In this document: piece by piece, positions 1 to 64,000 of the stretch
How the letters are laid out: the number at the start of each line of letters is the position of its first letter
How positions within the stretch are numbered: the stretch's first letter is position 1
Translations under genes and position numbers: made by a program
Source of the DNA: Chloroflexota bacterium
GTDB lineage: Bacteria; Chloroflexota; UBA11872; VXNJ01
DNA length: 64,000 bases
NCBI GenBank assembly: GCA_009840625.1
Contig: VXNJ01000007.1
Location: forward strand, 1-64,000
Direction: 5' to 3'
Notes under the pieces: generated by a model
Told to the model about the DNA's origin: nothing
The model's input: only the letters and a program-made list of their open reading frames with translations
The model's database searches: none

Positions 1-48
1 CAGTCGGCTGAAACCGGGTCGTCCGCGCTCTTCCTGCGGCGCGGGCTC

Positions 49-504
49 CTAGCGCGAACCGGGGATCAGCAGGACCTGCCCGACGTTTATTACCGACACG
101 TCGGCGATGTTGTTGGCGGCGGCCATTTCGTCAACGCTCACTCCGTAGAAGCCCGCGATGAGCGAAAGTGACTCGCCCGCCTGCACGACGTGTTCCAACT
201 CGTCCGCGGCCGCCTCGGTCGGTCGGCGCGGCGGCGGCGGGGCCGGGATCTGCACCAGCGGCACCCCCAATTCGACGTCCTCGTACTCGGTCGCCGCCGC
301 CCTCGCGCGCGGCGGCAGCGCCGGAGAAGTGACGACCGGCTCGATCTCGGCCGGTACCGGGACCGGCGAAGAAGATCCCCCCGCGACCCACCAGCTGCCC
401 AGGCCGTAGCCGGCGGCGGCTCCGAGCAGGGCCAGGGTCGCGACCAGCAGCGGGAACAAAAGTGGTCGCCAATTGGCGCTCCGACCGCGCCGCGATCCGC
501 TCAT
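49..504 (-). CDS. Membrane-anchored LysM-domain protein
   Basis: About 151 residues. An Arg-rich cytoplasmic N-terminus (MSGSRRGR) is followed by one hydrophobic segment at roughly residues 14-36, a Pro/Ala-rich linker, and a C-terminal LysM module at about 105-150 with the typical VVQAGESLSLIAGFYGVS start and a VGQVLLIP end. LysM modules bind peptidoglycan or chitin-like glycans, so a cell-envelope role is likely; there is no catalytic domain. The reading frame stays open into the tRNA-His gene just upstream, but a start inside the tRNA is implausible. I place the start at the ATG at 504, 2 nt after the tRNA CCA end, which leaves no room for a Shine-Dalgarno site outside the tRNA. The LysM call is strong; the biological role is inferred. 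Confidence 0.85.
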   Translation of the reverse strand: MSGSRRGRSANWRPLLFPLLVATLALLGAAAGYGLGSWWVAGGSSSPVPVPAEIEPVVTSPALPPRARAAATEYEDVELGVPLVQIPAPPPPRRPTEAAADELEHVVQAGESLSLIAGFYGVSVDEMAAANNIADVSVINVGQVLLIPGSR

Positions 505-506
505 TC

Positions 507-584
507 TGGGGTGACCGACGGGGATTGAACCCGCGACCTCTTGGGCCACAACCAAGCGCTCTGACCAACTGAGCTACGGCCACC
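507..584 (-). tRNA. tRNA-His (GTG anticodon), CCA encoded
   Basis: Read on the minus strand, a complete cloverleaf runs from the extra 5' G (position 584, the G-1 typical of tRNA-His) to an encoded CCA (509-507). The acceptor stem GTGGCCG pairs with CGGTCAC through one G-T wobble, and the discriminator is C, which pairs with G-1. The D-arm has AGCTCAGTTGGTCAGAGC, the anticodon stem is CTTGG/CCAAG around the loop TTGTGGC (anticodon GTG), and the T-arm has GGTTCAATCCC. A TAGACT hexamer about 40 nt upstream could be its -10 box, but this is weak. The gene lies between a coiled-coil protein gene upstream and the LysM gene immediately downstream. Confidence 0.97.
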
Positions 585-685
585 ATTCGTGCCACGGCGA
601 ACCGTTCGTGGCGGGAAAAAGTCTAGCAACGGTTTACGCGCTCCGTCCTGGCCAGGAAGCAGCCGGACCCGGCCGGCCACGGCGC

Positions 686-1192
686 CTAGTCCCGGTGCAG
701 GCTCGGATCCTGGGACGATTCGTCCAGCAGATTTATGGCTCGGTGGATGCTGGAAAGATGGGTGTTGAGCCGGTGCTCGACGTCGCGCAACATGTTCATC
801 GAATATGCGTCCATCTCGCGCCGCGCTTGCACGACCGCGTTCTGGGCGTCCTCGATCATCTGCTCGGCGCGGGCCTCGGCTTCGCGCACGATGGCCTCGT
901 CGGAGATCATCCGATTGGCCTGCTCGCGGGCGTGGGTCAGGATCTGCTCGGCCTCGCGCTGGGCATCGCGCGGGATGGCTTCGCGTTCACGCATGATCCG
1001 GCGCGCGTCGCGGATTTCCTCGGGGATGTTGATCCGCATCTGGTCGATGATTTCCAACAGATCGGACTCGACCATCAGGATCTTGTTGCCGAACGGGATG
1101 CGCTGGGCTTCGAGGACTGTTTCCTCAAGTCGCTGAATCAGGCCGACCAGATCGCTCTGGGGGCCGGAAACAGGGTTAGCTTCGTCAATCAT
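686..1192 (-). CDS. Coiled-coil protein of the CoaD-linked, DivIVA/ATP synthase b-like type
   Basis: 168 residues, highly charged (rich in Glu, Arg, Gln and Ala) and mostly predicted helix. The heptad-like stretch at about residues 45-140 contains repeats such as REAEARAEQMIEDAQ, which resemble the stalk helices of DivIVA or ATP synthase subunit b. No signal peptide and no transmembrane helix are seen. The ATG start overlaps the coaD stop by 4 nt (ATGA), so the two are probably translationally coupled. Genes of this kind beside coaD are often annotated only as hypothetical or cell-division-initiation-like proteins. I infer a structural, possibly septum- or envelope-linked role, without proof. 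Confidence 0.75.
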   Translation of the reverse strand: MIDEANPVSGPQSDLVGLIQRLEETVLEAQRIPFGNKILMVESDLLEIIDQMRINIPEEIRDARRIMREREAIPRDAQREAEQILTHAREQANRMISDEAIVREAEARAEQMIEDAQNAVVQARREMDAYSMNMLRDVEHRLNTHLSSIHRAINLLDESSQDPSLHRD

Positions 1193-1671
1193 CGGCGGTT
1201 GGAAATTTTATCCGCTAGGGCCTTTGCAACATTGGCCGGAACCCAGGTCGAGACGTCCTGACCCAGCAGCGCGACTTCGCGGATTAGCGACGAGCTGATG
1301 AACGCGTCGCTGAGAGAGCTGATGAGGCAGATCGTGTCGATCGAATCGTCCAGGGCCTCGTTCATGTGGGCCAGCGAGAGCTCGTAATCGAAGTCGGTTG
1401 GCACCCGGATTCCGCGCACCAGCACGCCGGCGCCGATCTGCCGGGCGAACCCCACCGTGGTGCCGTCGTAGAGGCAGGCGGATACATTGGCGTGGTCCTC
1501 GAGTGCCGCAGTCATCAGCTCAAGTCGTTCGGCGGCGCTAAAGAGCGTCGGCTGGTCGGAGCCCTCGTACACCCCGACGGTGAGGCGATCGAACATGCGC
1601 GCTGCCCGGCTTATCAGACCCAGATGGCCGTTGGTGACCGGGTCGAACGTGCCTGGTACGAGGGCGTGCAA
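1189..1671 (-). CDS. coaD: Phosphopantetheine adenylyltransferase
   Basis: 160 residues, the normal length. It transfers AMP from ATP to 4'-phosphopantetheine, the penultimate step of coenzyme A synthesis, in the cytoplasm. The nucleotidyltransferase signature GTFDPVTNGH lies at residues 7-16 (the T/H-x-G-H motif). The second motif, ISSSLIRE, which holds the KMSKS-like ISSTxxR loop, lies near residue 128. The central RGIRVPTDFDYELSLAHMN region binds substrate. It sits downstream of rsmD, as in many bacteria (rsmD-coaD pair), and overlaps the next gene by 4 nt. Confidence 0.97.
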   Translation of the reverse strand: MHALVPGTFDPVTNGHLGLISRAARMFDRLTVGVYEGSDQPTLFSAAERLELMTAALEDHANVSACLYDGTTVGFARQIGAGVLVRGIRVPTDFDYELSLAHMNEALDDSIDTICLISSLSDAFISSSLIREVALLGQDVSTWVPANVAKALADKISNRR

Positions 1672-1727
1672 TTCGAATTCCTCTCAGGGTCCGGTGACGG
1701 GCAATCGGCCTCGCCGGTCCGGGCGGC

Positions 1728-2333
1728 TCAATTCCCGTTTCCATTCTCTTCATCCGGGCCCGATCCCGCATCGACAACCAGCGTCAGCGCGCTGTCGCCG
1801 TAACGATAGTTGCCACAGATTCGAAATTCTCGTCCAGCAGATTCCACGGTCGACCGGGCCGAATGCTCCAAGACCGCCAGTCCGCCGCGGCCGAGCAGAC
1901 CGCGTTCAATGATCGCGGCTAGGGCGTCCATTGCCGCGTCCAACTGCGCGTACGGCGGGTCCATTAGCACCAGGTCGAACGGGGGGCCGCCTGCGAATTC
2001 ATCGATCCATCGCTCGACGCTCGAGCCGATGAAACGGCACCTACCTTCAACGGCGTCTTCGAGCTGGGCAAGGTTGCCCAGAACCATCTGCCGGGCCATG
2101 CGCGAGCGGTCAACCGCGACTACCTCGGCGGCGCCGCGGCTCAGTGCCTCGAATCCGAGGGCCCCGCTGCCGCAGTAGAGATCGGCGATCCGAAGGCCCT
2201 CGACCGGCCCGATCACGTTAAACAGGGACTCGCGCACCTTGGCCGAGGTCGGCCGGATTTTGGCGTCGCGGGAAGAGCGCAGGACCCGGCCGCGCAACTT
2301 GCCGCCGGTTATTCGCAGGCTGAGTCTGGCCAA
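1728..2333 (-). CDS. rsmD: 16S rRNA (guanine-966-N2)-methyltransferase
   Basis: 201 residues. It methylates G966 of 16S rRNA on the assembled small subunit, using S-adenosylmethionine. The start RITGGKLRGR is family-typical, followed by RPTSAKVRESLFNVI. The SAM-binding motif LYCGSGALGFEALSRGA is at about residues 53-69, and the catalytic (D/N)PPY motif reads LMDPPYAQ near residue 125. It is transcribed with recG upstream (26-nt gap) and coaD downstream (56-nt gap). Confidence 0.95.
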   Translation of the reverse strand: MARLSLRITGGKLRGRVLRSSRDAKIRPTSAKVRESLFNVIGPVEGLRIADLYCGSGALGFEALSRGAAEVVAVDRSRMARQMVLGNLAQLEDAVEGRCRFIGSSVERWIDEFAGGPPFDLVLMDPPYAQLDAAMDALAAIIERGLLGRGGLAVLEHSARSTVESAGREFRICGNYRYGDSALTLVVDAGSGPDEENGNGN

Positions 2334-2359
2334 CTAAACGACCGCGCCGGCGCTTATGC

Positions 2360-4678
2360 TCAATCCCCCGGGCCCTGTCGCTGGCGCACTATCCGTTTCA
2401 GCAACCGGTGCTCGCGGCGCGCAAGTTCCGGGTCCGCTTTCAATGTCCGCTCGGCCCACCGCCGTGCCAGTTCGTTGGCGGCCGGGTTCTGCCAGGCCTT
2501 GATCACGTCCGGGTCGTACCCGCTCTGCCGGACCCCCAGCAACTCGCCGGGCCCGCGCAGGCGCAGGTCCACCTCGGCCAGCTCGAACCCGCTGTTGGTC
2601 TCGGTCATCGCCCGGAGCCGCTCGTTCTCGCTAGCATCCTGGCTGTCAGACATCAGCAGGCAGAGGCTTTCGCGCCGGCCGCGTCCGACCCGCCCGCGCA
2701 GTTGGTGCAGCTGGGCCAGGCCGAACCGCTCCGCGCCCTCGATCATCACCACCGTGGCATTGGGGACGTCCACGCCCACCTCCACCACCGAGGTGGTCAC
2801 CAGGACCTTGGTGCGGCCGGCGCTGAACGCGTCCATTTGCGCCTGCTTGCGCACTGGCGGAAGCTGGCCGTGCAGAAGCCCAAGTCCCTCCCCCAGGCCG
2901 GACAGGGGTCCGCCGCGCAGACGCTTGTACTCGTCTTCGACGGAGCGCGCCGGAACCGACTCGGAGGCCTCGACCAGCGGACAGACGATGTACGCCTGGG
3001 CGCCGCTGGCAACTTCTGAGAGCAGCGTGTCGTAGGCGCGCTGGCGCTGCCGGGGGGATGCCAGGATGGTCTTAATCTCCCGGCGTCCGGCCGGGAGTTC
3101 GCGGATCTGGGAAACATCGATTTCGCTGCTGACCGCCGCCGCCAGGGTCCTGGGAATCGGGGTGGCGCTCATGATCAGGGTGTGCGGGTTGCCGTCGCCC
3201 TTGGCCCTGAGGGTCGCCCGCTGGCGGACCCCGAAGCGGTGCTGCTCGTCCACGATCACCAGGTTCAGGTTGGCGAACCGGGCCGCCTCCGAAACCAGCG
3301 CATGGGTGCCGACGACCACATCGACTTCCGCGTCAGCGACCCGGTCCCAGCTGCGCGTCTGCTCGCCCGGCGTGAGCGCGGCCGTGACCAGTTCGACCCG
3401 GACGCCGGCCGGGCCGAGCAACTGCTGGAGCGTTTGGTGGTGCTGGTTGGCCAGGATCTGGGTGGGCGCCATCAGCGCGCCCTGGAATCCCGCGCTGGCG
3501 GCCGCCAGCAGCGCGCACGCCGCCACCGCGGTCTTGCCGGATCCGACGTCGCCTTGCAGCAGGCGATGCATCGCAAACGGTTGCCGCAGGTCGTCCAGGA
3601 TTTCGTCGATGGCCCGGCTTTGGCCGGCGGTGAGTGCGAACGGAAGTTCCGCGACGAACCCTTCGACCTTGGACTCGAACTCGCTGATCGCCTGACTGGA
3701 AGACTGCTCGCGCCAGCGCCGCCGCCGCCCCGCAGCTGCCAGGTGGTAGTAGAAGAGCTGGTCGAAATCCAGCCGCATCTGCGCCCGGTCGCGTGCCTCT
3801 TCGTCGGGTGGGAAATGCTTGTCGGCCAGGGCCCGGCGGCGGTCGGGCAGACCGGTCTCGGCGATGATTGCGGGCGGGAGCGGTTCGGGCAACTCGGGGA
3901 GCGCGTCCGCGATGATCCGCGCACTCCAGGCCCGCCGCTGCTTCTGGGTGATCCCGGGAACCTGCGGATAGATCGGCACGATCCGCCCGGCGTTGGGCGA
4001 TCCCTCCGGGTTCAGTTCGTATTCGGGGCTGTTTAGCTTGCCCTGCCTGATCGCCCCGAAAAACGCCACCTGGCTGCGCCCGCGCAGGCTATCGGCCAGA
4101 TAGGGCTGATTGAACCAGGTGGCCTGGATTCGGCCCGAACCATCGCTCAGGGTGGCGGTTGTCACGCTGAGTCCGCGCCGCGGGCGGCCAGTTGAAATCC
4201 GCACGACGTCGGCCAGCACGGCAACCGCGCCGTCCTGCGGGAGAGCGGCGATCTTGCCGAAGACCCGCCGGTCCTCGTAGTCGCGGGGGAACTTCCCAAG
4301 AAGATTCGAGCAAGTCTTTATTCCGCGTTCGGCAAGCGCGGCAATTTGCTTGGGATTGGCCCGGGGCAGCTGCGAGACCGGATCATTGAGTCGCACCCGG
4401 GCGCGGCGTCGGCTCGGTCTGCGCGGCGCCCGGTCCGCCTGCGCCACCTCCCGGGGAAGCCCCTGCAGGGCGTTTTCCAGACCGGCGCGGCGCTGCTCCT
4501 GGGATAGCCGCCCATAGTCGACCAGCGGCGCCAGCACCGTGGCCTGCGGGCCGCTCAGCTGACCCTGCAGCAGCGCACCCAGGCCGCCGGTCACCCTTTT
4601 GTCGCGGCAGCCATCTTCCAGTTCGGCGCGCAGGATCCGCGCCAGCGCGATCGGGTCGAGTTGCCTATTCGATGCCAA
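2360..4678 (-). CDS. recG: ATP-dependent DNA helicase RecG
   Basis: 772 residues. RecG remodels stalled replication forks and Holliday junctions. An N-terminal extension of about 100 residues precedes the wedge/OB domain. The helicase motifs are intact: Walker A GDVGSGKT near residue 373, VDEQHRFGVRQR near 478, SATPIPRT about 30 residues later, and RGRVGRG near 660. The start is TTG at 4678, inside the 3' end of the preceding DAK2 gene (14-nt overlap), so translational coupling is likely. The fakA-recG-rsmD-coaD order resembles the recG neighbourhood of many Gram-positive bacteria. Confidence 0.97.
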   Translation of the reverse strand: MASNRQLDPIALARILRAELEDGCRDKRVTGGLGALLQGQLSGPQATVLAPLVDYGRLSQEQRRAGLENALQGLPREVAQADRAPRRPSRRRARVRLNDPVSQLPRANPKQIAALAERGIKTCSNLLGKFPRDYEDRRVFGKIAALPQDGAVAVLADVVRISTGRPRRGLSVTTATLSDGSGRIQATWFNQPYLADSLRGRSQVAFFGAIRQGKLNSPEYELNPEGSPNAGRIVPIYPQVPGITQKQRRAWSARIIADALPELPEPLPPAIIAETGLPDRRRALADKHFPPDEEARDRAQMRLDFDQLFYYHLAAAGRRRRWREQSSSQAISEFESKVEGFVAELPFALTAGQSRAIDEILDDLRQPFAMHRLLQGDVGSGKTAVAACALLAAASAGFQGALMAPTQILANQHHQTLQQLLGPAGVRVELVTAALTPGEQTRSWDRVADAEVDVVVGTHALVSEAARFANLNLVIVDEQHRFGVRQRATLRAKGDGNPHTLIMSATPIPRTLAAAVSSEIDVSQIRELPAGRREIKTILASPRQRQRAYDTLLSEVASGAQAYIVCPLVEASESVPARSVEDEYKRLRGGPLSGLGEGLGLLHGQLPPVRKQAQMDAFSAGRTKVLVTTSVVEVGVDVPNATVVMIEGAERFGLAQLHQLRGRVGRGRRESLCLLMSDSQDASENERLRAMTETNSGFELAEVDLRLRGPGELLGVRQSGYDPDVIKAWQNPAANELARRWAERTLKADPELARREHRLLKRIVRQRQGPGD

Positions 4679-6314
4679 TTACGAAGTCGTAGTGGTCCTG
4701 TCCACCGGCCAGCGTTTCAAATTCTGCCTCCGGCCACTTGCCCAGGAAATCATCCTCCAGCGCCGCCGCTTCGGACTCGGTCGCATCCGCGCCCCAGTAG
4801 ACGCTGACGAACTCCGGATCCAGGTCGCCCAGGCCGGCCAGACCCACCGCGAGCGCTTGGCCGCGGTCATCGTGGGCGGCGACCACGTCGCCGTCGACCA
4901 GGACCATGTACTGGCCCTCGCCGACCTCGACTTCGTTGACGCGGGCGTCGCGGACCGCGCGGGTGACCTCGATTGACGTGGTTTGCCGGATCGCACCATC
5001 CATCGCCGCAAGATTGCGGTCGGCGGCCAGGGTCGGCACGTAGGCCAGGGCCGCCGCTAGTCCCTGCGGCACCGACTTGGAGGCCAGCACGTGGACTTTC
5101 TTTTCGGAGACCTCGGCGGCGCCTTCGGCGGCCAGGATTATGTTCTTGTTGTTGGGCAGCACCATGACTTCGTCGGTGGGAGCATCGGCAATCGCCGATG
5201 CGATCTCGGCGACCGAGGGATTCATCGTCTGGCCGCCCTTCACGACCGTCGCCCCGAAATCGGCGAACAGGCGCGCGAACCCCTCGCCGGCGGCAACCGC
5301 GACCAGGCCGGCCGGGGGCGGCGGAACCAGGTCGGGTTCGGGAGCCTGGACGGCGGCGAATTGGTCGGCCTGCTGAAGGTCCATGTTCTCGATCGAGATC
5401 CGCGACACGGTACCCAGCGGGACCGCGTAATTGAGGATCTGGCCGGGCATGTCGGTGTGTACGTGCACCCGGATCCGCGAGGGGTCGCCGACCACGACCG
5501 CCGAATCGGTGTTGGCGGTCATCCAGAGGCGCATCTCCTCGAGGTCCAAATCGTGCCCGTCGACCAGGAACTGGGTGCAAAAACCGTGCTCGTCGCCGGC
5601 GTGTTCGGCCGCGAACCGGGCGAATGCCTCCTCGTCGCGCTCGTCGGTGGCGCCCTCCGGCAGCTCCTCGCCGGCAAAGAACATGCGCAGGCCTTCGTAG
5701 ATGACCGCCACGCCCTCCCCGCCGGCGTCGACGACGTTGGCCTCGGCCAGCACGGCAAGCTGCTGGGGAGTCTCAATCACCGCCTGGCGGGCGGCCCGGC
5801 TTACTTCGTCCAACAACCCCGCCAGGTCGGACTCGGGGAGATTGCTGGCAAGCGCGGTCTCGCCGGCCCGGCGGGCGACCGTGAGCATGGTCCCTTCGAC
5901 CGGTTCGGCTACGGCGTCGTAACCGGCCAGGGCGGCTTCGTTGAACGCCTGCGCCAGGGCGCGATTGCCGATTACGTCCGACGATGCCAATCCGACCGAT
6001 ATGCCCCGGACGATCTGGGAGAGGATCACGCCGGAGTTGCCGCGCGCGCCCACCAGGGCCCCTTCGTAGGCGGCGCGGGCGACCGCGGCGGCCGAATCCG
6101 ATCCCGACTCGCGCGCCGATTCCACCCCGGCCTGCATGGTCAGAAACATGTTCGTTCCGGTGTCCCCGTCGGGGACCGGGAACACGTTCAAGCGGTTGAT
6201 GGGGGTCATGTTGGCCTGGAGCCAGGACAAAGCCATTTCCAGGGCCGCCAAAAGGTCCCTTCCATCGTTTTTGCCCGATGGAGCGGGGAAGGGATTTTGT
6301 GAGTCCATGCGCAT
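4665..6314 (-). CDS. fakA: DAK2-domain fatty acid kinase-like protein (FakA/YloV type)
   Basis: 549 residues, matching FakA. The N-terminal DAK2 (dihydroxyacetone kinase L-subunit-like) ATP-binding domain spans about residues 20-215 and has the Mg-ATP motif VFPVPDGDTGTNMFL at about 44-58 and GARGNSGVILSQ at about 104-115. The C-terminal half matches the FakA fatty-acid-kinase domain, with a VMVLPNNKNI segment near 385. In Firmicutes FakA phosphorylates fatty acids held by FakB (DegV) proteins. No fakB is in this window, so that role is inferred by homology. It is divergent from rpmB, an arrangement also known for yloV, and opens the minus-strand operon. Confidence 0.88.
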   Translation of the reverse strand: MRMDSQNPFPAPSGKNDGRDLLAALEMALSWLQANMTPINRLNVFPVPDGDTGTNMFLTMQAGVESARESGSDSAAAVARAAYEGALVGARGNSGVILSQIVRGISVGLASSDVIGNRALAQAFNEAALAGYDAVAEPVEGTMLTVARRAGETALASNLPESDLAGLLDEVSRAARQAVIETPQQLAVLAEANVVDAGGEGVAVIYEGLRMFFAGEELPEGATDERDEEAFARFAAEHAGDEHGFCTQFLVDGHDLDLEEMRLWMTANTDSAVVVGDPSRIRVHVHTDMPGQILNYAVPLGTVSRISIENMDLQQADQFAAVQAPEPDLVPPPPAGLVAVAAGEGFARLFADFGATVVKGGQTMNPSVAEIASAIADAPTDEVMVLPNNKNIILAAEGAAEVSEKKVHVLASKSVPQGLAAALAYVPTLAADRNLAAMDGAIRQTTSIEVTRAVRDARVNEVEVGEGQYMVLVDGDVVAAHDDRGQALAVGLAGLGDLDPEFVSVYWGADATESEAAALEDDFLGKWPEAEFETLAGGQDHYDFVIGIE

Positions 6315-6433
6315 CGCCAGTTACCAAGATCGCATATTATTCTGTGGTGCCAGCGCCCGGCGGGCGAAGGTTCGAATTTTCCGCCTGCTGCCGGTGCGCT
6401 CCCCGATTCGAGCGGCACCCGCTTCGCGAACGC

Positions 6434-6439
6434 AAGGGA
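6434..6439 (+). promoter_or_regulatory. Shine-Dalgarno site of rpmB
   Basis: AAGGGA lies 6 nt before the TTG at 6446. It supports that TTG over the upstream in-frame ATG at 6278 as the rpmB start. Confidence 0.7.
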
Positions 6440-6445
6440 ATCTTT

Positions 6446-6676
6446 TTGGCAAAGTGTGACGTCTGCGGCAAGGGACGCCAGTTTGGCCGGCACATCCGGC
6501 ACAAGGCGTCCGGGCAGTGGAAATACCGCGCCCCCAAGAAACCGCGCAGCTGGAAAGCCAACGTGCAGCGCCGCCGCATGCTGATCGGCGGCGTCCGCAA
6601 AAGGGTCAATATCTGCACCCGCTGCATCCGCAATACCGCCAAGACCACCGAGCGGCTGGGCGTCAGCGGCCTTTAA
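6446..6676 (+). CDS. rpmB: 50S ribosomal protein L28
   Basis: 76 residues from a TTG start, matching the family N-terminus MAKCDVCGKG. The open frame continues about 56 codons upstream, but that stretch (rich in Arg and Cys) is unlike L28. Two zinc-ribbon pairs, CDVC (residues 4-7) and CTRC near residue 60, mark it as the zinc-binding C+ form. L28 is a component of the large ribosomal subunit. It is the first gene of the short plus-strand unit with the VOC gene and is divergent from the DAK2 gene. Confidence 0.95.
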   Translation: MAKCDVCGKGRQFGRHIRHKASGQWKYRAPKKPRSWKANVQRRRMLIGGVRKRVNICTRCIRNTAKTTERLGVSGL

Positions 6677-6754
6677 CCGAGCTCGATCAGGCGGGCCCCG
6701 TCCCGTCCCCGGACGCGCCAGGCTTCCTGCGTTTCATCCGACTGGAATACACCT

Positions 6755-7153
6755 ATGCCCGACATAAACACCGCTTTCATTCAGATGCCGATCGCCGACG
6801 TCGGGCGATCTCGAACCTTTTACGGCGAACTCGGATTTGAGTTCGACGAGATGTTCAGCGGCGACAACTCCGCCTGCGTGATCGTCGGCGACGGCGTCCG
6901 TCTCATGCTTATGTCGAGCGGGTTCTTTGCCAACGTGATTCCGGGCAAGCAGATCGCCGACGAAGCCTCGACCGAGGCGATCGTGTCGTTCAACTTGGCC
7001 GACCGCGCCGGCGTTGACGGATTCATCGCGGCCGCGATCGCAGCCGGCGGAAGTTCCTACCGCGAGACGATGGATATGGGCGGAATGTACGTGCGGGCCG
7101 TCCAGGATCCCGACGGGCACGTGCTCGAGGTCTTCGCCATGGGGGAAGGCTAG
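6755..7153 (+). CDS. VOC-superfamily (glyoxalase/bleomycin-resistance-like) protein
   Basis: 132 residues with one VOC unit made of two beta-alpha-beta-beta-beta modules. It starts MPDINTAFIQMPIADVGRSR and has the typical FYGELGFEF, then ends QDPDGHVLEVFAM, where the Glu would be a metal ligand. The usual N-terminal metal His position is Gln (FIQMPI), as in some VOC proteins that bind metal differently or not at all. VOC proteins range from lyases and dioxygenases to drug-binding proteins, and nothing nearby fixes the substrate. It follows rpmB by 78 nt and is followed directly by a terminator-like hairpin. Confidence 0.9.
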   Translation: MPDINTAFIQMPIADVGRSRTFYGELGFEFDEMFSGDNSACVIVGDGVRLMLMSSGFFANVIPGKQIADEASTEAIVSFNLADRAGVDGFIAAAIAAGGSSYRETMDMGGMYVRAVQDPDGHVLEVFAMGEG

Positions 7154-7154
7154 A

Positions 7155-7210
7155 AAACCCGGCGGAACCAATGCGCTCCGCGTTTATTGAATTGGCCCCG
7201 GGTTTCTTTT
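7155..7210 (+). terminator. Rho-independent terminator after the VOC gene
   Basis: AAACCCGG (7155-7162) pairs with CCGGGTTT (7198-7205), with an inner CCAA/TTGG helix in the loop. The helix is followed by CTTTT. It begins 2 nt after the VOC stop codon. Confidence 0.7.
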
Positions 7211-7298
7211 AGTCCGCGGCCGGGATCGTTCGGCGCGCCGCCGGTCGGGCAAAGCCGCGAAACCGGTTCGGGATCCCATCGTGCGCAATCATTCAAGC

Positions 7299-7319
7299 CG
7301 TGAATGATATTCATTCACG
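7299..7319. repeat. 21-bp palindrome, possible protein-binding site
   Basis: Two perfect 9-bp arms, CGTGAATGA and TCATTCACG, flank a TAT centre. TTCATTC at 7310-7316 also pairs with GAATGAA at 7324-7330, giving a second overlapping inverted repeat. The site is AT-rich compared with its surroundings, which suggests an operator or a trace of a lost element rather than a terminator. Confidence 0.5.
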
Positions 7320-7321
7320 AT

Positions 7322-7510
7322 ACGAATGAATTGGCATTGACAAGGCGGGTCGAGAAGGCCGTATCCGAGCCGCGGGGGGTCATGCCGGTGGTCATCCTGG
7401 CTGGCGCCCGGCAATCCCGCAAGGCAACCCTGGCCCGAAAACGGATTGGCGCCGCGATCAGATTTGGCTTGACGATTTCGGCAATTCGGACGCGACTTGC
7501 CCTCTGCGGT
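7322..7510 (+). pseudogene. Decayed fragment of an AAA_14/DUF4143-type ATPase gene
   Basis: The plus-strand frame at about 7333-7437 encodes LTRRVEKAVSEPRG, then PVVILAGARQSRKATLAR. This resembles the start of AAA_14 ATPases, whose P-loop reads GxRQxGKTTLxR. Here the Walker A Gly and Thr are changed to Arg and Ala, which should abolish nucleotide binding. A shift of frame near 7440 then gives DQIWLDDFGNSDAT, which looks like the LDD segment that follows the P-loop in the family. The similarity ends at the rpe gene. A frameshift plus a broken P-loop in a gene-poor 358-bp gap fit a remnant. Nothing else is seen in 7211-7298. Confidence 0.4.
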
Positions 7511-7511
7511 G

Positions 7512-8189
7512 CTATTCGGTCGCGGCCAGCACCCTGAGCTCGGAAACCGCAGCCGCTACGCCGCCCTGGTGTCCGAATACCGCCGAACCGGCCACGAATA
7601 CGTCAGCGCCGCTGTCGGCGCACTGCCTGATCGTTGCGGACCCCACCCCGCCATCAACCTCTATCAGGAATTTGGACCCGGTCTCCCGGCGAGCGGCGGC
7701 GGCGGCGGCGACCTTTGGCAGGCATTCGGGCATGAATGCCTGCCCTCCGGCCCCGGGTTCGACGGTCATGACCAGGATCAGGTCGAATTCCGGGGCGATC
7801 TGGTAGATCTTTGACAAGGGGGTTCCCGGCTTGATCGCCAGGCCCGGCCGCGAACCGCCCGCCCGGATGGTTGCGGCCATCGCCAAAGGGTCGGCGACCG
7901 CCTCCACGTGAAACGTCAAATAGCGCGGTCGCAGCGGCAGGATCTGCTCGACCTGGCCGGCGACGTCTTCGACCATCAGGTGCACGTCAAGCGGAATTTG
8001 CGAGGCGTCGGCCGCCGCCGCGCAGATCATTGCGCCGTAACTTATCGCTGGAACGAAGCGCCCGTCCATCACGTCGCAGTGGATTAGGTCGGCGCCGGCG
8101 CGCTCGCACGCCCTGATCGCAGTCCCCAGCTCCAGGAAATCGGCGCCCAGGATCGAAGGTGCGATCAACGCGTCCCGCCGAGGCGTCAT
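7512..8189 (-). CDS. rpe: Ribulose-phosphate 3-epimerase
   Basis: 225 residues, a TIM-barrel enzyme. It interconverts ribulose 5-phosphate and xylulose 5-phosphate in the pentose phosphate pathway. The family motifs are APSILGADF at the start, HCDVMDGRFVP with the catalytic Asp near residue 39, DVHLMV (His and Met metal region), MTVEPGAGGQAF near 145, and EVDGGV with the second catalytic Asp near 180. Its ATG overlaps the stop of the upstream zinc peptidase gene by 4 nt, making it the last gene of the gmk-priA-def-fmt operon. Confidence 0.96.
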   Translation of the reverse strand: MTPRRDALIAPSILGADFLELGTAIRACERAGADLIHCDVMDGRFVPAISYGAMICAAAADASQIPLDVHLMVEDVAGQVEQILPLRPRYLTFHVEAVADPLAMAATIRAGGSRPGLAIKPGTPLSKIYQIAPEFDLILVMTVEPGAGGQAFMPECLPKVAAAAAARRETGSKFLIEVDGGVGSATIRQCADSGADVFVAGSAVFGHQGGVAAAVSELRVLAATE

Positions 8190-8875
8190 CTCCCGAAACG
8201 CCCCAGCAGCCAGGGAATGCGCGACATCGCCATGACCGCCGAGGCGGCGTACGAGAGGGCCGCCGCGGTCAGGACCCGACGCACCGCCGGCAGCTCGTCC
8301 ACCGAGAGCACGTTGGCGGCCACCAGGAGCCGCAGCGCCCGCCGCGAAGCGTCAAATTCCAGCGGCAGGGTAACTACCGCAAACGAGGCCGACAGCAGGA
8401 GCGAGAGGAAGCCGGCCACCAGCATGAACGGACCGACTCCGATTCGCAGCACCGCCGCGGCAATCCCGATCACCATCAGTAAAGTTCCCAGCGAGCTGGC
8501 GATCTGGGTCGCCCGCAGAAGCAGGTTGCGAACCACGATCAGCCAGGACCCGATCTTGTGCTGGGCGACGTGACCGACTTCGTGCCCGACGATCGCCAGG
8601 GCCGCGATCGAAGATTCGGAGTTCGTCTCCGGGCTGAGCCGGATGACCCCGGCCCCGGGATCGAAATGGTCGTTCAGGCTCCCCGCGATTACCTCGATAC
8701 CGATTTCACGGGTGCCGGTCGCATAGAGGAGCAGGCGCGCGGCCTCGCCGCCGGTCACGCGCGAGGCCACCGGCATCGATCGGGCGGCGGCGTAGACGGC
8801 GTTCACATACTGCTTGATCACCAGCGCCAGCACGATCGGTGCGACCGCGGCGATCGCCAGGACCACCCGAGCCAT
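8186..8875 (-). CDS. YugP-type zinc metallopeptidase, shorter paralogue
   Basis: 229 residues. The zinc-binding motif HEVGHVAQHK lies in the middle of the chain and is preceded by VIRLSPETNSESSIAALAIVG. LEFDASRRAL near residue 168 may supply the third ligand. One N-terminal and two or three further hydrophobic segments suggest a membrane peptidase with its active site on one face. It is a diverged copy of the next gene upstream (8932-9702), sharing the motif order and the R-x-L-T-A-A-A-L-(S/T)-Y-A/V-A ending. Members of this COG2738 family have unknown substrates. It lacks about 25 N-terminal residues found in the paralogue. Confidence 0.88.
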   Translation of the reverse strand: MARVVLAIAAVAPIVLALVIKQYVNAVYAAARSMPVASRVTGGEAARLLLYATGTREIGIEVIAGSLNDHFDPGAGVIRLSPETNSESSIAALAIVGHEVGHVAQHKIGSWLIVVRNLLLRATQIASSLGTLLMVIGIAAAVLRIGVGPFMLVAGFLSLLLSASFAVVTLPLEFDASRRALRLLVAANVLSVDELPAVRRVLTAAALSYAASAVMAMSRIPWLLGRFGR

Positions 8876-8931
8876 CTATACCCCGCTCCCCGAGCGCACC
8901 CCGGCGCCGCGCGCAGCTTGGGGGTTCAGGA

Positions 8932-9702
8932 TCAGTCGCGTCGGCCCAGCAGTATAAAGACCCAGTACAGGATCTGCATGAGCGACGCCGCCATCGCGGC
9001 CACGTAGGTCAACGCCGCCGCGTTCAGGACACGCCTGGAGGCGTCCAGTTCCTGCTGGTTGGTGATGCCGTTGTTCTGCAGCAACACCAGCGCGCGCTTG
9101 GAGGCGTCGAACTCAACCGGAAGGGTCACCAGCGAAAAAACCAGCGTCAGCGAGAAGAGCATCACGCCCAGCCAGGCGATGCTCTCGCCGATGGCCGCGC
9201 CCAGCATCATCATCACGAACCCGCCGATGATGACCAGGTAACCGAACGTGGACCCGAATCGGACCGCCGGGACCAGGGTGGAGCGCAGCACCAGGGCCGG
9301 GTAGCGCACCTGGTCCTGGATCGCATGACCGGTCTCGTGGGCCACGATCGCCATCGCGGCCACCGAATTCGAATCGTAGACGCCCTCGGAGAGGCACAGC
9401 GTCTTCTTGGCCGGATCGTAATGGTCGGAGAGCTGGCCGCCGACGCGCTCGATGCTCACCACGCCGCTATCGGCTAGCGCCTGGCGCCGCTCCGGATCTG
9501 CGCGCTGGCCGGGAGCGGTGTGCACCGACTCCAGCCCGACCGAGCGCAGCAGTCGCTGGGCGACCATGTAGCCCGGCAGGCCCGACGAGGTGGTCACCTG
9601 CGAATACTTGGCGTAGGTTCCCTTGACCCGCGACTGCGCCCAGAACATCAGGATCATCGCCGGGGCCATGAACAGGAGATAGAAGGGGTCGAAAAAGAAC
9701 AT
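8932..9702 (-). CDS. YugP-type zinc metallopeptidase
   Basis: 256 residues, the normal family length. An N-terminal membrane segment (FFFDPFYLLFMAPAMILM) is followed by the conserved QSRVKGTYAKYS, a DHYDPAKKTLCLSEGVY block, the zinc motif HETGHAIQDQ near residue 130, and VEFDASKRAL near 205. Two hydrophobic stretches lie between the zinc motif and EFDAS. It is a membrane-bound metallopeptidase of unknown substrate. It lies 24 nt after fmt and 56 nt before its shorter paralogue, so the two look like a tandem duplication inside the operon. Confidence 0.92.
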   Translation of the reverse strand: MFFFDPFYLLFMAPAMILMFWAQSRVKGTYAKYSQVTTSSGLPGYMVAQRLLRSVGLESVHTAPGQRADPERRQALADSGVVSIERVGGQLSDHYDPAKKTLCLSEGVYDSNSVAAMAIVAHETGHAIQDQVRYPALVLRSTLVPAVRFGSTFGYLVIIGGFVMMMLGAAIGESIAWLGVMLFSLTLVFSLVTLPVEFDASKRALVLLQNNGITNQQELDASRRVLNAAALTYVAAMAASLMQILYWVFILLGRRD

Positions 9703-9726
9703 CGGCTCTTGCCCTGGGTCCTTAGG

Positions 9727-10677
9727 CTAACTGGCTGATTTGCGCGCCGACCCCGACCAAGGCTGGGAAAGCAGGTTCTCGTAGCCCAGCACGAAGTCCT
9801 GGGCCGACATCGGTTTGCGGCCGGCCGGTTGGAGGGTGATTATTTCCAACAACCCGTCACCTGTACCTACGAAGATTCTCCCGTCGCGGACTTTCGCCTT
9901 GCCGGGCGAGACCCGGAGCTTTATCTCGTCGGCCAGCCGGCATTCGAGGATCTTGATGCTCTTGCCGGCAACCCGGGTGCGCAGACCGGGCCAACCCAGA
10001 TAGGCCCGCCACTGGTCGAATATCCGCCGCGCCGGAAGCTGCCAGTCGACGTCGGCGAAATTGCGCTTGAGAATCGGGGCGAAGGTCGCGCGCTCCTCGT
10101 CCTGCGGGCGGGCGTCTTCGTAGCCTTCCTGCAGCTTCTCCAGCGTCTGGGCCAGCAGTTCGGCGCCTTCCACGGCCAGCCTGCGCGAGAGGCGCGGGGC
10201 GGTCTCCTCTTCCTCGATGGCCACTTCGCGCTGGGCCAGCATCGGGCCGGAATCGATCCCGGTATCCATGCGGATGACGGTGATGCCGGTGACGACCTCG
10301 CCGGCCGCGATCGCGCTCTGGATCGGCGAGGCGCCGCGATACAAGGGCAGCAGCGAGGGATGCAGATTCAGCACTCCGGCCGGCGCCAGCGAGAGGATCG
10401 GCTTGTTGAATTTCTTGCCGTAAGCAACCGCGACCAGGACGTCCGGCCGCAGCGAGCGCAGGTGGTCCAGCACCGGCTCGGCGTTGATGTCGTCCGGCTG
10501 GATAACCGGCAGCCGCAACGACCGCGCGACCGCCACGACCGGCGGCGGTTTCACCAACCGCGCCCGGCCGACCGGACGGGACGGCCGCGTAACCACCAGC
10601 GGAATTTCGTGGCGGTTCACCAACAGCCGTAGCGAGGGCGTGGCGAATTCGGCCGTGCCGAAGAAGATGACCCTCAT
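9727..10677 (-). CDS. fmt: Methionyl-tRNA formyltransferase
   Basis: 316 residues, the normal length. It formylates initiator Met-tRNA with 10-formyltetrahydrofolate. It starts RVIFFGTAEFATPSL, and the catalytic region holds the family signature LNLHPSLLPLYRGASPIQ near residues 105-123 and GITVIRMDTGIDSGPML. The C-terminal tRNA-binding domain begins near residue 205. The ATG overlaps the def stop by 4 nt (ATGA), linking formylation and deformylation in one transcript. Confidence 0.97.
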   Translation of the reverse strand: MRVIFFGTAEFATPSLRLLVNRHEIPLVVTRPSRPVGRARLVKPPPVVAVARSLRLPVIQPDDINAEPVLDHLRSLRPDVLVAVAYGKKFNKPILSLAPAGVLNLHPSLLPLYRGASPIQSAIAAGEVVTGITVIRMDTGIDSGPMLAQREVAIEEEETAPRLSRRLAVEGAELLAQTLEKLQEGYEDARPQDEERATFAPILKRNFADVDWQLPARRIFDQWRAYLGWPGLRTRVAGKSIKILECRLADEIKLRVSPGKAKVRDGRIFVGTGDGLLEIITLQPAGRKPMSAQDFVLGYENLLSQPWSGSARKSAS

Positions 10678-11177
10678 GCCGGCGCGGCAGCTTCCTCGGC
10701 GGGCGCCGCTTCGGCGAACTGCAGTTCGCCGCCCTCGACGATCCTCTCGGTGAACATGATCCCGTCCAGGTGGTCGATCTCGTGCTGGATGATCCGTGCC
10801 AGGAAACCCTCCGCCGCCAGCGAGCGGGCGCGTCCCCGCTCGTCGAGGGCCTTAACCCGGATATTCAGATGGCGCTCGACCGGACCGAACCAGCCCGGCA
10901 GCGAGAGGCAGGCCTCGTCGGCCACCTCGGACCCGCTGGCCTTGGAGATGCGCGGGTTCACCAGGGTGAGGACTTCGGCGTCCTCGGATTCCTGACACAC
11001 GATCAAGCGCAGCGGACGACCGACCTGCGGTGCGGCCAATCCCACACCGGAAGCCGATCGCATCGTTTCTTGCATATCGTTCGCCAGGCGCCGGACAGAA
11101 TCGTCCACTTTGGGGACCCGTGCGGCCACGCGTCCCAGCATTGGGTGTTGTGCCGGCAGTATCGGCAATACCGCCAT
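10674..11177 (-). CDS. def: Peptide deformylase
   Basis: About 167 residues from the ATG at 11177. It removes the N-formyl group from new proteins. The three family motifs are GVGLAAPQVG, EACLSLPG (Cys metal ligand) and QHEIDHLDG (two His ligands plus the catalytic Glu). The frame is open 34 codons further upstream, but that part overlaps the end of priA and does not look like a Def N-terminus. The chosen start gives the family-like AVLPILPAQHPML. The C-terminal tail is Ala/Glu-rich. It lies 10 nt after priA. Confidence 0.95.
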   Translation of the reverse strand: MAVLPILPAQHPMLGRVAARVPKVDDSVRRLANDMQETMRSASGVGLAAPQVGRPLRLIVCQESEDAEVLTLVNPRISKASGSEVADEACLSLPGWFGPVERHLNIRVKALDERGRARSLAAEGFLARIIQHEIDHLDGIMFTERIVEGGELQFAEAAPAEEAAAPA

Positions 11178-11187
11178 AACGCAATCG

Positions 11188-13638
11188 TTAATAGAAATCG
11201 ACCGGATCGACATCCACCACCCAACCACCGTGGGGGATGCCGAAAACCGGGCGTAATTGGCCCGGTCCAGATAGCACAATCATATGCCAGCGGAAGATTC
11301 CCCTCTGTCGCCACACCTGGCACTGGGCCGGTCCCCAAATCTGGGGCGGGTCATCGCCGCCGTCCGAATCGACCAGTTTCGATTCGATCTGCTCGCTCAA
11401 CGCCAGCGCTTCGGATTCGGCCCGCTGGGGTTGCCGGTTGCCGATCACGAACCGGGTAAGTTCGCGGAACGGCGGCATCCGGTAACGCCGCCGTAGTTCG
11501 ATTTCGGTGCGGAAGAACTTCAGGTAGCTGCCGGTGCGGACCGCTTCCAGGACGTAGCTTTCGCTGTCGCGGGCCTGCAGCAGCATCGTTCCCTCGATGT
11601 TGTCGGCCAGGGTCACGTCGCGCAGCCGCGAGAGAGTCTGGTACACCCTTTCGGGGGCCTGGTAATCGGGGAAATTCAGTCCGAAGTCGGCCTGGACGAC
11701 GCCCAGCAGATCGGCGCGCAGGTATTCGGCGAACGCCAGCAGGCGGGTGGTTCCGACCAGGATGTTGACCACCCCGCGCGAGAACCGTTGCGCGTTGCGC
11801 TGGCAGGCCTGCGGGCTAAGGTCCGAATCGATCCGGTCGATTCGCGCCCGCGGCATCAGCGAGCGCAACGCTCGCACCACCGATTGGGTGCCGTAGCCGT
11901 ACGTCCGCAGCGCCGGCGAACCGCATTCCGGGCAGGCCTCGGGCGGCGGGCTGGAATCGCCGCAGATGTGACAGACGAGGGCGTCGCGGTCCTCGTGCCA
12001 GAAGAGCGAGGCCGAACAATAGCGACAGGTGCAGCGAAAACCGCACTCGCGGCAGGCGGTCGCGGTGGCTGATCCGCGGGTGGCAACGTGCACGACCGAG
12101 CGCTGCCCGGCGGCGAACGCGGTCTCCAGCGCCTCGCAGAGGTCCTCGGAGATCATTCCGCCCGGTCCCATCAGGGTTGCCGAGCGCATATCGATGATCT
12201 GGGCCACTCCGGATCCGGCGGCGTTGCCCCAGCCGCGGCCGACCTTCATCCGCAGCTGACGCAACAGGCGGGCCGACCGCAGCAGGACGAAACGGATCGT
12301 CTCGTGTTCGACTTCGTTGAAGGTCGATACCAGCGGCGTGGCGGTCCCCAGGACCATGGGTATGTCGGCGATCCGGGCCAGCTCCCGGGCGGCCTGGGCG
12401 GCGCTGACGGTGCGCAGCGGGGCCGCTTTGTAAAGCCGGTCTTCCTCGCGGTCGACGATCACCAGCCCGAGGTTCGTAAGCGGGGCCCAGACCGCCGGCG
12501 GGTGACCGATAAGTACGTCCACCTCGCCGGCCCGCAACGCCCGCCACAATCCCACCCGCTGGCTGGGGGTGGTTGCATCGGAAAGAACCACCGAGCGTCC
12601 GGAAAGCTCCGGGATAAGGGCCCGGCCCAGCGCCGCCGCCTCGGCCTGGCTGGGGGCCAGCAACAGCACCTGGCGATCGGCGGCAAGCATCCGGTTGATC
12701 ACCCGCAGGTAGGCGGGCAGGCGTTCGGCCAGCCGGCCCTGCAGCAGCAGGGAACCGTAGACGGGGCGCTCCAGGAATCCCTCCAGGGCGTTCTGGGCGG
12801 CCAGGTCCTCCATGTCCTCGCCGGGGTATTTGCCCAGCTCCGGCAGGGCGAAGCGCCTTCGCAGGTCGACCCAGCCGGTCCGGGCCAGGTTTTTCAGCGA
12901 CGCCCGCGAGCCGCCGGCTGCGAGCAGATCTCGCACCGCCACCGGTTCTCCGGCGGCGATCAGCCGCAACAGCAGGCGGCGCTGCGCCGGCGCCCGGGCC
13001 AGGTCCTGGATGCGGGCCAGGGCCTCGGCCGGCGGAATCGTCAACTCGGCCACCGGGGTGCCGGTCTCCGGCAGCTCCAGCTGGCTCCACCGTCGCAACC
13101 GCCCCAAACCCACCAGCTCGTTCAGAGCGTTGGCCGAAACCGGCCGGCCGACCTGGGCCGTGATCTCGGCGCGGGTGCCCACCCGCAGCTCCTCCAGCGC
13201 GGCCACGATCGAGCGGCGGTGCCGGCTCAGCCCGTCGGCTTCGGCCGCCGGGGCCGAGGCGAATCGGTGGCTCACGTACTTGCCAATCCGCGGCGGCAAC
13301 ATCGCCTCCAGGACCGAACCGATCGGGGTCGCGAATCGATCGGCCGTCCAGGCCGCCAGGTGCCGCTGCAGCTGTGGCACCAGCGACGCCAGTTCCAGGA
13401 TGGCCAGGACCGGCTTGGTGCGCAGCGGCGGGGGCTCCTCGCTGACCCCGAATACCACTCCGAGCAGCTCCCGGCGTCCGAATTCGACCAGCACCAGCTG
13501 TCCGGGGGCTATCTGGCGGGCGAACTGGGCGCGCGCCTGATAGCTGAACAATTGCGAACCGCGGATCGGCGAGCCCAGCACCGCCACCTCGGCGTAGCGG
13601 ACCGCCTCCGGTCGGGCAGAATCCCGGTCTTCGCTCAA
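11188..13638 (-). CDS. priA: PriA-family primosomal protein lacking helicase motifs
   Basis: About 816 residues from a TTG at 13638 that overlaps the gmk stop (TTGA). PriA reloads the replisome at stalled forks. The N-terminal 3'-DNA-binding domain is present (about residues 1-110), and the zinc module is intact with eight cysteines at about 526-570 (CRECGFRC, CRYC, CHIC, CPECG). The ATPase motifs are gone. The Walker A slot at about 293 reads LLLQGRLAERL with no GKT. The DEEH box at about 394 reads DREE, and the motif VI region at about 670 reads SRLRDVTLADN instead of QVAGRAGR. Actinobacterial PriA proteins show similar loss. I infer a non-helicase loading or structural role. An upstream in-frame start would extend into gmk and gives Arg-rich sequence unlike PriA. 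Confidence 0.88.
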   Translation of the reverse strand: MSEDRDSARPEAVRYAEVAVLGSPIRGSQLFSYQARAQFARQIAPGQLVLVEFGRRELLGVVFGVSEEPPPLRTKPVLAILELASLVPQLQRHLAAWTADRFATPIGSVLEAMLPPRIGKYVSHRFASAPAAEADGLSRHRRSIVAALEELRVGTRAEITAQVGRPVSANALNELVGLGRLRRWSQLELPETGTPVAELTIPPAEALARIQDLARAPAQRRLLLRLIAAGEPVAVRDLLAAGGSRASLKNLARTGWVDLRRRFALPELGKYPGEDMEDLAAQNALEGFLERPVYGSLLLQGRLAERLPAYLRVINRMLAADRQVLLLAPSQAEAAALGRALIPELSGRSVVLSDATTPSQRVGLWRALRAGEVDVLIGHPPAVWAPLTNLGLVIVDREEDRLYKAAPLRTVSAAQAARELARIADIPMVLGTATPLVSTFNEVEHETIRFVLLRSARLLRQLRMKVGRGWGNAAGSGVAQIIDMRSATLMGPGGMISEDLCEALETAFAAGQRSVVHVATRGSATATACRECGFRCTCRYCSASLFWHEDRDALVCHICGDSSPPPEACPECGSPALRTYGYGTQSVVRALRSLMPRARIDRIDSDLSPQACQRNAQRFSRGVVNILVGTTRLLAFAEYLRADLLGVVQADFGLNFPDYQAPERVYQTLSRLRDVTLADNIEGTMLLQARDSESYVLEAVRTGSYLKFFRTEIELRRRYRMPPFRELTRFVIGNRQPQRAESEALALSEQIESKLVDSDGGDDPPQIWGPAQCQVWRQRGIFRWHMIVLSGPGQLRPVFGIPHGGWVVDVDPVDFY

Positions 13639-14204
13639 GACGCGCCGCCGATGATCGCGGCGATTTCGGCAACCGCCTGATCCAGCCGGTCGCGCCGGTT
13701 CACCACCTGATGCTGGCAAGTGCGCCCGAACTGATCGTCGGCGGAAAGCTGGGCTTGGCGCGATCGCAGCGATTGCTCGTCCTCGCCCCTTTCGCGCAGC
13801 CGGCGCTCCAGCTCGGCCGAGTTTTCGGCGCGCAGGAATATCACCGGGACTGCGGGGATCTGCTCGCGGACCGCCGCCGCGCCCTGCGGGTCGATCCGCA
13901 GGATCACGTCGTGTCCGGCCCTCAGCAGGCGATCGACTTCGGCCCGCGGCGTCCCGTAGCGGCGGCCGAATACCCGGGCCCATTCCAGGAACCGGCCCTC
14001 GGCCAGCCAACGGTCGAATTCGGCGTCGCTGATGAAGTAATGATTAACCCCCTCGCGCTCGTTGGGGCGTGGAGCGCGCGTGATTGCCGTTACCGCCCGC
14101 CGCAGATTGGGAATCCGCGCCAGCAGCCCTTCGATGACCGCATCCTTGCCCGAACCCGAAGATCCGGTCAAGACGAACAATCGTCCTTGTGCCGGGATTG
14201 CCAA
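13635..14204 (-). CDS. gmk: Guanylate kinase
   Basis: 189 residues. It converts GMP and ATP to GDP and ADP. The P-loop is VLTGSSGSGKDAVIEGLL at about residues 11-28; the Asp after GK replaces the usual Ser/Thr, a variant also known in other bacterial Gmk proteins. The GMP-binding part TRAPRPNEREGVNHYFIS follows. FLEWARVFGRRYGTP and DVILRIDPQGA complete the fold. It opens the minus-strand operon with priA, def and fmt, and is divergent from the yceD gene, with 60 nt between the starts. Confidence 0.96.
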   Translation of the reverse strand: MAIPAQGRLFVLTGSSGSGKDAVIEGLLARIPNLRRAVTAITRAPRPNEREGVNHYFISDAEFDRWLAEGRFLEWARVFGRRYGTPRAEVDRLLRAGHDVILRIDPQGAAAVREQIPAVPVIFLRAENSAELERRLRERGEDEQSLRSRQAQLSADDQFGRTCQHQVVNRRDRLDQAVAEIAAIIGGAS

Positions 14205-14264
14205 ACCCGCTCCGATTTCTTATACATAAGGGCGTTTCGCCCAATTTTGCAGGTCGTAGTTTCA

Positions 14265-14813
14265 GTGGCACTCCCGTCCCTCGCCGTAGACGTGAACCCG
14301 CTAGCCGGGGCCGGGGCCGGGGAGCATGTTGAGCGCCGCTTCGAGGTAGTCCTCGGCGACATTGTGCCGGAGATGACCGGTCCGGTGCGCGGCCAGGTGC
14401 GGGCCTACCGGTCGGAGGCCGAAATCCTGGTGGCCGGTTCGCTGGAGGCGGAGGTCGCCGAGGAGTGTCGTCTCTGCCTGGAATTGCTTCCGCGCGGCCT
14501 GGCACTGGATGTATCGGGCAGGTTCCTGCGGGCCGGCCGGCCTGAACTTGACCCCAATGCCGCTGCCTTCGATCCCGACGCGGGCGTGATCGCCGAAGAC
14601 GGGCACATCGATCTGGCCGACCTGGTGGCGCAGACGATCCTGGGTGCGCTCAACCCGTTTCCCGACTGCGCGGGCTCCTGCGATCGCTATAGCCAAGTAA
14701 AATCTGCCTTCACGGCCCCTTCGGACCCAGCCGCCACCGACCCGCGCCTGGCACCGTTCAAAAACCTGCTGGCCGAGATCATCTCCGAGAAGCCGCCATC
14801 CGAGGACGCATAG
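14265..14813 (+). CDS. yceD: YceD/DUF177 family protein, partner of L32
   Basis: About 182 residues from a GTG at 14265. The same frame is open far upstream, but that part lies antisense to gmk and is not plausible protein. The family core is present: GPVRGQVRAYRSEAEILVAG, then SLEAEVAEECRLCLEL with the CxxC pair, and the downstream DLADLVAQTILGALN helix followed by CAGSC, the second Cys pair. DUF177 proteins are almost always found just before rpmF and are linked to 23S rRNA accumulation or ribosome assembly. Here the stop codon touches the rpmF ATG. Confidence 0.9.
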   Translation: MALPSLAVDVNPLAGAGAGEHVERRFEVVLGDIVPEMTGPVRGQVRAYRSEAEILVAGSLEAEVAEECRLCLELLPRGLALDVSGRFLRAGRPELDPNAAAFDPDAGVIAEDGHIDLADLVAQTILGALNPFPDCAGSCDRYSQVKSAFTAPSDPAATDPRLAPFKNLLAEIISEKPPSEDA

Positions 14814-15014
14814 ATGGGCGCACTGCCAAAGCAAAAGATCACGCGTCGGCGTCGCGGCAATCGCCGCGCCCACCACGCCCTCAAGGTGCCGCAGCTGCAA
14901 CCGTGCATGAACTGCGGCGCGCTGGCCCCGTCGCACGTGGTCTGCCAGGCTTGCGGCTACTACCGCGGAACCGACGTCGTCGGCCTCGACCGCCCAAACC
15001 TTAAGTACCGCTAG
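14814..15014 (+). CDS. rpmF: 50S ribosomal protein L32
   Basis: 66 residues. It starts MGALPKQKITRRRRGNRRA, typical of L32, and holds a zinc ribbon, CMNC and CQAC, at about residues 31-34 and 44-47. It is a small large-subunit protein. It lies directly after yceD with no gap and 48 nt before fabD, as in the widespread yceD-rpmF-(plsX)-fab gene order; plsX and fabH are absent at this place. Confidence 0.96.
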   Translation: MGALPKQKITRRRRGNRRAHHALKVPQLQPCMNCGALAPSHVVCQACGYYRGTDVVGLDRPNLKYR

Positions 15015-15062
15015 CTACAGCCCTCCGGGGTCGCGCGCCCCGCTAAAGGGCCCATCGCGCCG

Positions 15063-16067
15063 ATGCCAGCATCGTACGCACTCCTCTTTCCCGGTCAGGC
15101 CTCGCAGAAGGTCGGGATGGGTCGGGCCCTGGCCGCGGATTCGCCGAGCGCGGCGGCCGTGTTCGCCCTCGCCGAAGAGGTGACCGGGCTCCCGATTACG
15201 CGGCTGTGCTTCGAGGGGCCGGACCGGGATCTGGTCCGGACCGAATTCCTTCAGCCCTGCCTGGCGGCCACCAGCCTGGCGACGCTGGCGGCGGCGCTGG
15301 AGGAAAGCGGTGCGCAGGACCCGTCAGCCCCGGATTCGCTGGCGTCGGTCCCCAATCCCCCGCGGGCCCTGGCCGGACACTCGGTGGGCGAGATTCCGGC
15401 CCTGGCGGCTGCCGGAGCGCTGGAGCTCCGGGACGCCTTCAAGGTCGTTGCCGAACGCGCCCGCGCGATGGCCGAGGCCGGCGAAGCCAATCCCGGCGGG
15501 ATGCTCGCGCTCATCGGCGGCGACCTCGAAGGGGCCTACGCCCTCTGCGAGCTGGTCGACGCCGGTGGCCCGGGTTTCCGTCTGGGGGTTGCCAATCTCA
15601 ATGCCCCCGGTCAGACCATCGTCGCCGGGGCTCCCGAAGCCTTAAAGGAGGCGGCCGACATAGCCCGCGAGTGGGGATTCCGCCGGGCCCTCGAGTTGCC
15701 GGTGAGCGCCGCCTTCCATACCCCGTACATGGAACCGGCCCGAAGTCGGCTCGCTGAATTGATCAAAGATCTGCCGGTCCGCGACCCCCGGATTCCGGTC
15801 GTTTCGAACGTCTCCGGCGACCTGATTTCGGACGCGGCCTCAGTGCGCGAGGAGATCTGCGCCCAGGTCGTCGCCCCGGTGCTGTGGTCCCGGTCCGTGC
15901 AACTGCTCTTCTCGGAGGGGATAACATCGTTCTTTGAAGTCGGGCCGGGCAACGTGCTCTCAGGTCTGCTGCGCCGTATCATTCCCTCCGCCAGAGGGAT
16001 CCAGGTCGGCGAGCCGGAACAGCTGCGCTCGCTGGCCGATTCGCTAAATGGCACCATTCATGGATGA
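15063..16067 (+). CDS. fabD: Malonyl-CoA:ACP transacylase
   Basis: 334 residues. It loads malonyl groups onto acyl carrier protein for type II fatty-acid synthesis. It starts YALLFPGQASQKVGMGR. The nucleophile elbow GHSVGE places the active Ser at residue 107. The catalytic His lies in SAAFHTPYM near residue 220, and the C-terminal part has VGPGNVLSGLLRRI. An insertion of about 15 residues (around residue 85) precedes the elbow compared with shorter homologues. The gene overlaps fabG. Confidence 0.96.
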   Translation: MPASYALLFPGQASQKVGMGRALAADSPSAAAVFALAEEVTGLPITRLCFEGPDRDLVRTEFLQPCLAATSLATLAAALEESGAQDPSAPDSLASVPNPPRALAGHSVGEIPALAAAGALELRDAFKVVAERARAMAEAGEANPGGMLALIGGDLEGAYALCELVDAGGPGFRLGVANLNAPGQTIVAGAPEALKEAADIAREWGFRRALELPVSAAFHTPYMEPARSRLAELIKDLPVRDPRIPVVSNVSGDLISDAASVREEICAQVVAPVLWSRSVQLLFSEGITSFFEVGPGNVLSGLLRRIIPSARGIQVGEPEQLRSLADSLNGTIHG

Positions 16068-16812
16068 CCGAGAACTTACCGGCAAGACCGCGCTCGTAAC
16101 CGGCGCCTCGGGGGCGATCGGGTCCGAGATCGCCCGCGCCCTGGGCGGCGCCGGCGCCACGGTTCTGGTGCACTACAACTCCAACGCCGCGGCGGCCGCG
16201 GAACTCTGCGCCGAAATCGAGTCGCTGGGCGCCGGCGCGCAGGCATTCGCGTCCGACCTGTCCACCGAATCCGGCGCCGGTGATCTGTTCAAGGAAATCA
16301 ACGCCGCCGGCCACGGCGTGCAGATACTGGTCAACAACGCCGGGATAACCCGCGACGGCCTGCTAGCGCGAATGAAAGAAGAGGACTGGCAGGCGGTACT
16401 GGAGACGAACCTTTCGTCGGCGTATCGGACTTCGCGCGCGGCCCTGCGTCCGATGGTGCGCGGACGCTGGGGGCGGATCATCAACATCTCCTCGGTCGCC
16501 GGAATTAGCGGCAACCCCGGCCAGGCCAACTACTCGGCCGCCAAGGCCGGCATGATCGGCTTCACCCGCGCCCTGGCGCGCGAGGTCGCGGCCCGTTCGA
16601 TCACGGTCAACGCGGTGGCCCCGGGGTTTATCGAATCGCCCATGGCGGCCGCGGCCGGCGAGCAGTTGCTGGAGCGCGTCCGCGAGATGATCCCGCTCGG
16701 GCGCCTGGGCGAGCCGGCGGAGGTCGCCGCCGCGGTCAGGTTCCTGGCCTCGGAGAAGGCTTCGTACATCACCGGCCAGGTCCTGGTGGTCGACGGCGGG
16801 CTGGCAATGTGA
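16048..16812 (+). CDS. fabG: 3-oxoacyl-ACP reductase
   Basis: 254 residues from the ATG at 16048, or 250 from the ATG at 16060. Both overlap the end of fabD, so coupled translation is likely. It is a short-chain dehydrogenase using NADPH. The cofactor motif TGASGAIGSEIA is at about residues 18-29, the NNAG motif follows, and the catalytic Ser lies in INISSVAG. The catalytic Tyr and Lys lie in NYSAAKAG near residue 166. The C-terminus ITGQVLVVDGG is typical of FabG. Its place between fabD and accC supports fatty-acid synthesis over other SDR roles. Confidence 0.94.
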   Translation: MAPFMDDRELTGKTALVTGASGAIGSEIARALGGAGATVLVHYNSNAAAAAELCAEIESLGAGAQAFASDLSTESGAGDLFKEINAAGHGVQILVNNAGITRDGLLARMKEEDWQAVLETNLSSAYRTSRAALRPMVRGRWGRIINISSVAGISGNPGQANYSAAKAGMIGFTRALAREVAARSITVNAVAPGFIESPMAAAAGEQLLERVREMIPLGRLGEPAEVAAAVRFLASEKASYITGQVLVVDGGLAM

Positions 16813-16824
16813 GGGCGGCTTGCG

Positions 16825-18180
<1,356 letters not shown>

Positions 18181-18630
18181 ATGGCGGGCCCGGTGCGGTA
18201 CCGCCACGAACGCTACGACGCGCGCCGCTGCGCGTTCCAGGCCCTCTATGCGGCCAGCGTCTCCGATGAAGACCCGCTGGCAATCCTGGCCGGGGTCGAC
18301 GGCGGGGACCTGCTCAATTCCGCCGGCTTGGAGTTCGCGCGCTCGCTGCTGTCGACCCACGCCGATCATGCCGATTCGATCTACCAGCAGATCAGCGAGG
18401 CGACCGAGTGGGAGCTCGTGCACGAATCGCCGGTGGAGCTCTCGATCCTGGGCCTGGCCGCGGCCGAACTGATCTCGGGACAGACACCGCCGGCGGTGGT
18501 GATCAACGAGGCGGTGGAATTGGCCAAGCTCTATGCCTCGCCGGCCGCGTCCGGCTACATCAACGGGATGTTGCGGACAATTGCCGAGCGTAACGCTCCC
18601 GCCGGCAGGACCCCGCAACCGGACAACTGA
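18181..18630 (+). CDS. nusB: Transcription antitermination factor NusB
   Basis: 149 residues, all-helical. NusB binds boxA RNA with S10 (NusE) and prevents early termination in rRNA operons. It starts RYDARRCAFQALYAASVS, and the C-terminal VELSILGLAAAELISG plus VVINEAVELAKLYASPAASGYINGML is the standard NusB signature. Its ATG directly follows the accC stop, and its stop overlaps the tatC ATG (TGATG). Confidence 0.95.
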   Translation: MAGPVRYRHERYDARRCAFQALYAASVSDEDPLAILAGVDGGDLLNSAGLEFARSLLSTHADHADSIYQQISEATEWELVHESPVELSILGLAAAELISGQTPPAVVINEAVELAKLYASPAASGYINGMLRTIAERNAPAGRTPQPDN

Positions 18631-19415
18631 TGGCTACCTCGCAACCGATCGACCCGTCCGCCCAGAACCAGCGCGACGAAGGGATGATGACCCTTCGTGA
18701 GCACCTGGTCGAGTTCCGCTGGCGGCTGACGATCTCGGTGGTGGCGATCCTGGTCTGTTCGCTGACTTTCTGGCCGTTCAAGGATTTCATCTTCGACATC
18801 CTGCAGTCCCCGCTGGGCCAGGATGTGCACCTGCAGCAGATCGAGCCCACCGAGGCCTTCTTCTCATTCTTCAAGGTCGCGGTCCTGGGCGGGATCGGAA
18901 TCGCATCCCCGGTCGTGCTCTACCAGATCATGGCCTACGTCTCGCCCGGGCTTTATCCGAACGAGAAACGCATCTTCTACGCCTCGATCCCGGCGATGCT
19001 GGCGATGTTCTTCATCGGCGTGATGTTCTGCTGGTTCGTGATTCTCAGGTTCACCTTGAACTTCCTGACCGGATTCGCGCCCGAGGACATCAATACCGAG
19101 CTGAGCATCGATTCCTATGTCAGCTTCGTCGCCCGGATGTTGCTGGTGGTCGGACTGGTGTTCGAGACTCCGTTCGCGATATTTCTGCTGGCCAAGTTCC
19201 GAATCGTTTCGGCCCAGCGCCTCAAGGGCTTCAGGCGTTATGCGATAGTCGTCATCGTGATCCTGGCGGCGGTGATTACCCCGACGCCCGACCCGTTCAC
19301 GCAGATGGCGGTGGCGATCCCGATGTACGCCCTCTACGAGCTGGGCGTCCTGCTGGCCGGCCTTGCGCGGACCGAAGCCCCGCCGGCGAGTTCGGAGTCG
19401 ACTAGCAGCAGCTAG
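18630..19415 (+). CDS. tatC: Sec-independent protein translocase subunit TatC
   Basis: 261 residues with six predicted membrane helices. TatC is the receptor for twin-arginine signal peptides. The N-terminal MTLREHLVEFRWRL holds the conserved Glu of the (H)LxELRxR motif, and LQQIEPTEAFFSFFKVA and SPGLYPNEKR are family blocks. No tatA or tatB lies nearby. It is the last gene of the yceD-rpmF-fabD-fabG-accC-nusB unit and is convergent with an epoxide hydrolase gene 32 nt away. Confidence 0.96.
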   Translation: MATSQPIDPSAQNQRDEGMMTLREHLVEFRWRLTISVVAILVCSLTFWPFKDFIFDILQSPLGQDVHLQQIEPTEAFFSFFKVAVLGGIGIASPVVLYQIMAYVSPGLYPNEKRIFYASIPAMLAMFFIGVMFCWFVILRFTLNFLTGFAPEDINTELSIDSYVSFVARMLLVVGLVFETPFAIFLLAKFRIVSAQRLKGFRRYAIVVIVILAAVITPTPDPFTQMAVAIPMYALYELGVLLAGLARTEAPPASSESTSSS

Positions 19416-19447
19416 GAACCTGGTCCCGGGACTTGGCCCCCGGACGC

Positions 19448-20608
19448 TTACGCTATCGCCTGCTCACCATGAAACGCGGCCCGGATGTCGGCGGCAATCA
19501 ATTCCGGCTCCTCGGAGGCGGCAAAGTGCCCGCCGCGCGGCATTTCGGTGAATCGCTGCAGGTTGTAGAAGCGGGCAATCCACTCGCGCGGAGGGTGGAT
19601 CATTTCCCCAGGGAAGCTCGCGAATGCGGTCGGAACCGCGATCGGCCGATCTACCGGCAGGACTTGCGGTGCCTGGATTCGTTCGAAGTAGATGCGGACC
19701 GAGGACGCGATCGTCTGTGTCGCCCAGTAGATTGTCAAGTGGGTCAGCAATTCGTCCTTGCCGAAACGCGATTCGACGTCGCCGCCGCAATCGCTCCAGG
19801 CCCGCCACTTTTCGATGATCCAGCCCGCCAAGCCGGCCGGAGAGTCGTTCAATCCGTAGCCCAGCGACTGCGGCTTGGTTCCCTGCTGGTGTCCGTATGA
19901 ACCCTCCGCCCACTGCCATTGGGCGCGCGCGTCCAAGTAGGCGCGTTCGTCCGCGGTAAGCGTGGACTCGTCCACCGCCGGCGAATCTCCACCGGCGGCC
20001 ATGAAGTGCAGGTGGATGCCCTCCACGACGTCGGAGTGATCCCGCCCCAGGGCGGTCGAAATTCCCGCGCCCCAGTCTCCGCCGTGCGCCAGGAACCGCT
20101 CGTATCCAAGGACATCGGTCATCAGCTTGCGCCAGATCGCGGCGATACCGCCCACGTCCATGCCGCGCCGGCGGGGCTGGTCGGAGAAACCGTAGCCGGG
20201 CATGGAGGGTATGACGAGATCGAACGAGGCCCCCTCTGGGGCGCCGAACGAAGTTGGGTCGGAAAGCGGGGCGATGACCTTCTCGAGCTCGACGAAGGTG
20301 CTGGGCCAGCCGTGCGTTAGAACCATCGGCCTTGGGTTCGGTCCCTTGCCGCGGACGTATACGAAATGGATATTCAGCCCATCGATTTCGGCCTTGAAGT
20401 GCGGGTATTGGTTGAGCCGCCGCTCCTGGGCGCGCCAGTCGAAGTCGTCTTGCCAGTAGTTGCAGAGTTCGCGCAGGTAACCCTGCGGGGTCCCCAGGTC
20501 CCAGCCCACCGCCTCGAGCTCGCCCGGCCAGCGGGTGCGCCGCAGGCGCTCGCACAGGTCCGACAACACTGCGTCGGCGATGTCGATCCGGAAGGGTTCG
20601 ATCGTCAC
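19448..20608 (-). CDS. Epoxide hydrolase (EHN-type alpha/beta hydrolase), copy 1
   Basis: 386 residues from a GTG at 20608, which has AAGGA about 8 nt upstream; the frame is open 12 codons further. An N-terminal EHN domain (PF06441 type) with TRWPGELEAVGWDLG and YWQDDFDWRAQE covers about residues 1-110. The alpha/beta hydrolase fold follows: the oxyanion turn HGWPST, the nucleophile Asp in GGDWGAG, the lid region, and the catalytic His in RGGHFAASEEP. This family resembles juvenile-hormone and microsomal epoxide hydrolases, which open epoxides to diols. It is a tandem duplicate of the next gene (20799-21944). Substrate unknown. Confidence 0.92.
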   Translation of the reverse strand: MTIEPFRIDIADAVLSDLCERLRRTRWPGELEAVGWDLGTPQGYLRELCNYWQDDFDWRAQERRLNQYPHFKAEIDGLNIHFVYVRGKGPNPRPMVLTHGWPSTFVELEKVIAPLSDPTSFGAPEGASFDLVIPSMPGYGFSDQPRRRGMDVGGIAAIWRKLMTDVLGYERFLAHGGDWGAGISTALGRDHSDVVEGIHLHFMAAGGDSPAVDESTLTADERAYLDARAQWQWAEGSYGHQQGTKPQSLGYGLNDSPAGLAGWIIEKWRAWSDCGGDVESRFGKDELLTHLTIYWATQTIASSVRIYFERIQAPQVLPVDRPIAVPTAFASFPGEMIHPPREWIARFYNLQRFTEMPRGGHFAASEEPELIAADIRAAFHGEQAIA

Positions 20609-20798
20609 GCTCGGATTCCTTCGGCGTTCATGGGCGACAGGCAACGTCCGGCTTTTTTCTGGTCAGCCGAACGATCCGACCGGGACTATTCTGGGCCCCG
20701 CCCGGACGCCCCATTCGCGCAAGGATGACGGTTCCGGGCTTCGGGCCGGGATGGCCATTGGAATTGCCATTCGGCGCGAGAGCCGCCGTAGCGATCCG

Positions 20799-21944
20799 TC
20801 AGTCGCCGAAAAACGCGTCCCGGATGTCGGCCGCCAGCAGTTCCGGTTCCTCGGAGGCTGCGAAGTGTCCGCCGCGCGGCATTTCGGTGTAGCGAACCAG
20901 ATCGAAGAACCTGCCCACCCATTCGCGCGGCGGGTGGGAGATTTCCACCGGAAAGCGGGCGAAAGCGGTTGGCACGGCGATCGGCCGGGCGGGATCGAGC
21001 AGCGGCGGGGCCTGCTGGCGTTCGTAGTAGAGCCGGATCGAGGATGCGATCGTGTTGGTTGCCCAGTAGATCGTCAAGTGAGTTAACAATTCGTCCTTGG
21101 AAAAACGCGACTCGATATCGCCGCCGCAGTCGCTCCAGGCGCGCCACTTCTCCACGATCCAGCCCGCCAGACCGGCCGGGGAGTCGGTGAGCCCATAGCC
21201 AAGCGACTGGGGGCGGGTGCCGTGCTGGTGGGAGTACGCCCCCTCCTGGGCCTGCCATCGCGTCCGCCCGGCCAGGAATCGGCGCTCGTCGGACGACAGC
21301 GAGCTTTCGTCCAATCCCGGGAATTCGCCGGCGGCGGCCAGGAAGTGTAGGTGCAGCCCTTCCACGACGTCGGCGTGGTCCCGACCCAGCGCGGTCGATA
21401 CCATGGCACCCCAATCGCCGCCGTGGGCCAGAAACCGTTCGTAGCCCAGGACGTCGGTCATCAATCTGCGCCAGATTGCCGCGATCCGAAAGGGATCCAT
21501 GCCGGGCCGGCGCGGCTGGTCGGAGAAGCCATATCCGGGCAGCGACGGCACGACCACGTCAAAAGAGGCGCTCGGATCGGCACCGACCGCAGCCGGGTCC
21601 GCCAGCGGGGTGATGACTTTTTCGAGTTCGACGAACGTGCTGGGCCAGCCGTGGGTGAGCACTAATGGCTTGGGGTTCGGGCCCTTGCCGCGCACGTGCA
21701 CGAAATGGATCTTCAGCCCGTCGATTTCGGCCAAGAACTGCGGGTACTGGTTGAGTCTCCGCTCCTGGGCGCGCCAGTCGAAGTCGGTTTGCCAGTAGTG
21801 GCAGAGTTCGCGGACGTACCCGAGCGACGAACCGTATTCCCAGCCGGCGCCTTCGATCTCGCCCGGCCAGCGGGTCCGCCGCAGGCGCTCGCTCAGATCC
21901 GCGAGCACCGGATCTTCGACGTTGATCTTGAACTGTTCGATCAT
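20799..21944 (-). CDS. Epoxide hydrolase (EHN-type alpha/beta hydrolase), copy 2
   Basis: 381 residues, strongly similar along its whole length to copy 1. It shares TRWPGE, RAQERRLNQYP, HVRGKGPNP, THGWPSTFVELEKVI, GGDWGA, SDSPAGLAGWI (with T) and EMPRGGHFAASEEPEL. The catalytic Asp, His and the lid Tyr in YYERQQAP all look intact, so both copies should be active. The 190-bp gap to copy 1 holds no gene. The main differences lie in the lid (about residues 190-240), which could mean different substrates. Both genes read toward tatC. Confidence 0.93.
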   Translation of the reverse strand: MIEQFKINVEDPVLADLSERLRRTRWPGEIEGAGWEYGSSLGYVRELCHYWQTDFDWRAQERRLNQYPQFLAEIDGLKIHFVHVRGKGPNPKPLVLTHGWPSTFVELEKVITPLADPAAVGADPSASFDVVVPSLPGYGFSDQPRRPGMDPFRIAAIWRRLMTDVLGYERFLAHGGDWGAMVSTALGRDHADVVEGLHLHFLAAAGEFPGLDESSLSSDERRFLAGRTRWQAQEGAYSHQHGTRPQSLGYGLTDSPAGLAGWIVEKWRAWSDCGGDIESRFSKDELLTHLTIYWATNTIASSIRLYYERQQAPPLLDPARPIAVPTAFARFPVEISHPPREWVGRFFDLVRYTEMPRGGHFAASEEPELLAADIRDAFFGD

Positions 21945-22056
21945 CGGTTTGGTTCTCTCAGATGCTCAATTCCGCCCGGTAGCGGCCGGATTCCAAGGAC
22001 AGAGTCGGACGATCGCGGATCCAACCGGCGAGCGCCGGCCGCAGCGGGGCGGGGGT

Positions 22057-23013
22057 TCATCTTGATTGCGCCGGATTGTTGCAATCGGTTGACTCCCAGT
22101 CCAGTCCAATCCGCTCCAGGGTGGCAATGAAATCGGGCGGCGGCTCCGACCGCCACCGCCGCATTTCACCGTCCGGCAGGGCAACTTCGACCGCGCGCGA
22201 ATGCAGCATATGCCTCCGCGCGCCGGATCCGTCGCCGTAGAGCGAATCGCCAAGCAACGGATGGCCCAGCGCCGCCAGATGCACTCGCGCCTGGTGGGTG
22301 CGGCCGGTGATCAGGTCGATCTCGAGTAGCGCCGTTCTTTCGGCCGCTGCGAGAACCCGGTAGGCGGTCGTAGCCGGGCGGCCGCGTGCAGACCGGACCG
22401 ATTGCGCCCGGCGGTTCTCCACCGACCGCCCAATGGGCGCTTCGATCAGCGCCTGCGGATGTTCTGGTACGCCGCGGCAAATCGCCAGGTAGGTCTTGGC
22501 GACCCGCCGCGCGGCGAATTCGGCCTGAAGGTGCAGGAATGCTTCTTCGGTGAGCGCCGCCAGCATCACCCCGGAGGTCTGCAGGTCCAGCCGGTGCACG
22601 ATGCCGGGCCGCACCGATCCGCCGACGGCGGCGATTTGCGGGTAGCGGTGCAGCAGACCGTTGACCAGGGTTCGGTCGGGGTGGCCGGGGCCCGGATGGA
22701 CCGAAAGGCCGGCCGGCTTCACGAGCGCCAGCACTCCCTGATCCCGGTCCAGCACCTCAAATGCGACATCCTGGGCGACGATGTCGATCATTTCGGTCGG
22801 GGCGCCCATGAATTCGATCTCGTCGCCGGCCGAGATCCGGCGCGCCGGCCGCGCGATCTGCCCATTTATGGTGCCGGCGCCGGCGTGCAACTGCTTCTGG
22901 ATCGCCGAGCGGCTTTGATCCGGCAGGCGCGCGGTCAGCGCGCGGTCGAGTCTTTCACCGTTGTCGGCCTCGGATGCCGTAAAGCGCAGCGCCGGTCCCT
23001 GCGCCGGGTTCAT
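22057..23013 (-). CDS. rluD: RluA/RluD-family 23S rRNA pseudouridine synthase
   Basis: 318 residues. It starts with an S4 RNA-binding domain (RLDRALTARLPDQSRSAIQK, about residues 18-80). The catalytic domain has HPGPGHPDRTLVNGLLHRY and the active-site motif GIVHRLDLQTSGVMLAA, whose Asp is the catalytic residue (usual form HRLDKxTSG, here with Leu-Gln). GRTHQARVHLAALGHPLLGD closes the core. The target uridine cannot be told from sequence; the lspA-rluD pairing is typical of RluD. Its ATG overlaps the lspA stop by 4 nt. Confidence 0.94.
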   Translation of the reverse strand: MNPAQGPALRFTASEADNGERLDRALTARLPDQSRSAIQKQLHAGAGTINGQIARPARRISAGDEIEFMGAPTEMIDIVAQDVAFEVLDRDQGVLALVKPAGLSVHPGPGHPDRTLVNGLLHRYPQIAAVGGSVRPGIVHRLDLQTSGVMLAALTEEAFLHLQAEFAARRVAKTYLAICRGVPEHPQALIEAPIGRSVENRRAQSVRSARGRPATTAYRVLAAAERTALLEIDLITGRTHQARVHLAALGHPLLGDSLYGDGSGARRHMLHSRAVEVALPDGEMRRWRSEPPPDFIATLERIGLDWESTDCNNPAQSR

Positions 23014-23477
23014 GCGGTCGGCGGCAGGGCCTGGGGATCGCGCTCCAGCTTGCCGAATATGACCAGTACAACCAGGACCACCATGGAGACGTTGATCGCC
23101 GAATCGGCCAGGTTAAATACCGGCCACCACCCCAGGTCGACGAAGTCGACGACGTGTCCCAGCCGGAAGCGGTCGATGAGGTTACCGGCCGCGCCGCCGA
23201 TAATGCATCCGAGTACGATCCGCGCCAGCAGGGTGGGCTGGCGCAGGTATCTGAGAAAAATGGCGATGACCGCAGCAAGCGCGGCGAGCACGAACAAGAT
23301 CGTCACCCAAGACGAAAGCGCGCCCGAAAAGATGCCGAATACGATACCGTCGTTGTGCACCAGTCGGAGTCTCAGCAACGGCTCAATTACCCAGAGGGCC
23401 TGACCGGGACGCTCGTCCAACAGGTCCGCGATAACGACTTTGCTCAGTTGGTCTAGAGCCGCGATAAGCGGCGCCAC
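23010..23477 (-). CDS. lspA: Lipoprotein signal peptidase II
   Basis: 155 residues from a GTG. LspA cleaves lipoprotein signal peptides in the membrane. The four family blocks are DQLSKVV, VHNDGIVFGIFSG (usual NxGxxFG), GNLIDRFRLGHVVDFVDL with the first catalytic Asp, and FNLADSAI with the second. The frame stays open upstream through a hydrophobic GWRAYLPTLA, so the first membrane helix may begin earlier. No ATG, GTG or TTG is available there, so a CTG start is possible. It is divergent from lepB. Confidence 0.92.
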   Translation of the reverse strand: MAPLIAALDQLSKVVIADLLDERPGQALWVIEPLLRLRLVHNDGIVFGIFSGALSSWVTILFVLAALAAVIAIFLRYLRQPTLLARIVLGCIIGGAAGNLIDRFRLGHVVDFVDLGWWPVFNLADSAINVSMVVLVVLVIFGKLERDPQALPPTA

Positions 23478-23615
23478 CGCCAGGGTGGGAAGGTACGCCC
23501 GCCACCCGATCCGCGGGGCCTGCTCGAGCGTTGGGTCAATCGGTTTGGCCAGGGTCCCGACCTTTGTTCTGACGGCCGCAATCGACGGGGATCAATTATC
23601 CCGCCGGGGGCGGAA

Positions 23616-24167
23616 GTGATCGGTCCGCTGGCCGACCGGCGACCGGCGTTGTTTGAGATTGCCGAGACGATCCTGCTTGCGCTGGTCATCTTCTTCGGGG
23701 CGCGCCTTTTCGTGCAGACGTTCTCGATCGACGGCCGCTCAATGCAGGCCAGTTTCGAGCCCGGCGAGTACGCCCTGGTCAGCAAGGCCTCCTACGGCCT
23801 GGGTTCCCCGCAGCGCGGCGACGTGGTGGTCCTCTACCGGCCCGGAAAACCCACCGAGGAGCTGCTAAAGCGCGTGATCGGGCTGCCCGGCGAGGAGATC
23901 GCCATCCGCGGCGGCCAGATCCTGATCAACGGTCGCGAACTTGACGAATCCCAGTATCTGGGCGACCTCGAGACATCCAACTTGGCTTCGACCGCCGTGC
24001 CCGCCGGAGCCTATTTCGTGCTGGGTGACAACCGCTCGGTGAGCCAGGATTCGCGCAGCTTCGGACCGGTCCCGCGCGAAGCGATCGTCGGCAAGGTGGT
24101 ACTCGTGTATTGGCCGATCGATCAGGCCCGGACGGTACCCGATCCGATCCTCAAGCTTGCCGCCTAG
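23616..24167 (+). CDS. lepB: Type I signal peptidase
   Basis: 183 residues with one N-terminal membrane helix (about residues 14-33). It removes Sec and Tat signal peptides on the outer face of the membrane. The catalytic Ser is in IDGRSMQ (Ser42), the catalytic Lys in LLKRVIGLPGE (Lys85), and the GDNRSVSQDSRSFGPV box follows near residue 138. The start is a GTG. The stop codon shares the palindrome CTAG with the stop of the convergent HIT gene. Confidence 0.96.
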   Translation: MIGPLADRRPALFEIAETILLALVIFFGARLFVQTFSIDGRSMQASFEPGEYALVSKASYGLGSPQRGDVVVLYRPGKPTEELLKRVIGLPGEEIAIRGGQILINGRELDESQYLGDLETSNLASTAVPAGAYFVLGDNRSVSQDSRSFGPVPREAIVGKVVLVYWPIDQARTVPDPILKLAA

Positions 24168-24664
24168 TCGTCGCGTTCGGGAAGCCCCAGGGGCCAACTG
24201 CGACGCAACTTGGTCACCGTGTCCGGCAATTCCTCCGGCAGGACCTTGGTTTCGCCCAGGACGGACATGAAATTGGTGTCCCCGGGAAAACGCGGCACGA
24301 CATGGTAATGAAGGTGGTCCGGGATGCTTCCCCCGGCCGTGCCACCCAGGTTCGCCCCGATGTTGAATCCGGCCGGGCTGTACGCAGACCGGAGCGCGGT
24401 CACCGTGGCCCGGGTGAACCGGCCGAGTTCGTCCAGTTCCGGATCGCTGAGATCCTCCAGTTCGCCGACGTGGCGGTAGGGCAGGATCAGCACGTGCCCG
24501 GTGTTGTAGGGGAACCGGTTCAGCACCGCAAACACTTTGCTCCCCTTGGCCACCACCAGCCCCTCCGGAGCCGCCTGCGGATCGGGATCGATGCAGAAGG
24601 GGCAACCCCTGGGCGCTGAATCCTTAATGAACTGCATCCGCCACGGGCTCCAGAGCCTCTCCAA
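24164..24664 (-). CDS. HIT-family nucleotide hydrolase/phosphorylase
   Basis: About 166 residues from a TTG at 24664, which gives the family-like start LERLWSPWRMQFIKD and has GGGGAG 5 nt upstream. Another in-frame TTG lies 15 nt earlier. CPFCIDPD is the zinc-type CxxC of this subfamily. The histidine triad is HLHYHVVPR near residue 120, with the first His as nucleotide-binding and the middle one as nucleophile. It is related to Ap4A phosphorylase-like HIT proteins, acting on dinucleotides or adenylated compounds. Exact substrate unknown. Confidence 0.9.
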   Translation of the reverse strand: MERLWSPWRMQFIKDSAPRGCPFCIDPDPQAAPEGLVVAKGSKVFAVLNRFPYNTGHVLILPYRHVGELEDLSDPELDELGRFTRATVTALRSAYSPAGFNIGANLGGTAGGSIPDHLHYHVVPRFPGDTNFMSVLGETKVLPEELPDTVTKLRRSWPLGLPERDD

Positions 24665-24742
24665 GTTCTCTCCCCGCAATCACCGCTGCTCCCGATTATG
24701 TATCCGGCCCGCCGGCCCGCCGGTCCGCCGGCGGGAGGCCCA

Positions 24743-25396
24743 ATGATCGACATTGCCCCGAATTTGGAAGAGGTCTTCGCCGCCCTGCCGCCAGGTTCCC
24801 GGCGGTTGCTCGAACGCTTCAACCGGATGCTGGTTTCGGACGCCGCCGTGCGCGGCTACGTCGCTCGCTCGCCGGTCCGGCAGAGCTGGCAATCGCACAT
24901 CCTCGATTCGCTGGCCGCGGCCCCGCTTCTCGACGCCCTCCTGGTTCAGCGGCCCGCACCCCGGATCGCCGACGTGGGGTCGGGCGCCGGCCTGCCGGGA
25001 ATCCCCTTGGCGATCGCCCGCCACCGGTGGCATCTGACCCTGTTCGAGGAGCGCCGCGGACGAGCCCGGTTGCTGGACCGGTTCGTCAGCCAGCTCAAAG
25101 TCGATAACGCCCGACCCGAAAAGGACGATGCGGCCCGGCACGCGGGGCTATTTGACGCGACCGTGGCTCGCGCCCTGGCGCCACCTCCGAGGGCCCTTGA
25201 GCTGTGCCGCGGCCTGGTGCGGGAGAAGGGGGTGGTGGTCCTTTATCTGACCTGCGACCAGATGGCCGAATGGCCCGCGTCGGAACGGCCGGAACCGCTG
25301 GGGGTCGCCCGCTACCACCTGCCCGGGCTGCGTTCCGGGCGGATCGCCGTCGCCTTTCCGGCCGGAACGTTGGCGGCGAACCCGGGCCGGGGCTAA
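24743..25396 (+). CDS. rsmG: 16S rRNA (guanine-527-N7)-methyltransferase
   Basis: About 217 residues from the ATG at 24743. GGGAGG lies 4 nt upstream, and an in-frame ATG at 24698 would add only a Pro/Gly-rich stretch. The SAM motif is IADVGSGAGLPGIPLAIARH near residues 74-93, and the upstream RQSWQSHILDSLA is family-typical. It methylates G527 in the 530 loop of 16S rRNA. The usual parA/parB or gidA neighbours are absent; here it stands between a HIT gene and acpP. Confidence 0.93.
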   Translation: MIDIAPNLEEVFAALPPGSRRLLERFNRMLVSDAAVRGYVARSPVRQSWQSHILDSLAAAPLLDALLVQRPAPRIADVGSGAGLPGIPLAIARHRWHLTLFEERRGRARLLDRFVSQLKVDNARPEKDDAARHAGLFDATVARALAPPPRALELCRGLVREKGVVVLYLTCDQMAEWPASERPEPLGVARYHLPGLRSGRIAVAFPAGTLAANPGRG

Positions 25397-25419
25397 AACC
25401 GCCTATCATCTTGCCGGGC

Positions 25420-25444
25420 GCAGGGAGAGACCTTCCGTCCCTGC
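25420..25444 (+). terminator. Terminator-like hairpin after rsmG
   Basis: GCAGGGA pairs perfectly with TCCCTGC around an 11-nt loop, 23 nt after the rsmG stop codon. The following AAACTAGAATTTTC has only a short T run set off from the stem, so termination is possible but not certain. Confidence 0.35.
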
Positions 25445-25531
25445 AAACTAGAATTTTCGCCGGATGCTTGAGCGGGCCCTGACTGCACAATTGGGCATGG
25501 CCGCAGCCGGTTTTAAGGAGCCCCACTGCAA

Positions 25532-25768
25532 ATGGCCTCGACCTTTGACGACGTGGCGGACGTAATCAGCAACACGCTCCCCAACGTCGATAAAGATTCC
25601 CTTTCCATGGACACCACGTTCCAGGGCGACCTTAACGCCGATTCGCTGGACTTGGTCGAACTGATCATGGAGCTCGAAGAACATTACGATCTTTCAATCC
25701 CGGACGAGGACGCCCAGGAAATCGCCTCGATCGGCGACGCCGTCCGTTACATCGAAGAACACCAGTAG
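25532..25768 (+). CDS. acpP: Acyl carrier protein
   Basis: 78 residues, acidic and helical. The motif NADSLDLVELIMELEE places the phosphopantetheine-bearing Ser at residue 38. It carries growing acyl chains for FabD, FabG, FabF and FabH, all encoded in this window. AAGGAG lies 11 nt before the ATG. It is followed by a flavin reductase gene (119-nt gap) and fabH, giving a small fatty-acid unit. Confidence 0.97.
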   Translation: MASTFDDVADVISNTLPNVDKDSLSMDTTFQGDLNADSLDLVELIMELEEHYDLSIPDEDAQEIASIGDAVRYIEEHQ

Positions 25769-25887
25769 TGGGACCGCCGCTTGTCGGGGCGCCTGGCGCC
25801 GCCGGCGCGTGGCACTGAACCTGCCCGCCCGGCATTGCCGCTCAATGCGCCGGTGCCAGGCGGAGGCAGTCGCGGTAAGGTGGGCAG

Positions 25888-26382
25888 TTGAGCGAGACTT
25901 CCGAAATCGGCGCCCGCCTGCGCGCGGTCATGCGACACTACCCGACCGGGGTGACCATCGTAAGCACCTCGGACGGGGGCAACCCGCACGGGATGACGGT
26001 CAACTCGTTCACTTCCGTCTCGCTTGACCCGCCGCTGGTGCTGGTCTGTATCGCCCACTCCGCGCACTGTAACCAGATGATCAAGAATTCCGGGTGCTTT
26101 GCGGTGAGCATACTGGGTCACGACCAGGCCGACGTCTCGTCCGGTTTTGCCGACAACGACCCGGCAGCTCAACCCATTCACGAATTCCGGCATCACCGCT
26201 ACGAACTGGGTTCGACCGGTTCTCCGCTGCTTGCGGGTGCGGTAGCGCACCTCGACTGCCGGGTGCAGGAAGAATTCGAGGTCGCCGACCATACCGTCTT
26301 CGTTGGTCTCGTCGAATACGCTCGCGAAGCCGACGCCAGGGCGTCGCTGGTCTTCTTCGACGGAAAGTACGCGCGTACCTAG
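25888..26382 (+). CDS. Flavin reductase-like FMN-binding protein
   Basis: 164 residues from a TTG. The flavin reductase fold is shown by MRHYPTGVTIVSTSDG, then HGMTVNSFTSVSLDPPLVLVCI and NSGCFAVSILGHDQ. These proteins use NAD(P)H to supply reduced flavin to two-component monooxygenases, or act as small FMN oxidoreductases. No monooxygenase partner lies beside it. The stop is directly followed by the fabH GTG, so the two are co-transcribed; a role tied to lipid metabolism is possible but unproven. Confidence 0.92.
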   Translation: MSETSEIGARLRAVMRHYPTGVTIVSTSDGGNPHGMTVNSFTSVSLDPPLVLVCIAHSAHCNQMIKNSGCFAVSILGHDQADVSSGFADNDPAAQPIHEFRHHRYELGSTGSPLLAGAVAHLDCRVQEEFEVADHTVFVGLVEYAREADARASLVFFDGKYART

Positions 26383-27360
26383 GTGCCCGCCCGAATAGCC
26401 GGCCTGGGCATGGCCCTGCCCAAACAGGCGCGCACGAACCATGCTCTGGCCCAGATCGTGGACACGTCCGACGAGTGGATCTGGAGCCGGACCGGCATCC
26501 GCGAGCGTCGAATCGCCGCAGACGACGAATCCACCTTCAGCCTGGGGCTTGGCGCCGGCCGCGCGGCGTTGGAGCAGGCCGGTTTGCAACCCGAGCAGGT
26601 CGAGCTGGTGATAGTTGCCACAATGACCCCGGACCTGGGATCGCCGGCGGTTGCCAATCTGGTCCAGGACTCGCTCGGGGCACGTACGGCCGGCGCAATA
26701 GACATCAACACCGCCTGCACCGGCTTTATCTACGGGCTCTCGCTGGCCACGGCGATGGTCGATACCGGTCAGGTGGGCAACGCGCTGGTCATCGGGTCCG
26801 AGACCATGTCGCGCATCCTGGACTGGTCGGACCGGTCGACCTGCGTCCTGTTTGGCGACGGGGCCGGCGCGGCGGTGATCGACGGCGGCGGCGCGGACCG
26901 CTCGTTCCTGGCCTTTTCGCTTGGTTCGGACGGGGGCGGGGCAGGGTCGCTTTACCGTGCCAACAGCTACGGGTTGCTCGACCAATTTCCCGGCGCAAAT
27001 GGATCGCTAGATCTGCAGATGGACGGTCGTGAGGTCTACAAGTTCGCGACCAGGGCATTGACCGACACGGTCGTGGCGACCGCCGAAAAAGCCGGCGTGG
27101 CAGTAGAGGACCTGGACCTGATCGTTCCCCACCAGGCCAACGTCCGGATCATCAAATCAGCCGCCGAACAATTGGGCCTGCCGATGGAGCGATTCGTGGT
27201 AAACGTCGAGCGCTACGGGAACACGTCGGCGGCCTCAATACCGATCGCCCTGGCCGAATCGGACGCCAGCGGACGTCTTGCCGAATCGAACCTGGTCATG
27301 CTGGTTGCGTTCGGGGCCGGGCTCTCCTGGGCCGGCGCGCTGCTAAGGACCGGTTCCTAG
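26383..27360 (+). CDS. fabH: 3-oxoacyl-ACP synthase III
   Basis: 325 residues from a GTG that follows the flavin reductase stop with no gap. FabH starts fatty-acid chains by condensing acyl-CoA with malonyl-ACP. The active-site Cys lies in DINTACTGFIYGL near residue 112, the His in VPHQANVRI near 250 and the Asn in ERYGNTSAAS near 280. SDEWIWSRTGIRERR at about 29-43 is the family N-terminal block. Acyl-CoA preference (straight or branched primer) cannot be read from sequence. Confidence 0.97.
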   Translation: MPARIAGLGMALPKQARTNHALAQIVDTSDEWIWSRTGIRERRIAADDESTFSLGLGAGRAALEQAGLQPEQVELVIVATMTPDLGSPAVANLVQDSLGARTAGAIDINTACTGFIYGLSLATAMVDTGQVGNALVIGSETMSRILDWSDRSTCVLFGDGAGAAVIDGGGADRSFLAFSLGSDGGGAGSLYRANSYGLLDQFPGANGSLDLQMDGREVYKFATRALTDTVVATAEKAGVAVEDLDLIVPHQANVRIIKSAAEQLGLPMERFVVNVERYGNTSAASIPIALAESDASGRLAESNLVMLVAFGAGLSWAGALLRTGS

Positions 27361-27388
27361 AGGGAGAATCGCTCCCGGCAGGAGGCGA

Positions 27389-29053
27389 TCAGGGGTTAAT
27401 CAGGGCCCAGTCGACCAGCGCAGCAAGATCCTCGTCGCTGCCTTCGAAAACGAACAGGACCCACTGGCCCTTGTCTTCGTCCACTTCTTCGGGAACCATG
27501 ATCATGGTCCGGGCCACGTCGTCGTCATGCAGCGCGATGATCCCGCCGAGATCGTCCTTATCCACGATGGGTTCGGTGTTTTCGGCAAAGTCGTACGGCA
27601 ATTGCGCCACGACGTAATAGCTTTCAGATTCCTCTGCGTCACCGCTGTAGAAGACCGGCACCGTGACCGCGAAGGACTCGCCCGGCCGGGCCCGGTAACT
27701 GGATTGGTCCAGTCCGGTAACCAGCGAATTGCCGCTGGAGTCCTTCTGCCCGGTCAGGATCAGGGTCTGGTGCGACTCGATGTCGGAGAGGATGTAGCCG
27801 GGGATGCTGTCCAGATCGTAATTGCCACCCCTAGGATCGCCGCTTTCGTGGGGCGAATTCCGGGAGAAGTCGATCACCACGCCGCGATCGCGGTCTCCCA
27901 CCCCGTCGAAGATTCCACGCGGGAGCCTGCTGGCGCCCTTAAGGTGCAGCTTTGTCAGCCCGCTCAGGCCTTCGAGATCGCCGCTGCTTAACGCGAATGT
28001 CCGGCCGTCGTCCGTGTCTTCCAGATCCAGGGAAGTGATTGCCGACAGGTCCTTGAGGGTGATGTCGTCGCCGCGGTGGGTTATCGAAGTTATGTCATCC
28101 AGCGCGTCCTCGATCGCATCCTCCACCAGGCTGCTGCGGTCAGAGACCAGGACCCTGGGGGCGTCGGCGTCGCTGACTACGATTTCGGCGACCGAAATGT
28201 CCAGCACGTCGGTCAGGTCCACCGATTCGCGGCGGCCGGTCCCGTCGCGCTCGCGGTAGGCGTCGGCGTCGGCGTCGATTTCAAGCTCGAAGTCCCAGTC
28301 CGGGTCGTTGTCGTTGTCGGATTCGACGTAGACCGGCCAGTAATAGACGACATTGCGGGCGTCCCCGTTAAGGAGCATGTTCTGGCCGATTTCGATCAGG
28401 TTCCGCTCGTCCGAATCGGCGTCAACCGTGGCGCTGACGACCAGTGAATCCTGGTCCGATTCCAGTACCCCCGGAAACGCGACCGAAACGTAGCCCATGC
28501 GGTTTTCTTTGGTCGAGTAAACGTCGGTCTGAAAGCCGGTCCGGGCCGAACCGCTGACCGTGAGCGCGATGCCGGTGCCTATGGGGATGTTGCGGAAATC
28601 GACGTCCGAGATTCGGTAGCCGGTTCCGGTCAGGTCAATGAGGCGGACTTCGCCCCGTTCACCGAACCCGATGAGGTCCTGGGGCACGGAGTCCTCGTTG
28701 AAGTCGCTGAGTTCCAGCAGCAGTTTGTAGTCGGAATCCGAAATCGAAAACCTGCCCGGCAATCTGCGTTCCAGTGCTGACGGAAGCGTCGAAAAGTCCC
28801 AGATTGCCAGACCGTCGAGTTCCAGTTCATCGCACCGGTACGAAGGCAGGTCGTAATTTGCATCATCCAGCAGCGCGTCGAGCAGCCAGGGCGAGAGTTC
28901 GCAGGCACCCAGGTCGGTCTGCCCGCGAGCGTTTTCCGAATTTGCAAAAAGCCAGACCGCAGCCAGCGCCAGCGCCAGGACGGACACTGCAGCCAGCGGC
29001 GCGCGCAACCGATTCGTCGCATGGGCTAGGTGCATGGAAACGTTCCGCTTCAT
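27389..29053 (-). CDS. Secreted acidic protein with leucine-rich-repeat-like segment
   Basis: About 554 residues from the ATG at 29053; an ATG 18 nt later or an upstream start at 29137 are also possible. A signal peptide (hydrophobic LAAVSVLALALAAVWLFA) is followed by a Cys-flanked motif, CELSPWLLDALLDDANYDLPSYRC, cut here to its pattern C-x2-S...L-L...S-Y-x-C. The middle has LDL...L..LSGLTKLHLKG, an LRR-like stretch ending LPRGIFDGV. The rest is very acidic with beta-rich sequence. The same N-terminal pattern and LRR-like core occur in the protein at 39837-42524. Probably cell-surface or secreted; function unknown. Confidence 0.75.
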   Translation of the reverse strand: MKRNVSMHLAHATNRLRAPLAAVSVLALALAAVWLFANSENARGQTDLGACELSPWLLDALLDDANYDLPSYRCDELELDGLAIWDFSTLPSALERRLPGRFSISDSDYKLLLELSDFNEDSVPQDLIGFGERGEVRLIDLTGTGYRISDVDFRNIPIGTGIALTVSGSARTGFQTDVYSTKENRMGYVSVAFPGVLESDQDSLVVSATVDADSDERNLIEIGQNMLLNGDARNVVYYWPVYVESDNDNDPDWDFELEIDADADAYRERDGTGRRESVDLTDVLDISVAEIVVSDADAPRVLVSDRSSLVEDAIEDALDDITSITHRGDDITLKDLSAITSLDLEDTDDGRTFALSSGDLEGLSGLTKLHLKGASRLPRGIFDGVGDRDRGVVIDFSRNSPHESGDPRGGNYDLDSIPGYILSDIESHQTLILTGQKDSSGNSLVTGLDQSSYRARPGESFAVTVPVFYSGDAEESESYYVVAQLPYDFAENTEPIVDKDDLGGIIALHDDDVARTMIMVPEEVDEDKGQWVLFVFEGSDEDLAALVDWALINP

Positions 29054-29308
29054 CAACGGCGCAGGGGGTCTTGGATCCGTACCAAAGCGCCTATATCTAA
29101 GGATATTGGGTGCGCCCAGACCGCAGGAACCACGCACTCGCCAAAGGCGACAAACTGTACGGCCCGGGCAGGCCCGTTACGGGATCGGCGCGGAACAACT
29201 GCCGGCCGTACCGGGACAGCGCCGCCGTTACGACTAGCTATGAGCCATGGAGGAGTCGCTGCGCTGCCGCAGCGGAATGCCGGCGGAGTGGCTGATTGTC
29301 CCGGGCTG

Positions 29309-29875
29309 CTAATCGACCTCCATGAGTTGTAGCAGTCGGGTCGTCGTCCTCCAGTTGCGAATCGTCATGCTCTGGTAAACCGGCATCGAGGCGATTCGGC
29401 TGAGGTGGCTCCGGGATGCCTTGGCAATGAGTCGCGAGAAGTAGAGAACGCCCTCGCCCACCCAGGCTTCGTCGACGCCCGGTCTGACGCTGACATGCTC
29501 CATGGCGTCGTTCGGTGTCAGGAGAGGCATCAGGAATAGGACGTCGTAGCGGTAGGCATCCGGCTGAGTGCCGAACCCCGGCGGCGACCCTTCGACTACC
29601 GTCCGCATCTGGTCGCGGGACCGCAACGCGACCCTGGCCCCGTAGTCGAACTCCGCCGCCAGCATCTCCTCGATCCGGGCCGTCAGCGCTCCAGGCCCGC
29701 AATAAGCCGAACGGAAAACCACGTTTCCGCTCTGGATGTATGTCACGACGTCGCGGAAGCCTTCCGACTCGAAGCACTCCCGCAACTGGGCCATCCGGAT
29801 CACGTTCCTTCCGCCCACATTGATTCCGCGGAGGAGCGCCAGCCAAGTCGTCTCCTGGGTTTCTTGCGTGGTCAT
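29309..29875 (-). CDS. DUF1697 family protein
   Basis: 188 residues. The start WLALLRGINVGGRNVIRMAQLR is the DUF1697 signature, followed by TYIQSGNVVFRS and FGTQPDAYRYDVLFL. The family is widespread, small and of unknown function; a ferredoxin-like double fold is predicted. It stands alone between a secreted LRR-like protein and a small membrane protein. The 29876-30092 gap upstream shows no gene. Confidence 0.92.
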   Translation of the reverse strand: MTTQETQETTWLALLRGINVGGRNVIRMAQLRECFESEGFRDVVTYIQSGNVVFRSAYCGPGALTARIEEMLAAEFDYGARVALRSRDQMRTVVEGSPPGFGTQPDAYRYDVLFLMPLLTPNDAMEHVSVRPGVDEAWVGEGVLYFSRLIAKASRSHLSRIASMPVYQSMTIRNWRTTTRLLQLMEVD

Positions 29876-30092
29876 GTCTCAGGCTTTCAGTAACTGGCCT
29901 TCAGAGAACGTCTGGACAACAATTCAACGCTTCCATGCACAAGCGTCGTTCCCGCTGATCCTTACGTTTCGGCGGATCGTCATTGCCGGAATCTCGCCAG
30001 GGAGAAGCGCGAGGCATTGCGGGGCAGTTCGATCTGAGCATCAGCCTCCAGGCACCGCTGGGAATTGCCTAGTCGCGTGGTGAGCCTCGTGA

Positions 30093-30644
30093 TCAGCCGC
30101 CGAACAAGCGGCTGATCAACTCGGAGCGGTCGACGTTGGCAACGTGGGTAATGAACTCGTCCTGCAGCTTGTAGGCGATCACCAGGACCCAGATTAAGAC
30201 CGCATGGCGGGCGAAGAAAGCGGGCGCGTCGCCCCGCTTGAATAACAGGATCGTCGCGTAGACCAGAAACAGCGGTTCGAGGAAATTCGGAAAAAGGAAA
30301 AATACGATTTCGTTGCCGGTGATGAAAAAGAGTGCCTGGCCGACCGTGCGCAGCACGAAAAATGCAATGACCGCGCGCCGAACCGGCCAGCGCCAGGCGG
30401 CGACAACCATGCCGACGTAGGTGACGTAGTCCGCTGACTTGTCGATGAGTTGGTAGACCGGGTCGGATAGCCCGAGCGGGATGAGCAGGTCGCCATCGAC
30501 GCTGTCGAGGACAAAGTTGCCCCACCCCGCGAAGAAAGGGAACGGGATCAGTAACAGCGGCAGCAGGTATTTGAGCCCCACCACGGCGGCGATCAGAACG
30601 GCGTTGACGATGGTCCTCTCGCTTGGAGGAGCGGGCGGCTCCAC
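30093..30644 (-). CDS. Small multi-spanning membrane protein, unknown
   Basis: 183 residues from a GTG. Four or five hydrophobic segments are seen: about residues 13-40, 70-85, 90-110, 118-137 and 148-165. Polar loops contain DSVDGDLLIP, DPVYQLIDKSADYVTY and LFKRGDAPAF. No signal peptide or known motif was recognised. The C-terminal HVANVDRSELISRLFGG is cytoplasmic or external. It is divergent from the GH3 lipoprotein gene. Confidence 0.7.
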   Translation of the reverse strand: MEPPAPPSERTIVNAVLIAAVVGLKYLLPLLLIPFPFFAGWGNFVLDSVDGDLLIPLGLSDPVYQLIDKSADYVTYVGMVVAAWRWPVRRAVIAFFVLRTVGQALFFITGNEIVFFLFPNFLEPLFLVYATILLFKRGDAPAFFARHAVLIWVLVIAYKLQDEFITHVANVDRSELISRLFGG

Positions 30645-30930
30645 TGCATCGAGCCCTGGCTTTTATACATCCGTGTAGGCGCGAAACCCCGCAGAACTGA
30701 TCGCGGTCGACGGGGGTCAGATTCAAAGCGTTGGCGATCGGGTCGATGGCACGTCCAGTCCCGTGCAGCGAAAATCGCAAATCGTCCCCTCACACCAAAA
30801 GACAACAGCCGTCGCAATCATGAAACCGGAAGCGACAAGTCGCCTCGCCGCAATTCCGTTGGAAATCGGGCGAACCGGTCAGAGCGTCCTGCGCCGTAAA
30901 CGTCGTGGCCAGGGAGATGTCCCGAGCGAT

Positions 30931-32106
30931 GTGTGCTGGCGGGATCGTTTGTATTTGGTTTTTCTGTTCGCCGCCGCCCTGGCGATCTTGGCCGGCTGCG
31001 GCTCCCAGGGCGAGAGGGAACGGCCTTCGCTGGAGGACGCGGTGGGCCAGATGCTGGTTATCGGATTGCCCGGGGAACGCTTGAACGAGGAGACTTCCGC
31101 CTGGCTCGATGAGATTTCGCCGGGAGGCGTGATTCTCTTTGATTTCGACCTGCCTTCGGGGGGTGCCAAGCCGCGGAATATCAGTTCACCGGGTCAGCTG
31201 CGCGCATTGATCGCCGATCTGCAGGCGAAAGCCCCTATCCCCTATTTCGTTGCCATTGACGCCGAGGGCGGGCTCGTCAACCGGCTAAAGCCTGAATACG
31301 GATTCGTGGTCGATTTGCCAAGCCACCAGACGCTCGGCGCCGGCAGCCCCCAAGCGACGCTGGCGGCGGCTGCCGGGATGGCTGCGCAATTGAGCCAGTT
31401 GGGCATCAATTGGAACCTCGCCCCGGTCGTTGATGTGAACGTTTATCCCGAAAGCCCGGCGATCGGAGCCCTGGGCCGATCGTTCAGCGACGATCCGGAT
31501 TCCGTGTCCGCGCACGCGGCCGCGTTTGCCGAAGCGCACGCCGCCGCCGGCGTCATCGCCACTTTGAAACACTTCCCCGGACATGGCAGCGCCGTTGGCG
31601 ATACGCACCTGGGGGTAACCGACGTAACCGACAGCTACGTGCGCGACATGGAGCTGGCGCCGTACCGCGCCCTGATCGAAGATGGCCACGCGGGCGTGGT
31701 CATGACCGCCCATATCGTCAACCGCGAGCTTGATTCCCAGGGTCGCCCGGCCACCCTTTCGGCGCCGATTGTGACCGGCATATTGCGCGACGAGCTGGGC
31801 TTCGACGGCGTCGTCCTGTCCGACGACATGCAAATGGGGGCGATCGTCGAGCAGTACAGCATCGAACGTGCCGCGGTCGAGGCGATCAAGGCCGGCGTAG
31901 ACGTCATCCTCATCGCCAACCAACTTTCCGACGATCCCACCGACCCGATCCGGGTCAAACGGGCAATCCTCGATGCGGTGACCAACGGGGAAATCTCGGA
32001 AGACCGCATTTACGAGTCGCTCGCCCGCGTGCTGGCGCTCAAGCACGGTTACGGCATCTACGACCCGCAGGCGTTTGGCGGTAACCGCGTTCCCTGGAAA
32101 TGCTAG
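30931..32106 (+). CDS. Glycoside hydrolase family 3 lipoprotein (NagZ-like)
   Basis: About 391 residues from a GTG at 30931. This start gives a clean lipoprotein signal (WRDRLYLVFLFAAALAILAGC). The frame is open 56 codons further upstream with starts at 30763 and 30820. The GH3 motifs are VGQMLVIGLPG, FVAIDAEGGLVNRL, KHFPGHGSAVGDTHLGV with the Asp-x-His pair that assists catalysis, MTAHIV, and VVLSDDMQMGAI with the nucleophile Asp. NagZ-type enzymes release N-acetylglucosamine from muropeptides. A lipid-anchored form would act outside the cytoplasm, on cell-wall or environmental glycans. Confidence 0.88.
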   Translation: MCWRDRLYLVFLFAAALAILAGCGSQGERERPSLEDAVGQMLVIGLPGERLNEETSAWLDEISPGGVILFDFDLPSGGAKPRNISSPGQLRALIADLQAKAPIPYFVAIDAEGGLVNRLKPEYGFVVDLPSHQTLGAGSPQATLAAAAGMAAQLSQLGINWNLAPVVDVNVYPESPAIGALGRSFSDDPDSVSAHAAAFAEAHAAAGVIATLKHFPGHGSAVGDTHLGVTDVTDSYVRDMELAPYRALIEDGHAGVVMTAHIVNRELDSQGRPATLSAPIVTGILRDELGFDGVVLSDDMQMGAIVEQYSIERAAVEAIKAGVDVILIANQLSDDPTDPIRVKRAILDAVTNGEISEDRIYESLARVLALKHGYGIYDPQAFGGNRVPWKC

Positions 32107-32330
32107 TTGCAGCAACCGCGGCGAGTATTACATCGGAAATTGGGACCGAGCAGGCAATACCGTCACAGGCGATAAACGCCCGTTGCCAATCCGTACACGA
32201 TTCGGCCTGATTTCAATGGCGGTCGCCGCAGTTTTGACGGCCTCAAAGCACAATGATTGCAACTCATCCGTTCGGCTTGCGGGCGCTTTCGGACCGACTG
32301 CCGGCAGGACCGACATGGAAGGCTGGTTCC

Positions 32331-33233
32331 ATGCCGAATTCGCAGATTGGGCGGTTGTTGGCAACCGCGTTTATTGTTGCCGCGCTGGCGCTCGCGTCGA
32401 GCTCGATTGCCCTCGCCGACAACTACGACGGAGAGCAATTCTGTAGGGACAATCCGGCCTGGCCCGAAGGTTCGTACCTGGGTCAAATGCATCGAATCCA
32501 CGTGGACAACTATCTGGGGTTTGCGGCCGCCAATCAGCTCGAGCCATGCCAGAAATGGGCGGATGATCAGCGCGAATCGGCGGTTCGCGGATTGCGCGAA
32601 CTGGGCTTCATGGTGCGCGAACCATCGCCTGACCCGATCGTGCTCGGCGGCACCGGCCAGTCGGCGACCCCGATCCGACTGACCGCCGGGCTGTGGACAG
32701 TCAGGGCGTCGGTGAATTACGAATCAAACTGGATTTTTGTTTCCAGATTGCACGCCTTGGACAGCGCCGAGATAACCCCGCTCTTTGCCGAAGCCCCGCC
32801 GGGGCGCTGGACCGGTGAAATCGCCCTGCGTGTGGGAGAAGGTCAATCAAGCGACATTTCCGCCGGCGACGTGCTGGTAGAGGTTCAGGCCGGCAGCGCT
32901 TGGTTGCTCACCTTTAGCAAACTGGGCACCGGCGGGTTTCCCCAATCCGGCATTCCCTACGTGACTCGCTGTCAGGCCGACGCCGAATTGGTCCGGGTCG
33001 AAGGCCCCGCGGGCTTCGATTTGGGCGGTTGGAGCCTGTCCAACGAGGACCGGAACATCAGCCACATCTTCGAGCCTGGAACCGAGATTCCGGTCTCCGG
33101 CACGCTGCTGGTAGCGTCGGGTTCGGCAGTGGGCGACATCAAGCCTTGGGGCACCAGTTTGGTTTGGGGCGATCGGAACTTTGCCACGCTGTCGTCTCCG
33201 GACGGGCAGTCCAGTTCGCAGATGTGCGTGTGA
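32331..33233 (+). CDS. Secreted protein with C-terminal lamin-tail-like domain
   Basis: 300 residues from the ATG at 32331, chosen because it begins a good signal peptide (RLLATAFIVAALALASSSIALA) with an AAGG 9 nt upstream. After it comes a Cys-containing region (FCRDNPAWPEGSY ... LEPCQKWADDQR) and a beta-rich middle (RLTAGLWTVRASVNYES). The last 90 residues, with FDLGGWSLSNEDR, HIFEPGTEIPVSGTLLVASG and FATLSSPDGQ, match the pattern of lamin-tail domains (LTD). These domains occur in many secreted bacterial proteins. Function unknown. It lies 224 bp after the GH3 gene, on the same strand. Confidence 0.7.
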   Translation: MPNSQIGRLLATAFIVAALALASSSIALADNYDGEQFCRDNPAWPEGSYLGQMHRIHVDNYLGFAAANQLEPCQKWADDQRESAVRGLRELGFMVREPSPDPIVLGGTGQSATPIRLTAGLWTVRASVNYESNWIFVSRLHALDSAEITPLFAEAPPGRWTGEIALRVGEGQSSDISAGDVLVEVQAGSAWLLTFSKLGTGGFPQSGIPYVTRCQADAELVRVEGPAGFDLGGWSLSNEDRNISHIFEPGTEIPVSGTLLVASGSAVGDIKPWGTSLVWGDRNFATLSSPDGQSSSQMCV

Positions 33234-33495
33234 GCGGGTGATGCGCAATATGCAATGACCGCCTTGGCAGCAAAACTCGTCTGCGCCGGTCCACCACGTT
33301 ACCGCTGCGCGCCCGCCTGTGGACGGTGCGCCCTCCGCTGCCACCAAGTGGAGCATTCGGCGCCGGGGATGATCAACTAGCGGGAGGAGCTTCTCTGACC
33401 GCTCCCGGAAACGCCCATGGACTCGGTTTGCATTGGTGCCGTCGCGCGAATTCGTCGGGGTCGGCGTGGTCTTGAGATTCCCGGTAGGAAAGCGC

Positions 33496-34209
33496 TTACC
33501 GACCGCGCCCGCCGAGGAATTGAGTGAGATGGTCCTCACTGCGCCATTTGGCCACCAGCGTTGATGCTCCAGGCAGTATCGCGGCCGCCAGTATCGCTTT
33601 CAGGAGATCTCCGGGAATAAACGGCAGTAGTCCGGTCGTCACCGCCGTGGCGGCGGCGTCCCCGCGCAGGAAGCCCAATTGGCCACTGGCGAACACGTCC
33701 TGCCAGAACTGCGGCGTCGAGGTGGAAACATCAAACCCGGACCAAAGCAATGCGTACGCCGACGCCAGCCAGGGCAAACCCACCGCGTATATGACCGCAT
33801 TGGCGATCAAAAGCGCGATCAGCGACAGGCGAAAGTCGCGGTCCCAACCACGTTCACACAACCAACCGGCCACGAAAGCGGCGGGCACGAATCCGGCAAG
33901 GTACCCGTACGTGAACATTCCGCCGGTGGGCGCAAAGAAGGGCAATCCGGCGGCCCCTTCAATCAGGTAGAGAATGATTGCCGCCGCGCCGCGGGTTGAA
34001 CCTAGCGTGGCCCCGATCAACAGGACCGCGAACGTTTGCCCGGTGATCGGCACTGGTGTGAACGGCAATGGAATTGCAATCTGCGCGCAGGCGGCCAGCA
34101 GGATCGATGCCGCAACGATGGCTACCACGTCGCGCAGCAATCCGCCAACCGGAAGCACACGCACGACCAGCGGTCGAGCACCAACGAACAGGCTTGGCTT
34201 GGAGATCAT
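33496..34209 (-). CDS. bioY: Biotin transporter substrate-binding subunit BioY
   Basis: About 237 residues from the ATG at 34209, with AAGGAA 6 nt upstream; an in-frame start at 34275 is less likely. Six hydrophobic segments are expected. Family blocks are AQIAIPLPFTPVPITGQTFAVLL and GAAGLPFF, then GGMFTYGYLAGFVPAA. BioY captures biotin as an S-component of an ECF transporter, or on its own. No ecfT/ecfA genes are in the window. It ends the fabF-accB-bioY unit, so biotin uptake is linked to the biotin-carrying protein AccB. Confidence 0.95.
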   Translation of the reverse strand: MISKPSLFVGARPLVVRVLPVGGLLRDVVAIVAASILLAACAQIAIPLPFTPVPITGQTFAVLLIGATLGSTRGAAAIILYLIEGAAGLPFFAPTGGMFTYGYLAGFVPAAFVAGWLCERGWDRDFRLSLIALLIANAVIYAVGLPWLASAYALLWSGFDVSTSTPQFWQDVFASGQLGFLRGDAAATAVTTGLLPFIPGDLLKAILAAAILPGASTLVAKWRSEDHLTQFLGGRGR

Positions 34210-34215
34210 CGGTAC

Positions 34216-34221
34216 TTCCTT
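34216..34221 (-). promoter_or_regulatory. Shine-Dalgarno site of bioY
   Basis: AAGGAA on the minus strand lies 6 nt before the ATG at 34209. It decides between this start and the upstream in-frame one at 34275. Confidence 0.65.
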
Positions 34222-34275
34222 AAGCGGCCAGACATCTTGCGCCGGTCGATTGAGTCCGAGACCGCCGGAGCCCAC

Positions 34276-34689
34276 TCAATCAGGATCGATTTCAACCAGC
34301 GCCGCGCCTTTTTGGACCTCGGTGCCGGTATCTACAACGCTAACGACGGATCCCGCATGAGCGGACAAAACCTCGTTGAACACCTTCATGGCTTCCACCA
34401 GTCCGACGACTTGGCCGGCGTTTATGTGATCCCCAACGTTCACGTACGCCGGTTCGGTCGGCGAAGGCGAGGCGTAGAACACGCCGGCTATTGGTGAATC
34501 GACGCTTACGGTGTTGCTCGGCGCGACCGAGGTCTCAGGGACCGCCGCGGCCGCAGGCGGATTTGCCGCCGCGGACGACCGCCGTTTGACGCCCAGCGTC
34601 AGGTCGCCGAGGGTGACCTCGATTTCCGAGATCTTCGTTCCCTGGATCTTCTCCAGCAGGTCCTCCAGCAACAGCTTCATCTGCGACAT
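34276..34689 (-). CDS. accB: Biotin carboxyl carrier protein of acetyl-CoA carboxylase
   Basis: About 137 residues from the ATG at 34689 (a second ATG lies at 34680). The frame is open 80 codons upstream, but this part overlaps the end of fabF and is not BCCP-like. The N-terminal helix (LLLEDLLEKIQGTKISEIEV), an Ala/Pro-rich linker at about 36-60, and the biotinyl domain at about 62-137 follow in the usual order. The biotin attachment motif EAMKVFNEV places the Lys at residue 102. It lies between fabF (28-nt gap) and bioY. The chain is on the short side for BCCP. Confidence 0.94.
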   Translation of the reverse strand: MSQMKLLLEDLLEKIQGTKISEIEVTLGDLTLGVKRRSSAAANPPAAAAVPETSVAPSNTVSVDSPIAGVFYASPSPTEPAYVNVGDHINAGQVVGLVEAMKVFNEVLSAHAGSVVSVVDTGTEVQKGAALVEIDPD

Positions 34690-34717
34690 GGGTCGGACTC
34701 GGGCGGTCGGGTGCTGA

Positions 34718-35983
34718 CTAAGCCCGGCTGATGACCAGCGAGACGTTGTGGCCACCGAACCCGAAGGAATTGGAAATGAAGTGCGAAAACTCCAGGTCCC
34801 GCGGTTCGTTGGGGACATAGTCGAGGTCGCATTCCGGGTCGGGCTCTTCCTGGTTGATGGTGGCGTGGACGGCCCCGGCGCGCATTGACAGGACGCCAAC
34901 GGCCGCCTCGACCACCCCGGCCGCGCCAATCATGTGGCCAATCATCGATTTGGTCGAATTGACTACCAACGATCGGGCGTGCTTGCCGAAGACCTGATGG
35001 ATGGCGCGGGTTTCGGCCAAATCCCCTATCGGGGTCGATGTTCCGTGCGCGTTGATGTAGCCGATGTCTTCGGGGTTAAGCTTGGCATCCTTGAGGGCGC
35101 GTTTCATGGAAAGCGCGGCCCCCTCGCCGTCTTCAGGTGGAGCGGTAATGTGGAATGCGTCGGCCGAAGCTCCATAGCCATCGACTGTGGCGTAGATGCG
35201 CGCGCCGCGCCCCTGCGCGTGCTCCATGGTCTCAAGCACCAGAACCCCGGCGCCCTCGGCCGCCACGAATCCATCGCGCAATCCATCAAATGGACGCGAG
35301 GATCGATGCGGGCAATCGTTGAAGTGCGTGGACATCGCGCGGCCTTGCGTGAAGCCGGACAGTCCGATGGGGGTTATCGCCGCTTCGCTGCCACCCGCCA
35401 GGATCACGTCACAGGAACCTGCGGCCAATGCGCGAACGGCTTCGCCAATCGAATTAGCCGACGTCGCGCAGGCGGTCACATGGGCCATGTTGGGGCCTTT
35501 AAGGCCAAGATCGATCGCGATCTGCCCGGCGGCCATGTTGGCGATCATCATCGGCACTAGAAACGGCGTCACTCGCCTGGTGCCGCGATCCTCGTGCACC
35601 TTCGTCTGCGCAAATAAGGTTGCGATCCCGCCAATGCCGGATCCGACAAATACGCCAGTCGACTCGCGGAGCTCGTCGTTGCCATCCAATTCCAGGCCGG
35701 AATCGGCTATCGCAGACCTGGCCGCGCCGACCGCGAAATGCACGAACTGGTCGGTGCGCCGGTAATCGCGCCCCATTACTTCCCTGGCATCAAAGTCCCG
35801 CACCTGCGCGGCCAACTGGCAGGAGTAGGGCGAAGGGTCAAAATAATCGATCCGGCCAATTGCGCACTTCCCCGACATCAAATTGCCCATCAACGTGTCC
35901 GGGTCGTTGCCCAAGGGGGTCACCAGGCCGATGCCGGTGATCGCGATTGGTTGGCCCAATGAACCTATCCGTTTACTCTTCAA
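34718..35983 (-). CDS. fabF: 3-oxoacyl-ACP synthase II
   Basis: 421 residues from a TTG. FabF elongates acyl-ACP with malonyl-ACP. The catalytic triad is Cys in VTACATSANS near residue 172, His in NAHGTSTPIGD near 310, and His in KSMIGHMIGAAG near 346. The ending ISNSFGFGGHN is typical. It heads the minus-strand fabF-accB-bioY unit. The other elongation genes lie at 15-19 kb and 25-27 kb in the window. Confidence 0.97.
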   Translation of the reverse strand: MKSKRIGSLGQPIAITGIGLVTPLGNDPDTLMGNLMSGKCAIGRIDYFDPSPYSCQLAAQVRDFDAREVMGRDYRRTDQFVHFAVGAARSAIADSGLELDGNDELRESTGVFVGSGIGGIATLFAQTKVHEDRGTRRVTPFLVPMMIANMAAGQIAIDLGLKGPNMAHVTACATSANSIGEAVRALAAGSCDVILAGGSEAAITPIGLSGFTQGRAMSTHFNDCPHRSSRPFDGLRDGFVAAEGAGVLVLETMEHAQGRGARIYATVDGYGASADAFHITAPPEDGEGAALSMKRALKDAKLNPEDIGYINAHGTSTPIGDLAETRAIHQVFGKHARSLVVNSTKSMIGHMIGAAGVVEAAVGVLSMRAGAVHATINQEEPDPECDLDYVPNEPRDLEFSHFISNSFGFGGHNVSLVISRA

Positions 35984-36450
35984 CCTCGGGGCCTCGTAGG
36001 CAGCCCTGCCGATTTTATTGGCGAATTGCCGGTCCCCGCCGCCTTGCTGGCTGCGGATTGGGCCACTTCGGACCGACCAACGATATGGCTTCCTGGACCG
36101 GTTGACTTGCTCTCCCTGCTTCGAGAGACGCGGGAACCGACCGGTCCAATTGCTCAGTCCGCCGAGCCCCTGCTCAATTTAGTTGCGATTTCAGTTTCAT
36201 TTCCGGCTCATGTCGAACTTCACTCCTTGGGCGGACAGCAAATCTGCGATTTCGTTTCCAATTCATTTCAACTTCGTTTCACGCTCCATCCAACAAATCC
36301 ACCGCCTTGCAATCGATTCGGGAGATGCGTTGCTTGAGGCGGCATTGCTGGCCCGTACCCGCACGTTGCGCTGACAGCGGTGAAGCGTCCGAATGAAATG
36401 CTCCCTCTGCCAGCTGCCAAGGCAGCCTAGTTTGGCGAAGATCCTTGACG
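35984..36450. other. Divergent intergenic region between fabF and an MFS gene
   Basis: 467 bp with no convincing gene. Short open frames exist but do not look like proteins. The region is locally AT-rich, and the minus strand at about 36184-36285 carries purine-rich GAAA-type runs. A repeated TGCGATTTC element is listed separately. Promoters of both fabF and the MFS gene must lie here. Confidence 0.6.
36184..36259. repeat. Direct repeat TGCGATTTC(A)GTTTC upstream of fabF
   Basis: TGCGATTTCAGTTTC at 36184-36198 and TGCGATTTCGTTTC at 36245-36258, start-to-start 61 bp. Both are followed by further TTTCC/ATTTC runs. They lie about 200-270 bp upstream of the fabF start, so a pair of operator sites is possible. 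Confidence 0.35.
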
Positions 36451-37638
36451 ATGCCACCTAAGCGAATCACCTCCCGCACCGGAGCGGTCGTCTTATTCCT
36501 TGCTATCGCATTTCTCGACGAGCTCGTAGACGGCGTGGTAAGCGCGGCGTGGCCGCATATCAGAACCGATCTGAATCTGAGCTATCTCCAAATCGGCGTG
36601 GTATTGAGCGTCCCGGGATTGGCATCGGTCTGCATCGAGCCAGTGATCGGGATCTTGGGCGACGTGGGTCACCGCAGACGGATTGTTATTGCCGGCGGCA
36701 TCTTTTACGCAATTTCACTGGTGCTTTTCGCCGTAAGCCAGGGGTTTTCAATTCTTCTGATTGCCTGGCTCATCTTCTACCCCGCCTCAGGAGCGTTCGT
36801 CAGTCTCTCGCAAGCATCCTTAATGGATTTCGACCTGAAGCGACGTGCTCAAAACATGGCCAGGTGGAATTTCGCAGGTTCATTGGGGAATGTTGCCGGG
36901 CCGCTCGCGCTCGCGGTACTGGTTGCCATCGCAGTCGGCTGGCGCGGTGCGGTACTGGGTTGCGCTCTGATTGCGGTACTGGCGCTTGCCGGCGCATTTC
37001 GCTTGCCGACGCGCATGTTCCGCCCCAATCCGGCGGACGACGCGCCGTCGATCAGACAAGCGGCGATTTCCGCGTTCGCCGCCCTTCGGCAATTCGATGT
37101 CGCCAGATGGCAGGTGCTGCTTCAGGCATCTGATCTGATGCTCGATCTGTTCAAGAGCTTCCTGACGCTTTACATGGTCGATGTCGCCGGAGTAACCGAA
37201 ACAAGCGCAGCCTTTGTGTTGGCGGTTTGGATCGGAGCCAGATTGATCGGGGATTTGATCCTCATCCCGCTGCTGGAACGAGTTCGTCCATTGCGCTTTT
37301 TGCGGGTTAGTGTCGTGGTCGTCCTGTTGATTTACCCGGCGTTTCTATTGGCCCCGACATTGCCCATCAAATTGCTGATGGTCAGCATACTTGGATTCGC
37401 TACAGCGGGTTGGTACCCGATCCTGCAATCACGGGCCTACGCATCGCTGCCGGAGCGCAGCGGCACCGTTGTCGCGTTGGGAAACCTGTTCGGGTTTGTG
37501 GCCGCAATTCTGCCCCTTGGATTGGCGCTTTTGGCGGAGAACTGGGGGCTGGGTTTTTCGATGTGGCTGTTGCTGATTGGACCGGTCGCAGTCGGCATTG
37601 GCACGGTTTTTCGCCCATCCCGAAACCCCAAAGCGTAA
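36451..37638 (+). CDS. Major facilitator superfamily transporter
   Basis: About 395 residues from the ATG at 36451; a TTG 6 nt upstream is also possible. Twelve membrane helices are expected. The loop between helices 2 and 3 has GILGDVGHRRRIVIAGG, which fits the MFS motif A. The start AIAFLDELVDGVVSAAWPHIRTDLNLSYLQIG is typical of drug or small-molecule exporters of this superfamily. No cargo can be inferred. Its base composition is less GC-rich than that of the neighbours, which may point to horizontal transfer. It is alone on the plus strand. Confidence 0.9.
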   Translation: MPPKRITSRTGAVVLFLAIAFLDELVDGVVSAAWPHIRTDLNLSYLQIGVVLSVPGLASVCIEPVIGILGDVGHRRRIVIAGGIFYAISLVLFAVSQGFSILLIAWLIFYPASGAFVSLSQASLMDFDLKRRAQNMARWNFAGSLGNVAGPLALAVLVAIAVGWRGAVLGCALIAVLALAGAFRLPTRMFRPNPADDAPSIRQAAISAFAALRQFDVARWQVLLQASDLMLDLFKSFLTLYMVDVAGVTETSAAFVLAVWIGARLIGDLILIPLLERVRPLRFLRVSVVVVLLIYPAFLLAPTLPIKLLMVSILGFATAGWYPILQSRAYASLPERSGTVVALGNLFGFVAAILPLGLALLAENWGLGFSMWLLLIGPVAVGIGTVFRPSRNPKA

Positions 37639-37830
37639 TTGCTTGATTGGGCGATCCGGCCATTGAAGAATTCGGGGCCGGTTCACAGTTTCGGACGGTT
37701 GAAATCCAGACCGTGCGAATTGGCCAATCCCGCTGCAGCTTCGGGGTCACGTCGCACTTGAATATTCGAGGCTGCTAGGCCAGACTGCGCGGGGATCGCG
37801 TAATCAAACGGCCACCAGGGACGTCCGCGT

Positions 37831-38946
37831 CTATCGTCCGCCGATTGCCTCGAACGCCATATCGGCCGCATCCACCTCATCAGCGGCGAACTCGATCCCG
37901 AGGCTGCGGGCACGCGCCAGGTTGAAGTTAACGTCGGTCTGTTTCGGATCCACAATCGGCGTCGTCGCGGGATCGGCACCATCGAGGATGTCCGCGCCCA
38001 GGGCACCGACGTATGCCCCGGTCTTGAGACCTGAATTGCCCACAGCAACGAGAATTCCATCCCGTGCCCAGTCCGCCAGCAGGCCAATCTCGGGGAGATC
38101 GTTATTGGCCACCATCCAGTCGACTACCTCCGATGGCGCAACGATGGCTCCTCCGGCATCGCGCAGCTGGTGGAAATTCAGAATGGCGATGAAGTCGGCC
38201 TTGTCTTGAAACTCGGCAACGGCGCTCTTCCGCTGTTCAAATTCCTCAAACAGAAGGAAATCGACTACTTCGATCGGTCCGTAATCAGCCGACTGGCCGC
38301 CGAGCATGAACGCGGCACGAGCCGATTGAGTAGCTGAGCCAGCATCGCCAATAATCACGACCCTAGTCGCATCAGGAAAGAGCCGTTGAGCCGTCGCGAA
38401 CGCTTCTTCGTATGGAATGCGCTCCAGGGCCCCGGTAATCGATCCGCCAGGCACGTCAAGACTGCTTATGGGGGCGTAGACCGTCGGGTCGACGTTGACG
38501 CCGGCGAACACCGTGGAGAGGGGATCGCTGGGGTTTTGCTCGGCGTACCTGACGGCCACGTGCTCGATCGCGATATCGTCTGTGACAAAGAGGATGTCGG
38601 GCGCGAAATCTTGTAACGCTTCGAGGGCTTCGGCAGCCCGTTCTTGGATCTGCTCTGGGGTTGTGAAGTTGATCCTGGTGTCCATATAGAAGGTCTGCAA
38701 CTGGTAATCGCGATCCGGATTTAGACCGCTCTCAGAAAGGCCGTTGATGATCCCTTCATGGAGGTCCGCGGTCCATGGGAATGCAGTGCTGTAAGAGTGC
38801 ACGACAAAGATGCGGTGAGTTTCATCTACGGCGCCGGCATCCTCAGGCTCTGACTTGGGCGCTTCGCAAGCGACCGCGATAACCATGGCCACAAGTGCCA
38901 GTGCGAATCCCAATTTGATCCGGAAATTGGAACGCAGATCAATCAT
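37831..38946 (-). CDS. ABC-transporter-type substrate-binding lipoprotein (PF04392-like)
   Basis: About 371 residues from the ATG at 38946, with GGAAG 8 nt upstream; a GTG lies 9 nt before. A lipoprotein signal (FALALVAMVIAVACEAPK) has a VAVAC lipobox-like site. The mature part shows HRIFVVHSYSTAFPWT, then APDILFVTDDIAIEHVAVRY and TVFAGVNVDP, features of the ABC_sub_bind (TrpX-like) family. No permease or ATPase gene lies nearby, so it is an orphan or works with distant partners. Ligand unknown. The 192-bp gap after it and the MFS gene holds no gene. Confidence 0.82.
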   Translation of the reverse strand: MIDLRSNFRIKLGFALALVAMVIAVACEAPKSEPEDAGAVDETHRIFVVHSYSTAFPWTADLHEGIINGLSESGLNPDRDYQLQTFYMDTRINFTTPEQIQERAAEALEALQDFAPDILFVTDDIAIEHVAVRYAEQNPSDPLSTVFAGVNVDPTVYAPISSLDVPGGSITGALERIPYEEAFATAQRLFPDATRVVIIGDAGSATQSARAAFMLGGQSADYGPIEVVDFLLFEEFEQRKSAVAEFQDKADFIAILNFHQLRDAGGAIVAPSEVVDWMVANNDLPEIGLLADWARDGILVAVGNSGLKTGAYVGALGADILDGADPATTPIVDPKQTDVNFNLARARSLGIEFAADEVDAADMAFEAIGGR

Positions 38947-39275
38947 TACGATCACTTCCGATTACTTTCATAAGCGCGTGGATCCTGCTGGTCTCCCGCA
39001 ACCGGAAACCAAATTCATGGGGCGGGTCGATCGGCAGCGTGCTGGCTATCCGGAGTCAATACGACCGGGTTATGAAGTCTGGTTTGAATCGCGGGACACC
39101 GGCGCTCCACGGCGGCGACAGAGGCCCCTAGAGTCTTCCGCACGAACTTTACCGGCAACATTGGCATGAGCGGGCGCTTGGTCAGACCCAAAACACCGGC
39201 TCAACCTGCCAATTTGGGACTAACTATATGTCCTTTTATGTCTAATCCGGGCAACGCGGGCTTCAAGTGATCCGG
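38947..39275. other. Intergenic region without recognised gene
   Basis: About 329 bp between the substrate-binding lipoprotein start and the moaE stop. I saw no coding signal on either strand, no tRNA and no riboswitch core that I recognise. Only a CCCGGTCGTATTG-type GC-rich stretch and an AT-rich patch near 39225-39245 stand out. The promoter of the lipoprotein gene should lie here. Confidence 0.5.
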
Positions 39276-39731
39276 TTATTCGGACTGACCCACCGGGGCA
39301 CGGTTGTCTTCGACCCAACGCGCGCCCGATGCCCCGATCTCCTTTTTCCAGATCGGCACGCGGTGTTTTAGTTCCTCGATCAGGAATCGGCAACAGTCGA
39401 ATGCCTCGGCCCTGTGGGGGGTTCCGACCGCGATTATGACGCTTGGTTCACCGAGCGGGACCGATCCCAACCGGTGCTCCAACGCGATCCGCGCGCCGGG
39501 CCACTTTTTGCTGGCGTCCTTGGCCATTTCCTGGAGTTGTCGGGCCGCCATTTCGGAATACGCGTCGTATTCAAGCGATTCGACCGGGTTCAGATCAGAG
39601 TCACGTCGTACAACACCCCTGAACACGCATTGGGCCCCATTGGAGGGGCTTTCGACTAATTGTTCAATCGCGGCGCTATCGAGCCCACCGGTGCGCAATG
39701 CGACGTGAATAGTCGTTTCCTTATTACTCAA
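39276..39731 (-). CDS. moaE: Molybdopterin synthase catalytic subunit
   Basis: 151 residues. MoaE with MoaD turns precursor Z (cPMP) into molybdopterin. It has the family blocks GAQCVFRGVVRRDSD, LEYDAYSEMAARQLQEMA, ALEHRLGSVPLGEPSVIIAVGTPHRAEAF (motif HRxGxxxxGe) and LKHRVPIWKKE with the catalytic Lys pair. No moaD, moaA, moaC or other cofactor gene is in the window, so it is isolated from its pathway. A terminator-like hairpin lies upstream, so it probably has its own promoter. Confidence 0.96.
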   Translation of the reverse strand: MSNKETTIHVALRTGGLDSAAIEQLVESPSNGAQCVFRGVVRRDSDLNPVESLEYDAYSEMAARQLQEMAKDASKKWPGARIALEHRLGSVPLGEPSVIIAVGTPHRAEAFDCCRFLIEELKHRVPIWKKEIGASGARWVEDNRAPVGQSE

Positions 39732-39784
39732 TTGCCGGCATCCGATTCCTGCCGTCCTCGCGTGTCAAGTCCCCAATAAAGCAA

Positions 39785-39812
39785 CTGGGCGGGCCCTTTC
39801 GGACCCGCCCAG
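39785..39812 (-). terminator. Terminator hairpin after the large surface-protein gene
   Basis: CTGGGCGGG pairs with CCCGCCCAG. A mismatch and two further GC pairs close a TTTC/GAAA tetraloop. GCAA (39781-39784) can extend the stem. On the minus strand it is followed by TTGCTTTATT. It lies 24 nt after the stop codon of the 39837-42524 gene. Confidence 0.7.
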
Positions 39813-39836
39813 CTTGTTGCTAGGACGCCCAGCGAT

Positions 39837-42524
39837 TTATGAGTCAATCACCGGGGGTGAAACTTCGCCACCGACTGACAGTTCGTCAGCAGCGCCGAAA
39901 GCGTCTATGTCAGCGTAACCGGGAACCAGAATGCCGCGCAGGGTGTCGCCGAGCAGCGTCAACTGCACGGATCCATCCTCGGCAAGCTGGAACACCGCGG
40001 CCTGGAAGTACTGACGGGTGAATCCGGCGGTCGTGCCAGGCTCCATCAGGGTTCCGTCCGCGCCGGTGTCCGCGCGAGCCTCAGTCTTGGGGAATCCGAA
40101 TGCGTCAACCCCACCAAGGCGGTTGAAGAAGTCCAGGAAGCCAGTGGCGTTGCCATCGGCATCCACGTTAGCCACGTAGTGACCAAACGCGCCTACCTGC
40201 TCGCCACCTTCAGGAGCGGATTCAGGAGCAGGTTCGACTTGCTGGTCGACGCTACCACCGAGGCCACCACCGACGTAGTCCCAGGCCAGCAATCGAGTAA
40301 CTGTCTCGTTGCCCGCCAGGTGCAGGGCTCCACGCTGGAAGAACTGAGTCAATCCGATACCAGGGATTTCAACGACTTCGGAAGTCGGGTATCCCCAGCG
40401 CTCCAAGCCACCAGTGGCGTTGTAAACGTCCAGGAAATTGGCGCTGACTGCGTTGCCACCAACGGTGACGGTGAAGTTGGAGATGTTGTGCTTGAGGTCT
40501 TCGTTGCCGGGAGCCTCGACGAACTCGTTCTGAGTTACGACAACAGATTCGAAGCTGGATTCCGGCATAGTCGGCATATCTACCGGAGCCTCGGATGAAG
40601 CATCGCGAATCATGAGCGAAGCAACGTCAAGAACCGACGTCAAGTTAGTGCCGCTCGCAGGGTCCGCCACAGCAGCAGCATGCCCGAACAGCGCGGTCAA
40701 CGTGTTGTCGGTGTCCTCTTTCTTGTTTGTGGGCAAGCCAATTGCGATCCGATAGTTGCCTGCAGCCAGGTTACTCAGGTTGATGAACGCACTTTTTACG
40801 TCGTGGCTGTCATCGGTGGAAGTGAGTTTTCCGGAGTCTCCCGCAAGGTTTTTGAGCTGAACGCCCACGACCGTCGCGGCAATATCGTCCGCGTCGATGT
40901 TCACGTCAAAGACCCAAACGCCGCCTTCAACAGCATCGTAGGAGCCTTCCGTGAATCCGATTCGGTTGTCTTTGCGAGGAGTATTGACTTTCAGTACCTG
41001 GCCTGCGATCAACTCGTCGCCAACTGGCCCGAGGTTGTCCAGCATGAACCCATCCCCGGTCGGTCCCTTGTTGCCGGAGACATCGATCAAGGTTGAGAGA
41101 TCACCATTGCTGTCCTTGCCGACATCTGCAAATAATCCGCTTGGCAATTCGGCCAAATCGTTATCCGAGAGATCAAGCGCGACCAACAAGCTCGGAGGTG
41201 TGTCGGTATTAACTGCGGGCGTGCCATCAGCAGCGAGGGACGTCAATCCAGTCAGTCCCGAAAGATCACCGACGCTGATTGAATCAATTTTGTCGCTGGT
41301 GCCGTCGGCGGCCCCGACCACGAGCGTATTCAACAACGCACCGTTGGTGGTGTCACCAATGTCCCTACCGGCCAGTTGATCAATACCGACGCGTTTTGCG
41401 CTCAAGCCCACCCTGGCGGTGATCTTGTCTGCAACCGCGTCCTGGCGGTCCGCAACCGAAACCGGCGGATCGTCTTCATCAACGACTATCAAATCGGCGC
41501 TCTGGCCAGCTCGCGGGACGCTGTCGTCAAATTCGTCTTTGCCAAATGCGGGAGTTGTCTGCGGTTGAGGTGAAGCGGCAACCGCGTTCGCAAACGTACC
41601 AACTCCATGGAAGGAAATGTCGATCGACTGCTTGTCGGTTCGGCCAAAGTCGTTATCGGCGTTGTCCCTGATGCGGTACGGGGCGGCATAGAGCGTGCCC
41701 GGGGCGTCATTCGAGTTGATCAGCACGGAGACAGTTTCAGCGTCAACCTCGTCGACCGTGAAATCGACACGCAGCCAGACGCCACCGTCGTTCGAGTTGA
41801 TCGAGTCGTTTGTCAAAACCTTCGGCATATCGCCGTATTCGAACGTGATCCAGACGATTTCGCCCTCAACACCTTCAAACGTATCGGTGGTCAGGCCATT
41901 AGCCGACGTGGAGCCGCCGTCAAGGAGAAACGTGATGCCGAGCCCAGTCGGGGGAGTGTTGGGTCGAGTTCCATTTGTTGCATTAAGCGTGCCGTTGCCC
42001 TTGCCTACGGCAGCACCGAGCTGCAAGTAACGAACCGCGCCAGCAGCGCTTTTTACCGCGTCGCTCAGGTCAATGTCTGCCACGGTGAGCCCGTTGCCGG
42101 TCAAGTCGACGCGCGAACCGCGAACGAAACCGTCAAGTTCACCCACGCCTGGCTTGAATTCGGACAATCCTTTTCCGCTCAGGTCAAGGTCTTTGGCCTC
42201 GTCCTGCTGGTCAGCTACTGCTTCGCCAGCGCCATCTTCGGTGGGACCGGCGACCAGTGAGGTCGTACCACCCCAGGAAGATCCGGTACCTATGTAAAGC
42301 GCGTCGTTGCACTGATAGGATTTGTGCTTGTTGTTCGCCAGTATGGCTTCTCGCATGAGATCGCTGTACCCGCAAATGCCGCCTTCTTGGTCACCAAGGG
42401 CTTGAGCTTGGTTATTTCCAAGCCCTAGCACAAGCGACGCCAGCAACAGTCCGACCGCCGCAAGCATGATTGGAAAAGCAAAGCCCGATTTGAGCCCACT
42501 TCTCAAATATTTGGACGAAGTCAA
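39837..42524 (-). CDS. Large secreted LRR-like protein with C-terminal double FGFP-type repeat
   Basis: 895 residues from a TTG at 42524, chosen because AAGGAGG lies 5 nt upstream; the open frame extends 40 codons further. A signal peptide (FAFPIMLAAVGLLLASLVLGLG) is followed by the motif ICGYSDLMREAIL...SYQCNDAL. Next are LRR-like stretches (DLDLSGKGLSEF, VALDLSDNDLAELPSGLF) mixed with acidic beta-rich parts. Two C-terminal repeats at roughly 690-880 read FLDVYNATGGLERWGYP and FLDFFNRLGGVDAFGFP, each followed by (T/R)QFFQ/QYFQ. Such repeats are common in Chloroflexota surface proteins and are thought to bind glycans. Paralogue of the protein at 27389-29053. Function unknown. Confidence 0.82.
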   Translation of the reverse strand: MTSSKYLRSGLKSGFAFPIMLAAVGLLLASLVLGLGNNQAQALGDQEGGICGYSDLMREAILANNKHKSYQCNDALYIGTGSSWGGTTSLVAGPTEDGAGEAVADQQDEAKDLDLSGKGLSEFKPGVGELDGFVRGSRVDLTGNGLTVADIDLSDAVKSAAGAVRYLQLGAAVGKGNGTLNATNGTRPNTPPTGLGITFLLDGGSTSANGLTTDTFEGVEGEIVWITFEYGDMPKVLTNDSINSNDGGVWLRVDFTVDEVDAETVSVLINSNDAPGTLYAAPYRIRDNADNDFGRTDKQSIDISFHGVGTFANAVAASPQPQTTPAFGKDEFDDSVPRAGQSADLIVVDEDDPPVSVADRQDAVADKITARVGLSAKRVGIDQLAGRDIGDTTNGALLNTLVVGAADGTSDKIDSISVGDLSGLTGLTSLAADGTPAVNTDTPPSLLVALDLSDNDLAELPSGLFADVGKDSNGDLSTLIDVSGNKGPTGDGFMLDNLGPVGDELIAGQVLKVNTPRKDNRIGFTEGSYDAVEGGVWVFDVNIDADDIAATVVGVQLKNLAGDSGKLTSTDDSHDVKSAFINLSNLAAGNYRIAIGLPTNKKEDTDNTLTALFGHAAAVADPASGTNLTSVLDVASLMIRDASSEAPVDMPTMPESSFESVVVTQNEFVEAPGNEDLKHNISNFTVTVGGNAVSANFLDVYNATGGLERWGYPTSEVVEIPGIGLTQFFQRGALHLAGNETVTRLLAWDYVGGGLGGSVDQQVEPAPESAPEGGEQVGAFGHYVANVDADGNATGFLDFFNRLGGVDAFGFPKTEARADTGADGTLMEPGTTAGFTRQYFQAAVFQLAEDGSVQLTLLGDTLRGILVPGYADIDAFGAADELSVGGEVSPPVIDS

Positions 42525-42843
42525 AACGTCCTCCTTCTGACTTCTATTCGGCACGGTCGGCCGGATAACTCCGGTGGAACCTTCCGTGAGTTCGCTGTAT
42601 CGAGAGCCGACTTGGCGCAGCCTCGCGTACAGCAAACCCGCCAAGCACAGATTGACTCGCCATTATATGCGTGCAATCTAACTTCTTCAGCGGCAGCGCT
42701 TTGGATAACCAGCGCAATTGCCATTTGCGAAGGGGCCATCCCACTTCGGCTCTTACTAATAGATAAAACGCCGGGCACTAGATCACCGTTACTGTTGAAC
42801 CCCTGCGCCGATCAAGCATGAATGCATTACCCCGGCGCCGGGA
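42525..42843. other. Intergenic region between nuoN and the surface-protein gene
   Basis: 319 bp with no convincing gene. It holds the strong Shine-Dalgarno site of the downstream gene (42530-42536) and, right after the nuoN stop, the GC palindrome CCCGGCGCCGGG at 42831-42842, which can form only a short hairpin. AT-rich patches near 42660-42670 and 42755-42765 could be promoter elements. No repeats or RNA genes seen. Confidence 0.5.
42530..42536 (-). promoter_or_regulatory. Shine-Dalgarno site of the large surface-protein gene
   Basis: A perfect AAGGAGG on the minus strand lies 5 nt before the TTG at 42524. It favours that TTG over the upstream in-frame start at 42644. Confidence 0.75.
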
Positions 42844-44307
42844 CTAAACGCCGGCAAGTACCGCGCCGGAATTTGCCAAGTCGAGCAAAACTCCCGACCA
42901 AATCCCAATTGCGATCGTTCCTATTGCCGTCGTTGCAAGGACGGCGCCTACCGCATCTGGAGTCTCGACTCTGCTTGCGTCCGGATCCGACGCACGCATA
43001 TACATGTTCACCACCACCCTTAGGTAGTAAAAAGCCGAGACCACGGCTGCCAGCACCAGCAATATCGCCAACCAAGCTGCGCCCCCATTGATCAATACAT
43101 CAATGATCAGGAGCTTGCCGAAGAATCCAGCTGTGGGCGGAACGCCAATAAGTGACAGCATGAACACGGCCATCGCGAGCGCAAGTGCAGGAGAGCTGCG
43201 ACCCAGGCCACGGTAAGCTTCCAGGTCAACCGCCGAACGGTACCGTTCAACCAGCATCACGACCGCAAACGCGCCCGTGTTCATAAGCGCGTAGGCCACC
43301 GCGTAATACAACAAGGTATGCGTACCGGCGTAAGTGAGGCCACCGCCTACCTGGGATTGCGTGGCAACCAGTCCGGCGAGCATGTAACCCGAGTGAGCGA
43401 TGCTCGAATAAGCAAGCATGCGCTTCACGTTAGTCTGGGCGACCGCGATTAGATTCCCCGCAACGATCGTGATTGCGGCCAATACTCCCAACAGAATCTC
43501 AAGGTCAACCGCATACGGCTCAAATGAGACTGCCAGGAGACGCAATAAGAGGCCTAATGCGGCAATCTTAGGAGCGACTGAAATAAACGCGGTAACTGCG
43601 GTCGGGGCGCCGTCATAAGCATCCGGTGTCCAGGCGTGGAACGGTACCAACGCGATCTTGAACGAAAGTGCCGCGACAATCAGGCCGATCGCCAGGAATT
43701 CCGGCGGGCCGATATCTCGTTGTGCGAACACCGACCCGATTTCCGCGAACGAAGTCTCGCCAGTCACCCCGTAAAGCCAGCCGACACCGTAGGCGGTCAC
43801 TGCCGTCGAGAGCGCGCCCATCGTGAAGTATTTGATGGCCCCCTCGGTGGATCGTTGCCGCCAGCGGGTGATCGCAACCAGGGCGTAGATCGGGATCGAC
43901 ATCAACTCCAGGGCCACGAACATGACGACCAGGTCGTTCGCCCCTACCAGCAGCATCATGCCGGTCGTGGAGAAGAGAAGGATGGCAGCGTAAGCCCCGA
44001 ATCGCACTTTCGGAAGATTGCCCAGACCGAGCACCACCGCCGCGGCCGCAACTGCAACGAGCACAAGACGCAGGAAAACGGAAAACTGGTCAATTACCAG
44101 TTGTCCGGACAGGATCGATTCGGACTCTTGAGGCCACTGGCCGACCAGGATCCCGGCGGCAAAAACCGCGCCGACCAACGTGAGCGCCAAGTAGGCCCAA
44201 CGGTTGTCGCGTTTCGAAAACACCCACATCAATGGTGTGGTGCTTGCCACGGCGACCAGGATCATCTCCGGACCGATCTGGCCGATTTCAGACCATTCGT
44301 ATGGCAT
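42844..44307 (-). CDS. nuoN: NADH-quinone oxidoreductase subunit N
   Basis: 487 residues, about 14 membrane helices. It is one of three antiporter-like proton-pumping subunits of complex I. The Lys/Glu features of the proton path sit in VALELMSIPIYALVAI and KYFTMGALSTAVTAYGVGWLYG. ALSFKIALVPFHAWTPDAYDGAPTAVTAF is the family signature near residue 220. It is the last gene of the nuo operon, with no gap after nuoM. Confidence 0.96.
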   Translation of the reverse strand: MPYEWSEIGQIGPEMILVAVASTTPLMWVFSKRDNRWAYLALTLVGAVFAAGILVGQWPQESESILSGQLVIDQFSVFLRLVLVAVAAAAVVLGLGNLPKVRFGAYAAILLFSTTGMMLLVGANDLVVMFVALELMSIPIYALVAITRWRQRSTEGAIKYFTMGALSTAVTAYGVGWLYGVTGETSFAEIGSVFAQRDIGPPEFLAIGLIVAALSFKIALVPFHAWTPDAYDGAPTAVTAFISVAPKIAALGLLLRLLAVSFEPYAVDLEILLGVLAAITIVAGNLIAVAQTNVKRMLAYSSIAHSGYMLAGLVATQSQVGGGLTYAGTHTLLYYAVAYALMNTGAFAVVMLVERYRSAVDLEAYRGLGRSSPALALAMAVFMLSLIGVPPTAGFFGKLLIIDVLINGGAAWLAILLVLAAVVSAFYYLRVVVNMYMRASDPDASRVETPDAVGAVLATTAIGTIAIGIWSGVLLDLANSGAVLAGV

Positions 44308-45765
44308 CTAGAGCCCCACCAGCTGGCCGGTGGCGAGCGAGAGCATGGCAACAAACGGGTCCGGTGCGATTCCGACCCACATCACCATCGCCATCAGTGG
44401 CAAGAGCGACGCGAATTCCACGCGGTTCATGTCCGTGATGCCGGCAAACCCTTCATTGACTTTGCCGAGCATGAGCTTTTTGTACATCCAGAGCATGTAT
44501 GCCGCGGCCAGGATCACGCCAACAAGGGCCCCGAACCCGGCAACGTATGAATAACCGAACGCGCCAATCAGGACCAGGAACTCGCCGACGAAACCGCTCA
44601 TCGTTGGTAGGCCGAGCGAGGCGAGCGTGAAGAATCCGAGAACGACCGCGAACACCGGTATCCGCTCGGCAAGACCGCCGAGGTCAGAGAAAAGCCTGGT
44701 GTGGGTGCGGTCGTAGACAACTCCGACGCAGAGGAACAGTGCGCCGGTGATCAGGCCGTGGGAGAACATCTGGATGATCGCCCCGTCGAGCGCCTGCTGA
44801 TTGCCGGAGAAAATCCCAAGGGTCACGAATCCCATGTGCGAAACGGACGAATAGGCGATTAGCTTCTTCACGTCCCTCTGCGCCATCGCCACCAGCGCGC
44901 CGTAGATGATCGCGATCACCGAGAGAACGATCACCGCCGCCCGGAATTCGTCCACCGCCTGCGGCGAGAGTGGCAGTATCAGACGCAGAAAGCCGTAGCC
45001 GCCCATCTTTAGCAATACCCCGGCCAGGATGACGCTGCCCCCGGTCGGGGCCTCGACGTGGGCGTCGGGGAGCCATGTGTGGAACGGGAACATCGGAATC
45101 TTGATTGCGAATGCGGCGAAGAACGCCCCGAACACCCAGTACTGCAGCGACTGGGTCAAACCGATCTCGGGCAGCATCTGGATGTCGAACGACCCCGCGT
45201 CCAGTCCGATGGCGATGATCGCCACCAGCATCAGGACCGAGCCGATGAAGGTGAATAGGAAGAACTTGACCGCCGCGTAGATCCGGCGCGGGCCGCCCCA
45301 GACACCGATGATCAGATACATCGGGATCAGGACAACTTCCCAGAAAACGTAGAAGAGGACCAGGTCGAGAGCGACGAAGACCCCGATCATGCCGGTCTCC
45401 AGCAGCAGCATCGCGGCCATGTACTCGCGCGTGCGGTCAGATATGGATAGCCAGGACGTGCCGATAACGATCGGGGTCAACAGACCGGTGAGCAGAACCA
45501 TCAGGATCGAGATCCCGTCGACGCCAAGCTTGTACTGCAGGCCGAACTGCGGGATCCAGTCGCGCTGCTCGAGGTACTGGTAGCCGGCCACGTCGGAGTC
45601 GAAGCCGAAAACGACCGAGAGGACCGCACCGAGGGTTAATAGCGAGAAAAGCAGGGCGGTCGCGGTGGCGGCCTGGCGCGACCGCATGAACCAGGTCGCG
45701 ACCGCCCCGGCCAGCGGGAGCCAGACGCAGAGCGAGAGCAGCGGGGGAGCGGAGGTCTCAGGCAT
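44308..45765 (-). CDS. nuoM: NADH-quinone oxidoreductase subunit M
   Basis: 485 residues, about 14 membrane helices. It is an antiporter-like pump subunit. VFWEVVLIPMYLIIG holds the conserved Glu, AIKIPMFPFHTWLPDAHVEAPTGGSVILAG the signature with its Lys, and SSVSHMGFVTLGIFSGN another family block. The start codon lies 9 nt after the nuoL stop and its stop meets the nuoN ATG. Confidence 0.96.
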   Translation of the reverse strand: MPETSAPPLLSLCVWLPLAGAVATWFMRSRQAATATALLFSLLTLGAVLSVVFGFDSDVAGYQYLEQRDWIPQFGLQYKLGVDGISILMVLLTGLLTPIVIGTSWLSISDRTREYMAAMLLLETGMIGVFVALDLVLFYVFWEVVLIPMYLIIGVWGGPRRIYAAVKFFLFTFIGSVLMLVAIIAIGLDAGSFDIQMLPEIGLTQSLQYWVFGAFFAAFAIKIPMFPFHTWLPDAHVEAPTGGSVILAGVLLKMGGYGFLRLILPLSPQAVDEFRAAVIVLSVIAIIYGALVAMAQRDVKKLIAYSSVSHMGFVTLGIFSGNQQALDGAIIQMFSHGLITGALFLCVGVVYDRTHTRLFSDLGGLAERIPVFAVVLGFFTLASLGLPTMSGFVGEFLVLIGAFGYSYVAGFGALVGVILAAAYMLWMYKKLMLGKVNEGFAGITDMNRVEFASLLPLMAMVMWVGIAPDPFVAMLSLATGQLVGL

Positions 45766-45774
45766 ATGCGGTGC

Positions 45775-47679
45775 TCACGCCAGCAATAGCGATCCGACGA
45801 CCGCGGCGATGCCCAGCACGACCAGAAGTGTGTAGTTCTGGACCTGCCCTGTCTGCAGGCGCCGGGCGACCGCCGCGACCGCCCGCACCAGCCAGCCGAT
45901 CAGATTGACGATCCCGTCGACCAGGCGCGCGTCCACTCCCCAGAGGAAGAAGGCGCTGGTCCGGGTCCCGCCGGTGATCAATCCGTCGCCGATGTGGTCC
46001 ATGTAGTACTTCTCGCCGGCCAGTTTGTAGAGGCCCGGCACCAGTTTCCGCAGAAGCCGGACCGAGACGATCCCGCGCGAGTAGGCGGCCCAGGCCAAAG
46101 CCACTCCCCCGAGCGCGACGGCGGTCGAGACGAGCGCCATGACCACGGTCAGCGTCTCGTCGCCGGTGAGCTTGTAGTGGATCGAATGCAGGACATGGCC
46201 CAGGTAATCGTGGAAGATTCCATGCTCGGGCGGGATCCCGAGCACCACGCCGGCGACCACCGAGAGCGCGGCCAGGATCACCAGCGGCGAGACCATCGCC
46301 CAGGGCGACTCGTGGGCGTGGTCATAAAGTTCCTGATCGCGCGGCGATCCGTGGAAGGTCATTACGATCATTCGGATCGTATAGAAGGCGGTCAGCAGCG
46401 AAGTCACGAGCCCTGCCGCAAAGTAGATGAGAAAGCCCCAGTTGCCGTCGCTTGAAGCACCTGCGGCGTAGGTCGACGCGATCAGTTCGTCCTTGCTCCA
46501 AAAACCCGCCAGCGGAAAAACCGCCGCCAGCGCGATCCCACCCAGTAGGAACGTGATGTATGTCCAGGGGAGTTTCTTGGCCAGTCCCCCATAGCGCCGC
46601 ATGTCCTGCTCGTCATCCATGGCATGGATGACCGATCCGGAGCCGAGAAAAAGCAACGCCTTGAAGAACGCATGGGTGACCAGGTGGAAGATCGCGGCGA
46701 TGTATGCGCCGGCGCCGAGCCCCATGAACATGAGGCCAAGTTGAGAGACCGTTGAATATGCCAGGACCCGCTTGATATCCGTCTGGACGCAGCCGATCGT
46801 GGCCGCCAGCAGTGCCGTGAACGCCCCGAATCCCCCCACGACCAGCAGCGCGTCGCCGGAGGCTTCGAAGATCACCGAGTGGCGGGCGACCATGTAGACC
46901 CCGGCGGTGACCATCGTCGCGGCGTGGATCAAAGCCGAGACCGGGGTCGGGCCCTCCATCGCGTCCGGGAGCCAGACGTGCAGCGGGAACTGGGCCGATT
47001 TGCCCATCGCGCCCACGAACAACAGCAATGCGATCGCCAGCAGGACGCCGGTCGACGCCCGTTCGACCTGCTCGTGCACTGAGAGGTAGTCGAGCGTCCC
47101 GAACGTCCAGAACACCAGGAAAACTCCCGCGGCGAACCCGAAGTCGCCAATCCGGTTGGTCACGAACGCCTTTATCGCGGCGTCGTTGGCGCTGTTGCGC
47201 CGGTGCCAGAACCCGATCAGCAGGTACGAGCACACCCCGACCATCTCCCAGAAGACGAACAGCAGCAGGAAGTTGTCGGCCATGACCAGCAGGATCATCG
47301 AGAAGACGAACAACGGCAGCCAGACGAAGAAGCGCGCCTGGGAGGGATCGTGGGCCATGTAGGCGGTGGAGTAGACGTGGACCAGGAACGAGACTCCGGT
47401 CACGACTAGTAGCATCACCACCGCCAGTTCGTCGAGCAGGAACCCGATGCTGATCGTCAGGTCGCCGGACGCGACCCAGCGGTAGAGCTCCTGCTGGCGA
47501 TCGGCCGATCCCTCGGCCGGCAAATCGAACCAGAGCAATGCCGAGGCGATGAAAGCCCCGCCGATCGCCAGCGAGGCGATCACCCCGGCGATGCGGCCCA
47601 GGTAGCGCGGTCCGAACAATCCATTGAATAGGAACGCGGCCAGCGGCAGCGCCGGGATAGCCCAGGAGTATTCGGCCAT
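45775..47679 (-). CDS. nuoL: NADH-quinone oxidoreductase subunit L
   Basis: 634 residues, about 16 membrane helices with the long lateral helix at the C-terminal end. FVFWEMVGVCSYLLIGFW holds the essential Glu, and GKSAQFPLHVWLPDAMEGPTPVSALIHAATMVTAGVYM is present as the family signature (given here by its ends GKSAQF and AATMVTAG). DIKRVLAYSTVSQLGLM follows. Distal proton-pumping subunit of complex I. 16 nt after nuoK. Confidence 0.96.
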   Translation of the reverse strand: MAEYSWAIPALPLAAFLFNGLFGPRYLGRIAGVIASLAIGGAFIASALLWFDLPAEGSADRQQELYRWVASGDLTISIGFLLDELAVVMLLVVTGVSFLVHVYSTAYMAHDPSQARFFVWLPLFVFSMILLVMADNFLLLFVFWEMVGVCSYLLIGFWHRRNSANDAAIKAFVTNRIGDFGFAAGVFLVFWTFGTLDYLSVHEQVERASTGVLLAIALLLFVGAMGKSAQFPLHVWLPDAMEGPTPVSALIHAATMVTAGVYMVARHSVIFEASGDALLVVGGFGAFTALLAATIGCVQTDIKRVLAYSTVSQLGLMFMGLGAGAYIAAIFHLVTHAFFKALLFLGSGSVIHAMDDEQDMRRYGGLAKKLPWTYITFLLGGIALAAVFPLAGFWSKDELIASTYAAGASSDGNWGFLIYFAAGLVTSLLTAFYTIRMIVMTFHGSPRDQELYDHAHESPWAMVSPLVILAALSVVAGVVLGIPPEHGIFHDYLGHVLHSIHYKLTGDETLTVVMALVSTAVALGGVALAWAAYSRGIVSVRLLRKLVPGLYKLAGEKYYMDHIGDGLITGGTRTSAFFLWGVDARLVDGIVNLIGWLVRAVAAVARRLQTGQVQNYTLLVVLGIAAVVGSLLLA

Positions 47680-47695
47680 CAGCTTGCCCTGCTAC

Positions 47696-48001
47696 CTAGC
47701 CGCGCAGCGACTGGAGGCGGTCGACGAAGAACCCGGAGATCTGGCGCGATAGGGCAACCAGGATCGCAAGGCCCACGACCGCTTCGGCGGCCGCGATGGT
47801 GAGCGTCAAGAGCACCAGCATGTAGCCGGCCAGGTCGTAGTTGTAGACCGCGAAAGCGCCCAGGTTCAGGATCGCGCCCTGGAGCATCAACTCGACCGAG
47901 AGGAAGACAACGATAATGTTGCGGCGGATCAACACCCCGACCGCGCCGAGCGAGAAGAGGATCGCGCCGACTATGAGGAAGGCCGAAAGCGGCAGGGTCA
48001 A
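47696..48001 (-). CDS. nuoK: NADH-quinone oxidoreductase subunit K
   Basis: 101 residues, three membrane helices. The two buried Glu residues of the proton path are in SVELMLQGAIL near residue 37 and IAAAEAVVGLAIL near 73. The ATG overlaps the nuoJ stop by 4 nt. Confidence 0.96.
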   Translation of the reverse strand: MTLPLSAFLIVGAILFSLGAVGVLIRRNIIVVFLSVELMLQGAILNLGAFAVYNYDLAGYMLVLLTLTIAAAEAVVGLAILVALSRQISGFFVDRLQSLRG

Positions 48002-48615
48002 TGCGCGCCCCCGTGCGAATCGCCCTCGAGCGCGGCGACGTATTCGGCGCCGGCGGCGTCGGTGACCGGGTCGACATCCTCTTCGATCTCTTCCTCGTCG
48101 GACGCCCGCCGCGCCAGGACGAGTCCGGCAATCGAGGCCGCCATCAGCAGGACCCCGGCCACCTCGAACGGCAGCGCATATTGGGAAAAGATCACGTCGG
48201 CGGCGGCGATCGCGGATCCGCCGGCGGCGTCGATGGCCTCGGGCGAATAGCGCCCCAACTGCTCCCTGCTCGGGTTGGGCTGGGCGGCCGCCACCCAGAC
48301 GGCCTCGATCAGCAGCAGCGCCCCGAGGGGAATACCGAGCCAGGTCTGGTAGCGGTGCAGGTATCGGGTCTCTTCGTGCTGGTGGAGGTTGAGCAGCATC
48401 ATCGTGAAAAGGAAGAGGACGATGATCGCGCCGGCGTACACCAGGACATTAAGAACCGCCAGGAACCCGGAACCCAGGATCACCAGCATCCCGGTGACGT
48501 GAAAAACCGTCAGGACCAATGCCAGCGCGCAGTGAATCGGGCTTCGCAGGAGCACCACGGCCAAACCGCTGACGACGGCGACAACCGACAGGTAGACGAA
48601 AGCGGCTTCGGTCAC
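47998..48615 (-). CDS. nuoJ: NADH-quinone oxidoreductase subunit J
   Basis: 205 residues, five membrane helices with a long acidic C-terminal tail (SDEEEIEEDVDPVTDAAG). The conserved NVLVYAGAIIVLFLFTMMLLN block near residue 60 holds the flexible helix 3 linked to quinone-coupled conformational change. It lies 4 nt after nuoI and overlaps nuoK by 4 nt. Confidence 0.95.
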   Translation of the reverse strand: MTEAAFVYLSVVAVVSGLAVVLLRSPIHCALALVLTVFHVTGMLVILGSGFLAVLNVLVYAGAIIVLFLFTMMLLNLHQHEETRYLHRYQTWLGIPLGALLLIEAVWVAAAQPNPSREQLGRYSPEAIDAAGGSAIAAADVIFSQYALPFEVAGVLLMAASIAGLVLARRASDEEEIEEDVDPVTDAAGAEYVAALEGDSHGGAH

Positions 48616-48619
48616 CTGG

Positions 48620-49069
48620 TTACTTGTTCCAGTGGTGCTTGAAGAGCTGCTGGTCGGAGTCTTCCCACATCTGCATCATCGTGTCGGCGTCGATCACCAA
48701 CTCGGAGCGGTCCGGGGTGACGGTGTGATAGGCGGGAGTGACCTGCAGGGCGTCGACCGGGCAGGCCTCGATGCACAGATAGCAATAGATGCAGCGGCCC
48801 AGGTCGAATTCGTAGCGCTCGACCCAGCGCGTCCCGTCTTCGGCCTCGGACGTATCGATCCGGATAACGTCGTTGGGGCAGGCGGTCTCGCAGAGTCCGC
48901 AGCCTACGCACGAGAGCAGACCGGTCACCTCGTCGCGCCGCATCCCGACCATGCCGCGGAAGCGCTCGGCCACCGGGCGCGGCTCTTCCGGATAAAGGTA
49001 GGTGATGGGTTTTCGGAACCCGATCGAGAAGACCTTGGCCAGGCCGGTGAGTAGTCCCTTGCCGAACAT
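48620..49069 (-). CDS. nuoI: NADH-quinone oxidoreductase subunit I
   Basis: 149 residues. Two 4Fe-4S ferredoxin motifs are present: CVGCGLCETACPND near residues 54-67 and CIYCYLCIEACPVD near 93-106. These carry clusters N6a and N6b toward N2. RGMVGMRRDEVTG and YEFDLGRC are family blocks. The usual longer N-terminal part is shortened compared with E. coli. The acceptor cluster N2 belongs to NuoB, whose gene is not in this operon. Confidence 0.95.
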   Translation of the reverse strand: MFGKGLLTGLAKVFSIGFRKPITYLYPEEPRPVAERFRGMVGMRRDEVTGLLSCVGCGLCETACPNDVIRIDTSEAEDGTRWVERYEFDLGRCIYCYLCIEACPVDALQVTPAYHTVTPDRSELVIDADTMMQMWEDSDQQLFKHHWNK

Positions 49070-49078
49070 TTGCCCTCT

Positions 49079-50080
49079 CTAGCTCCAGAAAATCCGCATG
49101 ACCGTGGCCAGCGCCAGGTTCACGACTCCGGCCGGCAGCAGTATCTTCCAGCAGAACCCCATCAGCTGGTCGTAGCGCAGCCGCGGCAGGGTCCCGCGCA
49201 GGAGTATGTAAAGGAACATCACAACTAGCGCCTTGCCGACTATCCAGAGGATCCCGGACAGGCCCTCGGCGCCGGGAATCGTCCAACCGTTCCAGCCGCC
49301 CAAAAAGAGGATTGCGACCAGGAACGAAGACAGCAGCATGTTGGCGTACTCGGCCATGAAGAAGAAGGCCCAGCGCATGCCCGAATACTCGACGTGGTAG
49401 CCGGCCACGATCTCGGTCTCGGCTTCCGGCAGGTCGAAGGGTACCCGGTTGGTCTCGGCCACGACCGAGATCAGGAAGATGAGGAACCCGAGCAGCTGCG
49501 GGACGATGTGCCACATGTGCTTCTGGGACTCGACGATGTCGATCAGCGAGAACGAGCCCGCGTACATCAGGACGCCCAGGATCGCCAAGCCGAGCGAGAT
49601 CTCGTAGGAGATCACCTGGGCCGAGGAGCGCAGCGATCCGAAGTGCGCGTACTTCGAATTCGACGACCAGCCCGACATCACCGGACCGTAGGCGTTGAGC
49701 GAACCCAGCGCCAGCACGAACAGCAGGGCGACGTTCAGGTCCACGATCCATAGTTCGATCTCGCGGCCCAGCTCGATTCGCGGGCCCAGCGGGATGACCG
49801 CCCAGGCGGTGGCGGCCGGCACCACCATGAACAGCGGCGCCAGCCAGAAGACGACCTTGTCGCCCCAAGGCGGGATTATGTCTTCCTTTACTCCCAGCTT
49901 CAATCCATCGACGAGCGTCTGCAGCACTCCCCAGGGACCGACCCGGTTGGGGCCGTAGCGGGCCTGGACGCGGCCCAGGTACTTGCGTTCGGCCAGGACC
50001 CAGATCATCGGCGAGGTGAAGAACACCACGAAGAAGACCAGGATCTTGACCGCGAGGATGACCACATCCCAGCCGTCCAT
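49079..50080 (-). CDS. nuoH: NADH-quinone oxidoreductase subunit H
   Basis: 333 residues, eight membrane helices. NuoH forms the quinone entry site with NuoB and NuoD. AERKYLGRVQARYGPNRVGPWG near residues 31-52 and ETNRVPFDLPEAETEIVAGYHVEYSGMRW near 205 are the family signatures (given here by their ends). Its ATG lies 1 nt after the nuoG stop. Confidence 0.96.
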   Translation of the reverse strand: MDGWDVVILAVKILVFFVVFFTSPMIWVLAERKYLGRVQARYGPNRVGPWGVLQTLVDGLKLGVKEDIIPPWGDKVVFWLAPLFMVVPAATAWAVIPLGPRIELGREIELWIVDLNVALLFVLALGSLNAYGPVMSGWSSNSKYAHFGSLRSSAQVISYEISLGLAILGVLMYAGSFSLIDIVESQKHMWHIVPQLLGFLIFLISVVAETNRVPFDLPEAETEIVAGYHVEYSGMRWAFFFMAEYANMLLSSFLVAILFLGGWNGWTIPGAEGLSGILWIVGKALVVMFLYILLRGTLPRLRYDQLMGFCWKILLPAGVVNLALATVMRIFWS

Positions 50081-52528
50081 CTAGGCAGGACCAGCCTTCC
50101 GCAGCGAGACCGGCCGCCCGTCCGCTCCGCCCGGGTAGAGCTGCTCGCCGGCCGCGCCAGTCAGGCCGTCGGCCAGGTAAACGACCCCGGCCGGAACCCG
50201 ATCGTCGATCAGGACTTCGACGTCTACCGAACCGAACGCCGAGCGCAGGACGGCCCGCTCTCCACCCGCGAGCCCGAGCCAGTCGGCGTCCGAGGATCCG
50301 ATCTCGACGCACTCGGAGTAGATCCCCGATAAGACCTCGCCGCGGCGCAGGTTGCGGCTTCCGGAGAACAGGTTGGTCTCATTGGCCAGCACCAGCGGAA
50401 GGTCGGCGGTGGGCTGACGGACCTGCCCGTTTTCCTTTGCCACGGGCGGATCGCCCGGTTGGCGCTGGGCGATGCCAAACGAACCGAGCTCCTGCCAGAG
50501 TCCGGAGCTCGAGCGGTGCCCGAATCCGAACCCGACGTAGTCGGCCAGGCGGGCTGCGATTTCCCAGTCGGCGCGCGCATGACCGGGTGGCGGGACCGAG
50601 ACCTCGAGATGGTTGGCGCGGCCCTCGAACGAAATCAGGTGCCCGTCCTTTTCGGCCGAAGCGGCTCCGGGCAGGACCACGTCGGCGACCTCGGTCAACG
50701 GTCCGGCGTGGGTCGCCTGGACTATGAGCAGGCGGACATCGTCCAACACCGCGGCGTTCACCGATCCGCCAGGCAGCTGAGCGGGGTCCTCGATTCCGGC
50801 CAGGTACAGCGCGGCAAGTTCGCCTGAAGAGGCAAGATCGGCGAAATCGCGGCCCCGACCGGTCGGCGGACTGCTCCATGCCGTGCTAAGCGCGGACTGG
50901 GATTCGGCATCATCGGCCGGGATCCGACCCGGCAGAAGGTCCGGCCCGATTCCGGCCCGCCAGATTCCGGCCGCGTTCGCCGTCTCCGGCAGCGGGCAGA
51001 GAGTTGCTCCGGTCGCTCCGGCCAGGCGGCTGGCAGCGGCGGCGATCTCGGCTCCGCGCCCCCGCGTCCAGGCGCCGGTGTCCCAAATAAGGAACGCCCG
51101 CTGGGCGTCGGCGAGTTTTCGGGCTAGGCCGGAAAGCTGTTCGGAGTCGATTCCCAAGGCGGCGGCCGATTCTGTAGACGGCTCGGCAAGAGCTTCAAGG
51201 AATGAGATCTCGTCACCGGGCTTGATGCGCAGTGACGAATCTGCGAAAACGTCCAGTCCGGAGCCGACCCGCGTCGCGGTCGCGTAAGCCATCTGCCCCT
51301 TGCGCGCGGCCGCTTTCATGTGCGCCGCGAGGACGTTGTGGGTCCCGTTAACATCCGCTCCGAACACGAGCGCGAAGTCCGAATTGAGCACCGCGTCCTG
51401 GTCAGGGAAAAGGGCCGCGCTGCCGAGTTGCGCCTCGATCGCATCGGCGGCCCTGACGAACCCGGATTCGGCCTGGTAAACGTTTGCCGTCCCCAGCGCC
51501 CCGCGCGCCAGTCGCGCGAACGCGTAGCCGTCCTCGACCGAGAGTTCGTTCCCGGCCACAACGGCTATCGATTCAGGGCCTTCGCGTCGGGCGATCTCGA
51601 GCAGCGAGTCACCGACGTGCTCGATCGCCTCCGGCCAGCCCACCTCGACTAGCTCCCCGCCACGGCGGATCATCGGCGCGGTGACCCGCGAGGGGTCGTT
51701 GACGTGTTCCCAGCCGAAGAAGCCCTTGCCGCAAAGGATCCCGCGGTTGGGTTCGGCGACCGGCCGGGCCCTGGCGCGCAGGACCGTGCCCTTGCGCGAT
51801 TCGAGCTGCAGCTGGCAACCGACCGAGCAGTGCGGGCAGGTCGTCTGCGTCTGGACCGTCTGCCAGGCCCTTGCCTGGTGCTTGAACGGCCGGCTCAGGA
51901 CCGCGCCAACCGGGCAGACCTCGACGCACATGCCGCAGCGTTCGCAGTCCATGAACTTGTGCTGGGCGGTGACGATGAAGGATTTGGACCCCCGGTCGGA
52001 TACGTCCAGGGCGTGCACGCCCATCTGCTCGTCGCAGACCCGCACGCACCGGTAGCAGAGGATGCACCGGTTGTGATTGATCATGATCACTTCGTTGAGG
52101 TGTTCCTCTGGGAACGCCTTGGAGACGGTCTCGAAGGGGCTGCTCCAGATGTTCAGGCCGAACGTTTCGTCCTGGAGCTCGCAGGTTCCGGACTGGTCGC
52201 AGTAGGGGCAGTCGAGCGGATGGTGCTGGAGCAGCAGTTCGATCGTCTGACGCCGGATCTGCTGCATCTCGTCGGTGTCGGTCTTGACCGTCATGCCGTC
52301 GGCGGCGGGCGTGGTGCAGGAGGCCATCGGCCGTGGCGGCCCGGGCGAGATCTCGACCACGCACATGCGGCAGGCCCCGACCGGTTCGAGGATTTCGTGG
52401 TTACACAGCGTGGGGACGTCGATCCCGACCGATTCGGCGGCCTGGAGTACAGTCAAGCCCTTGGGAACGGTGACTTCCCGGCCGTCGATAGTCAGGGTGA
52501 CGGTGTCGGCGGGCGCGTTTACGGCCAT
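50081..52528 (-). CDS. nuoG: NADH-quinone oxidoreductase subunit G
   Basis: 815 residues. The N-terminal 2Fe-2S cluster N1b uses CNHEILEPVGACRMC and a Cys 13 residues later. The His-Cys cluster N5 uses HHPLDCPYCDQSGTC. Two 4Fe-4S sets follow (CILCYRCVRVC and CERCGMCVEVC). CPHCSVGC plus a Cys 27 residues on may carry the extra N7 cluster. The C-terminal molybdopterin-oxidoreductase-like fold lacks obvious cofactor ligands, as in other NuoG. NuoE and NuoF, its usual electron donors, are not encoded between nuoD and nuoG (2-bp gap). Confidence 0.95.
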   Translation of the reverse strand: MAVNAPADTVTLTIDGREVTVPKGLTVLQAAESVGIDVPTLCNHEILEPVGACRMCVVEISPGPPRPMASCTTPAADGMTVKTDTDEMQQIRRQTIELLLQHHPLDCPYCDQSGTCELQDETFGLNIWSSPFETVSKAFPEEHLNEVIMINHNRCILCYRCVRVCDEQMGVHALDVSDRGSKSFIVTAQHKFMDCERCGMCVEVCPVGAVLSRPFKHQARAWQTVQTQTTCPHCSVGCQLQLESRKGTVLRARARPVAEPNRGILCGKGFFGWEHVNDPSRVTAPMIRRGGELVEVGWPEAIEHVGDSLLEIARREGPESIAVVAGNELSVEDGYAFARLARGALGTANVYQAESGFVRAADAIEAQLGSAALFPDQDAVLNSDFALVFGADVNGTHNVLAAHMKAAARKGQMAYATATRVGSGLDVFADSSLRIKPGDEISFLEALAEPSTESAAALGIDSEQLSGLARKLADAQRAFLIWDTGAWTRGRGAEIAAAASRLAGATGATLCPLPETANAAGIWRAGIGPDLLPGRIPADDAESQSALSTAWSSPPTGRGRDFADLASSGELAALYLAGIEDPAQLPGGSVNAAVLDDVRLLIVQATHAGPLTEVADVVLPGAASAEKDGHLISFEGRANHLEVSVPPPGHARADWEIAARLADYVGFGFGHRSSSGLWQELGSFGIAQRQPGDPPVAKENGQVRQPTADLPLVLANETNLFSGSRNLRRGEVLSGIYSECVEIGSSDADWLGLAGGERAVLRSAFGSVDVEVLIDDRVPAGVVYLADGLTGAAGEQLYPGGADGRPVSLRKAGPA

Positions 52529-52530
52529 GT

Positions 52531-53790
52531 TCAGCGGTCCACTTCGCCGAGAACGATATCGATGCTGCCGATGCAGGCGACCAGGTCGGCTATGAGCTCG
52601 CCTTCGACCATTTCCGAGAGCGAGGAGAGATTCACGAACGACGGCGAACGGATGTGGCAGCGGTAGGGGACGCCCGATCCGTCGGAGACGAAGTAGAAGC
52701 CAAGTTCCCCTTTCGGCGACTCGACCCCGAAATAGGTGTCGCCCGGCGGCGGTGAATACCCCTCGATCACCAGCTTGAAGTGGTTGATCATCGCCTCCAT
52801 GTCGCCGCGCATCCCGGCCGGTTCCCAGCCCGAAACGCGTTCGATCTCCGGCCAGACGACGTTGGCGTTGTTGGCGTTCACCGGCTCGCCGGCAAGTTCG
52901 CGGGCGCGTTCGACGGACTGGAGGATGATGGCCCGCGACTGGAAGAGTTCGTTGAGCCGCACCAAGTAGCGCGACCAGACGTCGCAGCCGTTAAACACCG
53001 GCACCTCGAAGTCGATCTGGTCGTAGCGGGCGTACGGCTGATTGCGGCGCAGGTCCCAGTCGACGCCCGACCCGCGCAATGAGGGTCCGGTCACGCCGTA
53101 GCTGATCGCTTTTTCCGGCTCGATGATCCCGACACCCTGCGTGCGCATCTGGTAGATCTCGTTGCCGGTCAGGATCGTGTCGAATTCCTCGACCGTGAAC
53201 CCGTTGGCAAATTCCTCGACGTGATCGAGCCAGCCGGGCGGGTCGTCGTGTCTCCCAACGCCGCCGGCCCGCATGTAATTCGTGGTTAGGCGGGCGCCGC
53301 AACCCTCCTCGAAGAGCCCCGAGATCTTCTCGCGTTCGCGGAAAGCGTAGAGAAACATCGACATCGCGCCCATGTCCAGGCTGTGCGTGCCGATCCAGAT
53401 CATGTGACCGTAGATCCGGGCAAGTTCCATCACGATCATGCGCAGGTAGTGGGCGCGCTCGGGGACTTGGTCCTCGATGCCGAGTAGTTTTTCGACCGCC
53501 ATCAAGTAGCCAAGGTTGTTGGCCGGGGCGGCGGTGTAGTCGGTGCGGTCGGTATAGACCATGCCCTGGTAGTAGAGGCGCGACTCGATCAGTTTTTCGA
53601 CGCCGCGGTGCAGGTAGCCGATGTCGCAGTCGGCCTTCTCGATCGTTTCGCCGGCGATCTGGGCTGCGACTCGCAGGACCCCGTGGGTGGAAGGGTGCTG
53701 GGGTCCGATGTTGATCATCATCCGGTCCGGCGGCGGGTCGGCCATTCGCGCCGGCAGCGGCTGGTGGGTGCCCCTCATTTGCATGCTCAT
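52531..53790 (-). CDS. nuoD: NADH-quinone oxidoreductase subunit D
   Basis: About 419 residues from the ATG at 53790; the frame is open upstream into nuoC but that part is Arg-rich and not NuoD. It is the 49-kDa quinone-binding subunit, with NIGPQHPSTHGVLR near residues 28-41 and IGYLHRGVEKLIES following. NNANVVWPEIERV and ESPKGELGFYFVSDGSGVPYR complete the family pattern. The ATG overlaps the nuoC stop by 4 nt. Confidence 0.96.
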   Translation of the reverse strand: MSMQMRGTHQPLPARMADPPPDRMMINIGPQHPSTHGVLRVAAQIAGETIEKADCDIGYLHRGVEKLIESRLYYQGMVYTDRTDYTAAPANNLGYLMAVEKLLGIEDQVPERAHYLRMIVMELARIYGHMIWIGTHSLDMGAMSMFLYAFREREKISGLFEEGCGARLTTNYMRAGGVGRHDDPPGWLDHVEEFANGFTVEEFDTILTGNEIYQMRTQGVGIIEPEKAISYGVTGPSLRGSGVDWDLRRNQPYARYDQIDFEVPVFNGCDVWSRYLVRLNELFQSRAIILQSVERARELAGEPVNANNANVVWPEIERVSGWEPAGMRGDMEAMINHFKLVIEGYSPPPGDTYFGVESPKGELGFYFVSDGSGVPYRCHIRSPSFVNLSSLSEMVEGELIADLVACIGSIDIVLGEVDR

Positions 53791-54365
53791 CGGGCATCGC
53801 CCCAGAAATCGTCGGGGTCGACCTTGCCCAGGGCGTCGGTCTGGTAGGCGTCGATCGGGAAGTCCGGCCCCTCGAGCGGGAAATCCTTGCGCATCGGAAA
53901 CCAGGGGTACGGCTGCGGCATCAGGATCCGACGCAAGTCCGGGTGTCCGTCGAACTCGATCCCGAACATGTCGTAGCACTCGCGCTCCTGCCAGTCGGCG
54001 GTCAGATAGAGATCCGACACGGTCGGGGCGTTCTCGCCCATCGCAATGTCGGTCTTGAGGGCCATGAAGACGTTCTTGCTCAGCGACCGCAGGTGGTAGA
54101 CGAGCTCGAATTCCCGCTCGCGCTCCGGCCAGTGGACAACGGTGATCGAGACAAGCAGCTTGAATTCGACGGCAGATTCATCGCGCAGGGCTGCAATGGA
54201 CCGGTGAAGGTCCTCAATACCGACCCGAACGCTCAGGTCGCCGCGGTCCCGCCAAACCGCGTCCTCGGGCGCAAAGGGAAGAGCGCCCCGGACCGCCGCT
54301 TCAAGCTCTTCGTCTGAGAGCTGCGGCGTGCGCGCGGTGGGGAGGAGGATCTCAGCGGACGACAA
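53787..54365 (-). CDS. nuoC: NADH-quinone oxidoreductase subunit C
   Basis: 192 residues from a TTG 3 nt after the nuoA stop. Family blocks are VFMALKTDIAMGENAPTV and the signature ADWQERECYDMFGIEFDGHPDLRRIL, cut here to ADWQERECYDMFGI. The ending GPDFPIDAYQ is usual. NuoC is a separate gene, not fused to nuoD. NuoB normally lies between nuoA and nuoC, but there is no room for it. Confidence 0.95.
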   Translation of the reverse strand: MSSAEILLPTARTPQLSDEELEAAVRGALPFAPEDAVWRDRGDLSVRVGIEDLHRSIAALRDESAVEFKLLVSITVVHWPEREREFELVYHLRSLSKNVFMALKTDIAMGENAPTVSDLYLTADWQERECYDMFGIEFDGHPDLRRILMPQPYPWFPMRKDFPLEGPDFPIDAYQTDALGKVDPDDFWGDAR

Positions 54366-54368
54366 GGA

Positions 54369-54749
54369 TCAGCCTTCGTGTACCGCCCAGTCAAACACTC
54401 CCATCTTCCACGCCACCAGATCGGCCACGGCCAGAAAGACCACGAACAGGGTCATCAGCCCGGCCATGTACAGTTTTTCGCCCAATTCGGTGAGCGAGGC
54501 AAAGTGCACCGCCCACGGATAGAGGAATACGAGCTCAAGATCGAAGGCGACAAAAAGCATCGCAACCATGTAGAACTTCACCTGGTGCTGGCCGCGGGTA
54601 TCGCCGGTAGCCGGCATGCCCGATTCGTACGCTTCGAGCTTGGCCCCGACGTCCCGGTGGGGCCTCAATATCCCTGCCCCAACCAGGCTGGCCACCGCGA
54701 ATACGGTGATCACGACGGCCATCAAAACCGGCCCTATGTAATTTGGCAA
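54369..54749 (-). CDS. nuoA: NADH-quinone oxidoreductase subunit A
   Basis: 126 residues from a TTG, three membrane helices. The loop KLEAYESGMPATGDTRGQ replaces the usual YECG(x)P with Glu-Ser-Gly. FYMVAMLFVAFDLELVFLYPWAV is the family signature with its acidic residues. It is the first gene of the nuo operon. The promoter should lie in the 196-bp divergent gap to the HyuA-like gene. Confidence 0.95.
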   Translation of the reverse strand: MPNYIGPVLMAVVITVFAVASLVGAGILRPHRDVGAKLEAYESGMPATGDTRGQHQVKFYMVAMLFVAFDLELVFLYPWAVHFASLTELGEKLYMAGLMTLFVVFLAVADLVAWKMGVFDWAVHEG

Positions 54750-54931
54750 TCAGCTCCCGGCTTTCGCTGCATAAGTCGGTTGCGGAAAATAATCGGTTGA
54801 AAGCGCCCGAAATTCTATTCCCAGACCAGATTGCGATTCTTCGCCTCGCGGGGTTCGCAAGCCTGGTTCGGAAACGTTTATTGGCGGGCGTAAACCGTCG
54901 ACTCATGTAAGGGAATGCCCTTTTGAAGGCC

Positions 54932-54938
54932 AAGGAGG
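54932..54938 (+). promoter_or_regulatory. Shine-Dalgarno site pointing to a CTG start
   Basis: A perfect AAGGAGG lies 7 nt before a CTG at 54946. No ATG, GTG or TTG in the HyuA-like frame fits this site; the first GTG is 18 nt further. Confidence 0.65.
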
Positions 54939-54945
54939 CGCAGCG

Positions 54946-56919
54946 CTGCGCGTAGGCGTCGACGTGGGCGGCACCTTCACGGACCTGATTGCGTTTGGCG
55001 AAGATGGACCGCGGATCGGAAAAGTTCCGACCGCCGCCCCGGATCCAAGCGTCGGGGTGATTCAGGGCGTAAAAGACCTTGGAGTGAATTCGCCCGACGC
55101 GATCCTCCACGGTTCCACCGTGGCCACGAACGCGTTGCTGGAGCGCAAGGGGGCCAGGGTGGGGCTGGTTACGACCCGAGGGTTCGGGGATGTGTTGGAG
55201 ATCGGCCGCCAGAACCGGCCGCGGCTGTACGAGATCGAACCGCAAAAACCGGCGCCGCTGATCCCCGGAGAACTGCGTTTTGAGCTGACCGAGCGCACGG
55301 CCGCAGACGGGACCGCGTTGGTGCGGCCGGATCCCGACGAACTGGAACAGCTTGCCCGGAGGCTGCTTGCCGCCCGCGTCGAAGCCGTGGCAATCTGTTT
55401 TCTCCACTCCTACGCGAACCCGGAAAACGAACGAATCGCCGCCGCAGTGCTGAAAGGCGCCGGATTGCCGCGCGTGTCGATCTCGGCGGAAGTCTTGCCG
55501 GAATTTCGCGAATACGAACGAACCTCGACGGTCGCCGCCAACGCCTATCTGGCCGAACCGGTCGAGCGCTACCTGCACACACTGCGCCGTGACGCCTCCG
55601 GACCGCTCTGGATAGTCCAGTCCAACGGCGGTTTGCTGACTACCGAGGAGACCGCCCAGCTTCCGGTTCGCACGGTGCTTTCAGGTCCGGCTGGAGGGGT
55701 GACGGGGGCGATCTGGTCAGCGGGCGCTTCCGGCTATTCCGAAATCGTCACCTTTGACATGGGTGGAACCTCCACCGATGTCTCGCTTTGTCCCGGAGGG
55801 CCGCTGCACACAAATTCGGGAGTGGTTGGCCAGGTCCCGATTTCGATCGACATGATCGACATCCATACCGTAGGCGCGGGAGGCGGCTCCATTGCCTGGG
55901 TCGACGATGGCGGCGCTCTAAAGGTCGGGCCGCGGTCGGCGGGATCCGAGCCCGGTCCGGCATGCTACGGGCGGGGCGGGGTTCTGCCGACCGTGTCCGA
56001 CGCAAACCTGGTGCTCGGGCGCCTGCCCGCTGGCGTAAGGCTGGGCGGCCGCATGGAGTTGGATCTCGCCCGGGCGATTTCGGCAATTCAATCGTTGAAT
56101 GAACAGCTTCCCGGACCCGACATCGAGCCTGTCGAAATCGCCGCCGCCGTCCTCGATCTGGCCAACGCCAACATGGAAAGCGCGTTGCGACTTATCACCA
56201 TCGAACGTGGTTTCGACCCGCGGGACTTTGCCCTGGTCGCATTCGGCGGCGCAGGTCCGTTGCACGCCTGTGAATTGGCCGAGCGCCTGCGCATCAAGTC
56301 CGTACTCGTCCCTCCGCATCCAGGAGTGCTATCGGCGCTCGGTGCCCTGGTGGCGAATCGTGTCCGGTCTTATTCGCGGACCGTCATGTTGCCGGGAAAT
56401 TCAGGCTCAAAGGACCGGTTGATCGAAATCGCGGACGACCTGGCCGAGCTCGCCAGGAAGGATCTTGCCTCCGATGGCGTCCCGCGACTGGTGTTCGGCC
56501 TGGATATTCGCTACGAAGGTCAGTCGTTCGAATTGACCGTTCCCTGGGACACCGATTCGATCTCCGGTCCGATTGACCGCTTCCACCGTGCCCACGATCG
56601 CCGCTATTCCTATTCGCTGCCGGGACATCCGGTTCAAATCGTTTCGATTCGACTCGACGGGATAGTTAAAACCGACGCCCCGCTTGCGGCGGCAGTTGCG
56701 CAAAGGCAAGGCGATCCTGCCTCTTCGGCAACCGTTCGGTCGTACTTCGACTCAAAAGTGCACGACACGCCCGTGTACCGACGCGAGGTTCTGGGATCGG
56801 GTCACATGATTTCGGGGCCGGCGATCGTCACCCAGGACGACTGCACGACTGTGGTGGCGCCAGGCTGGCTGGCCCGCATGGATGATGCCGGAACTCTGGT
56901 GATTTCGCAGCGGGGCTGA
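54946..56919 (+). CDS. Hydantoinase/oxoprolinase A (HyuA-like) family protein
   Basis: About 657 residues if it starts at the CTG at 54946. This gives LRVGVDVGGTFTDLIAF, exactly aligned with the family start MRVGVDVGGTFTDL. The first usual start codon (GTG at 54964) would cut into the first ATP-binding strand. Two phosphate loops, DVGGTFTDL and DMGGTSTDVSL near 270, mark the ASKHA ATPase fold. IVQSNGGLLT and FGGAGPLHACELAE are family blocks. HyuA proteins work with HyuB to open hydantoins, 5-oxoproline or similar rings in an ATP-dependent way. No hyuB gene follows, so it may act alone or with a distant partner. Confidence 0.9.
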   Translation: MRVGVDVGGTFTDLIAFGEDGPRIGKVPTAAPDPSVGVIQGVKDLGVNSPDAILHGSTVATNALLERKGARVGLVTTRGFGDVLEIGRQNRPRLYEIEPQKPAPLIPGELRFELTERTAADGTALVRPDPDELEQLARRLLAARVEAVAICFLHSYANPENERIAAAVLKGAGLPRVSISAEVLPEFREYERTSTVAANAYLAEPVERYLHTLRRDASGPLWIVQSNGGLLTTEETAQLPVRTVLSGPAGGVTGAIWSAGASGYSEIVTFDMGGTSTDVSLCPGGPLHTNSGVVGQVPISIDMIDIHTVGAGGGSIAWVDDGGALKVGPRSAGSEPGPACYGRGGVLPTVSDANLVLGRLPAGVRLGGRMELDLARAISAIQSLNEQLPGPDIEPVEIAAAVLDLANANMESALRLITIERGFDPRDFALVAFGGAGPLHACELAERLRIKSVLVPPHPGVLSALGALVANRVRSYSRTVMLPGNSGSKDRLIEIADDLAELARKDLASDGVPRLVFGLDIRYEGQSFELTVPWDTDSISGPIDRFHRAHDRRYSYSLPGHPVQIVSIRLDGIVKTDAPLAAAVAQRQGDPASSATVRSYFDSKVHDTPVYRREVLGSGHMISGPAIVTQDDCTTVVAPGWLARMDDAGTLVISQRG

Positions 56920-56921
56920 CC

Positions 56922-58007
56922 TTGGCCAATCCGCTGGCCGCCAAGCTGGCCGAAGAGATCGAATCAATAGGCCCGATCGGGTTCGAACGGTTCATGGCCG
57001 CCGCCCTTTACGATCCTGAATTCGGCTATTACATGGGTGCCGGGAACCCTGACCTCGACTACCGGACCGCGGTTGACACCCACCCGCTCTTTGCGGCGAT
57101 GTTCGCCCGGCATTTGGACAAAGCTTGGCATGAATTAGGTTGCCCGGAACCGTTCAGCGTTCTGGAGCTCGGCTCGGGGACGGGATCAATGGCCGCTGCG
57201 GTCTACCGAATCGCCCGCGAATTGCCCTGGGGAGGAAGCCTTGTCTGGACCGGCGTTGAAATCGGGCCCTCTCGCCGCCGCGCGGCCCAGCTTTCGTGCC
57301 CCCGCGCGCGCTGCGTTTCTAATTTCAAGCAGCTCGAATCGCGTTCTTGCGGCGTGGTTTTCGCCAACGAGTACCTGGACGCCTGGCCGTTCAAGCTGGC
57401 AAGGCGCGGTGACTCCGGATGGCTCGAAAAGCGGGTGGGAGTTGCCGAAAGTGGATCTTTGGTCTTCGTTGATGCGTCAGCCGATCTGGAGCTGGAGGAT
57501 TACTGCCGGCGCTGGGGTGAAGCCATTCCCGTCGGCGGAATGATCGAAGCGCGCACCGACTTGGACGGCATTTTTGCCGAGCTGGCGACCAAATTTCAGC
57601 GATCGAAAGCCATCTTTGTCGACTACGGGGGATCCGCACGAGAAGTGCATTCGTTGCGCCTGTCTTCGGGGACCGCGCTTGCCTACCGGGGCATGCGGGT
57701 CTCCGAAGACCTGCTCGCCGACCCTGGACTTCAGGACCTGACCGCCCACGTGAATTTCGACGCGGTGTCCGAGAGCGCCGGCCGATTCGGGTTCAGAACG
57801 CGCCGGATCACTACTCAGGCCCAGAACCTTATAGAACTTGGTATCGGTTCCTACCTTCCCGCGCTCGCAGAAGGTACCGCGCCAGGCAGATCGCGCTACG
57901 AGGCAGAGCGCGATGCGATCAGCCGGTTGCTCGACCCGCGGCAAATGGGGTCTTTCAAAGTCCTCGAGCTTGAATTCGGACCGGACGTTACCGGTGGCCC
58001 GGTTTAA
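56922..58007 (+). CDS. NDUFAF7/MidA-like SAM-dependent methyltransferase
   Basis: 361 residues from a TTG 2 nt after the HyuA-like stop. The start GPIGFERFMAAALYDPEFGYYMG is the DUF185/NDUFAF7 signature. The SAM motif is VLELGSGTGSMAAAVY near residues 86-101, and VVFANEYLDAWPFKLARR near 146 matches the family NExxDA(L/F)P block. In mitochondria NDUFAF7 methylates an Arg of the complex I subunit NDUFS2 (NuoD) during assembly. Its place 2.2 kb from a nuo operon agrees with a similar role, which is inferred. Confidence 0.88.
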   Translation: MANPLAAKLAEEIESIGPIGFERFMAAALYDPEFGYYMGAGNPDLDYRTAVDTHPLFAAMFARHLDKAWHELGCPEPFSVLELGSGTGSMAAAVYRIARELPWGGSLVWTGVEIGPSRRRAAQLSCPRARCVSNFKQLESRSCGVVFANEYLDAWPFKLARRGDSGWLEKRVGVAESGSLVFVDASADLELEDYCRRWGEAIPVGGMIEARTDLDGIFAELATKFQRSKAIFVDYGGSAREVHSLRLSSGTALAYRGMRVSEDLLADPGLQDLTAHVNFDAVSESAGRFGFRTRRITTQAQNLIELGIGSYLPALAEGTAPGRSRYEAERDAISRLLDPRQMGSFKVLELEFGPDVTGGPV

Positions 58008-59281
58008 CCCGCGGCGGTAATCTCGGCCTGGCCCAGTCGTTCCGCCAGCAATTCGGGCAATCGAATTGAACCGTCGGCCCGCTGAAAGTTCTCGATGATC
58101 GCCACGGTCAGGCGCGGCAGCGCCAATCCCGAACCATTGATCGTGTAGGGGTGGCGCACCCGGCCCGTTCCGCCACCGCGGCAGCGCAGGTTCATTCGCC
58201 GGGCCTGGAACTCGCCGAAGCAGGAAACCGACGAGACTTCAAGCCATCGCCCGGTTCCGGGCGCCCAAAGCTCGATATCGTACGTTTTCGCGCTGGCCAG
58301 CGAAAGATCGCCGGAACAAAGCTCAATCACCCGATAGGGAAGGCCGAGCAGCTTGACCGGCGCCAGCGCGTGCTCCAAGGTTTCCTCGAGTTCCGAGTAA
58401 CCGGTCTCCGGCGAAGTGATCCGGACGAGCTCTACCTTGTCGAACTGGTGAACGCGCAACAGGCCCCTCGTTTCGGTCCCGGCAGCACCGGCCTCGCGCC
58501 GAAAACAGGGGGTCAGTGCTGCGAACTTCAGCGGGAGGGATTCTTCTGCAATGATCTCGTCGGCATATATGTTTGTCAGCGGGACCTCGGCGGTAGGTAT
58601 GAGCCAGAGGTCCTCGGATGCGATCCGGTACTGGTCGTCGGCGAATTTCGGCAATTGACCGGTTCCGACCAGTGCCGAGCCTCGCACCAGCGCTGGTGGA
58701 TAGACCTCGGTGTAACCGTGCTCCCGGGTCTGAAGGTCGAGCATCCAGTTCGAGAGCGCGCGTTGTAGCCGTGCTGATGCACCAAAGTGAAGCCAGAACC
58801 CGGAACCCGAAAGCTTGGCCGACCGGGCAAAGTCAATCAGTCCCAGGTCCTCGGCCAGATCGACATGATTTCGGGGTTCGAATTCAAGTTCAGGAATGTT
58901 GCCGCCGTCGGTGACAGGGACATTCCCGGAGGCGTCGCTTCCAATCGGGGTCGTATCGTGCGGCGTATTCGGCAGTTCCAGCAAGGCCGCGTCTAATTCG
59001 TCGCTCACGGTTGCGATCGAATCTTTAAGCGGCTTTAGGGCTTCGGATGCCGCCCGGGTCCGGGCGATGAGCGCATCACGTTCGGATTTGTCCTTGACCG
59101 TTCCGATCGAACGCGAAGTGGATCGGACCTCGTGACGCTTCTGCTCAAGCTCGACCAGGATGCTGCGGCGCCTGCTGTCAAGTTCAAGCACCAGATCCAA
59201 GCTTGCTGCCGGGTGGCCTTTTGCTATCACCCCGGCCCTAACTGACTCGGCGTTCTCGCGCAGGAAGCGTAGCGAGTACAA
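58004..59281 (-). CDS. serS: Seryl-tRNA synthetase
   Basis: 425 residues, class II. The N-terminal coiled-coil tRNA-binding arm spans about residues 30-100. Motif 2 is LTPCFRREAGAAGTETRGLLR near 262, and VHQFDKVELV follows. Motif 3 is NGSGLALPRLTVAIIENFQ near 378. It is convergent with the methyltransferase gene, the two stops sharing TTAA. It follows lysS by 3 nt, in a greA-lysS-serS unit. Confidence 0.97.
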   Translation of the reverse strand: MYSLRFLRENAESVRAGVIAKGHPAASLDLVLELDSRRRSILVELEQKRHEVRSTSRSIGTVKDKSERDALIARTRAASEALKPLKDSIATVSDELDAALLELPNTPHDTTPIGSDASGNVPVTDGGNIPELEFEPRNHVDLAEDLGLIDFARSAKLSGSGFWLHFGASARLQRALSNWMLDLQTREHGYTEVYPPALVRGSALVGTGQLPKFADDQYRIASEDLWLIPTAEVPLTNIYADEIIAEESLPLKFAALTPCFRREAGAAGTETRGLLRVHQFDKVELVRITSPETGYSELEETLEHALAPVKLLGLPYRVIELCSGDLSLASAKTYDIELWAPGTGRWLEVSSVSCFGEFQARRMNLRCRGGGTGRVRHPYTINGSGLALPRLTVAIIENFQRADGSIRLPELLAERLGQAEITAAG

Positions 59282-59284
59282 GTT

Positions 59285-60739
59285 CTACTGCGGGTCTGAG
59301 CGAAGTTGCGGGAAAAGCACAACCTCGCGAAAATGTCGCGCCCCGGTGACCAGCATCACCAGCCGGTCAATGCCCACGCCGAGGCCCCCGGTCGGTGGCA
59401 TGCCCTGCTCGAGCGCCGTGATGAACTCTTCGTCCACCGGATGGGCGTCGGGATCTCCACCGTACTGATCTTCGAACCTGCGTCGCTGTTCGATCGGATC
59501 GGTCAACTCACTGTAGCCGTTGGCAATTTCCATGCCGCGCACAAATGCCTCGACCTTGGCAACGTACCGATCCGATCCAGGGGCTCGCTTGGCGAGCGGT
59601 GCAAATTCGAGCGGGTAGTCGTAGATGAAAACGGGATTGGTGATTTCGGGGACGATTGCCTGGTCGAGGATCTTGTCGTAGACCTTGCCGATGCCCTGCT
59701 CGGGATCAGCATCGACCCGGCTGGTGCGAACCGCCGCGGCGAGTGAATGGGGATCATCAAATTCCTCGATATCCAGTCCGGTTGCATCGAGCACGGCTTC
59801 CCGGAATTTGATGCGCGGCCAAGGAGGCGAAAGATCGATTGAATCGGAGTTTTCGCCGCCGTGGATGACCGCCGACCCATTGACCGCACGTGCGGCTTCG
59901 GCGACCATCAATTCGGTCAACTCCATCACGTCGTTGTAGTCGGCAAACGCCTGATAGCACTCGAGCATCGTAAATTCCGGCCCGTGGGTGCGGTCGATCC
60001 CCTCGTTGCGAAAGTCCTTGCAGATCTCGTAGACGCGCTCGAATCCGCCGACGATCAATCGTTTCAGATACAACTCGTCTGAAATTCGAAGATAGTATTC
60101 GCGGTCCAGTGCGTTGTAGCGGGTGGTGAATGGCTGGGCTGCCGCACCTCCGTAAACCGGTTGCAGCGTGGGTGTCTCAACCTCCAGGAAGCCGCGGCCA
60201 TCGAGAAACGCGCGCACTTGGGAAATGACCCTTGTCCTGGTTTTGAAGATCCGACGCGAATCCTCGTTGGCAATCAGGTCCAGGTGCCGACGCCGGTAGC
60301 GCGTTTCAACGTCGCGCAATCCGTGGTATTTCTCCGGCAACGGGCGCAGCGCTTTGGCGAGTAACTGAATGCTCGCCACTCGCAGGGTCGCCTGTCCGGT
60401 ACGGGTGAGGAACATTTCCCCATCGACTCCAACGACGTCGCCAACATCGGCCCAGCCAAGGGTCGCGGCGTAGGCATCGGGGCCGAGCACTTTGCGCGAA
60501 AGCAGCAATTGCAGGCGCGTTCCTTCGGAGTCGATATCGGCGAACGCGCCGCCGCCGAACGAGGAAATTCGCGTTAATCGTCCCGCGACTCGGCAGTGCC
60601 CGAGTTCGCCTTGTTCGTCCCACTCGGCGACCGCTTCCGCCAATTGGTGCGTCGGCTTGAAACCGTCTGGGTAGGGGTCGCCGACGTCGGCGAGCTTGGC
60701 CCGGCGCTGGGCGATCAGGCGGTCTTCGGTGCCGTTCAT
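59285..60739 (-). CDS. lysS: Lysyl-tRNA synthetase (class II)
   Basis: 484 residues. An N-terminal OB-fold anticodon-binding domain (about residues 45-150, VAGRLTRISSFGGGAFADI) precedes the catalytic domain. Motif 1 is near ETPTLQPVYGGAAAQPF, motif 2 is EICKDFRNEGIDRTHGPEFTM near 240, and motif 3 is GGLGVGIDRLVMLVTGA near 448. It lies between greA (34-nt gap) and serS. Confidence 0.97.
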   Translation of the reverse strand: MNGTEDRLIAQRRAKLADVGDPYPDGFKPTHQLAEAVAEWDEQGELGHCRVAGRLTRISSFGGGAFADIDSEGTRLQLLLSRKVLGPDAYAATLGWADVGDVVGVDGEMFLTRTGQATLRVASIQLLAKALRPLPEKYHGLRDVETRYRRRHLDLIANEDSRRIFKTRTRVISQVRAFLDGRGFLEVETPTLQPVYGGAAAQPFTTRYNALDREYYLRISDELYLKRLIVGGFERVYEICKDFRNEGIDRTHGPEFTMLECYQAFADYNDVMELTELMVAEAARAVNGSAVIHGGENSDSIDLSPPWPRIKFREAVLDATGLDIEEFDDPHSLAAAVRTSRVDADPEQGIGKVYDKILDQAIVPEITNPVFIYDYPLEFAPLAKRAPGSDRYVAKVEAFVRGMEIANGYSELTDPIEQRRRFEDQYGGDPDAHPVDEEFITALEQGMPPTGGLGVGIDRLVMLVTGARHFREVVLFPQLRSDPQ

Positions 60740-60773
60740 GCCGGACTGGTGGTAACCACCGCTCTGGCGCGGC

Positions 60774-61235
60774 TTACCAGACCCTTATCACTTCGTATTC
60801 GACTTTGCGCCCCGGCGCCTTGAAACTCACGCTCTCGCCGGCCTTGGCGCCAAGCAGCGCGCGGGCAGCCGGAGAGTCGTTGGAAATCCTGCCGTTTGGG
60901 GGGTCGATTTCCGCCGAACCAACAATCGTGAAGGTGCGCTCACGTCCGCGATCGTCGCGGACCTGCACCGATCCCCCAATAGAAACCTGGGTCGCGTCGT
61001 GGCTGTCGATGATCGTGGCCGAGTTGAGGATTTCTCGGATTTCCTCGATTCGGCCTTCGCACGAAGCCAATTCGTCCTTGGCTATGTCGTGCTCGCCGCC
61101 GCCCTCGTGCTCGCCTGATTGCTGGTGTTCCTCGATCCTCTTCGAAATCAAGGGGCGGCGAACCGTGACCAGCTCTTCGAGTTCAGCCTCGAGAGATTGT
61201 TTTCCGGTGGGCGTGAGGATGACCGACGGCGGCAT
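60774..61235 (-). CDS. greA: Transcription elongation factor GreA
   Basis: 153 residues. GreA rescues backtracked RNA polymerase by stimulating transcript cleavage. The N-terminal coiled coil (about 10-75) begins ILTPTGKQSLEAELEELVTVRRP and its tip has acidic residues (GGGEHDIAKDELASCEGRI). The C-terminal FKBP-like domain has VQVRDDRGRERTFTIVGSAEIDP and SPAARALLGAKAGESV. It is the first gene of the greA-lysS-serS unit; the promoter lies in the 238-bp gap to guaB. Confidence 0.96.
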   Translation of the reverse strand: MPPSVILTPTGKQSLEAELEELVTVRRPLISKRIEEHQQSGEHEGGGEHDIAKDELASCEGRIEEIREILNSATIIDSHDATQVSIGGSVQVRDDRGRERTFTIVGSAEIDPPNGRISNDSPAARALLGAKAGESVSFKAPGRKVEYEVIRVW

Positions 61236-61473
61236 TGGGAATTCCTGGAAGGGGGTGATGCGGGCGAGCGGCGGCTAGGCATCGCTCGGCCGGCCAATCA
61301 GAAAGAGATTTTAGAAAATCCCCGGATATGTGCCGACGTTACATGGTTGGCCGGGTTAGTAATCACATTGCGAACCCCTTGGCGTGCGTGGCCCGAGGCT
61401 TTGACAGAGAAGGTTCCCAGCAACTAGTCCAATAGATCGGCCAATTCAACTGACCGGCAATATCGGCCCGCGG

Positions 61474-62961
61474 CTAAGGGATTGATGGACGACGGACCTG
61501 GTAGTTGGGCGCTTCCTTGGTAATGAGCACATCGTGTGGATGGCTCTCTTCGAGGCCGGCCGATGACATGGTCAGGAATTTGGCGGTGGTCTTTAATTCG
61601 GAGACCGAGGCGGCGCCACAGTAACCCATTGCCTGTCGCAATCCGCCGGTCAGTTGGGCTACCGTAATCGCCAGCGCTCCGCGGTAAGGGATCTGGGCTT
61701 CGATTCCTTCAGCAACTAGTTTCTGATCGCTGCGTCCGTCGTCCTGGGCGTACCGGTCTTTGCTGAATCCGCGGGCGCGCATGGCGCCGATCGAGCCCAT
61801 GCCCCGGTAATCCTTGTAACGCTCGCCGTGGGTGAGAACGATCTCGCCAGGACTTTCATCGGTGCCGGCAAACAATCCGCCGATCATCACCGCATCAGCA
61901 CCGGCGGCAATCGCCTTGGCCAGGTCTCCTGAGTAACGGATGCCGCCGTCGGCAATCAGTCCGACTCCATGCTCCGAGCAGACCTGGGCGGCATCGCTTA
62001 TCGCCGTAACCTGCGGCACACCCACTCCGGCCACTACCCGCGTCGTGCAGATCGCGGACGGGCCGACCCCGACACGGATGCAGTCCGCGCCGGCCGCCAC
62101 CAGATCGGCGGCCCCTCCTGATGTGGCTACGTTCCCGGCGATAATTGTCGTTTCGACATTAGATTTGAGCCATTCGGTCATTTCCAGTACGCGGCGGCTG
62201 TGCCCGTGAGCCGTATCGCAGACTATTACGTCTACTCCGCGTTCCGCCAGGGCTATCGCCCTGTCTCTGGCCTGCTCACCCACGCCCACGGCGGCTGCGA
62301 CCACCAAACGCCCGTGGTCGTCGAAAACGGCGCTCGGGTACTGGCGACGCTTGGAGAGGTCTTTGACCGTAATAAGTCCGCGCAAGTTGTTCTGCCCGTC
62401 GACCACGAGCAGTTTTTCGACACGGTGCTGGTGAAGGATCGCCTCGGCGTCTTCCAACTGGGTTCCCACTGGAACGGTTACTAGGTTTTCGGATGTCATC
62501 AGGTCGCAGACCGGGGTGGTGCGGTCGTTGCAAAACCTGATGTCGCGATTCGTCAGAATGCCGCGCAGCTTGCCGTCCGCGCCGGTTATTGGAACCCCGG
62601 AGATTCGGTACCTTTGCATCAATTGGAGGGCGTCTTCGAGCAGCGCCTCCTCGCCGAGCGTTACCGGGTCGGAGATCATTCCCGACTGAGAGCGTTTGAC
62701 GCGGTCAACCTCGGCCACCTGCTCCTCGATGGAGAGGTTGCGGTGGATTACCCCTAAACCGCCTTCGCGCGCCATGGCGATTGCCATTTCCGCTTCGGTG
62801 ACCGTATCCATTGGCGAAGAGATTAACGGGACATTTAGTTCCAGCCCTTCGGCCAGTACGGTGCCGACGTCGGTTTCGGCAGGCATCACATCCGAGCGAG
62901 CCGGCACCAGCAAGACGTCGTCGAAGGTGAAACCTGGTTCAATCGAACGACCGGAAGCCAT
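61474..62961 (-). CDS. guaB: Inosine-5'-monophosphate dehydrogenase
   Basis: 495 residues from the ATG at 62961; a TTG 6 nt upstream is possible. It oxidises IMP to XMP, the committed step of GMP synthesis. It starts [18 protein letters not shown]. Two CBS domains (about residues 95-210) are followed by the catalytic loop [16 protein letters not shown], whose Cys near 308 is the nucleophile. The flap [10 protein letters not shown] near 400 carries the Arg-Tyr pair. The ATG overlaps the stop of a possible 39-codon ORF (TGATG). Confidence 0.96.
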
Positions 62962-63080
62962 CAGCAATCGATCCCGCTCTGCGAAATTAGTTCAAAGATT
63001 GTCGACCCGAGTTCACGGCGAATTCGCCGCTGCATCGCGGCTTTGGCGAATTGGATGTTGGTATCTGGGTCGATCGCCAT
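62961..63080 (-). CDS. Possible 39-aa ORF coupled to guaB
   Basis: An ATG at 63080 (or a GTG at 63086) opens a frame ending in a TGA that overlaps the guaB ATG as TGATG. The peptide starts MAIDPDTNIQFAKAAMQRR and ends in ELISQSGIDC. It is amphipathic and Arg-rich. No Shine-Dalgarno site is clear, and I recognise no family. It may be a real small protein, a leader peptide, or chance. It lies in the 170-bp gap between prmC and guaB. Confidence 0.3.
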   Translation of the reverse strand: MAIDPDTNIQFAKAAMQRRIRRELGSTIFELISQSGIDC

Positions 63081-63136
63081 CCGCACCGTCTGAGCTTGGA
63101 CCCTGCAGTTGCTAATCAGTGTATACGCGTGCGGGT

Positions 63137-64000
63137 TCAGCTCGCGGAGATCACTGCGATGCGGTCAAGCCCCGCCAGATCTTTTACGGTGCGGACGTAT
63201 CGCAGGCGCGGATTGCCGGCACAGAGGGATTCCACACGTTGGGCCTGGTCAAACCCGATTTCCAGCAAGGCCCGGCCGGCCGGCCTGAGTTTCAAATCTT
63301 TCAAGAGCCGTCGTATATGCCCTAATCCGGAGCTGTTGGAAAAAAGTGACGAACGCGGTTGGGCGCGGACGACCCTGGGCAGATTTGCGTCCTCGCTTCC
63401 TCTTATATAAGGGAGGTTGGCCACTACGAGATCGGGGACGCCTGGAAGCGGATCTTGAAGATCGCCTAGGCAAAAGCTAACTTGCCCAGCGACGCCGTTG
63501 CGATGGGAATTCTCCCGAGCCAGGGATAGCGCGAAAGCAGAGATGTCACTTGCCATGATGTCAACGATCGGCGCATGTCTGGCGATCGAGATTGCAATTG
63601 CGCCCGATCCGGTTCCAACCTCGTGAACGTTCGCCCTATTCGGACTCATTCCCCACGTCAGGTCTGAATGCTGGGGAGTTCCAAGGTATTTCAATGCTTC
63701 TTCTACTAAGAGTTCAGTCTCTTGCTTTGGGATGTAGACCCCTCTGCCGACCTTTATCTCCAATCCGAAGAATTCGGTCATACCGATCAAATACTGAATA
63801 GGCGTGCCGGAGGCGCGAAGGATCACTAGTTGCCTGAATTCCTCCAGAGTGCACTTCGGAAGCTGATGGTGGCGATTCAGGACTATCCACTTGGGACTCC
63901 TGCCGACCGAGTCTGCCAATAGGAACTCGACTTCTTTGCGGTGTTCGGCAATTCCATTTCGTTCCAGCACGCTGCGTCCCCAAGCAAGACAATCGGCAAC
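63137..64000 (-). CDS. prmC: Protein release-factor glutamine methyltransferase, 5' end cut by window
   Basis: At least 287 residues. It methylates the Gln of the GGQ motif in release factors. A GTG at 63970 could start it, but the frame continues to the window edge as VADCLAWGRSVLERNG. That matches the usual PrmC N-terminus (LLxWGxxxLxxxGI), so the true start lies outside. Family blocks are GTPIQYLIGMTEFFGLEI, VHEVGTGSGAIAISIARH (SAM motif) and VVANLPYIRGSE, which has NLPY where most PrmC have NPPY. It reads toward guaB. Confidence 0.92.
   Translation of the reverse strand, partial: VADCLAWGRSVLERNGIAEHRKEVEFLLADSVGRSPKWIVLNRHHQLPKCTLEEFRQLVILRASGTPIQYLIGMTEFFGLEIKVGRGVYIPKQETELLVEEALKYLGTPQHSDLTWGMSPNRANVHEVGTGSGAIAISIARHAPIVDIMASDISAFALSLARENSHRNGVAGQVSFCLGDLQDPLPGVPDLVVANLPYIRGSEDANLPRVVRAQPRSSLFSNSSGLGHIRRLLKDLKLRPAGRALLEIGFDQAQRVESLCAGNPRLRYVRTVKDLAGLDRIAVISAS

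Follow-up and report, generated by a model that had tools for sequence, protein, structure and literature searches.

Few bacterial proteins of repair and replication are as widely conserved as PriA, whose helicase is commonly seen as the point of the protein. The locus studied here, in a window of 64,000 nucleotides (the whole stretch of DNA that was analysed), raises the question of what a PriA can still be for when its helicase motifs have been replaced, and of how such a protein arose. Our answer, which we hold to be probable, is that it is a pseudohelicase: the normal PriA of the class ancestor would have lost ATP binding and hydrolysis, and stayed as a scaffold for fork recognition.

The gene, its domains and its helicase motifs

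The first-pass annotation had described a PriA reading frame at 11188-13638 that keeps the PriA layout and all zinc cysteines but has no recognisable helicase motif. The frame is real and correctly located, but the coding sequence, on the minus strand, likely starts at 13602 and not at 13638. The open frame extends upstream of a GTG (13600-13602) into gmk, and this GTG is the likely start because the relatives and the profile of the 3' DNA-binding domain begin there or just after.

11188..13602 (-), coding sequence of the priA pseudohelicase, 804 aa, GTG start; 298 bits with TIGR00595 and 347 bits with PRK05580, full-length homology to relatives
13288..13602 (-), 3' DNA-binding domain, residues 1-105, kept; PF17764, E=3e-17
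12808..13287 (-), winged-helix region, residues 106-265, kept; secondary structure in the AlphaFold2 model, and fold match to PriA
12709..12747 (-), former Walker A (motif I), now LLQGRLAERLPAY; no GKT, Lys replaced by Arg, from the alignment
12442..12453 (-), former DEEH (motif II), now DREE, from the alignment
12334..12348 (-), motif III, GTATP for canonical GSATP, still recognisable in the alignment
11923..12054 (-), zinc-binding cysteine-rich region; PF18319, 8 Cys and 2 His all present
11731..11754 (-), former motif V, GTQMLAKG in E. coli and GTTRLLAF here, from the alignment
11605..11628 (-), former motif VI (QxxGRxGR), QVAGRAGR in E. coli and RLRDVTLA here, from the alignment
11272..11472 (-), PriA C-terminal domain, kept; PF18074, E=2e-6

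With its 298 bits the protein passes the curated TIGR00595 cut-off of 230 bits. A Pfam scan matches PriA_3primeBD (PF17764), Zn_ribbon_PriA (PF18319) and PriA_C (PF18074), all above cut-off, and returns no DEAD or ResIII domain and only a sub-threshold Helicase_C; the layout is kept as had been claimed, together with the zinc cysteines (8 of 8). An AlphaFold2 model, for which the window protein was aligned with named relatives ('Chloroflexi bacterium' entries UBA6622 and SB0662_bin_44), has a pLDDT of 86 and a pTM of 0.84, with both RecA-like lobes predicted intact. Its first nine PDB matches in a Foldseek search are all PriA (E down to 4e-44), and the model predicts an overall PriA fold.

The motifs were compared by aligning the window PriA with E. 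coli PriA and 159 other PriAs. Where E. coli has GVTGSGKTE, the window protein reads G---AERLP (within QGRLAERLPAY), with an Arg in place of K230 and a former P-loop one residue shorter than that of E. coli. None of the four elements that mark PriA as an active SF2 motor (Walker A GKT, DEEH, motif V, motif VI) survives. The description of a protein devoid of helicase motifs holds for Walker A, DEEH and motif VI, to which motif V has to be added, but not for motif III, which is still recognisable; and motif IV has changed (NRRG to ATRG) in the window genome alone. Judged from the alignment, the canonical ATP site of this PriA is gone. Neither of the two findings named in the first pass as speaking against this was encountered: no ATP site preserved by other residues was seen, the catalytic residues invariant in canonical PriA having disappeared, and a profile search of the 2.27 Mb, 97%-complete genome gave no second PriA, the remaining TIGR00595 matches being helicase-domain stretches within long RecG/Mfd-type reading frames.

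Spread across the class and loss in one family

The host is a Chloroflexota genome, as had been suspected, and we sampled its class as five families, its own (f1) and f2, f3, f4 and f5. No PriA found in f1, f2, f4 and f5 (31 genomes, a few of them with partial PriA sequences) keeps motif I, II, V or VI where these are readable, so that the expectation of a class of non-helicase PriA wider than one genome is borne out in all class genomes that have a PriA. When residues invariant in 120 canonical PriAs were scored in 29 class PriAs, retention was 0% for the GKT of Walker A, for position 2 of DEEH and for the Gln and both Arg of motif VI, and 100% for the zinc Cys and His; 10 of the 11 invariant residues of the zinc region are kept at a level of at least 90%. 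The dN/dS of 15 informative close pairs lies between 0.10 and 0.29, the lobes being similar to the other domains, and class PriA is therefore under purifying selection. As far as sequences can tell, the motor-dead PriA is a class-wide pseudohelicase: a PriA homologue that has lost its catalytic residues and whose domains are conserved under selection.

The fifth family differs. Searches of nine f3 genomes, 77-94% complete, with the profile of the family, with that of the class and with PriA_C detected no PriA in any of them. In the window, priA sits in a tight gmk-priA-def-fmt run, a neighbourhood conserved across families:

13635..14204 (-), guanylate kinase gene gmk, upstream neighbour; sequence, and orthologous neighbours in f3, f4 and f5
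10674..11177 (-), peptide deformylase gene def, downstream neighbour; sequence and synteny
9727..10677 (-), methionyl-tRNA formyltransferase gene fmt; sequence and search across genomes

The order in f5 is gmk-DegT aminotransferase-priA-def-fmt, and in f3 it is gmk-DegT-def-fmt, or gmk abutting def-fmt, with priA missing. A DegT-type aminotransferase gene between gmk and def or priA is found in both families (L219, L221, L225 and L230), an arrangement that supports a sister relation between them; in the rpoB tree, f3 and f5 group together (100/99), as do f1, f2 and f4. In f3 the conserved gmk-(DegT)-def-fmt slot has cleanly lost its priA, and the simplest history is an active PriA that became dead at or near the base of the class and was then deleted in f3.

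This history lends itself to a reading in which the loss of helicase made PriA dispensable, leaving a minor or vestigial remnant on its way to the deletion seen in f3. In its favour are the nine f3 genomes with no detectable PriA, the f3 slot with priA missing, and the dead form carried by f5, the sister of f3; moreover, no PriA of its family has diverged further than that of the window (branch of 0.94 versus 0.41-0.56). However, the window lineage is fast-evolving overall (rpoB end branch of 0.58 versus 0.15-0.19 in its family), PriA frames are retained in 31 genomes, and the dN/dS values count against decay, as do the zinc residues, which are invariant in the other families. We consider this outcome unlikely, and a retained scaffold the better account.

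Less probable still is that other residues bind and use ATP, which would make the protein a motor whose active site is unusual. Such a motor could draw on the RecA-like lobes predicted intact, on the persistence of motif III and of the GT of motif V, and on family f2 (L011-L020), where the dead P-loop is now a new conserved stretch, approximately QGxExDRWxxYA, which hints at a new constraint there. But the Lys and Thr of Walker A, the Glu and His of motif II, the Lys and Gly of motif V and both Arg of motif VI have been lost together, while the K230R change alone abolishes the ATPase of E. coli PriA, according to work cited in PMC4504706.

Origin of the dead state within the phylum

Our phylum sample comprised 201 Chloroflexota genomes (26 of the class and 175 others). 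Most Chloroflexota score 480-630 bits with TIGR00595, some of them after joining split stretches, and the class roughly 300-360. Outside the class, all Chloroflexota PriAs that were read are canonical, except in two f30 genomes with altered motifs V and VI. These two (L148 and L164, in the 1.1 Mb genomes G092 and G215) keep GSGKS and DEEH, have GTALAAKS/KA as motif V and QAVGRLGR as motif VI, and sit on a long branch; they are possibly in a half-way state between canonical and dead.

In the full-length PriA tree all dead forms make one clade (100/99). When the helicase lobes are left out, a single dead clade appears in 38% of bootstraps (AU p = 0.43), so that the motor of f5 may have gone in a second, separate event.

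Actinobacterial PriA is known to lack helicase motifs, and a gene of this type gained by horizontal transfer could explain the window protein. Actinobacterial PriA has been called "smaller and very divergent" (PMC1193525), a divergence that the window PriA shares. Against transfer, PRK05580-type models give 347 bits on the window PriA and PRK14873 models, which we take to represent the actinobacterial type, give 68, with the same direction in four relatives, so that the protein does not belong to the PRK14873 type. In a search of 84,980 species its best relatives came from Chloroflexota, with no Actinobacteria in the 80 best loci, and the gmk-def-fmt context is common to the families. We reject an actinobacterial origin as highly improbable, on profile scores, our PriA tree having taken in no actinobacterial sequence. 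That the gene is a pseudogene, or an artefact of sequencing or assembly, can be dismissed outright: nothing was found in favour of this, the frame is open, and the same motifs are lost across four families in 31 genomes from many assemblies, one single-contig genome included, at a dN/dS of 0.10-0.29.

Since PRK05580 models match far better than PRK14873, the class pseudohelicase most likely arose inside Chloroflexota, separately from those of Actinobacteria and Deinococcota, and represents an additional origin. The suggestion of a separately evolved non-helicase PriA thus looks right.

Loader partners, proposed working and known systems

All 26 class genomes that the phylum sample contains have DciA (PF05258), one f3 genome and the window genome (at G000:C9:135437-135691) among them, and so do 46 of the 175 other Chloroflexota; a DciA match came from one of five further f3 genomes and from none of the remaining four. 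DnaD (PF07261) is absent from all 11 class genomes tested, and the search for DnaI in the class gave nothing above weak DnaA-like matches, PF01695 being a noisy test for DnaI (it matches DnaA and IS21) that we read only by position beside DnaD. DnaD with an adjoining DnaI-like AAA gene occurs in 6/6 tested canonical-PriA genomes without DciA, and families f17 and f20 have canonical PriA together with DciA. Across the Chloroflexota families tested, DnaD and DciA have complementary distributions, and a loader swap within the phylum is suggested. The gene content points to a class without a recognisable primosome of the PriA-DnaD-DnaI type, with DciA as its loader candidate.

DciA is not, for that, the cause of helicase loss. 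It occurs in those 46 other Chloroflexota, most DciA-bearing families retain a high-scoring PriA, and its role can have been at most permissive. It is also found in Deinococcota and actinobacterial controls, and the link between DciA and dead PriA is an association only, because controls expected to have normal PriA carry DciA too. Separately, several near-complete Chloroflexota outside the class have no detectable PriA: G054 (f18), G132 (f41), G169 (f55), G111 and G125 (f38), G119 (f39) and possibly G174 (f19). DciA was in none of those tested; in G054, G132 and G169 DnaD was not found, and a DnaI-like AAA gene may be present.

The window also holds a RecG, already noted for its intact motifs, which we read in the translation as GSGKT, DEQH, SATP and QLRGRVGRG:

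2363..4678 (-), recG reading frame, helicase motifs intact; translation

We propose the following working for the scaffold. A normal PriA in the ancestor of the class would have lost ATP binding and hydrolysis. The 3' DNA-binding domain and the winged helix would grip an abandoned fork or D-loop, and the C-terminal domain would contact branched DNA and SSB. A platform made up of the zinc region and the RecA-like lobes, now without a working motor, would bring DnaB to the lagging-strand template, DnaB being delivered together with DciA or handed over by it through a presumed contact. Recruitment of DnaB would then proceed without ATP, and any unwinding would be left to another helicase, perhaps RecG. 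Three points weigh against this scaffold. Within the class, family f3 manages with no detectable PriA, so that the scaffold is not indispensable in this background; DciA is also in many Chloroflexota with canonical PriA and does not explain the loss by itself; and residual nucleotide binding would be compatible with the sequence evidence. More tentatively, and with some doubt, motor-dead PriA and DciA could form an ATP-independent restart platform in the absence of the DnaD/DnaI primosome, with a natural series from active (rest of the phylum) to dead (f1, f2, f4 and f5) to none (f3), the motor being lost first and the scaffold later.

Another motor-dead lineage under selection supports fork binding and helicase recruitment as the core job of PriA. 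Family f3 offers a testable case of fork restart in its absence, and the complementary distribution of DnaD and DciA is a lead on which loader pairs with which PriA. No relevant paper on PriA in Chloroflexi came out of a literature search; in Caulobacter, DciA has been suggested to act with PriA at forks (PMC9825169).

The closest parallel is the PriA of D. radiodurans, which has no ATPase and does not unwind, binds forks and ssDNA nearly normally, contacts DnaB, and matches poorly in motifs I and II (PMC4504706). Like it, the window protein, known here from its sequence, appears motor-dead with its DNA-binding parts kept, has Arg for the Walker Lys, and comes with no clear PriB or DnaT, the DciA family also being present in Deinococcota controls. 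In the window PriA, by contrast, the loss takes in motifs V and VI as well as I and II, and the phylum is an unrelated one. It resembles actinobacterial PriA (PRK14873 type, Rv1402) in having no detectable helicase motifs and a host with DciA and no DnaC; yet it belongs to a different sequence lineage, and has the full length of 804 aa and a clear PriA_C, whereas the PF18074 model for this domain has no match in C. glutamicum. The M. tuberculosis PriA (Rv1402) is listed as essential (PMC5694481). With canonical PriA (E. coli, K. pneumoniae; 4nl4, 6dgd, 8fak) the window protein shares domain order, zinc ligands and predicted fold, but not the ATPase or helicase signature. PriA pseudohelicases are already known in Deinococcota, where this was shown biochemically, and in Actinobacteria, by the absence of motifs; the present protein is a further member of that kind, and what it adds is the apparent series from active to dead to lost within one phylum.
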